Assembly (NCBI GenBank): GCA_026397515.1
Contig: JAPLUU010000008.1
Coordinates: 1 to 48,769, forward strand
Direction: 5' to 3'
Origin: a candidate division SR1 bacterium
GTDB lineage: Bacteria; Patescibacteriota; Gracilibacteria; Absconditabacterales; Absconditicoccaceae
DNA: 48,769 nucleotides
Shown: positions 1-48,769 of the stretch, one piece after another
Position numbering within the stretch: the stretch's first letter is position 1
Layout of the letters: each line of letters opens with the position of its first letter
Program-made: the position numbers and the translations under genes
Notes under the pieces: generated by a model
Databases searched by the model: none
Seen by the model: the letters and a program-made list of their open reading frames with translations, nothing else
What the model was told of the DNA's origin: nothing

Positions 1-101
1 CAACATCCAATAAAAAAACAATACAAGAGAATATCTTAGAAAATATTATTGAATCAAGGAAAATGGTACAACAAATGAATAATAGACTTAATATGGAATA
101 G
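1..101 (+). CDS. C-terminal end of an unidentified protein (partial)
   Basis: The frame starting at base 3 is open from the window edge to TAG at 99-101 and encodes about 32 residues. The visible tail is polar and lysine/asparagine-rich (ends RLNME). It is followed 25 bases later by a rho-independent terminator, which supports this being a real gene end. The product cannot be recognised from so short a tail. Confidence 0.6.
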   Translation, partial: TSNKKTIQENILENIIESRKMVQQMNNRLNME

Positions 102-125
102 AAATTACATGATTAAGACATTAAA

Positions 126-153
126 ATCCTCGGTTTTTCCGAGGGATTTTTTT
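126..153 (+). terminator. Rho-independent terminator after the first gene
   Basis: Stem CCTCGG (128-133) pairs with CCGAGG (139-144) around a T5 loop and is followed by a T run (147-153). It lies directly downstream of the partial plus-strand gene. A second perfect hairpin, CCCTCTG-AAA-CAGAGGG, follows at 165-181. Confidence 0.8.
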
Positions 154-194
154 ACTCCCTAAATCCCTCTGAAACAGAGGGACTTTTAAAAAAG

Positions 195-230
195 AAAAAA
201 AAAATCCCTCTCTGTTTCAAACAGAGGATT
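195..230 (-). terminator. Terminator of the PriA-like gene
   Basis: Read on the minus strand, a CTCTGTTT/AAACAGAG hairpin is followed by GGGATT and a run of about ten T. It sits about 20 bases past the stop of the minus-strand PriA-like gene. The same CCCTCTGTTTC motif recurs at about 40336. Confidence 0.65.
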
Positions 231-247
231 GGGAGAGTAAAGATATT

Positions 248-982
248 TTAAACACCCATTATTTCTACTTCAGCATCATACAATTTTTTCATCTCCTCTA
301 TCACATCCCCTACTTTATACCTCGGATCTTGTTGATTAGCATAATATCGCTTGTGAGGATCTACGAAAATTATTTTTTTCAAGTCATAAAAATCTTGGAA
401 TATCTCAGCATAGGTACAAACAATTACTGATTTTACTCATTTTTTGATCTCCCATCGATGGATATCTTTTTGATTCTGGCTTTGGGTTGACGACAAACAG
501 GCTACAGCAGCATGGTCACGAAACACTTCAGTACTTGTATTATACATAGTCCACAAGTCGGGAAAAACAATCAATGTCTGTCACGATGAAGCAAGAGAAA
601 AAGAATATTGCAAAGTGGTTTTTGAAGGTAAAGCAGCTTTTACTGCTTTTTTGAGTTTAGCTTCACGTTCTAGCAATTTTTGTATATCATCAGCAAAAAA
701 AAGTCTTACTACGGATTTGTAGGTAGTATAATAGGTTTCCACCATCCAGTGGAAAAGTTTTAATGCTGGAACAGAAAGAAATTCTTTGTAAACTATTTCA
801 GCCTGGGTCGTAGCCAAATGGTGATATTGTTCAGAAAATGATAAAGTTTCTCCCAATGCCAAAAAATACTGATTACCAAATACCAGCAAATCCCCTGCTT
901 TCACTTTTTTTTTGTTTGTATTTTCAGCCAAAATACATACCTTATCAAAGCCGAAAAAACGATCAAAACTGTACAAATACAC
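248..982 (-). CDS. PriA-like protein, N-terminal DNA-binding part plus degenerate helicase lobe
   Basis: The predicted protein has 244 residues, with a GTG start (980-982; the only usual start codon after the upstream in-frame stop) and a TAA stop. The first 110 residues follow the PriA 3'-DNA-binding domain: a beta-rich start, KAGDLLVFGN, then PALKLFHWMVETYY, matching the PriA helix that ends in W-x-x-x-YY. The last 110 residues resemble helicase lobe 1 (VIVCTYAEIF, then KKIIFVDPHKRYYANQQDPRYK, equivalent to PriA's GTRSAIF...DEEHDSSYKQ..PRY). Motif I (GSGKT) is missing, the DEEH box has become DPHK, and the zinc-binding region and second lobe are absent. It may therefore keep fork binding without ATPase activity. 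In-frame TGA encodes Gly. Family resemblance is clear; function is inferred. Confidence 0.65.
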
Positions 983-1172
983 GGCTAAATCACAAAGAAT
1001 AAAAGTATTGAAGATATAGAGAAACCCAAAAACAATACAACGGTAAAAATAAAACCACGAATACTTGCTTTTTATTATAAAATATGTATAATATTAAGTA
1101 TAATGACAAAACATATAAAACCCACAGTTTCAACTGTATTTCCCTTGGAACTTTAGCCCATTTCAAAACAAA

Positions 1173-4100
1173 ATGTTAAAACACGCAGAAAAGCTAGGCA
1201 AAATGCTTGCCTGAACATGATGAAAAAAAACACCAAACAAAGCAATGACGACATCGGTAACATCATCACCTATGATTGGTCATTCCGCATGATATGTGTT
1301 TTTCCACATCAAACCTTTCAAAGACAACGATCGCGGAGTCAACCATCGAGATACCGTGAGCAAAAATATAATCAGCCTCAAAAAGAAGAAGATAATTTTC
1401 ATAATCAGTGGAAATAGTTCTGATATTAAATTATATGTCGGCGTACCAAAAGATTTCAAAAATTATTTTGAAAATACATTTTTTGCAAGTTACCCGACTT
1501 CAGATCTTCTTGAACTCAAAGAACCGATAGCCATACCACAAAACAGAGATTGGCTTCTTTTTTCTAAAGAAGGAACATTGCTCGGTAAGGACGAATTTAC
1601 CAGATGAGGAACCTATATGGATCCGATGAACGGAATATTTTCACTGTACAATATGGTAGATGCAAATTCCAAACTCAACATCTATTTTACCTACACATTT
1701 AAACTCAAAAAGAATTTTTTGCAATATATGAATGCAGTTTTCAAACGGATACGAGAACCAAAAAAGAAAAATGAAGATGGAACGCCAATAGAGAAAAAAC
1801 CAGAGATAAAGCCAGAAATATTTGGGTCATTGAGTTATAAAATCATCACCAAAGATCCATATATCAAAGAATCATTGAAAAAAAATATCATCGCTGCCTT
1901 CGCGCCATATATCTCTAATGGAAAGATAAAAATAAAGACATCTGAAAAATTTCAAGGAATGACTCATTCTCAAGCGGGAAATTTCTTTCATCTTCCTACA
2001 CTTGAAAACTTCAATAAAGGACTAGATTATACGCTCTATAGAAAACTCCCCTACCCGACAAATCTGCCTACCACAAGAAATACGAAAGCAGAAGAGCTTA
2101 CCATATTAGGTAATACTGATTATAGAGGAGAAAAAATCACGTTTGGTATCAGAGAAGAAGATAAATTTAGACATATGTATATCGTCGGAAAAACAGGAAC
2201 AGGTAAATCTACCTTTATCGCAAACTTATTGAAAAGCGATATGATAGCGGGGAAATGATTAGCATTACTTGATCCACACGGTGAGTTAGTTGATACAGTT
2301 CTCGAACATATTCCGACAAGTAGAATCAATGATGTTATCTTATTTGATGTATCAGATTCAGATTTTCCTATCGGATTTAATCTGCTTCAAGGAAGTACAG
2401 AAGAAGAAAAAAACCTGATTGCATCAGGAGTTGTTTCTACATTCAAAAAATTATTTGGAGATAGTCGAGGACCAAGATTAGAATATATTTTGAGAAATGT
2501 CGCTATTGCACTCGTAGATTATCCTAATGCAACACTAATGCATATCCTCAGAATGTTGACAGACAAAAGTTTCCGTGAAGAAGTAATTTCTCACATAAAA
2601 GATGCAGTAGTATTGAAATTCTGGACAAATGAATTTGCAAAATGGAACGATAAACAAAGAGAAGAAGCCGTAGGACCGATTACCAACAAAGTCGGACAAT
2701 TTCTTTCGTCAAAATTAGTCAGAAATATTTTTGGTCAACCAAGAACAAAATTGAGTCTTAGAAAGGCCATGGATGAAGGAAAAATTATCTTGGTAAATTT
2801 AAGTAAAGGAAGAATTGGAGAAGATAATGCAAATATGATTTGATCATTATTGGTTACTAAATTCCAGATTGATGCTATGTCGAGAGCTGATATCGCGGCA
2901 CATGATAGAAGACCATTTTATTTGTATATCGATGAGTTCCAAAACTTCGCATCAGAATCATTTGCTACTATCCTTTCAGAAGCCAGAAAATATAAACTCG
3001 CACTTATCGTAGCCAACCAATATACTGCTCAGCTTGATGAAAAAACAAGAGATGCAATATTTGGTAACGTAGGTACGACAATAGCATTTACCCTTGGAAA
3101 AGATGATGCTGACACTATCACCGGACAATTTAAAAACATGGCAAGCGTCAACGATCTTATTTCACTTCCGAAATTCACGGCATATACGAGATTAATGATC
3201 GATGGAATTTCATCTGATCCATTTTCAATGAAAACATTGCCAATTACTACACCAGAATGATCACTCGAATTGATTGATAAAATCAGAAAACAATCAAGAC
3301 AAAGATATGCGATGGAAAGAGGTCAATTAGAAAAACTTATGACTGCATGGACAAATAAAACATTCTCAGTCCAAGAAAAAATAATGGAAAAAGCAAAACT
3401 TGAGTCATTGGGAGTAAATGAAGAAGAAATGGACAATCTTCATGATTTATTTGTAGAACAACATACAAGTTACTTTACAGAATTTGCTATTGATGGGGTT
3501 GAACCTGATGCAATTATTTTCGATACAGAATATTATGCTCACAAAGCAATTTGGTATACAAAACCCAAAGGATTAGAGGATCAAGCAAATATCAAGTACG
3601 AAGCAGGAGGGAAGGTAACCTTAGGGGGAAAGGATATTCCCGTACACGTTGATATTTATCAACACCAAACTATTCAAATAGAAAACAATGGTGGACCACT
3701 AATGATATGGATAGGAAATAAATCTGACACACTACAACAATTAGATGCCATCTATAAACAAGCAGGTATAACTACACAGAATTATTTGAAATTTTGTCCA
3801 AATATCGCCAAGATAGAAAAAGACCTTCCTGTTCAGACACCAGCTGTACAAACAACAACAGGAACAATATGAACAGCAGTAAAAGCACCAACAACGACCA
3901 CAACAGTACCATCCTCTATTCCTCAACAAACAGTAACTACAGAAGCCGGATTTAGTATCAAAGATATCAAGTTAGGACAAGAATATGATGGATATATCAA
4001 ACTCAGTTACAATTACGGAATGTTCGTCACTGTAAAATGAGTTGAATGATTATTACACAAAAATTTTATCGTCGCTCCAGAATGAGTTGAACGAAAAAAA

Positions 4101-4190
4101 TATTACAACATCGGCGACAAGATCAAAGTCAGAGCAAAAGAATTTAAAGACGTAAACGGTGAGCAGAAAGTGGTTTGGAGCCAAAAATAA
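1173..4190 (+). CDS. VirD4/TraD-like DNA-translocation ATPase with C-terminal S1 domain
   Basis: This is a protein of about 1005 residues once in-frame TGA (for example 1605, 2256, 2844, 3258, 3870, 4038) is read as Gly; it stops at TAA 4188-4190. Walker A is GKTGTGKST (from about residue 339), followed by LLDPHGE. Walker B is YIDEFQNF with D587/E588. This arrangement is typical of the type IV coupling protein-like ATPases common in Patescibacteria, which pump DNA or protein through an envelope channel. No N-terminal membrane segment is obvious, unlike the paralogue at 13802. A Thr/Pro/Val-rich linker leads to an S1/OB-fold domain (about residues 926-1005: GYIKLSYNYGMFV, then LLHK, then KVRAKEF), suggesting nucleic-acid binding. 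ATG 1173 was chosen; 1203 in the same frame is an alternative. The start has no Shine-Dalgarno sequence. Confidence 0.75.
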
Positions 4191-4212
4191 ATTTTAATTA
4201 GTTGTATATATC

Positions 4213-5142
4213 ATGATAGAAATAGCCCAAGAACCAAGGATAGAAAATGATATACAAAAAAAATTACAGACACTGAAAGACGAAGTAATAAAGAGTAAAA
4301 ACACATCTTCAGAGGTACAGGAAAGTGTTGAAAAACCAACGATTATCGAACGTGCCACCTGGGATGATAAATGGAGTCAAATCAAAGAACAATATCTCAA
4401 GAAAAAACTCTGAGAGACATTCACTGTTGAAATAAATGGAAAAACATATACAAAAACTGCCGATATTTTGCCATATTTTGATGCGAACCTCAAATATGAA
4501 AATCTCAAAGATGCCTACAAAAGAATAATAGTCCATCACTCAGATACAGCTGCTCAAGGCACTGCAGAACAACAAGCAAAAATTATCCGCAATTTGGAAA
4601 TATGAGACAGAGGATTTAATGATGTCTCCTATCATTTTATCATAGCTTCCGACGGAACAATTCTTGAATGAAGACCACTAGGAAGAGTCTGAGCACATGC
4701 AGGAGAAACCAAAGAAGCAAATGATGCTGCCACAAAAGCACTACCAGGAGGTACACCTGATATTGCCAAAACTACAGGAGACGAATACAAGAAAAAATTA
4801 TTATCATATGTAGATGCGATGAAAAAAGATCCAGATTATGGTTCTGTGGGAATATGTTTGGTTGGTAATTTTGAAAGTAATAGTTGACCGACAGCAGAAC
4901 AACAAGCAGCATTGACGAAATTATTAAACCGATTGAAATGAAGCTACGATATTCCATCAGACAACATTATCTTCCACAAGGAAGTAAAGACAAAGGTTGT
5001 AGAAGCTTCAGGACTTACGCTGGTGAGTCCAGTAACTGTTTGTCCATGAAAATCATTCACGGAAACAGAATTTCAGACTATCAAAACAACACTCGATAAA
5101 GACAGTGATCAAGCAAAAAAGAAAAGTATCCTATTAAATTAA
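4213..5142 (+). CDS. N-acetylmuramoyl-L-alanine amidase (Amidase_2/PGRP fold)
   Basis: The 309-residue protein lies 22 bases after the VirD4-like ATPase, probably in the same transcript. The catalytic domain covers about residues 103-300: RIIVHHSDT gives the first zinc His (H108/H109), then GFNDVSYHFIIASDGTILEGRP, GRVGAHAG (H162), GSVGICLVGNFE, and the HKEV/CPG pair (H255, C277) that usually completes the zinc site. Such enzymes cleave the lactyl-peptide bond of peptidoglycan. The first 100 residues are polar and contain no signal peptide or membrane segment, so export would need another route, possibly the neighbouring ATPase (inference). Ten or more glycines are TGA, including several in the catalytic domain. 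Confidence 0.85.
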
Positions 5143-5195
5143 TTCAATTATCAAAATAAAAAAAATACCGATGTAAAATATACGGGATTTTTTTA

Positions 5196-6707
5196 TTAAA
5201 ATTGTAATGTATTTTCTGGTGAATATATCAAAGCATTATATTTTTTCTTAATTTTTCTTTCTGCATGTTTGATAAGTTGATCTGTAGTATGAAGATATGT
5301 CATAATTTTGGCTTGATCTCTTCTATTTTTGCAGGCATCCGCATGCTTTTTACTAAGGACTACAAGATCTCATTTTTTATTGAGCAAAGGTTCACCAGTA
5401 AGTGGATTAATCTGCTTATGTTTTTTAATTAATTCATCTTTTTTTTCTTTGAGTTGATGATCACGCTCTTGAATCAAGCTATAACGAGTCTGAAGTGCTT
5501 GCAGATTGTGTGGTGAGGTCAATACAGAAAATATTTCAGGACTGAGATATGGTTTAATAGCATTGATATTTCCTTCTACTAAACATTTTCTGATAAAGGT
5601 AGCACTAATACTTTCTTCTGATCACTCCATAGGGATATCACCGATATTAAGAAAATTATATCATTCGAATGCTTTCACAGCATATGCATCATTGGTAGCT
5701 TCTTCATCATCGGATTTCTTTGTTTTACCATAAAGAAAATTTGGATAATCACGAACGATATCATCATATGTTCCTTCAGTAAATCATTTGGGCAATCTTT
5801 CTTTTCACAACACAGCTCGACTTTTTTCAGGAATTATTTTTACAACTTTTCCTTGTGCATTCTTGATAAATTTCGGGGTACCAGAAGTAACAAACTGAAG
5901 TTGATTATGTAAAACTAAATTAATAATTTTGATTCTTTCATTTTGAGTAAGTCCAAGATCATACTGTCATCAAGAATTCTGAGTTATAATAGCAAATGAA
6001 GGTAATGTATTATCTTGAGCTAAAGATAATACTTTTTTAAGTTGATGTTCGATATGCACAATTTGAGCTGGAGTCCGTTTACCGCTTGCAGCTACAACTC
6101 CGCCTTCGATATATTTCTTCTTATCGCTGAGTCTGTTTACACAGATTTCTTTTTTTTCATCTCGATTGTCAGGATTATTGCTTTTATATACAACGATATC
6201 AGATTTATCGGCATAATCAGTTTTTAATTTAGAAATGAGAATAGAATCATCAGTAGTCACCTTATTTACACTTCCTGCTTGTCTTCAAAAAGCAGTTTCA
6301 GAAATATCTTCTTGAATATCTTCATCCCTCTGTTTTCTTTGTTGTTTTATCCTTTGAGAACTCGTATGAAGTAGTGTAATCTTTGAAGCATTTTGTGCTA
6401 TTTCATCTTCTACATCACAAGTAACAAATACCATATTGTCGAAATTCATCGTCAAAAGATTGATAATATCGTCCTTAGTTTCTATCGCTTTTGCTCACAA
6501 TTGACGTAAAGCGAACGTAGTCTTACCGGTTCCTGGAAGACCCACGACATATTCTGCTCATTGAGATTTTTGTGCAATAAGAGCATTGATAAGGTCTTTA
6601 GGTATCTTATATCCATATTTTTTCAGAAGTTCCTTATTTCTCCAATCGGAAAAAATCTGTCTAAGATTATCTCTATCAAAAAGAAGTGTTGAGGAACTAT
6701 TTTGCAT
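5196..6707 (-). CDS. P-loop NTPase fused to a nucleotidyltransferase-like domain
   Basis: The 503-residue protein starts at ATG (6705-6707). Residues 55-64 are VGLPGTGKTT, a clear Walker A. Later, GGVVAASGKRTPAQIVHIEH resembles the GRFNPPTxGH ATP-binding signature of cytidylyltransferase/NMN-adenylyltransferase folds, with HIEH in place of the HxGH box. ISATFIRKCLVEGN matches the family's ISxTxIR motif. A kinase plus adenylyltransferase pairing recalls NadR, though with the domain order reversed, so an NAD-salvage or nucleotide-transfer role is possible but unproven. The C-terminal 100 residues are Lys/Gln-rich and helical. The conserved glycines of the P-loop are GGN codons, but other glycines are TGA. 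Confidence 0.5.
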
Positions 6708-6726
6708 ACAATATATCTATAATAAA

Positions 6727-6754
6727 ACTATATATACATATAGTTATTTGTCAA
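6727..6754 (-). promoter_or_regulatory. Sigma-70 promoter overlapping a palindrome
   Basis: On the minus strand a perfect -35 TTGACA (6749-6754) and a -10 TATAGT (6727-6732) are 16 bases apart, giving a start about 12 bases before the ATG at 6707. The spacer and -10 lie in a perfect 8-4-8 inverted repeat, AACTATAT-ATAC-ATATAGTT (6726-6745), a plausible repressor site. No Shine-Dalgarno sequence lies between it and the ATG. Confidence 0.6.
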
Positions 6755-6772
6755 CTATTTTCAATGGATATT

Positions 6773-6803
6773 AAAAAAAATCCCGCAGGATATACCCACG
6801 GGT
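6773..6803 (-). terminator. Terminator of the 146-residue gene
   Basis: On the minus strand the hairpin CCCG..GG-tatat-CC..CGGG is followed by a run of eight T (6773-6780). It lies about 45 bases beyond the stop of the minus-strand gene at 6849. Confidence 0.65.
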
Positions 6804-6848
6804 TTCTTCATTATCTATATTTTGTAAAGACCGCTTACCTAAGAGATA

Positions 6849-7289
6849 TTATGCATATTCTTCAACCAACGTTACTTTTTCGAAGATTTGATCGATAGTT
6901 GCTTGGATTTCCATTACCGGCATTTGAAAAGTATTATTGTTGAAATTGTTTGTGAGTAAGAATGTTTGTAAAGTAGCAGAAGTATCTTGAAGCGATCAAA
7001 TAATTTTTTCAATAGTAGTAGTATCGGTGATTGTTTTTTGATTCAATGCTTTTTTGAGGTCAGCAAGATGAAGTTTAATCTTGGTAATATTATCGATGAC
7101 AACATTTACAAATTCTGATTCTACTTTTTCTGCAGTAGTCACACTGTACTCTGCTACAGAATCTCCATTGAGTTCAAGACAATTAGCAAGACCCGCTTCA
7201 ATATCTTTACAGACACCTTCGATCTTTTGGATAAGCGTGTTTACATGACGAACTGATTCAGATGATAATTTTGCAGTAAAGTTTTCCAT
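6849..7289 (-). CDS. Hypothetical helical protein, 146 residues
   Basis: The frame runs from ATG 7287-7289 (MENFTAKLSSES) to TAA at 6849-6851, with a TGA-encoded Gly near residue 99. A start further upstream (7352) would add a hydrophobic stretch but lies in what looks like promoter sequence. The protein is rich in Thr, Glu, Ile and Leu with long amphipathic helices and no membrane segment or metal motif, as expected of a coiled-coil or helical bundle. It has its own terminator. No family was recognised. Confidence 0.55.
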
Positions 7290-7493
7290 AATACTATACA
7301 ATAAAGGGGTAAATGTTTCATTTGTGTAGTATAAGTATACCCCAAAGAGCAAAACAAATCAAAATAGTAAATCAGATACAAGTATTTTTATAAGTAAAAT
7401 AAGAAACAATCTATATTAATATTTACAAATATATTTTTTTATACATAGTTGCAAACTAAGAGTTATCAAAAGCTAAAAAATAAAGTCCAAAAT

Positions 7494-7526
7494 TTGACAG
7501 AGAGAAAAAATCGAGTATAATAGAAC
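7494..7526 (+). promoter_or_regulatory. Consensus promoter abutting the corA start codon (leaderless)
   Basis: A perfect TTGACA (7494-7499) and a perfect TATAAT (7516-7521) are 16 bases apart. Only five bases separate TATAAT from the ATG at 7527, so a normal start distance puts +1 on or next to the A of ATG. The corA mRNA is thus predicted to be leaderless. Confidence 0.75.
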
Positions 7527-8615
7527 ATGAATTTTACACATCATACCAAATTAATTATGCAGAAAACATTAGAAGTAGGAAAAACAAAATGGACTTTTAT
7601 CCAGACACCGGATAAAAAAACTATTGATAAACTTGCTCAAGAGTATGGCTTTCATGAAATGATTGTAGATGATATTTTGGGCGTTAATGCACAATCAAAA
7701 ATAGATACGAGCAGTAACTACTTTTTTTTGGCACTGACATTTACCCACTATCTACCAGAACAATCAAAACATATATTCAATGAATTAGACGTTATCATTT
7801 GAGAAGATCACATCATAACGACCATCGGGTTAGAATCTGAAAGCTTCAATAAAGTATTCGACGAAATAAATAAAGAGGCAAAAAAAATTGATGGATCGTA
7901 TATAATCAACCACCAAAAGAACAAGTGAAATGAAGTTATTTTGGATGATTGAATTATACCGACGACTTGAGAATCTGTTGGCACGAAAGCAGTGAAGTGA
8001 TTACAGATTTCGAAAGCAGTCGAGTATAAATCATCTCCTTACTATATCCTCTATAGAATCATTGATGCATTTTATGATAAAACAGTAAAATCATTATGAT
8101 TTTCTTCACAGAAACTTCTTGATTTACAGACAAACATAGGAGATAATTGAGGAGACAAGTGAGAAGATATAGTGGACGATCTCATTAATGAAGATTTAAA
8201 TAAAATATTTATCAAACACAACTTTCTTTCACAAGAAGAAATTATTGGTGATCTTATAGCTCATGTAAATACATTTCACGAGAAACATCTTACTATATAT
8301 TTCAACAATCTGAAAACAAAACTCGCAAAAATAATAAGAACGATAAATGTTTTGACAGAAAAAAATGATTCGCTGATATCAGCGTACAACACATATCTAA
8401 GTATAAAAAGCAATAAGAGTGTAACAAGATTAACGTTTGTAAATTCAATCTTTATGCCATTGACGGTAATTGCAGGTATAGGAGGAATGTCCGAACGAAG
8501 TATGATGACAGGACCAGAAAATCGAAAAATCACCTATCCGCTTTTTATAGTGTTATGTATAATTATAGCGTATATTACTTACCTACTCTTACACAAATAC
8601 TTTATGAAAAAATAA
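7527..8615 (+). CDS. corA: CorA-family Mg2+/Co2+ channel with a variant signature and a repeat insertion
   Basis: The protein has 362 residues. The N-terminal cytoplasmic domain (about 1-130) is followed by SSPYYILYRIIDAF and a long stalk helix, then two C-terminal membrane helices (VNSIFMPLTVIAGIG and YPLFIVLCIIIAYITYLLL). The family's GMN filter motif reads GMS here (S322), so ion selectivity may differ. About residues 143-165 (PTTGESVGTKAVKGLQISKA) are encoded by a repeat also found in the glycosyltransferase at 21237 and have no counterpart in CorA. In-frame TGA encodes at least nine glycines. ATG 7527 is chosen because the promoter ends five bases before it; ATG 7557 is the alternative. 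Confidence 0.82.
7954..8019 (+). repeat. In-frame dispersed repeat inside corA
   Basis: This 66-base stretch aligns without gaps to 21237-21302 in the glycosyltransferase gene, with roughly four bases in five identical. Both copies are read in the same frame and give PTTGE-x-V-x-T...KGLQ-x-SKA, with two TGA glycines each. The sequence falls between recognisable CorA segments. Confidence 0.75.
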
Positions 8616-8687
8616 TTGAGATCAAATTAAAATTCAAGGTATAGAAAATTTTAATGATTTCAAAAATATATATTTTTATTTAAAAAA

Positions 8688-8840
8688 GTCGATTGCAATA
8701 TCGCTTAGTAGGTAACAAATAAAGGAATATTGATTTTCAATAAAGATGAAGGAGGCAATCGACAAGGGGTTTTTTGTTTACTTTTTTTTACCTGGAAGAA
8801 AAAAAGTAAGGCCCAGCCGGCAAGGCGATAGAAAAAAAGT
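8688..8840. repeat. Structured dispersed repeat, copy 1
   Basis: This intergenic element is shared with 46585-46757. It contains a 9-base inverted repeat, GTCGATTGC (8688-8696) and GCAATCGAC (8755-8763), then GGGGTTTTTTG, then a hairpin TTACTTTTTTT / AAAAAAAGTAA closed by an ACCTGGA-type loop, then GGCCCAGCCGGC. It fills most of the gap between corA and the flavoprotein gene and may also terminate transcripts. Confidence 0.8.
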
Positions 8841-8852
8841 TATAAAAATACT

Positions 8853-9914
8853 TTAGAAATCTTTTGCACATACATAAGCACTCGTCCATGCTCGTTGCAA
8901 ATTATATCATCAGGTCTTACCAGTGATATCGAGAGATTCTCAGATAAAATATAATCAGGGAATTTTTTTTGATTGGAAATGTTGATCAAGTTCTTTCAAA
9001 AGAATTCATCAGACAGAAATCTTCGCCTCGGTCATCGGCCTTAATGCTTTAATACTGATATCACGTAGAGTATCTCACGACACAAGTTTAAAAAATTGGA
9101 TAACTTTCTTACTTGTACTCGCTAAATCAAAATCACATTGCAAAGAATATTCGGAGATATCTTGATCTATATATAAAGTAGCATCAAATATAACAGGTCA
9201 ACTAAGTCATATATGGGTAAATAATACCGATCATGTATTTTTATAGACGATTTTATTATCAGCATATAAAGTCACCATAGCTTGCACGGTATTTCATGCT
9301 AATAATGATACATCTTCTTTAGTTTCAATACCACATAAAGCAGCATGTGGCGAAGAAAGAGGAAGTCAGAGCTGTTCGGCGATTTCGTATGCGAAAGGAC
9401 TCGCACCTATTTGTGGATAGGTCATTCCTCAGGTTGCAATAATCACCTGTTTTGCTGAATATATACCCGCTGAAGTAGTAACTACAAAAGTATGATAATC
9501 AGCAGTAGTAATAGAATGTACGTCATGAGAAAGCAAAAATTCTGTCTCATTTTTTTTGGATTCATCAACAAGAAAATCCACAAGCTGTTTAGCTTTTCCG
9601 CTTTTAAGTAAAACTCTTCAGTTTTCTTCTATCTTAGTTTCAATAGCATGTTCGTGTAAATACTGAATCATATCTTCTGGTCAGAATGCATGAAATAATG
9701 AAGGTAATGATTTCAATGATTGTCCGATATAATAAAGTTCAGGATCCAGATTACTATTGGTCAGATTACATCTTTCTCATCATGAAAGAAGTACTTTAGA
9801 AGCAAGTTTATCAGTTTTTTCTATGATGCATTTTTTTATTTCTTTTGGCAAAAATAAGGAACAAAATAATCATGAAGCTCCTCATCAAATAACAACTACA
9901 TCATACATTTGCAT
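8853..9914 (-). CDS. HI0933-family flavoprotein (NAD(P)/FAD-dependent oxidoreductase)
   Basis: The 353-residue protein starts MQMYDVVVIGGGASGLL, a Rossmann FAD-binding site (GxGxxG). It is followed by the family's SGGERCNLTNS motif near residue 45, then VIIATGG (about residue 175) and, at the C-terminus, GLYFIGESLDITGKTGGYNLQRAWTSAYVCA, the second FAD contact region. This is the HI0933/YhiN/BaiN group of soluble flavin oxidoreductases, whose physiological substrate is generally unknown. It begins two bases after the folD stop, so the two genes form one transcript. Several glycines of the motifs are TGA. Confidence 0.85.
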
Positions 9915-9915
9915 A

Positions 9916-10857
9916 TTAAAGTTTGTAAGGTTTCAAAATATCTCCATACGACTGTAACACAAAAACGTTGTCGAATAAACATGCTACCGTAAGTGGTCAA
10001 ATTCCACCAGGAACTGGCGTATAGGAAGCAACCTTATCTTGAATAGTCGCGATATTCACATCACCGACAGGTTTCCCATCAATATGCCCATATCAGACAT
10101 CAACGATAATCTGAGAGTTATCATCACGCACAAAAGAATCATCAATAAGATGAACTTTCCCGGTAGATGATATGATATAATCCGCCATTTTAGCGATAGT
10201 TTTAATTTGCTCAGGAGGGGTTTTGACATTGCAGGTATATACAGTAGCTTCTCTCTTGATACATTCAAGCGCCAAAGGTTTTCCGACGATATTACTTTGT
10301 CACAAAATCGCGACAGTTTTCCCCGTAAAATTATCCAACTTGTAATGCTGGAGAAGATACAACACCGCTTTGGGTGTTGCAGGAACGAAATCTATAAGTC
10401 ACATTTCTGACAATCATACGACAACACCACCGAGACCATCAAGATCTTTTTGCGGAGTAATAGCAGCTAACAACTGTTCTTTATATTCTTCGAATTGTTG
10501 AGGCAAAGGTAATTGAATAATAATTCCCACACATTCATCATCATGATTGAGATATCTGATCAATTCCATAACTTTTCAAACACTATCATAATTCTGATTG
10601 ACATAGATATCGACATCATCGAATTTTCCAGCTTGATTCCTATCATATTCGGCGTGATGATTCTGTCAAAACACAATCACCGGCAATCCTATAGAATCTC
10701 CATATGCTTTTTTATGTTTCACATAGGTGGCAGATGAATAATCTTCACCTAAGAAAATAATAGCAACATATGCTTTACTTTCACCAAAAAATTTAGCTCT
10801 TTTTATTATAAGCTCTTGTTTGAAAGCAACAGACAACTCTTTTCATGAAAGTATCAT
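9916..10857 (-). CDS. folD: Bifunctional methylenetetrahydrofolate dehydrogenase/cyclohydrolase FolD
   Basis: The 313-residue protein (typical 280-300) interconverts 5,10-methylene-, methenyl- and 10-formyl-tetrahydrofolate. Landmarks are ILSGKEL at the N-terminus, the catalytic [13 protein letters not shown] segment, [28 protein letters not shown] (NADP-binding turn) and PVPGGIGPLTV near the C-terminus, where the last Gly of PGGIGP is TGA (9997-9999). ATG 10855-10857 gives the usual start; ATG 10864-10866 in frame adds MYS. There is no Shine-Dalgarno site. It is the first gene of an operon with the downstream flavoprotein and is transcribed divergently from the subtilase gene. Confidence 0.93.
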
Positions 10858-10999
10858 AGAATACATTAATAAACTAAATATATAACAGGTAGTTTATACT
10901 AATTCAATGCTTTATCTCAACCATAAATTACTTATAAAAATTTGCAAAATAGAAGTTTCTAAATATAATTATCTATAGGTATTTTAACCAATCAATGAA

Positions 11000-12304
11000 A
11001 TGATCGATTTCACCCCAAAAGATTTAGAAGCACAAGAAAACAAGCATTCCTTGCCGGAATCATCTTTTGATAATGAAGCAAATAAGCAATGATTAGCTGA
11101 TATAGAAAACGAAAGTATAAAAGTACACAAACAGCAAAACAAAAAGGCAGAGCAGCTAGAAGCTTTACTCGACATTAAAGATACTATGAAAATATCACCA
11201 TCAATACTAAGAACGCCACCTCCAGAAGACTTTGTTTTACAGAAAATTACAGAAGCACCATCTTATGATGCCAACAACAAAGATCCGTTTCAAATTGATG
11301 CAAGATATTGTGATTTAAGTGAAATGGATATTTTAAAAAATAGTGACATTTTACCACATGCGATGTTTAGTAATCTGACTAAACGACCTAAAAACATAGA
11401 AAAATATTTTAATCCAAAATCAATATTAGAAAACAACAAAACACCATGATTACACATCAAAGATATTCATAAAAAATGAATTACCGGGAAAGGCATAAAC
11501 ATTGCAATCATCGATCAAGCATTATTGATAGATCACGAAGAATACAAGGGAAAAATAAAAATGTATGATGAAATAGATGAGGTAAATACAAAAGCCACAA
11601 TGCATTCAGCAGCAGTAACTTCTATAGCAGTAGGAAAAAATATAGGAGTTGCACCTGATGCAAATATATATTATATCGGATGAATTTATGCAGAAAGAAA
11701 TACCAAAGAAACCTATATAAAGATGGATAACATTGCTGAGGGGATATATAAAATAATCAAAAAAAATAAAGAACTAGATACAAAAAACAAGATTAGAGCT
11801 ATTTCGATTTCTTATGGTATAACTGATACTATGCAAGGATATGACATATGTAAAAAAGCAATTGATGAAGCAGAAAAACAATGAATATATGTAATATATC
11901 CTGATGATAAAAATTTCATGGGTGCACTCAGAGATCCAAAAGACAACCCAGATGTATTTGAATCATATTTTAAAGCATTAAAAAACGAGCCAAGATTAAA
12001 GGCTTTAGACAAAAAAAATAGAGAGAGATTAGAAACAGAGCTCATTTTCGTGCCTATGAATTCTAGAACCCTAGCTAGTCCTACGTGAAATGAAGATTAT
12101 ACATTTGATCGTTATGGTGGAATAAGTCGAGTTATGCCATATGTCGCATGAATCTATGCGTTATGCTGCCAAATACAACCAGACATAACCAAAGAAATAT
12201 TTATTGATGCAGTCAAAAAAACAGCAGAAGTAGAAGAGATTGAAGGAATGAAATTTAAAATGATAAATCCTGAAGAATTAATAAAATATCTAGAAAAAAG
12301 TTAG
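11000..12304 (+). CDS. Subtilisin-like (S8) serine protease, apparently cytoplasmic
   Basis: The 434-residue protein has about 150 polar residues followed by a subtilase domain. The catalytic residues are all present in divergent contexts: Asp172 in NIAIIDQAL, His202 in MHSAAVTSIAVG, followed by GVAPDANIYYI, and Ser376 in GISRVMPYVAGIYAL (the GTSMAAPHVAG box). The usual oxyanion Asn region reads YVIYPDDKN, so that Asn may be shifted or replaced. No signal peptide is visible, which suggests an intracellular protease or one exported by another route. A TATAAT at 10964-10969 precedes the start by 30 bases. The TAG stop overlaps the convergent metK stop. Confidence 0.75.
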
Positions 12305-13425
12305 AGCAATTTCTTAAATACACCCACCGAGTCTAATTTCTCTCAAGTAAATTCATCTCTACCGAAATGACCATAGGCAGCGGTAGTTCTAAAGATAGGT
12401 TTTCTCAGATCTAATTTTTCTATGATTCATTTTGGACTGAGGTCGAAATTGTTTTTGACCGCATCGACTATGTTTTGCAATTCAACTTTTTCTGTACCAA
12501 AACAATCGATATAAATACTCACCGGTTGAATCACTCAAATAGCGTATCCAAGTTGAATCTCACATCTTTCACAGACTCATGAAGCGACAATATTTTTTGC
12601 TAAATATCTAGCAATATACGCTCAGCTTCTATCTACTTTCGTAGGATCTTTTCCACTAAAAGCTCATCAACCGTGTTTTCAGATACCACCGTACGTATCG
12701 ACAATAATTTTTCTTCCTGTCAATCCACTATCCCCTTTTGGTCATCAGATATTGAAGATTCCGGTTGGATTAATGAAAAATTTAGTTTGTTCATCGACTA
12801 AATCACCAAGTATTGGAGTGATAACATATTCACGGATACCAGCAGCAATCTGTTGTTGAGGTACGTCTAAAGCATGTTGAGAAGAGATAACAACAGTATC
12901 GACTCTGATAGGTGTTTGATCTTCATATTCTACCGTCACTTGAGTTTTTCCATCAGGATAGAGATAATACAAAGTACCATTTTTTCTGACTTCAGTAAGT
13001 TTTTTCGCTAATGCATGAGCTAAATACATAGGTAAAGGTAAATAGCTTTTGGTTTCATTGCACGCATAGCCATACATGATTCCTTGATCGCCAGCACCAC
13101 CAGTATCCACTCATTGAGCGATATTTGGTGATTGTTTATGGAGTAAATTTACGACAGAACAATTGTTTCCATCAAAATACTTACGATCACCATCATATCA
13201 AATATCCAATACGACATTTCTGACGATAGATTCATAATCGATATTTGCTTTGGTAGTAATTTCACCAGCAACAATAATGATTCATGTAGTAGTAAGTGAT
13301 TCACAGGCAACTCTAGAATAGGGATCTTGTGTCAAACATGCATCTAAAACAGCATCAGAAATTTGGTCACACATCTTATCAGGATGTCATTCGGTTACGG
13401 ATTCACAGGTAATAAAGTGTTTCAT
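12301..13425 (-). CDS. metK: S-adenosylmethionine synthetase
   Basis: The 374-residue protein makes S-adenosylmethionine from methionine and ATP. It begins [21 protein letters not shown], the ATP-binding signature, in which Gly is TGA (13387-13389). Further motifs are [12 protein letters not shown] (about residue 110), then [21 protein letters not shown] and [19 protein letters not shown], the P-loop and catalytic region. Length is normal (about 380-400). Expression is controlled by a SAM riboswitch and terminator immediately upstream, a classic feedback loop. Its 3' end overlaps that of the subtilase gene by three bases (convergent). Confidence 0.96.
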
Positions 13426-13444
13426 GATTAAGTTTTTAAAAAGT

Positions 13445-13476
13445 TAAAAAAAACTCTTAATCACGAAGAAAGAGTT
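13445..13476 (-). terminator. Riboswitch-controlled terminator ahead of metK
   Basis: On the minus strand AACTCTT (13470-13476) pairs with AAGAGTT (13452-13458) across an 11-base loop, followed directly by a run of eight T (13446-13453). The hairpin lies between the SAM aptamer and the metK ATG, 20 bases before the start codon, as expected for ligand-controlled termination. Confidence 0.85.
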
Positions 13477-13500
13477 CAAAAACAATAATAGCGTTTTTTA

Positions 13501-13595
13501 ATATCTTCCCCGTGAGGGTAGGAATTAGCACCTTTCCTTATGGATGGTTGCTGGAACGCTTAACGAGCCTAATCTCTATCGTTCACTCTGGATAT
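13501..13595 (-). ncRNA. SAM riboswitch (SAM-I/S-box type) upstream of metK
   Basis: Read on the minus strand, the element opens with ATATC followed by CAGAG and closes with GAAGATAT; the ATATC/GATAT ends form the P1 stem. Inside are the conserved CCAGCAACC and the near-invariant GGTGCTAATTCC, followed by CTACCCTCACGGGG (P4-like hairpin). These are S-box hallmarks. The aptamer lies upstream of a terminator and metK, so it should shut off SAM synthesis when SAM is abundant. Assignment to SAM-I rather than a related SAM class rests on P1 and the core motifs only. Confidence 0.88.
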
Positions 13596-13740
13596 GTATT
13601 GTACCATAGAAATAGAGATACAGAGAAAAAATACAAGTGATTATGGTAATTACCCATAAAACATATTAGATAACATTTTTATGATTTTGGTGAATAAATA
13701 GCTGTTTTAAGCACAAAATAAAACAACAAAATTGCATTTT

Positions 13741-13761
13741 TGAGTATATTAGATATACTCA
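13741..13761. promoter_or_regulatory. Perfect palindrome at the promoter of the second VirD4-like gene
   Basis: TGAGTATAT and ATATACTCA (9 bases each) flank TAG, a perfect 21-base palindrome about 40 bases before the ATG at 13802. Its AT-rich arms could contain the -10 element, and the symmetry suggests a dimeric repressor site. Two other palindromes in the window have a 3-base TAG/CTA centre (47925, 48103). Confidence 0.5.
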
Positions 13762-13801
13762 TATATGAACCATAAACGGGTTTTAGTACAACAGGAATTG
13801 G

Positions 13802-16282
13802 ATGAATAACATATTAATCATCATTATTATAGCATGAGGAATACGACTGATTGGCTCATTGATAGTCAAAGCAGTATTTTCATCTATACAAAAAAAACAT
13901 AGAAAAGAACAAGCAAATAAGTTGAGATATATTCAGATTAAGATCCCTAAAAGCGTCACTACCAAGTGAGGAGAAGATGGAGGTGATACAATCAAAGATA
14001 TGAAGCAAAACATGCAAATCATGAATCAGATATATAAAAATTTTTATTCAATCATCGATGATAAACGATCTCATAGAAAATTCTGACACAATTATATCAG
14101 TATGGAAATGTTTATAGAAAAAGAAGTAATTAAGTTTATTATGGCAATACCAGAAGAGGATGTAGACAATATGGAAAAGCTTATTTCATCATTTTATATA
14201 GGTGCCGTAGTCGATCCAATCGATCAACCAAAACTACTCGAGGCAGGAAAATATATGGCAGGTGGAGAATTTGTATTAACCAAAGACAATGCATATCCAC
14301 TCAAAAATTATGAATCGTTTGAAGCTGATCCTATGGATAGCCTTCTTTCAGCATATTCAAAAGTACTGACCGACGAAAAAATGTGTCTTCAAATACTCAT
14401 TTCTCCACTCGATGAAAACGCACTCAAACAACTCAGAAAAGAGTCAAAAAAAATAAAAGATGGAAAAAATAAAGGATTTTTATGACTTTTACTCAAAGAT
14501 ATCTGGAAAGGAATTGTAAGTGCAAATAGTGATAGCAAAGACGCACCCAAAGACGAAGAAAAGAAAAGTGATCTGACCCAGCAACAAACAGGTGATCTCG
14601 ATAAAAAAGCCGAAGAAGAAATTTTCTCTGTCAAAATCAGAGCACTAGTCACCTCACCAGATCCCAAGAGACCAGAAAGAATTATAGAAGATCTTGCAAG
14701 ATGATTTAGTCAATACAGTTATATAGGACTTAATGCACTGAAGTTTAAAAAAGCAAAAAAAATACAAGAGTTTGCAAAAGAATTTATCAATAGAATGTTT
14801 CGAAGTGATAATGGTATGCTTCGCAATCTCTATAGATGGAAGAAAAAAATGATTATAAGTATCAAAGAGCTTTCCTCTATCATTCATATTCCTAACGCAA
14901 AGTTTAATAGAAATCCACGTATCAGTCGACAAAAATATAAGATCGTTCCAGCGCCCGATAATATTCCGACTGATGGAATACTTCTTTGATTCAACACATA
15001 TGCAGGTATCAAAAAAGAGATTAGAATCATGACAAATAACGATGATAGAATGAGACATATGTATATCGTTGGACAAACAGGTTCATGAAAATCAACACTT
15101 ATAAAAACTGCCATAATGGAAGACTTAAGACTAGGAAATGGATTTTGTGTCATAGATCCACATGGAGATTTGGTGGATGATACGATGAAATATTTTCCCA
15201 AAGAAAAAATAGATGATCTGATTTATTTTGATCTAGCCAATACTGAATATCCGATTGCATTCAATCCTTTGGACGGAGCAGAAACTGACGATGAAAGAGA
15301 TGTCGTAACAAATGATCTAGTGGAGATGTTTGTCTCAATGTACGGAGAAGAAATTTTCGGACCACGTATTCAGGATTACTTTAGAAACGCATGTTTCTTA
15401 TTGATGGAACAACCAGAAGGAGGAACACTTATAGATATTATGAGACTCTTTACGGATGATGCATTTGCAGAAAGTAAAATAAGAAACGTTAAAAATCCTA
15501 TCATAGCTGCACGATGGAACAAGACATACAAAAAAATGTGAGAGAGAGAAAAATCAGAAATCATTCCATTTATCCAAGCAAAATTCTGACCATTTACCAC
15601 AGGTACGTATATCAGAAATGTTATTGGACAACCTAAATCAGCATTCAATTTCTTCGATGCAATGAATCAAGGAAAAATAATTCTCGTAAAACTTTCCAAA
15701 GGTCTTACCTGAGAAGAAAATAGTAAACTTCTAGGAAGGATGGTAACTATGCAGATAAAACTTTCAGCACTCAAAAGAGCTAGTTTAGATGAAAAAGAGA
15801 GACATCCATACTTTCTCTATATCGATGAATTCCAAAACTACGTATCCAAGTCCATCGAAAGTATATTATCAGAAGCGAGAAAGTACAAACTTGGATTAAC
15901 AATAGCACACCAATACATCGACCAACTTAAACAAGAATGATTAGGATGAGCACTTGATCTTTCTAAAACTATTTTTGGTAACGTTGGTAATCTTTTTATA
16001 TTCAAAGTCGGTGCACCTGATGCAGAATTTTTGGAAAAAGAATTTGGACCAGAATTTTCAGCTATAGATATGGTAAATGGAGATACCCACAGAGCGGTAG
16101 TAAAAATAGTAGTTAATAATCAACCAACAAGACCATTCAGTTTTACCACAGATTTACCATTTTCAAAACCAATCCTCAATATACCAGAAAAAATAGAAAT
16201 CATGAAACAAATTTCTGCACTCAAGTGGTGAACAAAGAGAGAACTCGTCGATAAAGAAATCTACTTTAGAGTCGGAGTATAA
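13802..16282 (+). CDS. VirD4/TraD-like ATPase with N-terminal membrane anchor
   Basis: The 826-residue protein begins MNNILIIIIIAGGIRLIGSLIV, one membrane helix, then a cytoplasmic part. Walker A is GQTGSGKST starting at residue 424, with its Gly before Lys encoded by TGA. CVIDPHGDLVDD follows, and Walker B is YIDEFQNY (D675/E676). SEARKYKLGLTIAHQY and FGNVGNLFIFKVG are further family landmarks. It is a paralogue of the protein at 1173 but is membrane-anchored and lacks the S1 domain. The role is predicted translocation of DNA or nucleoprotein across the envelope (family knowledge; no other conjugation genes are here). A 14-codon ORF (13765-13809) overlaps its start. Its stop overlaps the convergent gene at 16261. 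Confidence 0.82.
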
Positions 16283-17802
16283 GATCCATTATTTTCATCG
16301 TATATTTTTTGCATAAGATGTATGAGATCATTTATTTCTCCGAAGATAAATCATTGGGAGACTCATCTCTGGATAAGAGCATCTGAACCATCATTAACAA
16401 CAGATACGATACCTTCATATAATTCTATTTTCCGATGTTTATCACTCAGACTCCTCTGTTCTTTATCCGATAAAGAAAGAAGTTCTGGATTCAATGTTAT
16501 AAGCGGTTGTAGTACCAAAGAGGAATATTGTTCAACAAAAGCTTCTCTGATTTCTTGAGGTGTTTTTTGAAAATATTCAGAAGAAAATTTCTGTGTAAAT
16601 ACTTCTAATAAATGTATAATTTGAGGAAAATATATACTTTGATTACGAAGCAATTCCTTATCTTCTTGTTGTTTTTTAAGCAAAGCAGAATCATCGTAAG
16701 ATTCCTCTTTTTCCTCCTTGATCTTTTTGAAAAATCCTTGAAGGAAAATCATGGCCTCTCACATCCAATGTTTTTGTCATGTTTTAGAACGTTTTGCCTT
16801 ATATGCACTCACACGCTTATTGAACATTTTTTTGAATTGATCAATTGTTTCATGAGAAAGGATATGTTCTCTATATTCTTCAAGGATATACTCATAATTA
16901 TTTTCTGTAATCTCTTCTGAAATATCAAAATACGTCATAAAATTATCTCGATCCGATTCCAATAGATCAATATAAGAGGTGGTACTGATAGAAGAATCTT
17001 TAGTAGATAATCACAAACTTTCAGCTTCAGGAGATTCTTCGATTTGAGTATCAGGATATAATATTTCCGATTCAATCGGATCATCAACGATAGTATCAGA
17101 ATGAATTATTTTTTTTGATGCAAACAATTCGAACCCATCTTTTTTGGTTTTGAAGATATTTTTAAGTTGATTGAGAAAACTTATAGCCCACATATGTGGT
17201 GTATTATCGAGCACACGAACATCAAAAAAACCTAGTTGTATCAAACGGATAAGTTCATTGAGAATAGTGGTAGTTTCCTCTTCATTCATATACCTATATA
17301 CTTTATAATTAAGATGCTGACCAACCGTATAAGGAGTAAATGATATAGTAGAACATCCCAATAATTTTTTGAGTGGTATCAACTGAGCATTGACAAAAGT
17401 AATATCATTTTTATCATCAATGGATTCTGTTTGTACATCATTATCATCAGAGATAGTATCACCAGAGAGATAATTAGAAATATCGGTAAACGTAGGTATA
17501 AGTGCTTTAAGAAGAGAATGTGATATAGTTTCAGAATTATCTAGAATAATATCTTTACTAAGTTTAAGCTTAATTTTCATAACTGAAGCACGCCTTGTAT
17601 TTGTTGAATCATTATATTCATCATCACAAAAATCCAAAAGAACAATAAGTGCTTGGAGAGATTTTTTTCTGATTTCAGCTAATTCTAATTTATCAGAAAT
17701 TTCTCGAATCTCTCAGGCAGAGATTTTGTGTCGTAATTTATCTTTGAGACCAGATAAAAGACTGATGGTAGAATTTATCCTATTGAAATCATTTTTATTC
17801 AT
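16261..17802 (-). CDS. Unknown 513-residue cytoplasmic protein
   Basis: The frame runs from ATG 17800-17802 (MNKNDFNRINSTISLLSGLK) to TAG at 16261-16263, with several in-frame TGA glycines. The first 80 residues are helical; residues 80-250 are acidic and beta/alpha mixed; the C-terminal half is strongly charged and helical (FFKKIKEEKEES..., LLKKQQEDKELLRNQ). No signal peptide, membrane helix, P-loop or metal motif was seen. The last 22 bases overlap the convergent VirD4-like gene, so the two were probably inherited together. It could be a partner of that ATPase, but only position suggests it. Confidence 0.65.
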
Positions 17803-17877
17803 AACAGAAAAACTAGGAAATAAATCCTAATTACTATAAAAATATAGCATAAAAAGTCAAGTTTATATAAAACTAAA

Positions 17878-18693
17878 TTATATTTTGTATATAGTATGAA
17901 AATTGGTTTCCACTTGCTGAGAAAGCGATTCAGGATTGATTTGTAATATTTCACTGACAAATTCGTACATATATTTTACATTGGCTGGATGATTAGTTTC
18001 GCCACGAATGATTTGAGGAGTCAGATACGGCGCATCAGTTTCCAAAAGTAATTGTTGTAAGGAAACAATAGCTAACGTATCTCTCAATGCTTGAGCATTT
18101 TTATAGGTAACATTACCACAGAACCCGATAAACAGTTTTTCAAATTTAGAATGTAAAATTTCAAATTCTTGTGGTCCGTAGCCTCGACAATGAAAATAAA
18201 TAGTCAGATCAGTATAGTTTTTGAGAATTTCAAAAGTTTCCAAAAAAGCATCTCTAGAATGAACTACTAATGGTAGTTTGAGTTCACGAGCTAAATTGCA
18301 ATGCTGAATAAAAAGTTCCTTTTGTATTTTCAAAGTTTCTAATCCATTGGAATAATGAACATCGATACCGGTCTCACCGATAGCGACTACATAGTGTTTA
18401 TTCGCTAAATAAAGCTCTTTGAGCCACTGCATCTTAGCAGAGATCTCATCGGCAGCAAGACGTCATTCGACACATTCCAAAGGATGTCGACCAAGCGTCG
18501 CTTTTACGATACAGTTTTTGAAATCACGTTCAGCTATTTTAGCAATTTCGACACCTTGAACATTATAAGATTCACTCGCTCCGGAATTTATAAGTCCTAC
18601 TCCCCCAACATCGATAAATTTTTGCATATATCATTGCCAATCTTCCCATAAAGGTTCACTATTTAAATGCGTATGTGAATCAAACAATTTCAT
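17878..18693 (-). CDS. tatD: TatD-family metal-dependent DNase
   Basis: The 271-residue protein (typical about 260) has the amidohydrolase-type metal site: HxH in LFDSHTHLNSE at the N-terminus, Glu in VVAIGETGIDVHY, His in LPLVVHSRDAF, His in IYFHCRGYG and Asp in LLETDAPYLTP. This is the full TatD set of metal ligands, which supports a magnesium-dependent 3'-5' exonuclease/DNase acting in the cytoplasm. ATG 18691-18693 gives MKLFDSHTHLN, the normal family start. The gene is divergent from rseP with a 118-base shared promoter region. Confidence 0.92.
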
Positions 18694-18811
18694 TGAAGTA
18701 CAAAAATAATTTAAAAAAAATGCGTTGCTTTACTTATACAATTTCTTACATACTAATCAATGAAAAAACATTAGAGATAGTATATAAAGTTTTAATTAAT
18801 AATTGAAGTAC

Positions 18812-20008
18812 ATGGGATTAGTTTTAGGAATCGTTATGTTTATGAGCCTTGTGCTTATTCACGAATTAGGACACTTCATCAATGCAAAAAGAAGTGGTGT
18901 AAAAGTATTGGAATTTGGTATCGGTATTCCACCCAAGGTATGTAAACTTCGAAAAGATAAATCAGGAACAGAATATACATTAAACCTTCTACCACTTGGA
19001 TGATTTGTCAGACTCAAAGGAGAAGATCCAAAAGATGAAGCAGATTTCAACGCAAAAGATAGTTTCATCAAGGCAAAAATGTGAAGAAAAATATTGATTC
19101 TGATTTCTGGAGTTGGTATGAATCTTATTCTCGCTCGAGTACTTTTCACGGCAATATTTACCATGGGAACACAACCTATATCAGTACTTCCGGACAATGC
19201 ATTATCATCACATGAAAACAGTTACCTTATGCCGACAGTAACTTTTTTGAAAGAACAAGGATTCATTAGTGGAAATTTAGTCTCTGCACCAGCAAAAATA
19301 GATAGAGTATCATCTGATCTCCTGGGACAGAAGATGGGCTTAATGTCTGGAGATACTGTTGTATCTATTAACAATGAAAAAGTAGACATTTGGAATATAG
19401 GAGGTGTACTCAAAAAATATATCGACAAAGACATAACATTATCCTTTACAAGAAACAATAAAAAATTATCAGCAAACGCACATTGTCCTGCTGACAATTG
19501 TATTCTCTGACTGACATTTCCTCAAGGATCACTCAATCTCAAACCAATAAAATTTCCCTTTGCTAAAGCAATGTGGATAGGAGCAAAAGAAATAAAAGCA
19601 CAGACAGTTCTTACCTTTGCTGCATTGGGAACATTATGAAGTGATCTCTTATCACTCAATGGAACCAGAATAAAAACATCACTGAACAGACTTACCGGAC
19701 CAGCAGGAGCAATTAAATTTGGAGAGACATTACTCAATGCATGATGACGAAAACTCTACCTCGGATTTGCAGGAATGATTTCACTTGCACTAGCGATATT
19801 CAATGTATTACCTATCCCAGCATTGGATGGAGGAAGATTACTCGGAGTGTTAATTCAATGAATCGGAAAACTTAAACCAGAAAAATATTTCAATATAGAA
19901 TGATATATCAATCTCGTATTTTTTGTAGCACTTATGGCTCTTGGAGTATATATATTGCTCAAAGACCTTGTTCATTTCCGAGATATAAAAATTCCTTTTT
20001 TATGATAA
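18812..20008 (+). CDS. rseP: RseP-like site-2 intramembrane metalloprotease
   Basis: The 398-residue membrane protein has HELGH at residues 17-21 in the first membrane helix (zinc site and catalytic Glu18). After it comes the GIGIPPKV.../LPLGGFVRLKGE region and a membrane helix. A PDZ domain follows (about residues 165-230: SDLLGQKMGLMSGDTVVSINNEKV), and then NVLPIPALDGGRLL with the third zinc ligand Asp339. The family cleaves membrane-embedded anti-sigma factors and signal-peptide remnants. ATG 18812 was preferred over TTG 18803. TGA glycines occur throughout, including the last residue before the TAA stop. Confidence 0.92.
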
Positions 20009-20044
20009 GATAAAAAAGGTAAACTTTTTCTAGGATAACAGATA

Positions 20045-20206
20045 GTCATTGCGAGGAACGAAGTGACAAAGCAATCTATATTGTCCTTCAAAAAAATATT
20101 ATTTTTGATTAAACAATATATAGTTACCAACACAAATAAATATTCGGTTGGTAAACTATAAGTAATATTGTAAGATTGCTTCTCCGACCAGGCGGATCAT
20201 AATGAC
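20045..20206. repeat. Palindromic (MITE-like) element downstream of rseP
   Basis: The outer ends are related inverted repeats: GTCATTGCGAGG...AAGCAATCT on the left and the complement of AGATTGCTT...AATGAC on the right. The middle forms a second inverted repeat, TATAGTTACCAAC (20119-20131) with GTTGGTAAACTATA (20147-20160). The whole 162-base element could fold into one long branched hairpin. The left end resembles widespread GTCATTGCGAGGAACGAAGTGAC repeats of other bacteria. There is no open reading frame in it, so any mobility would be non-autonomous. Confidence 0.7.
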
Positions 20207-20211
20207 AATAT

Positions 20212-20244
20212 AAAAAAAACTCTGCTTCATCACAGAGTTTTTTT
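20212..20244. terminator. Bidirectional terminator between rseP and the convergent small membrane gene
   Basis: AAACTCTG (20217-20224) pairs with CAGAGTTT (20233-20240), with an A run before and a T run after. It can stop transcripts arriving from rseP and from the minus-strand gene at 20308. Confidence 0.8.
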
Positions 20245-20307
20245 GTAAAAATTCTATAGAAAAGAATATAGAGCCTCATGCTTTAAGCTTTATGCTTTGA
20301 GCTAAGT

Positions 20308-20715
20308 TTATTTAGTACAATTATCAATCATGTTTTTATACTTGTTTGCATCACGCATATATTGAGGCAAATTTGCATCCAAAGTACTAATTCATTCTTT
20401 TTGGAGTTTGAGATACGTTTCATTAATCTCTGTAAGAATAGCTGGATCTGAACATTTTTTGGTCTCTGCCATACTAATAAGTTCAACATATGTCTTTTCA
20501 TAATCATATTTCTTTGCGTATGCTTCAGAATTTGTATTAGTTATCTTATGGACATATACTACTGCTCTTTGCCAAAGTACTTGAAAACCAGAAAAAATGG
20601 AAGCCTTTTCAGCAGGATGATTTTGGATATAGGAAAACGAAAATCCTAACAATATCAGTCCGATAATAAGCTTAACAAGATTTTTTTTGATGAATACTCT
20701 TTCTTCTTTATCCAT
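20308..20715 (-). CDS. Small single-pass membrane protein, unknown
   Basis: The 135-residue protein begins MDKEERVFIKKNLVKLIIGLILLGFSFSYIQNH: a positively charged N-terminus then one hydrophobic helix (about residues 14-31). It is therefore an inner-membrane anchor with an outward C-terminal domain, or an uncleaved signal. The outer part is helical with two Cys (CSD near residue 93, DNC near the end). Two glycines near the end are TGA or GGN. It is convergent with rseP and shares its terminator. No family was recognised. Confidence 0.6.
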
Positions 20716-20875
20716 AATATCGTAAAAAAAACATAAAATAGGTAATAAAACGATTAGTTAATACGGTTTTCTGAATATTTTTCAAGCAGTTATCAGAGAA
20801 AAATATTTTCCTTGCTTCGAAACAAAGAATATATACTGTTTTTAGTAGTATTTACTCTTTGTCCGGTTATTTGTC

Positions 20876-22108
20876 ATGAAAATTGCTTTCGTCCATTGTC
20901 GAATCCAACCATGATGAGCACTTGCGGTATTCCAAGACCTCATCGACGAACAAAAAGATATAGAACAGGCGACGGTTTTTACACTTTTTTCTGATAGTGA
21001 AAAATTACATACGAAATACCACAATCTCACCATAGTAACTGCACTACCAAAACGAGTTAATAAACTTTTTTTACGATGTGGTCAACACAAAGTACCCATA
21101 CTTTCACGACTTTTTGATTATCGTAACTTGATGTTTTTCTATCCGACATTAATGAAAATACTTTCTCATAAAATAAAAAAATATTTGAGACGCAATGAAA
21201 ATAGGAATTTTCGTGAAAATTTTCATGATGTCGAAATTATGCCGACGACTTGAGAACATGTAAGAACAAATGAAATGAAGTGATTACAGAGTTCGAAAGC
21301 AGATCGGCGCGAAACTAATCAAATAATTATTTCCTCCTTCGCAATCGCGAAAAATATCACTCCAATATCAGGTGTACCGATGATGCTCTATCTTCATTCG
21401 CCTATGCAATATATCCGGACACATTATGACGAATACAAAGAAAAGCTTACCTGAATAAAGGGGAAATTATTTAATCGAATAGTCCCAAAACTAAGAAAAC
21501 GAGATCTGAAGTTTACCAAGTTTGATAAAGTCTTTGCAAACAGTAAATACACAGCTAAGGTAGCAGAAGAGCTTTATGGTATGAAACATATTCAGATTAA
21601 ATATCCACGTATCCCAGATAAATTCTTTATCCCAGCGATCCAAGAGACACCACAAGCATATTATCTTTATGTCGGTAGATTAGTGACCTTTGTCAGAGAA
21701 GCAGACAAGATAATCAAGTTATGTAATGAACTAAAAGTCCCACTTATCGTGATGGGAAGTGGTCCCGATGAAGTCTATTTGAAATCCATTGCCGGTCCAT
21801 CAATTATTTTCATAGGATGGATAAAAGATGTCGATGAAAAAATAAAAATTATCAGCCAGGCAAAATGATTAATCAATCTGACCAAAGAAAGTTATGGAAT
21901 CGGAACGGTGGAAGCAATGCTTTTGTGAGTTCCTATCTTTGGATACAGTGGATGAGCTACTGCTGAACTCGTAGATGAAGATTGTGGGGTTTTGGTTGAA
22001 AATAAAAAGCATCATACCCTCATAGAATGATTCAAAAAATTTATGAACACCCAACGAGATAGAAAAACAATCTCAAAAAGAATAAGAGAAAAATGGAAAA
22101 ATAAGTAA
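20876..22108 (+). CDS. Family 4-like glycosyltransferase (GT-B) with a repeat-encoded insertion
   Basis: The 410-residue protein shows GT-B features. It starts MKIAFVHCRIQPGGALAVFQDL, where GG is TGA-TGA, with IIISSFAIAKNI and MLYLHSPMQY in the N-domain. The C-domain has YYLYVGRLVTFVREADKIIKLCNELKVPLIVMGSGPDE, IIFIGWI and the donor-site ESYGIGTVEAMLLGVPIFGYSGGATAELV (E-x7-E motif). It probably adds a sugar to a cell-surface lipid or polysaccharide from a nucleotide-sugar donor. About residues 103-142 (YLRRNENRNF...SSKADRR) interrupt the N-domain just before the IIISS strand and are encoded by a 120-base repeat. The first ATG in frame with the family start was used. Confidence 0.8.
21183..21302 (+). 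repeat. Composite in-frame repeat inside the glycosyltransferase gene
   Basis: This 120-base (40-codon) insertion has two parts. Bases 21183-21240 match 34101-34158 (58 bases, about 44 identical, no gaps). Bases 21237-21302 match 7954-8019 in corA. The host frame is kept across the whole insertion, and the TGA codons in it are read as Gly. Confidence 0.75.
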
Positions 22109-22136
22109 TTTTTATTATATATCTGATAGATAGAAC

Positions 22137-22685
22137 ATGGCTAAATTTACCGGAATGTTTGAGAAAGCACTTGAATTCGCAATCAAAAAGCACAAAGGGC
22201 AAAAAAGGAAAAGCACGAACATGCCCTATTTCCGACATCCGATTAGTGTAGCAGAAAATATCGAAGAGATAAAAAAATCAAAAAATATAGAACTTCTCAT
22301 GACAGCAGCAATTTTACATGACACTGTGGAAGATTGTGCATGAGTAACTATCCAAGAGATTGCAAAGAAATTCGGATTTTACGTCGCTGCATTGGTAGAA
22401 GAGTTAACATCTGACCCCAAACAGATAGCAAAAATAGGTAAAACTACCTATCTCAAAAAGAAAATGGAGAAAATGACATCGTATACCTTAGTAATAAAGT
22501 TAGCTGATCGTCGGCATAATGTAAAAGATATGAGTGAAACCACAAAAGAATTTCAAAAAAAATATACACAAGAAACCAATGAGATTTTGGAGTATCTCGA
22601 ATCATGAGTCAGAAAATTGACCGAAACACATCAGAAATTAATAGATAAAATAAAAGAAGTATTAAAAAATCAGAAATCTAAATAA
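22137..22685 (+). CDS. HD-domain hydrolase, RelA/SpoT N-domain (MESH1-like)
   Basis: The 182-residue protein carries the HD phosphohydrolase motifs in order: YFRHPISVAENI (metal His), AAILHDTVEDC (HD pair and the ED motif typical of ppGpp hydrolases), VIKLADRRHNVKDM (final Asp with the RxHN signature). It lacks the synthetase and regulatory domains, like small alarmone hydrolases, so (p)ppGpp or another nucleotide is the likely substrate. Start ATG 22137 lies 28 bases after the glycosyltransferase stop, suggesting co-transcription. A strong terminator follows. Confidence 0.8.
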
Positions 22686-22688
22686 ATA

Positions 22689-22718
22689 AAAAAAGCCTGC
22701 AAAATACTGCAGGCTTTT
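22689..22718. terminator. Bidirectional terminator
   Basis: AAGCCTGC (22693-22700) and GCAGGCTT (22709-22716) form an 8-pair stem with an A run upstream and TTTT downstream. It serves the HD-domain gene on the plus strand and the TGA-free gene at 22737 on the minus strand (seven or more T after the stem). Confidence 0.88.
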
Positions 22719-22736
22719 GTAATAGAAACAACATCA

Positions 22737-23624
22737 TTACGACTGACGGGCAGCTTGCCAGACATCGTCTTTGGTGTCCCTGATGTAAAGACGGACATAT
22801 TTACCTGATCTCACATAGTTGGTGGCGCTTGCCAACAATCGTTGTGCTTTTTTAAGCTCAGGAAATTTCTCCCCATTAAGTTCCATACCCAAGAACTTGG
22901 ATAAATTCGGACCAGCCTTCACTTTGATTTTTACCACCAAAAGCTCTTTGAGCAGATCTGAAAGCATCGCGATAGTATCATCTTCTGGCGTTACATCCTT
23001 AGTAGGATTTATCCTTGTAAAGAAAGCATCAATTTCCTGTTTTGCTTCCTCTACTTTTGCAACATCCATAATATTGATGCTGTTGGTCATGATTACAACC
23101 TTTTTGGTAGAAGTTGAATTTTCAATCATCTTCTGGGTCGCTTTTTCATGGAGATGTGGGAATACATCAGCGGCAAGATATTTATCCATATTTTCTAATG
23201 AGGCAACAACGCCGTCATTGAGGATAAAAACTTTATCTACTATACCATCAGTCTGTTCAACCTGGATCTTCTGTGCATGAAGCATTTCAGAAAGAAGTTC
23301 TTCCTGTGTACGGATTTCTTCTTCTTTTTGATGCATTGCCTCACGAGCAGCATCCCTGCGGAGAGTAAGTTCTTCAGATTTTTGATCCCAACCATCAATG
23401 GTTTCCCAAAGTTTTTTTACGGTAAGATTGGTTACATTACCCTTGATAGCATCAGTAGTCAAACTTTTCTTTCGACGGTCATTTAATGCCTTGGTTGCGG
23501 ACATATATTTTTTATATCCCAAAGTCCACAACCTGCGTGATTCAATTTCCTCCTTCTTGAGCGGGGTAAGTTCATTTTGAATTCTTTTAAGAATTCTTTC
23601 ATTTGTGATAATTTCTTCTTTCAT
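22737..23624 (-). CDS. TGA-free helical protein of foreign appearance, unknown
   Basis: The 295-residue frame (ATG to TAA) has no TGA codon; all nine or so glycines are GGN, unlike neighbouring genes. Its GC content is visibly higher. The protein is soluble: long charged helices over the first 130 residues (coiled-coil likely, LRRDAAREAMHQKEEEIRTQEELL), then VFILNDGVVASLENMDKYLAADVFPHLHE, a mixed region, and a basic C-terminus. It has AAGGAT before the ATG, a rare Shine-Dalgarno-like site here, plus its own promoter and terminator. No family was recognised. Its leader matches that of the gene at 27986. Confidence 0.7.
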   Translation of the reverse strand: MKEEIITNERILKRIQNELTPLKKEEIESRRLWTLGYKKYMSATKALNDRRKKSLTTDAIKGNVTNLTVKKLWETIDGWDQKSEELTLRRDAAREAMHQKEEEIRTQEELLSEMLHAQKIQVEQTDGIVDKVFILNDGVVASLENMDKYLAADVFPHLHEKATQKMIENSTSTKKVVIMTNSINIMDVAKVEEAKQEIDAFFTRINPTKDVTPEDDTIAMLSDLLKELLVVKIKVKAGPNLSKFLGMELNGEKFPELKKAQRLLASATNYVRSGKYVRLYIRDTKDDVWQAARQS

Positions 23625-23628
23625 ATCC

Positions 23629-23697
23629 TTTTGTTTTTAAATTTATGTATTTATATTTACGTTTTATATAATATATGTATTTGAATAGATATGTCAA
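23629..23697 (-). promoter_or_regulatory. Promoter and A-rich leader of the TGA-free gene at 22737
   Basis: On the minus strand TTGACA (23692-23697) and TATTAT (23668-23673) are 18 bases apart. The leader contains CATAAATTTAAAAACAAAA (23629-23647), identical at 17 of 19 positions to the leader at 27961-27979 of another TGA-free gene. Confidence 0.65.
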
Positions 23698-23833
23698 GGA
23701 GTAGTAAAAAATATAAGAAAAAAGTAATATTGACTTTTTTTTTAAAAAAAATATATATAAAAAATATTAATAAGGAAAAGAGGTTTTCCAAACGGTTAAA
23801 TATAATAAAATGTTTTTAGAAAAATTGAATATT

Positions 23834-25051
23834 ATGAATGAAAAAAAAGAACTAGACAATCAAGATATCAATAAAGATTCTTCTCTAGTATGAAGAAATG
23901 CTTTTCCAAAATTTGAATTAAAAAATATATTAGACATAAAAGTACCACGCATCACAGTAAAACAAATTGATGATAATATGGAAATAGAAAAAACACATAC
24001 ATTCAATGTATTATTATCATATTTCAATAAAGCACATGGAAAAAATTTATCTACAGAAAATCTCCTGCATTCTAGATCAAGCTTTGATGCCTTTATAATG
24101 TTTGTAATGAACTGTTTACTCAAGAGATATCTCATAATTAATGAAGACTGCGAGACTAATTTTTTACTAGGATTGAAAAGGTTACGTGACAAATATAATC
24201 AGAATCTAAGATCTATAGATATATATTATGATATTATTGTAGAGAAGATATTTTATCCTCAATGATTAACCAAACAAGATCCTGAAGTAAGAGAACAGAT
24301 GTATTTTTTTGATCAAGCATATTCTCTTATGAAAGTTGCATTCAAAGACAATAAAAGAGAAAATTGAGAAAGATATTTTGAACATCTCAAAGGAGTAATG
24401 GATATAATACTACGAGAATTGCCTAATCCCAATTTAGAGAAGATTTTGATAGCGTTGCTTCATGACGTACAAGAAGATTTACCAGAATATGCTGACGCAG
24501 TAAGATTGATATATGGTGATAAAATAGCAGATGGAGTAAATGCGCTAAGCAAAAAACCTCGAGAAAATTATCTTACCGAAGAAAATTTTACAAAAGAAGA
24601 TATTCATATATGTGGCATATTTTTGAAAGAAAAAAACAGTATATTAGAGAATGCAGCGACAAAAATAGTAGACAAATATCCAGACAAATCCTTTATGGCA
24701 GAAAAAAAAATAAAAGAAAAAGATTTGATACCATACATGGATCCAGAACAACTACATAACTATAAAACACTGATAAAAAAGATACAACCATTTGCAGATA
24801 AAGCAAAAACATTAAGAAATGAAGATTATTTCTGACATTTGGATGAACTAGAAGAGAATGAACGCGATGTGAAATTTGCAGATAGAATACATAATCTTCG
24901 TGATATGGATTGATTGACGAGAGAAAAAGCTATACGTAAAGTCAGAGAGACAGAAAAATACTTTCTTGCAGTCGCAAAAAAAAGGAATCCTACGGCATAT
25001 ACACTCATGATTGAAGCAATCCAGAAAAACAAAGAAAGATTTAAGTTTTAA
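23834..25051 (+). CDS. HD-domain phosphohydrolase, RelA/SpoT-like, 405 residues
   Basis: About 190 helical residues precede an HD domain: RYFEHLKGVMDIIL (metal His), KILIALLHDVQEDLPEYADAVRLIYG (HD plus ED), then VKFADRIHNLRDMDGLTREKAIRKV (final Asp with the IHN signature). This is the alarmone-hydrolase type again, with a long insertion between the second and last motifs. No synthetase domain is present. TATAAT at 23801-23806 would place +1 just after the first in-frame ATG (23810), so ATG 23834 is taken as the start. Five or more glycines are TGA. It may be a distant paralogue of the gene at 22137. Confidence 0.7.
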
Positions 25052-25061
25052 TATTCAAAAG

Positions 25062-25088
25062 AAAAACTCCCATATAGGGAGTTTTTTT
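25062..25088. terminator. Terminator between the HD gene and the pheS operon
   Basis: AAAACTCCC and GGGAGTTTT close a four-base loop (ATAT...), with A-rich sequence before and a T7 run after. It can act for the plus-strand HD gene and the convergent small membrane gene at 25106. Confidence 0.8.
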
Positions 25089-25105
25089 ACATATGATACT
25101 ATCTT

Positions 25106-25303
25106 TTACTTACGCAAGAGATGTACTCGGAAATTGATAACTATAGGAATGATGGTTATAATCACGACAAGAAGAACAAATTTCCACGTCAAAGTATTCA
25201 AGTCTGTGCCTTTCCTTTTGAGTACATAAAACACGATAAAATCAGTCAGCGCAATTACTATGGTAACGATAATTACTGATCTTCGAAAAAAAGGTATATT
25301 CAT
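25106..25303 (-). CDS. Small two-helix membrane protein
   Basis: The 65-residue protein has two hydrophobic helices, about residues 9-27 (VIIVTIVIALTDFIVFYVL) and 41-58 (WKFVLLVVIITIIPIVI), with a basic linker and C-terminus. It begins 26 bases after the pheS stop, so the two are co-transcribed. No glycine is TGA in this short frame. No function can be assigned; the high positive charge of the loop and tail suggests both face the cytoplasm. Confidence 0.55.
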   Translation of the reverse strand: MNIPFFRRSVIIVTIVIALTDFIVFYVLKRKGTDLNTLTWKFVLLVVIITIIPIVINFRVHLLRK

Positions 25304-25329
25304 AGGAGAAGTCCAAAAAATAAATATTT

Positions 25330-26349
25330 TTAAGCAAATGATTTCGCAAATCTCAAGTCACCATTGGTAAAATATCTAATATCTTTGATACCGTAACGAA
25401 CAGCAGCCAATCTACTAATTCCTACACCAAAAGCAAATCCTGACCATTGAGTAGCATCTACACCTGCTTCTTTCAATACATTTGGATGTATCATACCAGC
25501 TCCAAGGATTTCCATCCAGTTGGAAAGTTCTTTTTTTCCTGTTTCCTTATTATAGACTTCGTATCTCACATCAATTTCAAATCCAGGTTCTACGAATGGA
25601 AAATATCAAGGTCTCATTCTTGTTTCTACATTTTTATGTAATAATGCAGAAAGCAATTTAGTAATCATTTCTTTGAAGTGAGCCACACTGATATCTTTAT
25701 CGATAACTATTCCTTCCATCTGATAAAACATGGTATCATGAGAAGCATCCATATTTTCGAATCTATAGGTTCTTCCAGGAACAACTGCCTTGAGCGGAAG
25801 TCCGTATTTTTTTATCAAGTAATTTTGCATAGATGAGGTATGTGTTCTGAGAATGAGATTTTCTCCACGAGGATCTTTGTCGTTTAAATAGATAGTATCA
25901 TGCATTTCGGTAGCAGGATGAGTAAGGGGAATATTCACAGATTCGAAGTTTTCAAATTTGGTAACCACTTCTGTTCCATATTCCATGACAAACCCCATAG
26001 ATTTACAGATTTCTTCAGCATCTCTTCTTACTTCTGCAAGGATTGAATACGAACCATGTTGGGTAGTCGCATCTAAACTAATATCTACAAGATCTTTTTC
26101 GAGTTGTTCATTGATTTGTCCCATTTTGAAATGTTGTTGTTTTGCTTCATACGCTTCAGTCAATTTTGTTTTGATTTCAGACAACTGAGCACCCCTTTCT
26201 TTTTTCGCTTCAGGAGCAAGATCAATCATCACCTTGAATTCTTCATTAAGAAGACCTTTCTTCCCCAAATATATTTGGAAAAAATTATCTAACTGAACTA
26301 TATCAACGACTTTCTCCAATTCTCATAAGGCATGTTTCAATTCTAACAT
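25330..26349 (-). CDS. pheS: Phenylalanyl-tRNA synthetase alpha subunit
   Basis: The 339-residue protein charges tRNA-Phe together with PheT (not in this window). Class II motifs are clear: motif 2 GRTYRFENMDASHDTMFYQMEG, preceded by LRTHTSSMQNYLI (Phe/ATP binding), and motif 3 near the C-terminus, FAFGVGISRLAAVRYGI. The middle has NWMEILGAGMIHP. Two in-frame TGA codons give Gly near residue 9 and before YFPFVEPGFE (typically MRPxYFPF). The start is ATG 26347-26349. A 296-base leader with a hairpin precedes it. Confidence 0.95.
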
Positions 26350-26383
26350 TCTTTATCATAAAGAAAATAAAATAAGACACCGA

Positions 26384-26400
26384 CAATCCCAAAAGGATTG
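26384..26400 (-). other. Hairpin in the pheS leader (possible attenuator)
   Basis: CAATCC and GGATTG form a perfect 6-pair stem around CAAAA, extended by a weaker outer GAC/GTC pairing. On the minus strand it is followed by TTATTTTATTTT before pheS. The rest of the gap from 26350 to 26645 shows no recognisable gene, tRNA or T-box motif. An attenuation role is inference. Confidence 0.3.
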
Positions 26401-26577
26401 TAACGTCGTTTCTATCTATAGGAATATTTAAAAAATTTTATAGATAAAGTTCTGACTCCAATGTAGGTATTTTCCTAGCATTTTCAACGATTTTTATAGA
26501 AAATTCGAGGTTTTGACCCAACGAAGCATTTTTTGCCGATTTTGTCAATCCAAAGAGCAAGGACCAAGGGATTTCTT

Positions 26578-26606
26578 TTGCAAAATAAACTTTTTGAGGA
26601 TATACT
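26578..26606 (+). promoter_or_regulatory. Promoter of ftsE
   Basis: TTGCAA (26578-26583) and TATACT (26601-26606) are 17 bases apart. The -10 is part of a small palindrome, TATACT-TAT-AGTATA. The predicted start lies about 30 bases before the ATG at 26646. Confidence 0.6.
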
Positions 26607-26645
26607 TATAGTATAAAAAACAAACCTTTTACCTCAACAAAAATC

Positions 26646-27314
26646 ATGGAAAAAAACACTCCACTCATAGAGATTAAAAATCTCAGCCGATGATACCGAG
26701 ACAACCCAGCTAAATTATTTGAAAAATTAAATTTGTCTTTGGATGTAAATGACTTTTTTGTCCTTACAGGAAAATCAGGAGCAGGAAAAACAACATTAGT
26801 AAAATTCATAACAGGAAAACTTACTCCACCAGAAAAAACAATTTTCTACAATAGACAAGATATGGCGACATTTACCTCTGAGGATATTCAGATATTAAGA
26901 AAAAGATTAGGAATTATTTTCCAAGATTATCAATTATTAGAAGATTTGAGTGTCAGGGAAAATATTATATATCCACTCGAATTATATGAACTCGGAGAAA
27001 CAGTTATAGAATCCAAACTTAAACAAGTATTACAAAAAGTTAATATCAAACATTTTTTGGATACTCCTGTCAAATTATTAAGTGCTTGAGAAAAGCAAAG
27101 AGTATCACTTGCGAGAGCACTCATTCACGATCCAGAATTTATCATCGCTGATGAGCCAACAGGAAACCTCGACCGAGAAAATACACAAGTCGTAGCAGAT
27201 ATTCTTATAGAAGCCAACAAATCGGGTAATACAATCTTTTTGATTACTCACGATATTCACTTACTAAATTATCTCAAAGCTAAACACCCGATCAAATTAT
27301 ATGTCATTAAATAA
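26646..27314 (+). CDS. ftsE: FtsE-like ABC transporter ATPase
   Basis: The 222-residue protein is a complete ABC ATPase. Walker A is LTGKSGAGKTTLVKFI, followed by the Q-loop FQDYQLLEDLSVRENI. The signature LSAGEKQRVSLARAL has its Gly encoded by TGA (27087-27089). Walker B is FIIADEPTGNLD, and the H-loop is FLITHD. Sequence and length fit FtsE, which pairs with FtsX to activate cell-wall hydrolases at division. No FtsX follows directly; instead an unrelated gene overlaps its 3' end by 14 bases. A MacB/LolD-type ATPase is the alternative assignment. Confidence 0.85.
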
Positions 27315-27864
27315 GACGCTAATAATTATCAATCGTTTTACTTATTCTAATTACGACATTCGTATGGCAGAGAGCAAAAAAGACATTATTAGCAACAATA
27401 TTGTCGATGAAATAACTACATTAGACATCGCAGGATATCTCAAACAAGAGGTGAAAGATTTTTTGAAATATTTGCATTATTATAAAATAAAAAATATTCT
27501 TCAAAATATAGATGCACTGAAAGAATATCTCATCTGCCTCGATCATCAAAACACCAATCAAATCCACGAATTGGAATACGAAAAGAATCCAAACATGGAA
27601 ATAGGAGAACATGACGTTTTTTATTATGTTTCTACCAAAGGACTAGAAAAAATTGGAGAACATAAAATCCACCAGAAAATATGGGAAAATGATTTTAATC
27701 TGAGTTATATCATGCAAGGAATTAAATGATTTCTCGTCTTAACAGCTGACGAATTTTGTAATGCCTCCCCTACCAGAATGTCCATCAACAGAATGCTTTG
27801 GCAAAAACAATTACAAAATACAGGTCACGTAACTACTACAGAAGATAGTTCACCTATAAATTAA
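27301..27864 (+). CDS. Unknown protein overlapping ftsE
   Basis: The 187-residue frame starts at ATG 27301, inside the last codons of ftsE (14-base overlap, different frame), which indicates translational coupling. It is soluble, with helical segments (DFLKYLHYYKIKNILQNIDALKEYLICLDH), then a motif EIGEHDVFYYVSTKGLEKIGEHKIHQKIW and a C-terminal TGHVTTTEDSSPIN. A single TGA (27727) encodes Gly. No membrane segment is present, so it is not FtsX. The coupling suggests it works with the ABC ATPase or in the same process. No family was recognised. Confidence 0.65.
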
Positions 27865-27881
27865 AATAAATAGTAATGTAT

Positions 27882-27912
27882 AAACAAACCTCTTTATAGG
27901 GGTTTTTGTTTT
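27882..27912 (+). terminator. Terminator of the ftsE operon
   Basis: AAACAAACCTCT and AGGGGTTTTTGTTT form an extended hairpin (with G-T pairs) around TTAT, ending in a T-rich tail. It lies 18 bases after the stop of the unknown gene. Confidence 0.65.
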
Positions 27913-27925
27913 AAATAATATTAGA

Positions 27926-27985
27926 TTGACATTTAATAACAAATATATATAGTATTGTTACATAAAAATAAAAACAAAAAAAATT
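27926..27985 (+). promoter_or_regulatory. Promoter and A-rich leader of the TGA-free gene at 27986
   Basis: TTGACA (27926-27931) and TATAGT (27948-27953) are 16 bases apart. The leader CATAAAAATAAAAACAAAA (27961-27979) matches 17 of 19 bases of the leader of the TGA-free gene at 22737. Confidence 0.65.
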
Positions 27986-28600
27986 ATGAAAATATTAAAT
28001 GTATTATCAGGACTTTCATCTGGTCCGTTATGGCAGACAATAATAGTTATTGGTGGCATATCACTCATTGCTGGAGTAATAGTATTCATTGGATATCTGA
28101 ATTTCCGCATATTCAAAAAACATGATTGCGCATACTGTACCAGCGACGAAGCATTTGGAAAATCAGACGAAGGCAAGTATATCTGCCATACATGTGATCC
28201 TAATACCCTGTCAAAAAAGCAGAACACCATAGTAAAAGTGGTATTCCGAGTATTGTACCCTGTGCTTATCGTACTACTTGTGTATGTATTCACTTCGGAT
28301 CCTTACGCCGGCAAAGAGAAAGTAACCGTGTACTTTAAATCCTACAAGGCTACGGGTCATTACGATACCTGGAGCGGATGTGAAAGCGTAGAAATAGGAA
28401 TCAACATGGCATTGGCAAAAAATCCGACGGCAAAAATTGAATTCATCTGCCCAATCGCCAAAAGCGAAACGGACGAACGAATCATCGGGTACATCATAGG
28501 GATGACAAAAGATCCTGATGGAAAAAAGGTAGACAACAGCGGTAATGTTGTCTTTAAAGAAGATAGCAAAACCGCCCAAGAAATGGGCATAAGTGATTAA
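27986..28600 (+). CDS. TGA-free membrane protein with a zinc-ribbon-like loop
   Basis: The 204-residue frame has about 17 glycines, all GGN, and no TGA; its GC content is higher than that of its neighbours. Two membrane helices (about residues 15-37 and 87-105) flank a cytoplasmic-looking loop with CAYC and CHTC pairs (a four-Cys zinc ribbon, HDCAYCTSDEAFGKSDEGKYICHTC). The C-terminal 95 residues contain two more Cys and a mixed fold (GHYDTWSGCESVEIGINMALAKNP). It has its own promoter and terminator, i.e. it is a stand-alone cassette. No family was recognised; foreign origin is inferred from codon use. Confidence 0.75.
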   Translation: MKILNVLSGLSSGPLWQTIIVIGGISLIAGVIVFIGYLNFRIFKKHDCAYCTSDEAFGKSDEGKYICHTCDPNTLSKKQNTIVKVVFRVLYPVLIVLLVYVFTSDPYAGKEKVTVYFKSYKATGHYDTWSGCESVEIGINMALAKNPTAKIEFICPIAKSETDERIIGYIIGMTKDPDGKKVDNSGNVVFKEDSKTAQEMGISD

Positions 28601-28625
28601 CTACATGACAGGTATTTCTGTTATG

Positions 28626-28656
28626 AATCCCGAGGGTGTACCTTGGGATTTTTTTT
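28626..28656 (+). terminator. Terminator of the zinc-ribbon membrane protein gene
   Basis: AATCCCGAGG pairs with CCTTGGGATT (one G-T pair) around GTGTA, followed by a run of eight or nine T. It lies 25 bases after the TAA stop. Confidence 0.85.
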
Positions 28657-28747
28657 AGTAAAACTCCTTGAAAATCTATAAGAGAACTATATAGTACATT
28701 AGTAGCAAAAGAAATGCTTTTTATAGCGTAGACAATGCAATTTTAGT

Positions 28748-29419
28748 ATGGTAGATTTCGACCAAAAACTCTTAGCTCTACTCGATGTAGTTATCGATAA
28801 TTATATCAACAAATGAGAGCCTGTCGGTTCCAAATTTTTGCATTCATTAGAAGACGCAGAATACGCTCCTTCTACACTGAGAAAATATCTAAATCAACTC
28901 GAAAAAGCTGGCATGGTGTATCAACCATATAACAGTTCAGGAAGAGTTCCTACCGTACAATGATTAACCACATATATACAAAATTATCTTGTCGTTCAAG
29001 AGGATGAAAAACAAGACGAGGTCATAAAAGTAAGAAGTGGATTGAAAGAATTAGTTGAAAGTATCGGCGCTTTGGCTGATGGAGTCGTTGTAGGATTTCT
29101 GAGAAATGATGAATATTATTATCTCTGAATCAATAATCTCTTGAGAGATGATATGGTGGACGAATACCAGACTACGAGAAAAATAATCTCATTCATCGAA
29201 GAAAAAAGAATCGTAAAATTTATCGATAGTAAAATATTGAAAAAAAATCAGATATATTATACGTTTATAGAAGATCAGAAAACGATGATATCATGTTTAT
29301 ATACAAAAATAAATATAGAAGATTACGATTGTATGCTCTGTATCATAGGTCCTACAAGAGTAAATTATAAGAAAAATCTAGCGATTTTTCAGAAGATATT
29401 ACAATCTTTAGATATATAA
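28748..29419 (+). CDS. hrcA: HrcA-like heat-shock repressor, short form
   Basis: The 223-residue protein (typical HrcA about 340) has the N-terminal winged helix: VVIDNYINKGEPVGSKFLH, then APSTLRKYLNQLEKAGMVYQPYNSSGRVPTVQGLTTYI, matching HrcA's SSATIRNxMxxLExxGxLxxPHTSAGRxPTxxGYRxYV. The C-terminal part is shortened. HrcA normally represses chaperone operons at CIRCE operators; no CIRCE palindrome (TTAGCACTC-N9-GAGTGCTAA) or chaperone gene was found nearby. A promoter with TTGAAA and TATAGT (28689-28694) precedes it. TGA glycines include GEPVG and QGLTT. Confidence 0.8.
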
Positions 29420-29431
29420 ATCTTATCAAAT

Positions 29432-29815
29432 ATGGTACATACAATAGAGAAAAAAATAGATATAGGTACATGATGATCATCTGAAAAAACAGATTATTCC
29501 AAGATTCTTGAATGAGTAAAAAAAGAAACGTGATGAGATCAAGAAGCTGAACAAGCCAAAAATAAAGCAGCTGACCTTCTTAAACAAATCCAATGAACTG
29601 AATGAGAAGAAGCAAAAAAACAGATAATCAAAAAGAATTTTTGAACACTTCCTCCAGAAATAAAAACAGCTATCAATCAACTTAATCGTAAAGACGCAGA
29701 GAAAGGTCTAGAAGAATCATATATGACTATAGATGATACGATAAAAAACAGTAAAAATGAAAAATGAATTGCAGGATTTTTTGGAAAAATGGTAAATAAA
29801 ATACTCGGTCAATAA
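29432..29815 (+). CDS. Unknown small protein, extremely rich in TGA-encoded glycine
   Basis: The 127-residue frame begins 12 bases after hrcA and contains about nine TGA codons, so it is invisible in the standard code. The first half is charged and glycine-dotted (KIDIGTGGSSEKTDYSKILEG, QIQGTEGEEAKKQ). The C-terminal half is more hydrophobic (TLPPEIKTAINQLNRKDAEKG) and ends with an amphipathic GIAGFFGKMVNKILGQ. No signal peptide or known motif. Tight spacing suggests an operon with hrcA; the position where grpE often lies is occupied by this gene, but it does not resemble GrpE. Confidence 0.6.
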
Positions 29816-29867
29816 CTACATATAATATATTTTTCACACTACAAGAATTTATTTTTTTTATTATACG

Positions 29868-30365
29868 ATGCCAATTATTCAAAGTGCTTGATGAATTGTT
29901 TATTATATTGCTTCAGATGGAGAACCAAGATATCTCCTCATCAAAAGACATGCTCTCAGTGGTAAAATCGAACGAGTAGCTCCCAAAGGGAAAATCCAAG
30001 GTACTGAAGAAGTTACCAAAGCAGCACTTAGAGAAGTAAGTGAAGAGACAGGGATTCCCGTAAACCAAATGAGAATAAAAAACCAATTGGGGACTACACA
30101 ACTAAGAAACACAGAAAATCAGAAAGGTCAGATGGACAAAGATGTGACCTATTTTTTGATGGAATACGCAGGAAATCCAGATTTTGTCAAAATAGAACAT
30201 GCAGAAGGATATATTGGTATCCACAAACGATGTACATTGAATGAAGTATTGGCACTTATCTACTATCAGGACATTAGAGAACTTATAAGAAAAAGTTATT
30301 CTCTCATCAAAGATGGACAGAAAAACCAGAATATCAAAAAAGATTTTATCGACAAATTAGGATAA
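29868..30365 (+). CDS. NUDIX hydrolase
   Basis: The 165-residue protein has a perfect NUDIX box, G-x5-E-x7-REVSEETGI (in GKIQGTEEVTKAALREVSEETGI, about residues 44-66), which binds Mg2+ and cleaves nucleoside diphosphates linked to another moiety. The N-terminus MPIIQSAGGIVYY (two TGA glycines) is the usual first strand. The C-terminus has HKRCTLNEVLALIYYQDIRELIRKSY, typical of Ap4A-hydrolase-like members. The substrate cannot be read from sequence. The ATG follows a TATTATAC-like sequence by three bases. Confidence 0.9.
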
Positions 30366-30438
30366 TTGATATACTATAAAAACTTGAAATTTTCGAGCAA
30401 TTAGGTATACCCTTAGCAGAAAGCCAAAAGAAAAAGTA

Positions 30439-30816
30439 ATGAAGATTTTATATTATATTCCTTATCAAATGGCAAAAAAACCAGTAGTTGCATATCAATT
30501 TCTAGACATTCCAGAAAACATGCAAGAAATTGTAAAAGAAATTGTAACAAAAAATCTTGAAGGGAAAATGGATTCGTATTTTAAGAAAATTTATGCTAAT
30601 AAGGATAGTGCAGAGATTAGAATAGATTACGTTATCAAAAAAAATAAGAAAGGATTATGGAAAGGAGACTTCAAATTTACGTATGATGGAAAAGTATTCA
30701 CATGGACTACAGGAGAAGGTGGATTCAAAATCATAGAAGACATTCCAAATCATGCATTCGAACACTTCAAAACACATTTGTCAAACAAATCAGAAGAACC
30801 AAGAAAAGCTAAATAA
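30439..30816 (+). CDS. HPF/RaiA-like ribosome-associated protein
   Basis: The 125-residue protein has the beta-alpha-beta-beta-beta-alpha pattern of hibernation-promoting factors: a long helix (ENMQEIVKEIVTKNLEGKMDSYFKKIY), then strands AEIRIDYVIKKNKKGLWKGDFKFTYDGKVFTW, then a helix DIPNHAFEHFKTHLSNKSEEPRKAK with a basic tail. This fits the small HPF-like proteins common in Patescibacteria that bind the 30S decoding centre. ATG 30439 is used; ATG 30469 (MAKKPVVAYQ), nine bases after a TATATT, is a credible alternative start. Confidence 0.5.
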   Translation: MKILYYIPYQMAKKPVVAYQFLDIPENMQEIVKEIVTKNLEGKMDSYFKKIYANKDSAEIRIDYVIKKNKKGLWKGDFKFTYDGKVFTWTTGEGGFKIIEDIPNHAFEHFKTHLSNKSEEPRKAK

Positions 30817-30858
30817 TAAGTAAAAAATACGCTTTACATGATTTACAACATTGTAATT

Positions 30859-31362
30859 ATGAAAAAAAATTATCTTACCAAAGAGTGATATGAACAGTTA
30901 ATTGCGGAACTCAACGAGCTCAAAAAAGTTAAACTTCCTAGTATCTTAGAAAGATTGGGAGAAGCAAAAGCTATGGGAGATCTTTCAGAAAACTTTGAAT
31001 ATAAATCTGCACTCGAAGACAAAGATTTCACCAATTCAAGAATCTCCGAGATTGAAACACTGATTGATGACGTAGAAATTATCAAGGAAGAGAAAAAAAG
31101 CAAATCAGATAAAGAAGTAGATTACGGTTCCAAAGTAACCATTCAAATGGAAGACGACGACATCTACAACGTAACTATTGTCGGTACATGAGAAACGACT
31201 ATGGATTTTGATAAAACGTTTAAAACAACAAAAGATTCTATCAAGATATCATTAGAATCGCCGATATGATTGGCGATAAAATGAAAAAAAGCATGAGATA
31301 CCGTAAAAATGAGACTTAATAACGAAAGAAAAGAAATAAGAATATTGGATGTTAAAAACTAA
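30859..31362 (+). CDS. greA: Transcription elongation factor GreA
   Basis: The 167-residue protein (typical about 158) has the N-terminal coiled-coil with the acidic tip used to rescue backtracked RNA polymerase: YLTKEGYEQLIAELNELKKVKLPSILERLGEAKAMGDLSENFEYKSA. It ends in the FKBP-like domain: DYGSKVTIQMEDDDIYNVTIVGTGE, SPIGLAIKGKKAGDTVKM. Four or more conserved glycines are TGA, including TKEGYEQL and SPIGLAIKGK. The gene is monocistronic by position; its terminator lies within the 3' end of the convergent gene at 31426. Confidence 0.95.
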
Positions 31363-31425
31363 GAAACAAGAATAAACAAGTAACTATTGAAAATACGTAG
31401 TTTGTCTAAAACCTTTCTACTAAAT

Positions 31426-32397
31426 TTAGTTGAATTGAACATCAGTTACATTTCGATCATTTCGCATATCAAAAGTAATCCTGCACGTAGCGGGATTCTT
31501 TTTTTTATCAAGTCATTTAAGTCCAAGCGTAAGAGTATAGGGATCATGATATATGAGACTTCATTCTGAATCTATACTACCAAACTGAGAAAAATCATTT
31601 TGACAATTGGATTTGATGAGTTTCAATTTATTTTCCACTACAAAATTAAGATTAACTATTTTAAACATATTGGAAATATCCAAAATCATATCATCTGAAA
31701 CATTTTTGAATAGAAAACCAAACTCATTATTATCAAATGTAGTCCAGAATCACGTTCCATGTTTATAAAAAGTATATGATCGATAGGATTCAAAGTTATC
31801 TTTATTATTTTTTATATAATCAGCAATCAAATACGTACAATCACGAGATCTAAGAATTTTACTACAGACAAAACGTTCAATACTTACGACAGGATTCTGA
31901 TTAAACAAGACTTGAATATCATTTCACGATCTAGAAGCACTCAACTGAGGTTGGGTAGAAAAATCTAGATACATAAGCTCTTTAACAAAAAAGTATCTAT
32001 TAGCACTGATAATAAGTCACTGATCAGGAATTTTAAGCGTATCCAACTCGATAATAGGGACTACTTTAAAATATTTTTTGACCCTACCCACAAATTCTAT
32101 TTTTTTATCTACATATGCATTAAGATTGATAGTAGAACTCTTTAATCCAATTTTTTTTCATTCTTGAGTAATAAGCGAATGGGTATAATTAGGAAAATTA
32201 TTATCTACCACAATCTTACCAGAAAAAGTAAGTGAAGCTCACAAGGTATAGATACCCGTTTGAGGAACTGACCCAAATCTTTGAGTAATTGATGTCAACA
32301 TTTTAATCAAGAAGTACGCTCACACACAAAGAAGAACAAATCGAAAGACCACTTTTGTATTTAGTATTTTTTTTTGCTTCAGTTTTCTTATAACCAT
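31426..32397 (-). CDS. Unknown single-pass membrane protein, 323 residues
   Basis: This frame is hidden in the standard code by about ten TGA codons. It starts at ATG 32395-32397 (MVIRKLKQKKILNTKVVFRFVLLCVGAYFLIKM), a basic N-terminus and one membrane helix (about residues 16-32), then an extracytoplasmic domain with regular strands (SLTFSGKIVVDNNFPNYTHSLI, KIEFVGRVKKYFKVVPIIELDTLKI). It stops at TAA 31426-31428. Four Cys lie in the C-terminal half (VCSKILRSRDCTYL, SNCQND, ATCRITF). It may be a cell-surface or envelope protein. No family was recognised. Confidence 0.7.
31477..31506 (+). terminator. GreA terminator inside an antisense gene
   Basis: AATCCTGC (31477-31484) pairs with GCGGGATT (31490-31497; one G-T pair) around ACGTA, followed by CT and a run of eight T. 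It is 115 bases past the greA stop and lies within codons of the minus-strand gene at 31426. Confidence 0.75.
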
Positions 32398-32511
32398 TGG
32401 TATATAATAGTAGTCAAAATAAAGAAATACAGTAACCTACTATAACGATTTTAAGAAAGAAAGCAAGGATATCAGATGTAACGAAAACTTTAGTCATCAA
32501 GCTTCTTACCT

Positions 32512-33087
32512 ATGGAAATAAAACGAAAAGCGTTAATAGACCAGTTTATATCGATAAACTCACATACAAATCTCTCAGCTATCAGAGACCCAGAGGGCAT
32601 TCAAGTCAAACATATCCAAGATTCGCTAGAAATTAATAAAGTCCTAGTACTCAAGCCAGGTTTAACCTTATGTGACGTAGGTACAGGATGATGATTTCCT
32701 CTTTTACCTATAGCAATAAATAATCCTGAACTCCAATGTACAGGAATAGATTCCACAAGAAAAAAAATCGATGCTATCAACGAAATGATTACTAATCTCA
32801 AGATACCAAATGTCAAAGCACTACGAACCAGAGCAGAAGACCATAAAGAACAATATGATTACGTAACCGCAAGAGCTGTTGGCTATATAGACAAATTACT
32901 TCCCCAAGTCCATCATCTCATCAAAAAATGAGGCCGTCTTATCTTATACAAACAATTCACTCCTGAAGAGAGTCAGGATATTGGTCATTTTGGAAAGAGA
33001 TATCGTTTTGTTGTACAAAAAAAACACAAATACCAGCTTTTTGAAGGAGATATCCAAAGGATCATCTATGTTTTAAAAAAAATATAA
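32512..33087 (+). CDS. rsmG: 16S rRNA guanine-N7 methyltransferase RsmG (GidB)
   Basis: The 191-residue protein (typical about 205-240) methylates G527 of 16S rRNA using SAM. It has the hallmark KHIQDSLEI then LCDVGTGGGFPLLPIAINNPELQCTGIDS, the SAM-binding loop in which two glycines are adjacent TGA codons (32689-32694). VTARAVGYIDKLLP, the equivalent of the family's VxSRAxAxL motif, and GGRLILYKQ follow. The N-terminus is shorter than usual. No Shine-Dalgarno site precedes ATG 32512. Confidence 0.92.
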
Positions 33088-33114
33088 TTCCAATTTTTCT
33101 CCTCCAGAGAACCC

Positions 33115-33176
33115 TTGCTTTATAAAAAAAAAAGGATATATTCATGTTCAAAAAATAAAAAATAAAAAATAAATAT
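33115..33176 (+). promoter_or_regulatory. Promoter and A-rich leader of the gene at 33177
   Basis: TTGCTT (33115-33120) and TATATT (33137-33142) are 16 bases apart, followed by a 34-base leader with three direct repeats of AAAAAATA-type sequence before the ATG. The layout resembles that of the other two TGA-free genes. Confidence 0.55.
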
Positions 33177-33704
33177 ATGCATACAGAAAAAAAATTTTGG
33201 AAAGAAATAAGTAATTTCACCGTTTCCAAAGTTATTATAACTGTATGGAATGGAATTGCTTTTTGCTATCATCTTTGGTTTATTGGATTTAATCCATGGA
33301 CTAGCCTAATCTTGCAAGGAACAGCATTCATAATGGAATATCTTCTCTGTGAATGGTATGAAAAAATGCTTATACAGAGCAACAACAAAATCAACAAAGA
33401 AACAAAGCTTACTGCATGGCCTTTACGAATTCTAGAAAGAGGAATAAAAAAATATGTAACATTTACAGGTATTTTTATACTGGTATATGTAACTACATAT
33501 TATCTCAGATTAGAGTTTTTTTACTTCATTGATTTTGGCGTAGATCAGCACAAATTAGAGCAAAGCATAATATATATGTTATGTTTTACACCAATAGCAG
33601 CACCTATAATGGCAATACTTGTCATTGAAAGGAAGAAAAAGAAAAAACGCATGGAAGAAAGAACAGAATGGTTGAAAAAAATCAACTTTGGTCCATTTGC
33701 ATGA
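33177..33704 (+). CDS. Polytopic membrane protein, TGA-free, apparently ending in TGA
   Basis: The 175-residue protein has four hydrophobic segments (about residues 16-35, 40-56, 92-112 and 133-151) and basic loops (ERKKKKKRMEERTEW), with no recognisable family. None of its seven glycines is TGA. The frame reaches TGA at 33702-33704, only nine bases before a strong terminator hairpin. With code 25 that TGA would be Gly and the frame would stay open past the terminator to TAA near 34070. Either the true end is TGA, as in a gene imported from a standard-code organism, or the message has no stop. End placed at TGA for that reason. Confidence 0.6.
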   Translation: MHTEKKFWKEISNFTVSKVIITVWNGIAFCYHLWFIGFNPWTSLILQGTAFIMEYLLCEWYEKMLIQSNNKINKETKLTAWPLRILERGIKKYVTFTGIFILVYVTTYYLRLEFFYFIDFGVDQHKLEQSIIYMLCFTPIAAPIMAILVIERKKKKKRMEERTEWLKKINFGPFA

Positions 33705-33713
33705 AAAATACTG

Positions 33714-33742
33714 ATGTCCCCTTTATTAGGGGACATTTTTTC
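33714..33742 (+). terminator. Strong terminator right after the TGA of the 33177 gene
   Basis: ATGTCCCCT (33714-33722) and AGGGGACAT (33728-33736) form a perfect 9-pair stem with a 5-base loop and a T run. It begins nine bases after TGA 33702-33704. Confidence 0.9.
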
Positions 33743-33958
33743 ATTTAAGACGCAGAAAAAAAATTGAGATATCGTAGATTATCAAATAAATAATTTCATT
33801 ACGACGACAGATGTATGACAAGACTCTCACTATATTCGAAGCAATCAATTCATTCGAACCGAAGTAAGTCACACGAATGTGTGCGAACAAGGTGAGATAA
33901 ACATTTCATACATAGTAAACTGACAGTTTGTTGGGTTTACATCTGGCTTGATCTTTTT

Positions 33959-34003
33959 GGTGACTTTTTTTATCAAGAGAAAAAGTCACCCCAGCGGAGC
34001 GTC
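33959..34003. repeat. Structured dispersed repeat, divergent copy 3
   Basis: GGTGACTTTTT (33959-33969) and AAAAAGTCACC (33980-33990) form an 11-pair hairpin followed by CCAGCGGAGCG. The layout (stem with T-run/A-run, then CCAGCxGG) matches the 3' half of the repeats at 8688 and 46585, with different but still paired stem bases. The surrounding 33745-34183 holds no convincing gene: it has small hairpins (CACA-CGAA-TGTG at about 33870), this repeat and the one at 34101. Confidence 0.55.
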
Positions 34004-34100
34004 TTTTTTTAAAAAAAATATTTGTATATATCTTATAATCTTTTTTTTACTCCAAAAACAATAACGTCAAGAAAAATTAGATACCAAAGAGAAAAAACAT

Positions 34101-34158
34101 ATTTGAGACACAATAAAAAGTCGAGATTTCACGAGAGTTTTTATAAGGTCGAAATTAT
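34101..34158. repeat. Dispersed repeat, intergenic copy of the left half of the glycosyltransferase insertion
   Basis: It aligns over 58 bases without gaps to 21183-21240 inside the glycosyltransferase gene (about 44 identities). Here it lies between genes, 25 bases beyond the stop of the ZIP gene. Confidence 0.6.
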
Positions 34159-34183
34159 ATTTTTCCTTCGAAAACATACATTA

Positions 34184-34924
34184 TTCTAGAAATAACAACG
34201 TCGACATAATTCAGATACCGAGAAGGAAAAATAGAATCTGTGGAATATTATGAGCTAAACTATTTTCTTTATGGAGTTCAGGAATTAAATCTGAACAAGC
34301 GATATAGATGAATGTTCCAGCAGCAAAAGGTATTAATACAGCCACCATATTGTTCGTATAGCGATACAACAAGAAAGCGATAATTACACCAACTACAGCG
34401 GTCAATGCAGTGACGAAGTTGAGCAATAATGCTTTTCTTCTACTAAATCATCCATGAACAAGTACACCAAAATCTCAGATCTCCTGAGGTATTTCATGTA
34501 GAACTACTGCAAGCGTAGTCGCAATTCCGACAGGGATACTCACTAAATAACTCGCACCGATAATCAATCCATCAATCAAATTATGTACACTATCTCAGAT
34601 TAAATTCATGAGAGCAACCGGATGGGTATGATGTGCAGTAACGGGCATATGACAATGATTTCGACGAATAACTTTTTCTGTCACCAGTCCAAAAACTATT
34701 CATCCAAGTATTCGTAATGAAACAGTAATATTTCGTCATGAACCATGAATAATTCCTGGCAATAAATGAAAAAATACATCTCCAAGCAATGCTCCCGCAG
34801 AGAAACTAACAAGTCGTAAAACTATCCTTTTAAGTAAAGACAGACGAAGTCATAAAGTCACAATACCTATCAAAGAGATGATACTTACTATAAGTACACT
34901 TATCAATGCATACAAAAACGCCAT
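34184..34924 (-). CDS. ZIP-family metal (zinc/iron) transporter
   Basis: The 246-residue membrane protein has the ZIP metal path in order: SAGALLGDVFFHLLPG (helix II), HNLIDGLIIGASY (helix IV, HNxxDG) and VVLHEIPQEIGDFGVLVHGG (helix V, HExPxExGD). A His-rich loop (RRNHCHMPVTAHHTHP) lies between helices III and IV. Such proteins import Zn2+ or other divalent metals. The C-terminus is helical with a TGA-encoded Gly before the TAG stop at 34184-34186. The start is ATG 34922-34924. Upstream on the same strand is an unknown gene 29 bases away. Confidence 0.92.
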
Positions 34925-34953
34925 GTAATCATTTATAAAATAAATAATATTTT

Positions 34954-35853
34954 CTATATTCTTACTACACCATCTTTAGTTATTTTAGTTATCATGATAA
35001 CCCCATTTTCAACTGTTGTCATCTGAGTTATATTTATAATTTCAAACATTTCATCAGTTTTTGAAACAGCAAGTCATGACTGCATTGCACTTGATACACA
35101 GGCATCAGGGACAAATAAAAACACACATATTTTATCTTTAATAGTTCAATGTTCGAAAATCTGTGATTTTCTTTCTTTAAGAATCGTAAGCAAATGGAAA
35201 AGTTCCAAAGAACAAGAGGTAAAGTTTGTTCATAGACTATGATAATATTCATTATACGAACGACCATATACTCTTTTCTTTTTCGTATAGAACCTACGAA
35301 GCAAGAATTTTTCACTCATAATATAATCATTATATTTTCATTTATTTCATTTTCTATCACACAAAACAGAAACTATCTTACTCAAATGCTCTTTCGTTGC
35401 ATTCTCTCATCATAACGTATTTTCTAGTTCATTCCTATAAACATCAGGGATTGCATCATATCATTTTTTAAGATATTCGACCGAGGGTTCATTCTCTATA
35501 TATTTATCATCAGCTGACAACAATAATTGTTTTTCAATGGTTATTTTTGAAAAGAGTTCTAATGATATCTTCAGAGAAAAAAAAGAGAATCATGTATCAA
35601 ATCTTTCATTATCCATTTTTTTACAAGTATTGAGACTTTCTTGATCAATCACCTTTCCATTACGAAGAAACTCTTCAGGCACACAAGGAATCGATTCATT
35701 TCTTGTATTTACTCATACCAGATAATTTCATCAAAAAATAATAACTCAGGAATATCATCATTCATATATCACCGAAAGAAGATGATCAATGAGTTCATCC
35801 TGTTTGTATTTATCATTAATTACGTTTTCTATTGCTTCTTTGTACTGACCCAT
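34954..35853 (-). CDS. Unknown protein, 299 residues, dense in TGA glycines
   Basis: This frame contains about fifteen TGA codons and is broken in the standard code; a 93-residue standard-code ORF in another frame at 35034 is a shadow. It runs from ATG 35851-35853 (MGQYKEAIENVINDKYKQDELIDHLLSVIYEGGYSG) to TAG 34954-34956. The protein is soluble, charged and Tyr-rich in the middle (RRFYTKKKRVYGRSYNEYYHSL), with a hydrophobic strand KDKICVFLFVPDACVSS. It lies 19 bases after alr and 29 before the ZIP gene, so the three form one operon. No family was recognised. Confidence 0.65.
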
Positions 35854-35872
35854 TCTAAAATGAAATATTGAT

Positions 35873-37009
35873 TTAAACAACTTCTCTTCTGATTCCTCTA
35901 TCAAGTTTTACTAATGATTCATAGACGATTGTTCAACTTTGTTCGGCTAAATTCATCATGGAATTCTTTGCACGAGGATTATCTGAAATAATTTCAACTT
36001 CATCACCAATATGCACAGAGCTATCTATGACATAGGTAGAAAGATTCATACAAATAGTTCCTACCTGACGGAAAAATGTTTTACGATGTTTGATAAATAA
36101 TTTTCATGAAGCTGTTCTTGCAAGTCATTCAGCATATCAGAAGGGAACAGTAGCAATAATTTCTTTATCACTTGGTCTATATTCATGATGATAACTTACT
36201 CACTCCCCTGGTCGAACGGTCTGTAAACTCATAACCCTAGAGCTAATAGAAAGAATCGGTAAGAGATTATTTCCATGTTTGTAGAGTGGATCTTGCGTAT
36301 TCAAGGGATTATACCCATACAAGGCTAATCACGGTCTATATGCGTTGAAGAATTCATCAGTGATTTTGAACATTGCAGCACTATTACCAATATGTCTCCA
36401 TGTAGGGGTATATCAGACATCTATAATTTTATAATACATACGTTTGAAACGCTGAATCTGATCATTGAGCGTATAATCAGACATATTGTCTGCATCAAAA
36501 AAATGAGACAGCACCCCTTCGACGATAAGATTTGGATGACTTTGTAATTCTTTGATAAGACCAGGTAATTCATCTTCTTGGATTCCTTCTCTATTCATTC
36601 ACGTATTGAAGAATAAGTGAATCTTGGTGTCTTTTCACAGTCTTCATAAATGTCTGATGGTTCATGTATTGTATACACAAAACGTAGTCTTTTTATGGTC
36701 AAATTTTCTATAGTTTTCAAGCAACGTTTCTCACAAAATCAGAATAGGAATTTTGGAATATTTTTTGACGATAACATATTCTGGATAACTATCTACAGCG
36801 ATATAGGGAACATCGGTCCTTGAAAGCATTTTAGTAATTTGTTTCAAACCATGACCATATGCATTTGATTTTAACACGGGAAAAATAGCAGCCTGCGACT
36901 GGATAGATTGCAGATATTCTAAGTTTTGAAGCAAGACTTTTCTACGAAGCCAGATGATATTCATAGGCTTAACGCTGGGACTGAATAATGATTTCAGAAA
37001 TCAGAACAT
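35873..37009 (-). CDS. alr: Alanine racemase
   Basis: The 378-residue PLP enzyme makes D-alanine for peptidoglycan. The PLP lysine is K47 in PVLKSNAYGHGLKQI. Downstream are VEGVLSHFFDADN, then GYTPTWRHIGNSAAMF and AYRPGLALYGYNP. The second catalytic Tyr region is ATVPFGYAEGLARTASG with TGA glycines, followed by VGTICMNLSTYVI. ATG 37007-37009 gives MFGFLKSLFSPSVKPMNIIWLRRKVLLQN, similar to N-termini seen in other Patescibacteria; ATG 36964 is the shorter choice. It heads an operon with the unknown gene and the ZIP transporter. Confidence 0.93.
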
Positions 37010-37264
37010 GATCACGCATAGAAAATAAATAACTATATATACGTAACTATAAGACCGGAATAATCAAGAAAAGCTGGAACAAATAAAAAATCTGACCCTA
37101 CTTATTAGTCAGAATAAAAAATAATAACAATACTTTTATTTTTTATTGGTAAGAATATTTATATATCCAGAATATAAAGTCAAAAAAATGATGGAGTTCT
37201 ATTGAATTTACTTCTCAAAAAAATATTGTAGTGCAATATTGATTTTATATTGGATTATGAACGT

Positions 37265-39841
37265 ATGTTTTCAGAGATACAGACATTACTTACTAACAAC
37301 TCTAGCTCATGCATCACGCACGCAAATAAATTAGCATATACCAACAGACAAAAAACAATCCATGGCGAAGATCTCATCCGAGGAATATCAATGTTTCTCC
37401 AACATCACGATGTAAATGGTATTTTCTGGAAACTCTTGGGGGTGTGAGAAGATCTTTTGGAAGAATATTTTCACAACAAATATAATGGAACTACAATAGT
37501 AGAAAGTTTACAAGAAGCCAAAGCACTCCCACTCAGCAAAAAGATTTCTCAAGAGTTAAGTAAACATATAAAGAAAAACACTAAGAAACTAGACCTCGAT
37601 ATACTATTTTCCGTATCATTTCATGATTTGTCAAATCAATTTACCAAGCACCTAAACACGTACCATATTGATACAAAAATCATAGTTGAGAACTACAAAA
37701 AGCTCAACAAAAATCCACTGATAATCAAGATGTGATTATTTGCTTTTTTACAGGTCTTGAGTAAAATCTTTATAACGTTCAATTTAGATGTTAACAAGAT
37801 TAAACTTATGGAAATCGAAAAAATGCAAAAGATGAATAACATCAATATGCTCTTGGATGCCGTAGAAAGCGAAATCGTTGAAAAAGACAATACAACAGCG
37901 ACAGGCGACAAGGCTAAAAAAGAAGAAAAAAAACTTACAATAGAATACTTCGGAACCGACTTGACGAAAGAAGTTAAGGATGGGTTGATTGATCCGATCA
38001 TCGGAAGACAAAACGAAATCAATCAAATCATCTACACGCTCTTGAGAAAAAACAAGAACAATCCTCTCCTTATCGGAGAAGCTGGAGTAGGTAAAACCGC
38101 TATTGTAGAATGATTAGCACAAAAAATAGTTCAAAATGACGTACCAGAAAAACTCAGAAATAAGAGGATATTTTTGCTTGATATGGGAACATTACTTGCA
38201 GGGACAAAATACAGATGAGAATTTGAATCTAGAATGAAATCTATCCTTGAAGAAGCAATGGATCCTACAAATAACATCATTCTCTTTATTGATGAAATCC
38301 ACACCATTATCGGTGCAGGAGGAGCAGAAAACGGTGATGCTGCTCAGATGTTGAAACCATTACTTTCTAGAGGAAAAATCAAACTTATCGGTTCTACGAC
38401 ATTCAATGAATATCAAAAATATATTGAAAAAGATGCTGCACTCAAAAGAAGATTTCAAGAAGTAGTTATCAATGAACCAGATGTAGAAACAAGTAAACAG
38501 ATTCTTGTCGGATTAAAACAGACCTACGAAGATTTTCACGGAGTACAAATTGATGACGAAGCACTCGATGTAGCCATCAACCTCAGCAAAAGATTTATGA
38601 TGAATAAATTTTTACCAGACAAAGCACTCGATATCCTTGATGAAGCGTGTGCAAGAAAATCTACCATGAATCAAAAACTTGGTAACGATAAAGAATATAA
38701 AAAGTTTGAAGAAACCTTGGCAAAGATCCAAAAGAAAATAGAAGACGCAATCGAAAAACAAGATTATTTCGGTGCTGCAGAACTCAAAGCCAAAGAAGAA
38801 GAAGCCAAAGTTGAAATGAACAAAATCAGAACAAACAAAAACATTCCTATCAATCTCAGACAGATTATTAGCAAAGAAGATATCGGTAATGTCCTAGCTG
38901 ACAAGACAGGTATCCCAACGAATATCGTCAACGAGTCTGAAATAGAAAAATTGAGAAGATTAAGCGAAGAATTGAAAAAAAATATCGTAGGACAAGACGA
39001 AGCAGTAGAAGCAGTAGTAAAAACACTTACGAGAAGTAGATTATCAGTGATCAAATATACAAAACCTATAGGTTCATTCTTATGTCTTGGACCAAGTGGA
39101 GTGGGTAAAACATACTTAGCAAAACTTATCGCAAAAGAATATTTCGGAAATCCAGATGCAATGATCAGAATAGATATGTCTGAATTTATGGAAAAATATT
39201 CAGTATCGAAATTGATTGGTTCACCTGCAGGATATGTAGGATATGAAGAAGGAGGATGACTTACCGAAGCAGTCAGAAGAAAACCATATTCAGTGATATT
39301 ATTTGATGAAATAGAAAAAGCATCTAGCGATGTATTGAATATATTATTACAGATTTTGGATGAAGGACATCTCAAAGACGCAAAGGGAAGAATCATCGAT
39401 TTCAAAAACACTATTATCATCATGACATCAAATATCGGTTCAGAAGAATTCGTAAAAAAACAAAGCACAATTGGATTCGCAACGGGAGAAAAAGGTGATC
39501 TCAAAGACAAAGCATTTGAACAAGTCAAACAAAGAGTACTCGAAGAGATGAAAAACTTCCTTACTCCTGAATTGCTCAACAGAATTGATTACAAGATCGT
39601 CTTCAAACATCTCAGCAAAGAAACATTGGCAATGATTATGAAGCACAAGATCAATGAATTCTTAAACGCTCGAAAAGTAAATTCTGAAATACCACTACCA
39701 AAATATTCTGACAAACAGATCAAAGAAATTATCGAGAAGATCTATGAACCACAATATGGAGCAAGACCACTCGAAAGATATATTCAAGACGAGATCGAGC
39801 CTAAACTTATCGCTGAAATCATGAAAAAAAAGACTAAATAG
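37265..39841 (+). CDS. ClpC/ClpB-type AAA+ unfoldase
   Basis: The 858-residue protein has the Clp plan. An N-terminal repeat domain (1-150) is followed by a hydrophobic stretch ([15 protein letters not shown], about residues 157-171). The first AAA module has Walker A GEAGVGKT (residue 271 on) and [21 protein letters not shown] short middle domain with a UVR-like segment ([35 protein letters not shown]) favours ClpC over ClpB. The second AAA module has Walker A GPSGVGKT (residue 609 on), then [10 protein letters not shown] and the sensor-2 [16 protein letters not shown] at 37246-37251 makes ATG 37265 the likely start, not TTG 37250. In-frame TGA glycines include VEGLAQ and YRGEFE. Confidence 0.88.
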
Positions 39842-39856
39842 TTTTTTACTCCTCTG

Positions 39857-39883
39857 CCCCTCTACCATAGAGGGGTTTTTTTT
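39857..39883 (+). terminator. Terminator of the Clp gene
   Basis: CCCCTCT (39857-39863) and AGAGGGG (39869-39875) form a perfect 7-pair stem with a 5-base loop and a T8 run, 15 bases after the stop. Confidence 0.92.
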
Positions 39884-39929
39884 ATAAAGAGAAAATCCCG
39901 GCGCACATAGGCAAGCCGAGATATAATTT

Positions 39930-39973
39930 GGAGGATAAACCTCGCTTTTTGGGAGGATAAAACCTCCTTTTTG
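39930..39973. repeat. Two tandem 22-base hairpin units
   Basis: GGAGGATAAACCTC-GCTTTTTG (39930-39951) is followed by GGAGGATAAAACCTC-CTTTTTG (39952-39973). Each unit has a GGAGG/CCTC(C) hairpin followed by TTTTT, so each could act as a weak plus-strand terminator. Confidence 0.6.
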
Positions 39974-39984
39974 TAACAATACAT

Positions 39985-40290
39985 ATTGCCAGATGATCTT
40001 TCTGGCAATAAAGTAATAAAACTAACGCTCTATAAGTTGGATAGCATATATCGTACCAAACATTCCAACTAAAACTTAAACCACTTTTTCCGTGACACTG
40101 GGTATAGATATCATTCCCAGTTAAAAGAAACCAATCGGCGGGGATTACCCACCAGAATTATTCATGCGGTTAAACCGCTCGAAGAAGGGTTGCTGCAAAG
40201 CTCCCCTGAAATGCTCCTACCATGCCTGGTAGAAAGCTGATTGTATTACAAGCTTGTACCATATGGTGACAATACTATACATATTTTATT
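39985..40290 (-). ncRNA. Candidate structured RNA, unidentified
   Basis: This 300-base GC-richer island lies in the 618-base gene-free gap 39842-40459. It holds several strong hairpins: ATTGCCAGA/TCTGGCAAT (39987-40010), AGTTGGA/TCCAACT (about 40035-40070), CTGGG/CCCAG (about 40098-40120), GCGGT-TAA-ACCGC (about 40166-40178) and CTACCA-TGCC-TGGTAG (40217-40232). On the minus strand TTGCTT and TATAGT, 16 bases apart (about 40273-40300), could be its promoter, so the minus strand is favoured. No long open frame exists. It lacks the P4 sequences of RNase P, the tmRNA ends and a good SRP S-domain. Class unknown. Confidence 0.45.
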
Positions 40291-40399
40291 ACAAAAAGCA
40301 AGAGCATTTTAAAGTTTTTTTATTAGCATAAAAATCCCTCTGTTTCAGGGGTATTTAGGAAGTAAGAATATTTGGTTTGAAATACTTGTTTCCAAATAT

Positions 40400-40427
40400 T
40401 TGACAAATATTAAAAAGTAGGTATAAT
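40400..40427 (+). promoter_or_regulatory. Consensus promoter upstream of the 95-residue gene
   Basis: TTGACA (40400-40405) and TATAAT (40422-40427) are 16 bases apart. A second TATAAT lies at about 40446-40451, eight bases before the ATG at 40460, so a leaderless start is also possible. Confidence 0.7.
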
Positions 40428-40459
40428 ATATATATAATTTTATACTATAATACATTCAC

Positions 40460-40747
40460 ATGGACCAAATTTTAGCGTATCAAGCAAAACACACAACAAA
40501 AAAATGAGCAGGTCAAGAAGTTTGAACAGAGCTCAATACTAGTTTTGAAGCACCAAAACAACCAAGGAAACGAAACAAGGAAGCTGTCAAAGAAGAACTC
40601 ATACACACCTTAGATCGTGTAAATATTTTCAAAAAATTCTATGAACTCGTCAAAGAAATGAGAAAATTAGAAAAAGAACATAAAAAATTACAACAAGAAT
40701 TTGACGAAATCAAGCATTTTATGCCAGAACTTCCAATGTCAAAATAA
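40460..40747 (+). CDS. Small coiled-coil protein, unknown
   Basis: The 95-residue protein begins MDQILAYQAKHTTKKGAGQEVGTEL, with two TGA glycines. It continues through a Lys/Pro-rich stretch (APKQPRKRNK) into a charged helix (LVKEMRKLEKEHKKLQQEFDEIKHF) likely to form a coiled coil, ending MPELPMSK. No signal peptide or known motif. It has a consensus promoter and lies 66 bases before the exported protein gene at 40814. Confidence 0.65.
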
Positions 40748-40813
40748 ATTGACAATCCAGTATCAAAAAGTAAGAATATATAGCATATAAACTTTATCGT
40801 ATAATGATTGCTC

Positions 40814-41530
40814 ATGATCAATACCATCAAACATGCAATACAGGAAGGAGCTTCAAAATGTATAAAAGCAATACTGATAGTAGGGACTACCCTTTTTATC
40901 ACGTTGAACGTATGAGCAAATCCGACCAGCGCCGCAACCAAGAAAGAACTCAAAGATATATGTAAACAGAATCCCGACAAAGAGATAGTAGTCAAAGTAG
41001 AAGACCAACAATCAGATAAGATAGCAAAGTTTGAAAGTACAAAAGATAGCATCAAAGATCCCTATGATCAAATTAAATCGTATGTAAACGTTGAAGACAC
41101 GGCATATTTCATGCAACTCAAAAAACACATGGAAACCAAAGATAGCAGCGAACAGATCAAGTGTAAGGCAGTAGTATATGCAATTTTACAAGACACCACA
41201 CTCACTGCAGAACAGAAAAAAATTCTTTCCCTATCACAATTTGAAATCCTAGCAAGAATGCCAGGAAGTGATTATAAATTCTCGAAGAAAAGTGGCGGAC
41301 GACTAAAAACACATCCGGACGACTCAATATACAAAGATAGAGTTCAATGGTATTTAGCATATAAAACATATTTAACAGGTTTAGATTTAAATGAAAGATT
41401 AAAACAATCAGAAAACAAATTAGAACAATCAGAAAACAAATTAGAACAATCAGAAAACAAATTAAAACAATCAGAACGAGAATTAAATCTACTCAAAAAA
41501 CTACTTAATGAATATAAAACAAACAAGTAA
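40814..41530 (+). CDS. Exported protein with a C-terminal heptad-repeat coiled coil
   Basis: The 238-residue protein has an N-terminal signal: basic start, hydrophobic core (AILIVGTTLFITLNVGA), then NPTSAATKK with a plausible cleavage after SAA. The mature part has two Cys (DICKQ, IKCKAV), which could form a disulfide, and a domain to about residue 190. A coiled coil follows, with KLEQSEN repeated in tandem three times. TATAAT (40800-40805) ends eight bases before the ATG, so the 5' leader would be two bases or less. It is followed 21 bases later by the 730-residue gene. No family was recognised. Confidence 0.65.
41402..41479 (+). repeat. 21-base tandem repeat encoding KLEQSEN
   Basis: Three 21-base units start near 41402, 41423 and 41444, with a partial fourth. 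They are nearly identical, which indicates recent expansion. Each adds one heptad to the coiled coil. Confidence 0.85.
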
Positions 41531-41551
41531 TATTTTAAAACAACATAAAAT

Positions 41552-43744
41552 ATGGGAGGAATAGATATTCAACAGACAAAAGAAACATGATCCAAAGATT
41601 CTTTAGCAGAAAGTAATTTTGATAAACTCCAAAAAGCATATCCTAATGAAAAAGACAAACTAAATTTTCTCAATGATACTAAATTTTCAGATATAAAAGA
41701 ACAATTATCCAAAACCATAAGTGAACTAGCAAAAGATGAAACAATATCACAAGAATATTTTTGGAAAAACATTCAAAAAACAATAGAAGACGCATTTAAT
41801 GATCCTACGTTTGATATGGTATTTGAATTAAAAGAACAACAAGCAAACAACATATATCTTTACAGAGAAGCATTCAAAAACAAAAAAATACAAGAAGCAA
41901 CAGATATTAACGAAGATAAAACAGATATTAACGAAGATAAAACAGATATTAACGAAGACAAAACAAAAGCAAATATTGAAGAAATTAAAATTCTCCGATG
42001 AGAATTAAAGCAATGATACACAAATATAGATGCAAAATATAAACCAACAATAGACCAACGCGAAACATTTAAAAAAGAGAATATAAAAATAAAATCGATT
42101 CTCGAAGATAAAAATTTTAAAGATTTAGATCAAGACAAACAAAATCTCTATATAAGCTATCGCTATGCAGGAGAACAAATTGCAAAAGAAGCGACAGAAA
42201 ACAAAACAATTACTCAAGCAAATTATGATTTCATCACCAAATTCAATCAATTAGACAAAGAGCTCGAGATAGAAAGTCCTATAGAAATTTGAGAAGATAT
42301 AAAAATCATAGAAGAAGAAGAAACACCTGATAAAAACCCAGATGATATTACCGAACATTCGATAAAAGATATCGTGTACAACAAAAATCTATGAGCAGAC
42401 CTAGTCAAAAACAATGCAGATGTAGAAGATTTTGTGTTGGATACCGAGACAGATACACTCGATGATAAAGAGATAACAGACAATACCGATATCAAAGAAA
42501 AAATTGAGGATAATCTAGGAACATGGTACAAAGAAGAGATACAATCAGGAATCAGTACATTATTAAAGAAAAATAAATTAGACGCATACACAGAAAATTT
42601 TGACGAATCAGGAAAACTTATCAATACCGATAAGATACCCGATAAAGACAAACAGAAATTACAGAAGATTAGCGATAAAATTATCGATACCTATACAGCA
42701 CAAGCACAAGAAAAAATACTCAAAGATACCAATGAAGTGATAAAGAGCAAAGCCGTAGGCGCGTTGTTGCAGAATATTGGCCAATATTTTAAGATAGATA
42801 ATTTTGCAAAAGAGTTTACGATAGATCTAAAATCAGGGATAAGCTTTGATGAAAAACAGTTACAACTCTCGGGAAGTATGGAAGGGAAAAACATAAGTTT
42901 CTATTATGATATGAATACGGGAGAAGTATCTGCTGATGATTTTGTCCATTACAACAAAGAAGATGAGACGTTTTATATAGATAGAGGAAACAAAGATAGT
43001 AAAGGTCGCGAAAAATTACCACTCAAAATGCCTACATTGAAAAATACATTGAAAGACAGTGAATCCGTATATAGCAAAGCGATACCAGATACATTAAAGA
43101 ATGCAGACACACCAGATGAATACAAAACACAGCTTAATGATATACCATTTTCTGTGCATCAAGAAAGCCCAGTAGCTGATACTATAATAGAACATACTAT
43201 GGCAAAAAATATAGCGATTCAAGAGACTCAAGATTTTTTGAAAGACTATATTCCTACAAAAAATGCATATAGCAAAGACAAAGAAATGCGAGAATATTCA
43301 CTCTATACGATGATAGATACAAGTTTTGATCGATATACAACAAATGAAATCAAACAACGAAGAAATCTATTGGAAAGATTCACCAGTAAAATGAGTGAAA
43401 AGAATCCGACCTTCAAAGATGAAATGATCCAAGGAATATTTGGTGAAAACACGGTAGAAAAAGATACCAATGGAAAATATGATACCAGCAAATGACCAAG
43501 TATGTACAATTTTCTTCGTGGACTCACCTACGAACAACCAGGAACAATCAAAAATGAAGTGATGGATATACTTTTTTTTGAACAAATAGTAACGGAGTTA
43601 GAAAGTAACGATGGAGACACAAAAAAACTAAAAGACAAATCACCCAAATACAAAGCATTACGAACTGACCGAGAAAGCACACAAGAACAGTTATCAGCAG
43701 ATACTATAGATTTTGACAAGGCATACGAAAATCCTACAGCATAA
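41552..43744 (+). CDS. Large acidic unknown protein with a triplicated heptapeptide
   Basis: The 730-residue protein is very rich in Asp, Glu, Lys and Asn. There is no signal peptide or membrane helix. About residues 117-137 are three copies of TDINEDK (21-base DNA repeat). A region near residues 425-480 has strands (FTIDLKSGISFDEKQLQLSGSMEGKNISFYYDMNTGEVS). TGA codons encode few glycines (for example residue 13 and SKGPSMY). The ATG lies 21 bases after the exported-protein gene, so the two are co-transcribed. Their parallel triplicated heptads suggest related evolution or interaction. No family was recognised; a cytoplasmic partner or effector is possible. Confidence 0.65.
41900..41962 (+). 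repeat. 21-base tandem repeat encoding TDINEDK
   Basis: Three consecutive 21-base units (41900, 41921, 41942) differ by only one base (GATAAA/GACAAA in the last), implying recent duplication in frame. Confidence 0.88.
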
Positions 43745-43768
43745 AAAAAAACGGCTCCAAAGAACCGT
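43743..43768 (-). terminator. Terminator of dnaA
   Basis: On the minus strand ACGGTTC (43762-43768) pairs with GAGCCGT (43751-43757) around TTTG, followed by a run of nine T. A second hairpin, CCTCCC/GGGAGG, lies at about 43787-43805, closer to dnaA. Confidence 0.75.
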
Positions 43769-43841
43769 CCATTATTTATACTAAGAACCTCCCTGTTAGG
43801 GGAGGAAACAAAAGGTGGGGTTGTTACGCGTTCCAAAAATT

Positions 43842-45320
43842 TTATTTCCCTAGTCGATCTACAAAAACTTCATAATCATGGGCCAAATCTTGGTCTTTTT
43901 TTATTTTCTTCTCGGTATTGTTGATTGCATAAATAACTGCTGCATGACCTTTTCCACCAAAGTGGTCACCTATCCTTTCAAGTGTTCGACTAAAGTATTT
44001 CTTTGCCAACAACATCAATATCTGACGCGCATTGGTAATCTCTTTTTTTCTTGATTCAGATTTCAATTCTTGGACGGAGAGTCAGTAATATTGAGCTACC
44101 ATATCTACGAGAAGATCAAAATTTTTGGTTCACTTGGTATTGGATGCAACCGCAGTTTCTGTAGCTTCAGCGGTATGTTCGACTTTATAGCCTAAGGTTT
44201 TCAAACATTCATACACATCTTTTTCGTCCACTTCTTTATGTAAAATAGCTTTTCTACTGAGAAGAATATTCAATGCTCATTCAAGCTCTCTGACATTTTC
44301 TTTGATATATTTTGCGAGAATTTCAAGATAGTTGAAATCCAAATCTTCTCATTTGGTCATGAGTTTAGATTGTAATATAGCGATTCTTGTTTCAAAATCT
44401 GGTGATTTTATATCAGCAACCAATCCTAGAGCAAAACGTGATTTGAGTCTTGGTTCGATATGGACAAGCTCTTTGGGAGGACGATCAGAAGAAAGAATTA
44501 TTTGTTTTTGCTTGAGTTGGAAATCATTGAAGATATTGTGAAATATTTCTTGTGTTTTATCTTTGTCTGCGAGAAATTGGACATCATCAATAAGAAGAAC
44601 ATCCACATCATCAAATTTTTTCAAGACATTCGTCAATTTATTGCTCTTGATAGCAGTTACGATTTCATCAATTAATTTCGTCACCGGCAAATAGACGACA
44701 ACCTTATTGGGATGTTTTGCCATAATATCATTTCCTATCGCTTGCATCAAATGCGTTTTTCCAAGTCCTACCGTTCCATAAAGAAACAAAGGATTATATG
44801 CTTGTCCAGGATTAGCAGCAACCGCTTTAGCAGCTGAAAATGCTATATTATTAGTTGCTCAAACGACAAAATTATCAAAGGTAAATTTAGGGTCAAAAAG
44901 AATACCAAAAAACTGAGATAATTCATATTTGATAGTATTTTTTTCTAGAGTAAGTTCAGTTTTGTGAGTTTCTTTAACATGTAAAAGTTTTTTGATATCG
45001 ACATGCAAATCATTGGTACTAGAAAATTTTGCATAAATAAGAAATTTAATACTAAACTGTTCGTTATAGACTTCATTGATAGATTCTTTGAGTGATTTTG
45101 CAAAAAATTTCTTGGCTTGAGTGAGGACAAACTCGTTCGGCACACCAAAAACTACAACCTTATCGTGTTCATCGATATCTATAATTCCCACTCTACACAA
45201 AAAAGAGAGAATCTTTTTGTGATCCTGTTGTTGTGCGAGATGGACGAGCGTTCTTTCTCGAACCCCATGAAACAATGCTATTTTTTCCGCATCATATTGT
45301 TCTATCATATCGATGAGCAT
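43842..45320 (-). CDS. dnaA: Chromosomal replication initiator DnaA
   Basis: The 492-residue protein has the DnaA architecture. After an atypical N-terminal domain come TFDNFVVGATNNIAFSAAKAVA and Walker A GTVGLGKTHL (residue 182 on). Walker B is VLLIDDVQFL, with sensor DRPPKEL and an ALGLVADIKSPDFETR box. The C-terminal DNA-binding domain has the signature region GDHFGGKGHAAVIYAINNTEKKI. It opens the origin by binding DnaA boxes with ATP. No TTATCCACA box cluster was seen in this window, so the origin is probably elsewhere. The gene is the last of a minus-strand operon, nine bases after the 128-residue gene. Confidence 0.95.
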
Positions 45321-45329
45321 AGTTCAACA

Positions 45330-45716
45330 TTAGGAAGTAAAGTAGGTATCAATACTATCTGCTATATGTTGAGAAAGTTTTCCATCAGCATATAAGATAT
45401 GTTCACACGCTTGAATATCGTCAGGAGTGAATCATTGCAGCGACAAAAGTTCTGATATATTTGCGTAGGGCTTGGTTGTAACAAATTTTTCTAGATATTC
45501 AATGAATAATATAAGCTTGGTAGTATCTGATGATTGCTTAATCTTATGACGAAGCATATCCTTACCTAAATCTTGTGTCTGCTGATCAACATCGTGCATA
45601 TGATGGATCAATTGCTGTTTTCTACGATAGAGCAACCAAAAATAGAGAACAAAAAATAGACACACCCCAAAAAAAGCAACAATACCAAATAGCTGAATAT
45701 ACCATCACAGACGCAT
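45330..45716 (-). CDS. Small membrane protein between VWA and dnaA
   Basis: The 128-residue protein starts at ATG 45714-45716: MRLGWYIQLFGIVAFFGVCLFFVLYFWLLYRRKQQ, one membrane helix (about residues 8-28) with a basic stop. A cytoplasmic helical domain follows, ending GFTPDDIQACEHILYADGKLSQHI. This layout resembles DUF4381-type proteins often found beside VWA proteins in MoxR/Bat operons, which is only a contextual guess. Two glycines are TGA. The stop lies nine bases before the dnaA ATG. Confidence 0.6.
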
Positions 45717-45781
45717 ACCTTCAATATTAGGAATTGCTAAGAACGAAAAATCTCACATACTACGAAACAAAGTAAAAAAAA

Positions 45782-46522
45782 TTAAAGAAATACGACTAAA
45801 ATAACTAATACACCAAGTAACGAGTAAAGAAATATACGTTGAGATAATGGCAAAGTAAAGCCATGATACAAAAGTTGTTGAGCAGAAAAGGTTTCTACAT
45901 TAGTCAACGTAGTATACGGAAGATGCAATGAGTGTGCAAAAGTATCATTACGCGCACTAAAGACAGATGTACCATTATCGTAATAGAGAATATTGTTGGC
46001 ATGTCTGACTTTATCACCAGCAAGCGATCCTAGTCACAATAAAGAAGTTCATTTAGCAATAGTGATACCACCTTGTTGAGCTTGCACATCAAAGTCAGAA
46101 AGAATGATATAGGAAGTAGAGTCATCACGAAGAAGTCAGCTCAGTTGAGCAAAATCCTTGGCTCACGTTGCCAATAAATTTGTAGTTATTCAATTCAGAT
46201 ATAAGAGAAAAGTTCAGGTATCAAACGTAGGAGGAATAATATAGTCAGTACCAGCATTAAAAAGAATGAGTCCATACGAAAATTGAGGATCAGAGGAAAT
46301 TATTTTTTGAATAAGGAATTTAGCTGCTTGGATTCTAGAAATTTTTTGTGTTCACGAAAAAACGTCGAGTGTATTCATTGTCCTATTGATATCCAAGACA
46401 AAAACCACCTTCTGGTCAGGAGCAACATTTTTTCCGCTTTCACCAAACGCTAAAAAACTCGCCAAACCGAGGGCGATGACAAGTAATATAAGTTTTATAA
46501 GCATAAAAAATCTATAGTTCAT
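45782..46522 (-). CDS. VWA-domain membrane protein (BatA-like)
   Basis: The 246-residue protein has an N-terminal membrane helix (FFMLIKLILLVIALGLASFLAF), then a von Willebrand A-like domain, then a C-terminal helix (LYSLLGVLVILVVFL). The domain begins KVVFVLDINRTMNTLDVFSG and has YGLILFNAG and IILSDFDVQAQ, equivalent to the VWA strands around the metal site. The MIDAS DxSxS reads DINRT, so metal binding may be altered. BatA-type proteins act with MoxR ATPases in envelope stress or protein maturation (family knowledge). ATG 46520-46522 was used; 46504 is possible. Confidence 0.7.
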
Positions 46523-46584
46523 GCAAAAAGATATACAGAATCCTTTATTGTATACAAGAAAATAAAATATTTTTTTTAAATCAA

Positions 46585-46757
46585 TTGCAATATCGCTTAG
46601 TAGGTCGGTTGCAATATCGCTTAGTAGGTAACTAGCCAAGGAATATCGATTTTTAACAAATATGAAGGGGGCAATCGACGAGGGGTTTTTTGCATACTTT
46701 TTTTACCTGGAAGAAAAAAAGTATGGCCCAGCCGGCGAGGCGATAGAAAAAAAATAA
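46585..46757. repeat. Structured dispersed repeat, copy 2
   Basis: It matches 8688-8840. Its first 20 bases, TTGCAATATCGCTTAGTAGG, are duplicated in tandem (46585-46604 and 46609-46628). The internal hairpin CATACTTTTTTT / AAAAAAAGTATG replaces TTACT.../...AGTAA of copy 1, so pairing is preserved by compensatory changes. GGCCCAGCCGGCGAGGCGATAG ends it, two bases before the SufD-like gene stop. Confidence 0.82.
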
Positions 46758-46758
46758 G

Positions 46759-47409
46759 TTATTTTATAAGTTTTTTATATACACTATGTTTTTCTTTATC
46801 ACTAATATCCGTAAAATGCCCTAATACATAGTCGATATATCAGTTGACTAATAAAGTTTGCGACTGCTTTTTAGTCAATCCCCTACTCATCATATAAAAG
46901 AGTTTTTGTTGATCTAAACTATCGATATTTGCTCCATGCGCAGCAGTGACATTATGCGAAGCAACCGTAAGTTTTGGTAAAGTTTTGAGAGAGATATTTT
47001 TACCTAAAACAATATTTTGCTCAAGTAAACGACCATGAACCTGATCCAAATGCTGAGCAGTATCTATAGATCCATCTATAGCAACTTTAGCACCATCCTG
47101 AAGAAAAGAAATGAGATCTACATTAGCTGAAGTGTGTGAATGATGGAGCGAAACCTTAAGTGATCATGTAACGGGATGCTTTGCATCGGAGGTAAATAAG
47201 CCGAATATTGTACACGAACAATGAGGTCATTTGGTGATAATTTGGACATCTATATCTATATCCGACCCAACAATAAGATAAAGTAATGAACTATGGGAAT
47301 CTAATACAATTGTTTTTTTTCCTGAAACATCAAAAACATCAATAAGCTGTAAAGGTTTATCTTTGACAACAGAAACAGGAACAAATATATTGGTGTGAAG
47401 TAAATTCAT
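46759..47409 (-). CDS. SufD-like (SufB/SufD family) protein, short form
   Basis: The 216-residue protein has the C-terminal signature of SufB/SufD: PKLTVASHNVTAAHGANIDSLDQQKLFYMMSRGLTKKQSQTLLV, which matches the family's PxLxAxxxDVxAxHGAxxGxLDxxxLFYLxSRG motif. The N-terminal half has the short beta strands of the right-handed beta-helix. These proteins form the scaffold for Fe-S cluster assembly with SufC. Normal SufD is over 400 residues, so this is a reduced form. TGA encodes Gly near residues 61, 82 and 195. SufB and SufC are not in this window. It begins 11 bases after the membrane-protein gene stop. Confidence 0.78.
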
Positions 47410-47419
47410 AGCAGTAAAT

Positions 47420-47911
47420 TTATTTAGTTAATTCATGTTGTTTGATAAGATTGAGAAGCTGATTTTTTGGCTCAGGATCAGCTGAATTATTATTTACATC
47501 AGGAACTGTTTGTCCACTACTAGTAAATCAATAATCTTCCGTAGTCCCAGAAGTATCAGTAAAACTATTAAGATCTGCTTCAAATGCAGGATCGTAGGCA
47601 TCAAGATCAGAAGATTGAACATCTCCTATATCACCAGAAAGAACGTCAGCAATATTACCAGAAATTTGGGTAGTATTCCAAAAAGGATCACTCCATGTAG
47701 CTGGTTGAGACCGTTGAAATAACGACCAATCATTAGTATCAAGAAAACTAATATAAGTAGATATATTTCGATTCATTTTCGCTAATCCTACAAGAAGAAG
47801 AAATATAATGATAGAAAAAATAGATCGCAAAAGATATTTTAATGTCCTACCGAGAAAACGCATGAGTACATACATAGAAGATAAAAACAAAACTATAAGC
47901 AAAATATACAA
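47420..47911 (-). CDS. Membrane protein with two N-terminal helices and an acidic tail, unknown
   Basis: The 163-residue frame starts at TTG 47909-47911 (or ATG 47873-47875) and ends at TAA 47420-47422. Two hydrophobic helices (about residues 2-20 and 29-46) precede a Ser/Asp/Thr-rich extracytoplasmic part (SGNIADVLSGDIGDVQSSDLDAYDP) that is acidic and probably disordered. One TGA near residue 128 gives Gly. It opens the minus-strand operon with the SufD-like gene, and its promoter region contains a perfect palindrome. No family was recognised. Confidence 0.55.
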
Positions 47912-47924
47912 ATTATCAGACCAC

Positions 47925-47943
47925 TATCAATACTATATTGATA
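47925..47943. promoter_or_regulatory. 19-base palindrome at the promoter of the 47911 gene
   Basis: TATCAATA-CTA-TATTGATA is a perfect inverted repeat. Read on the minus strand it contains TATAGTAT at its centre, a -10-like element, 14 bases before the TTG start. A repressor site is plausible. Confidence 0.5.
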
Positions 47944-48034
47944 TCTTATTTAGATATATGTCCTTGCACGAAAATCTTCCATTCTTTTACTGTATAATAT
48001 CATATATCAAAAAACGAAATAAACTCATCTTTCT

Positions 48035-48072
48035 ATTTGATGTATCAAATATTTATATTTGATTTATCAAAT
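48035..48072 (+). promoter_or_regulatory. Two tandem 16-base operators upstream of the secreted-protein gene
   Basis: ATTTGAT-GT-ATCAAAT (48035-48050) and ATTTGAT-TT-ATCAAAT (48057-48072) share identical arms and start 22 bases apart, two DNA turns. A TTGACA -35 follows at 48082-48087. The layout is that of paired dimeric-regulator sites on one face of the helix. Confidence 0.6.
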
Positions 48073-48102
48073 CAATTAGATTTGACAAAATCTATAAAAA
48101 GA

Positions 48103-48121
48103 TTACATTATAGTAATGTAA
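48103..48121. promoter_or_regulatory. 19-base palindrome overlapping the -10 region
   Basis: TTACATTA-TAG-TAATGTAA is perfect and lies 16 bases after TTGACA (48082-48087), overlapping TACATT or TATAGT as the -10. Its centre TATAGTA is the same as in the palindrome at 47925. Confidence 0.5.
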
Positions 48122-48151
48122 ATAAACACTTTTACCATTTATTATACAACG

Positions 48152-48769
48152 ATGAAAAAGATTTTACTGAGCCTAAGTCTTATTGGAATGTTCGGATGAC
48201 TTATCTCGACAGCTTCTGCCAACACTTCAAGTTGCAAAGATGTAGAATTTTCTAACGGCGTGACTGCATGTGTAAACATTGTAGATGCAGGAACTGATAG
48301 ACGAAATGTAACTACACATCTCAATTGAGGATCAACTGCTAACCTCAGATGTGACCTTATGACACCTGACTCACAACTCAGAAGTATTTCTTCATGTAAT
48401 GGAGAATTTAGTTATGATGTACAAAAAGCAGGAAGAGTAAAACTTTGGATCAGATATAATGAAGCAGCACCTACCAATTGGGAAGGTAAACCAAGCAGTA
48501 ATAGCGAATGGACATTTCCTCAATGGGTATATAATTTTGATAATTCAGAACGAGTAGATGATAATTTGACAGATTCTAACAACAACAATTCCAATGGTGA
48601 TTTAGATAACTTCTATGTTACTACTGATGATACTACTCCTGCTACGTCTCAATATGTAGATCTTACTGTTCAAGCAAGAGATAGTAACAACGATACTATT
48701 ACTGATTATACAGACAGCATTAATTTCAAAGTATATTATAGATCTTCTAATTCATCTACTTGGACATTA
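48152..48769 (+). CDS. Secreted surface protein, N-terminal part (runs off the window)
   Basis: The frame is open for 206 codons to the window end. It begins MKKILLSLSLIGMFGGLISTASANTSSC, a typical signal peptide with likely cleavage after ASA. The mature part has four Cys in the first 80 residues (SSCKD, TACVN, LRCDL, SSCNGEF) and then Asn/Asp/Thr/Ser-rich, beta-strand-like sequence (NNNNSNGDLDNFYVTTDDTTPATSQYVDLTVQARDSNNDTITDY), resembling Ig-like or cadherin-like repeats of cell-surface proteins. TGA glycines occur at residue 16 and near residue 59. Paired operators and a promoter lie upstream. It could act in host or cell contact (inference). Confidence 0.75.

Follow-up and report, generated by a model that had tools for sequence, protein, structure and literature searches.

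Genes free of glycine TGA suggest a second translational dialect, possibly written for a standard-code partner cell, in a code-25 bacterium

Several described systems share single features with the locus analysed here. Agrobacterium T-DNA is bacterial-borne, but its genes have the expression signals of another cell, and it is there that they act. In Escherichia coli, arfA is expressed from a non-stop mRNA that ends through an internal terminator. Bacteroidota initiate translation without Shine-Dalgarno (SD) sequences; in leaders of Flavobacterium johnsoniae, A is overrepresented from −14 to −11, and initiation is promoted by A at positions −3, −6, −12, and −13 (PMC6847099). The code-11-compatible phages known from Gracilibacteria and Absconditabacteria live in cells that read TGA as glycine, yet have no TGA in frame, and they back TGA with a nearby TAA or TAG (PMC10746230). 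The window studied here, a stretch of 48,769 nt, is contig C19 of a genome of 1.21 Mb in 23 contigs (G000) and resembles the arfA case at one gene, since in code 25 a terminator would end its message ahead of any stop.

Between two syntenic native genes (Table 1), this gene starts with ATG at 33177-33179 and continues for 175 codons without TGA, TAA, or TAG. A sequence-only reading had pointed to its TGA at 33702-33704, to a 9-pair terminator nine bases downstream and to the lack of internal TGA, all of which we confirmed (stem 33714-33736, followed by a T run; computed energy −16.3 kcal/mol). Read in code 25, the frame continues through this and three more TGA codons to a TAA at 34062-34064, yielding 295 aa; such a distal TAA had been anticipated, albeit slightly farther downstream, at about 34070. 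As no TAA or TAG occurs in frame up to the end of the T run (~33741), the predicted non-stop message under code 25 stands as well. The gene departs from the ordinary code-25 profile both in the TGA share of its glycine codons and in the absence of TAA or TAG before the transcript end. Its −35 box matches at four of six positions only, which makes the promoter evidence weaker than for the other genes described below. AlphaFold2 modeled the product as entirely helical (mean pLDDT 77), and searches against Pfam, PHROGs, and known folds returned no significant match and no recognised family or fold.

Table 1. Coordinates of features in the window and of related loci elsewhere
Feature	Position	Strand	Basis
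Promoter TTGCTT - 16 nt - TATATT	33115..33142	+	Layout and spacer as in native promoters
A-rich leader, 34 nt, no Shine-Dalgarno	33143..33176	+	Class leader profile
CDS, 175 aa, predicted helical membrane protein, ends in TGA	33177..33704	+	ORF reading; ORFs in the same interval of 6 other genomes; AlphaFold2
Stop TGA of the window gene	33702..33704	+	First in-frame TGA, 0-9 nt from hairpin, in 6/7 genomes
Intrinsic terminator, 9-pair hairpin and T run	33714..33741	+	Sequence; strong hairpin also at sister loci
rsmG-like native gene, 3 TGA glycines, upstream syntenic anchor	32512..33087	+	Synteny
ZIP-like transporter, native, 7 TGA glycines, downstream syntenic anchor	34181..34924	-	Synteny
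Second class gene in window, 204 aa, 17 GGN, 0 TGA, TAA stop, terminator	27986..28600	+	
Third class gene in window, 295 aa, 9 GGN, 0 TGA, TAA stop, terminator	22737..23624	-	
Small-unit arrays near prfA (L103-L107)	G004 C15, G007 C20, G002 C49, G008 C2, G000 C11		
Short release-factor-like proteins	G001:C9:20033, G002:C1:24559, G004:C20:57263, G006:C70:9500, G007:C78:3376		
Three TGA-ended, Shine-Dalgarno-bearing genes including dapD	G013 C1 110402-112467 (L136:10402-12467, L171)		
pyrE-pyrF-like pair, no TGA, A-rich leader	G033 C1 162593-164253 (L193-L194)	-	

The assumption that TGA means glycine in this genome was borne out. TGA accounts for 33% of 6,353 glycine codons in 175 long ORFs of G000 and for 26-33% genome-wide across the genus. 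The only PCRF protein of G000 is RF1 by its PAT motif, and no RF2 (prfB) scored over the cut-off in 49 genomes of the family. A tRNA with UCA anticodon and tmRNA, which the sequence-only reading had also proposed to look for, are both present; the tmRNA (L002:1501-1855) encodes an unusual tag, AKTLNRAFALVPSYSLAA. Short proteins of ~140-196 codons in five genomes (Table 1) match the release-factor model in its catalytic part only and are possibly ArfB-like rescue factors. The 16S rRNA 3′ ends, read directly, are off consensus, with ...GACCACCATTCTA in G000 and ...GACCACCTCTCTA in the complete genome G013 of another genus; in place of the CCUCC anti-SD, G013 has CCUCU and the window genus (G000, G008) CCACC, in line with native genes having almost no SD motifs. 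A pattern search for the 16S anti-SD gave chance matches only.

The interval between rsmG and the ZIP gene contains a membrane-protein ORF of 164-219 codons in seven of the nine genomes of the genus and is empty in the remaining two. Conservation among these ORFs is poor, with identities to the window protein of 15-33%, and they form at least two sub-groups; position and layout suggest a common descent that the sequences themselves do not prove. The sub-groups (G000, G001, G005, and G003 vs G004, G006, and G002) are dissimilar, and the flanking genes are mostly 70-85% identical. All 62 internal glycine codons of the seven ORFs are GGN and none is TGA. In six of them the first in-frame TGA lies at the C-terminal end, 0-9 nt ahead of a strong hairpin, and in the seventh a TAA is located in the hairpin loop. 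Four (G000, G002, G003, and G005) are strictly non-stop under code 25; the ORFs of G001, G004, and G006 have a TAA or TAG within the hairpin. A recent import from a standard-code organism, one of three interpretations put forward in the sequence-only reading, should be isolated, and either less diverged than its neighbours or missing from that position in sister species, and the interval did not have this appearance: six other genomes have such an ORF, and the copies of G004 and G006 differ at 0.58 of 4-fold sites, compared with 0.59 for the native rsmG.

Nor is the locus a one-off accident. In a sample comprising about one-third of G000 and parts of eight relatives (nine genomes in total), we counted TGA-free ORFs of at least 90 codons that end in TGA followed by a strong terminator, with no in-frame TAA or TAG. 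There were 11, and a pseudo-stop control, in which each of the 61 other codons took the place of TGA, gave 0.67 such ORFs on average and 3 at most. Besides the window gene, the TGA-ended members in G000 include proteins of 98, 122, 135, 190, and 384 aa; all six G000 members lack an in-frame TAA or TAG ahead of the terminator end, and some TGA-ended members in G004, G006, and G008 have one before or inside the hairpin. In G008, the 98-aa protein has a 92-aa homologue that likewise ends in TGA before a terminator. The 190-aa protein ends in ...IAIAW-TGA in G000 and in ...IAIAW-TAA in G004 and G007, and TGA and TAA are thus seen to interchange at a homologous stop codon. Stop-to-hairpin distances span a similar range for TGA and TAA. 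Since TGA occupies the same place relative to the terminator as TAA in sister genes, and since orthologues of another class gene have TAA at the corresponding codon, TGA appears to be the actual gene end.

These genes belong to a larger class that can be recognised without reference to codons. We scanned G000, G008, and G004 for ORFs of at least 100 codons by promoter (TTGAC[AT]-16-TAT) and leader only, with an A-rich threshold that had been set after seeing G000 and was later applied to G008 and G004. Internal TGA was absent from 45 of 48 ORFs with A-rich leaders, compared with 5 of 46 ORFs with other leaders behind the same promoter (Fisher p = 2.7e-17); TGA-ended genes were counted as TGA-free, and without those seven the share (38/48) is still far above 5/46. 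The TGA stop with terminator was found in these seven ORFs with A-rich leaders and in none with other leaders. Genus-wide, 72 class genes contain 586 GGN and no TGA glycine codons, and they stop at TAA (47), TGA (14), or TAG (10), with one truncated by a contig end. Their leaders have A at −13 to −11 (79-86%), A at −6 (88%), and T at −1 (71%), and native leaders are T-rich; part of the A enrichment stems from the way the class was picked, the positional peaks do not. The window gene is a member of this genome-wide class, which is distinguished by its leader and has other members with export signals of Bacteroidota type; the class lay beyond the view of the sequence-only reading.

We rejected the idea that a foreign promoter marks the class. 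Its genes are found behind the usual promoter of the genome, TTGAC[AT], 16 nt, TAT..., which is common to native genes (32 of 387 at the spacer peak of 16, vs 3 in shuffles), and the Bacteroidota box TAnnTTTG is not enriched at class promoters. Leaderless native genes were not supported either, and the palindrome TTGAGACYCAA was too rare for a common 3′ tag. Arrays of single-gene units, each with promoter and terminator, occupy a conserved place ~10 kb from prfA (Table 1) and contain fast-evolving TGA-free paralogues.

The class is old, as its orthologues have diverged as far as native genes. Between the orthologues of the third class gene of the window (295 aa) in G000, G006, and G007, all TGA-free, 49-58% of 4-fold sites differ, compared with about 58-60% for the native rsmG in the same genome pairs. 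Many synonymous glycine codon changes separate these class orthologues, none of them to TGA, and in the rsmG pairs TGA is found on one side only at 1-4 of ~10 shared glycines. Selection has apparently held TGA out of the class since these species split, and the families compared have evidently been inherited along with the species.

The leaders also give an indication of whose ribosomes these genes may address. The class peaks at −13 to −11 and −6 match, as judged by position, the Bacteroidota initiation region described above. Matches over the cut-off to the T9SS type A sorting domain (TIGR04183) occur in most family genomes, among them G000 and seven of the eight other genomes in its genus; the window protein did not reach that cut-off, and other TGA-free genes of G000 and its relatives did. 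To our knowledge, the type IX system is restricted to Bacteroidota and close kin, and the sorting domain is useful only there; we know of no type IX secretion system in Patescibacteria and took the machinery to be missing in these genomes. All 908 glycine codons of the 16 complete T9SS-tagged genes are GGN and none is TGA; these genes begin with signal-peptide-like sequences, mostly follow A-rich leaders, and are located among native genes that do contain TGA. One T9SS-tail ORF with apparently three TGA codons (G017 C1 724500-731000, L250) is the exception among the long ORFs inspected, and its start or frame may be wrong. T9SS-tagged orthologues differ at.54-.66 of 4-fold sites, near saturation, and at.23-.37 of second positions, and the sorting domain itself is 49-59% identical among them; the tagged members evidently are under purifying selection. 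A literature search found no report of T9SS cargo in code-25 Patescibacteria, which is no proof of novelty.

Two other genera provide contrasting cases. In G013, TGA encodes 71% of glycines, and the called genes (n = 295) have almost no SD motif. Its TGA-free genes, however, have GGAGG (SD) leaders, and its A-rich leaders belong to native TGA-rich genes; the T9SS sorting domain TIGR04183 had no match there. Among the SD-bearing genes, those of 153 and 103 aa and dapD end in TGA, and there are further TGA-free ones. With 57% GC in a neighbourhood of 28% GC, an SD leader and a TGA stop, dapD served as an import test; it scored over the cut-off in G013 only, among 146 relatives searched, so import does occur in this lineage. 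SD leaders were found in G013 only, and we rejected them as a universal mark of the class. In G033, of a third genus, 12 of 27 zero-TGA genes have a leader with at least 55% A, vs 2 of 137 native genes, and among the products of TGA-free genes are PyrE/PyrF-like enzymes, a GlsB-like acyltransferase and a protein tagged for T9SS. The secretion tag thus changes along with the leader type from lineage to lineage, as expected if both mirror a host.

All of this evidence was read from sequences of uncultured, partly sampled genomes. At that level it demonstrates a second dialect, namely a gene class behind native-type promoters that is apparently addressed to standard-code ribosomes with a different mode of initiation. 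The explanation that we favour, with a probability of about two-thirds, is that the class genes are translated in a standard-code partner cell, in which TGA would be an ordinary stop. For the window genus this partner would most likely be a Bacteroidota, given the A-rich leaders, the use of TGA never as glycine but as a stop beside TAA and TAG, and the T9SS sorting domains on related TGA-free genes. The epibiont's own RNA polymerase probably transcribes the class genes, which are located between code-25 genes with the same promoter type, and the ribosomes of the partner would translate the messages; there, the TGA at 33702 would be a normal RF2 stop just ahead of the terminator. Translated at home, the window message would be non-stop and end in the tmRNA tag. 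As any protein produced in the epibiont itself would be read in code 25, the agent transferred should be nucleic acid, RNA or DNA, whose delivery is inferred; native-type promoters and the missing TAnnTTTG enrichment favour RNA. A candidate conduit, and no more than that, is the type IV secretion system found widely among Patescibacteria, mostly without relaxase (PMC12102498). Most class proteins belong to no recognised family. We tentatively suggest, at somewhat less than even odds, that dozens of chromosomal genes could act as 'mRNA effectors', with epibiont promoters and the host's translation dialect of Bacteroidota or SD leaders, standard code, TGA stops and T9SS tags, delivered as RNA, translated in the host and altering its surface and metabolism.

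Many of the same features could have been brought in by a steady flux of genes, taken up repeatedly from standard-code hosts (a Bacteroidota for the window genus, an SD-using bacterium for G013), placed behind native promoters and lost again before TGA glycines accrue, with TGA stops as tolerated or harmful leftovers. Vampirococcus gained 126 genes by transfer (PMC8080830), dapD in G013 looks just like such an import, and the signal peptides and T9SS tails resemble those of Bacteroidota genes. We nevertheless consider this origin of the class unlikely, as the window interval holds such an ORF in seven genomes, the orthologues have diverged (.49-.66 at 4-fold sites) like native genes and yet have no TGA, the promoters are of native type, and the coding statistics match the genome in which the genes reside (LLR 55.7 for the 384-aa gene). 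We have stronger doubts about cargo of standard-code-compatible phages or mobile elements shuttling between code-11 and code-25 hosts, which we regard as very improbable. Such phages of these bacteria do exist, and cassettes with their own promoter and terminator are reminiscent of phage morons, but the phages back TGA with TAA or TAG, which the six TGA-ended G000 members lack before the terminator end, and the chromosomal position is conserved. Furthermore, we found no relatives of the window protein in viral contigs and phages and none of the 295-aa class protein in plasmids.

A solution within the cell itself is improbable, too. Without available tRNA-Gly(UCA), internal UGA would stall the ribosome and be avoided, and the stall at a terminal UGA would be resolved by tmRNA or an ArfB-like factor. 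The tmRNA and the short release-factor-like proteins fit this account, as do some native, probably highly expressed genes that are also free of TGA. It provides no RF2 for release at UGA, however, and leaves unexplained the separate leaders and TGA stops, the SD leaders of G013 with its 16S tail off consensus, and the T9SS sorting domains under selection. Ribosome rescue alone, as considered in the sequence-only reading, would not account for the absence of internal TGA from 72 class genes. That TGA is the real gene end is supported, but residual termination by the cell's own machinery is contradicted by the lack of RF2; taken together, the three interpretations of that reading are partly supported.

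If the class is indeed translated in a standard-code partner, two genetic codes coexist in a single bacterial genome, each meant for a different ribosome, and epibionts of the candidate phyla radiation use nucleic acid instead of protein to program their hosts. Missing TGA would then mark any gene meant for a standard-code cell and permit an annotation-free listing of host-directed genes, with leader type and secretion tag providing a guess at the host of uncultured epibionts. It would also explain TGA-ended genes that were missed or misannotated in code-25 genomes. Even on a conservative reading, an old gene class selected to obey a code foreign to its own cell needs explanation.

The comparison with known systems suggests parallels as well as differences. 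Like T-DNA, the class has the translation signals and code of another cell, with an SD variant in G013; donor and recipient of the proposed transfer would both be bacteria here, and promoters of donor type are combined with leaders, code, and export tags of recipient type. The code-11-compatible phages share the avoidance of TGA, whereas the class is chromosomal, syntenic and inherited with the species, and its TGA stops in G000 have no TAA or TAG backup. Signal peptides and the sorting domain link the 16 TGA-free T9SS-tagged genes to Bacteroidota T9SS type A proteins (TIGR04183/PF18962), but those genes are encoded by Patescibacteria. In contrast to arfA, finally, the class avoids internal TGA and has either TGA or TAA at one and the same codon; TGA therefore behaves as a stop.
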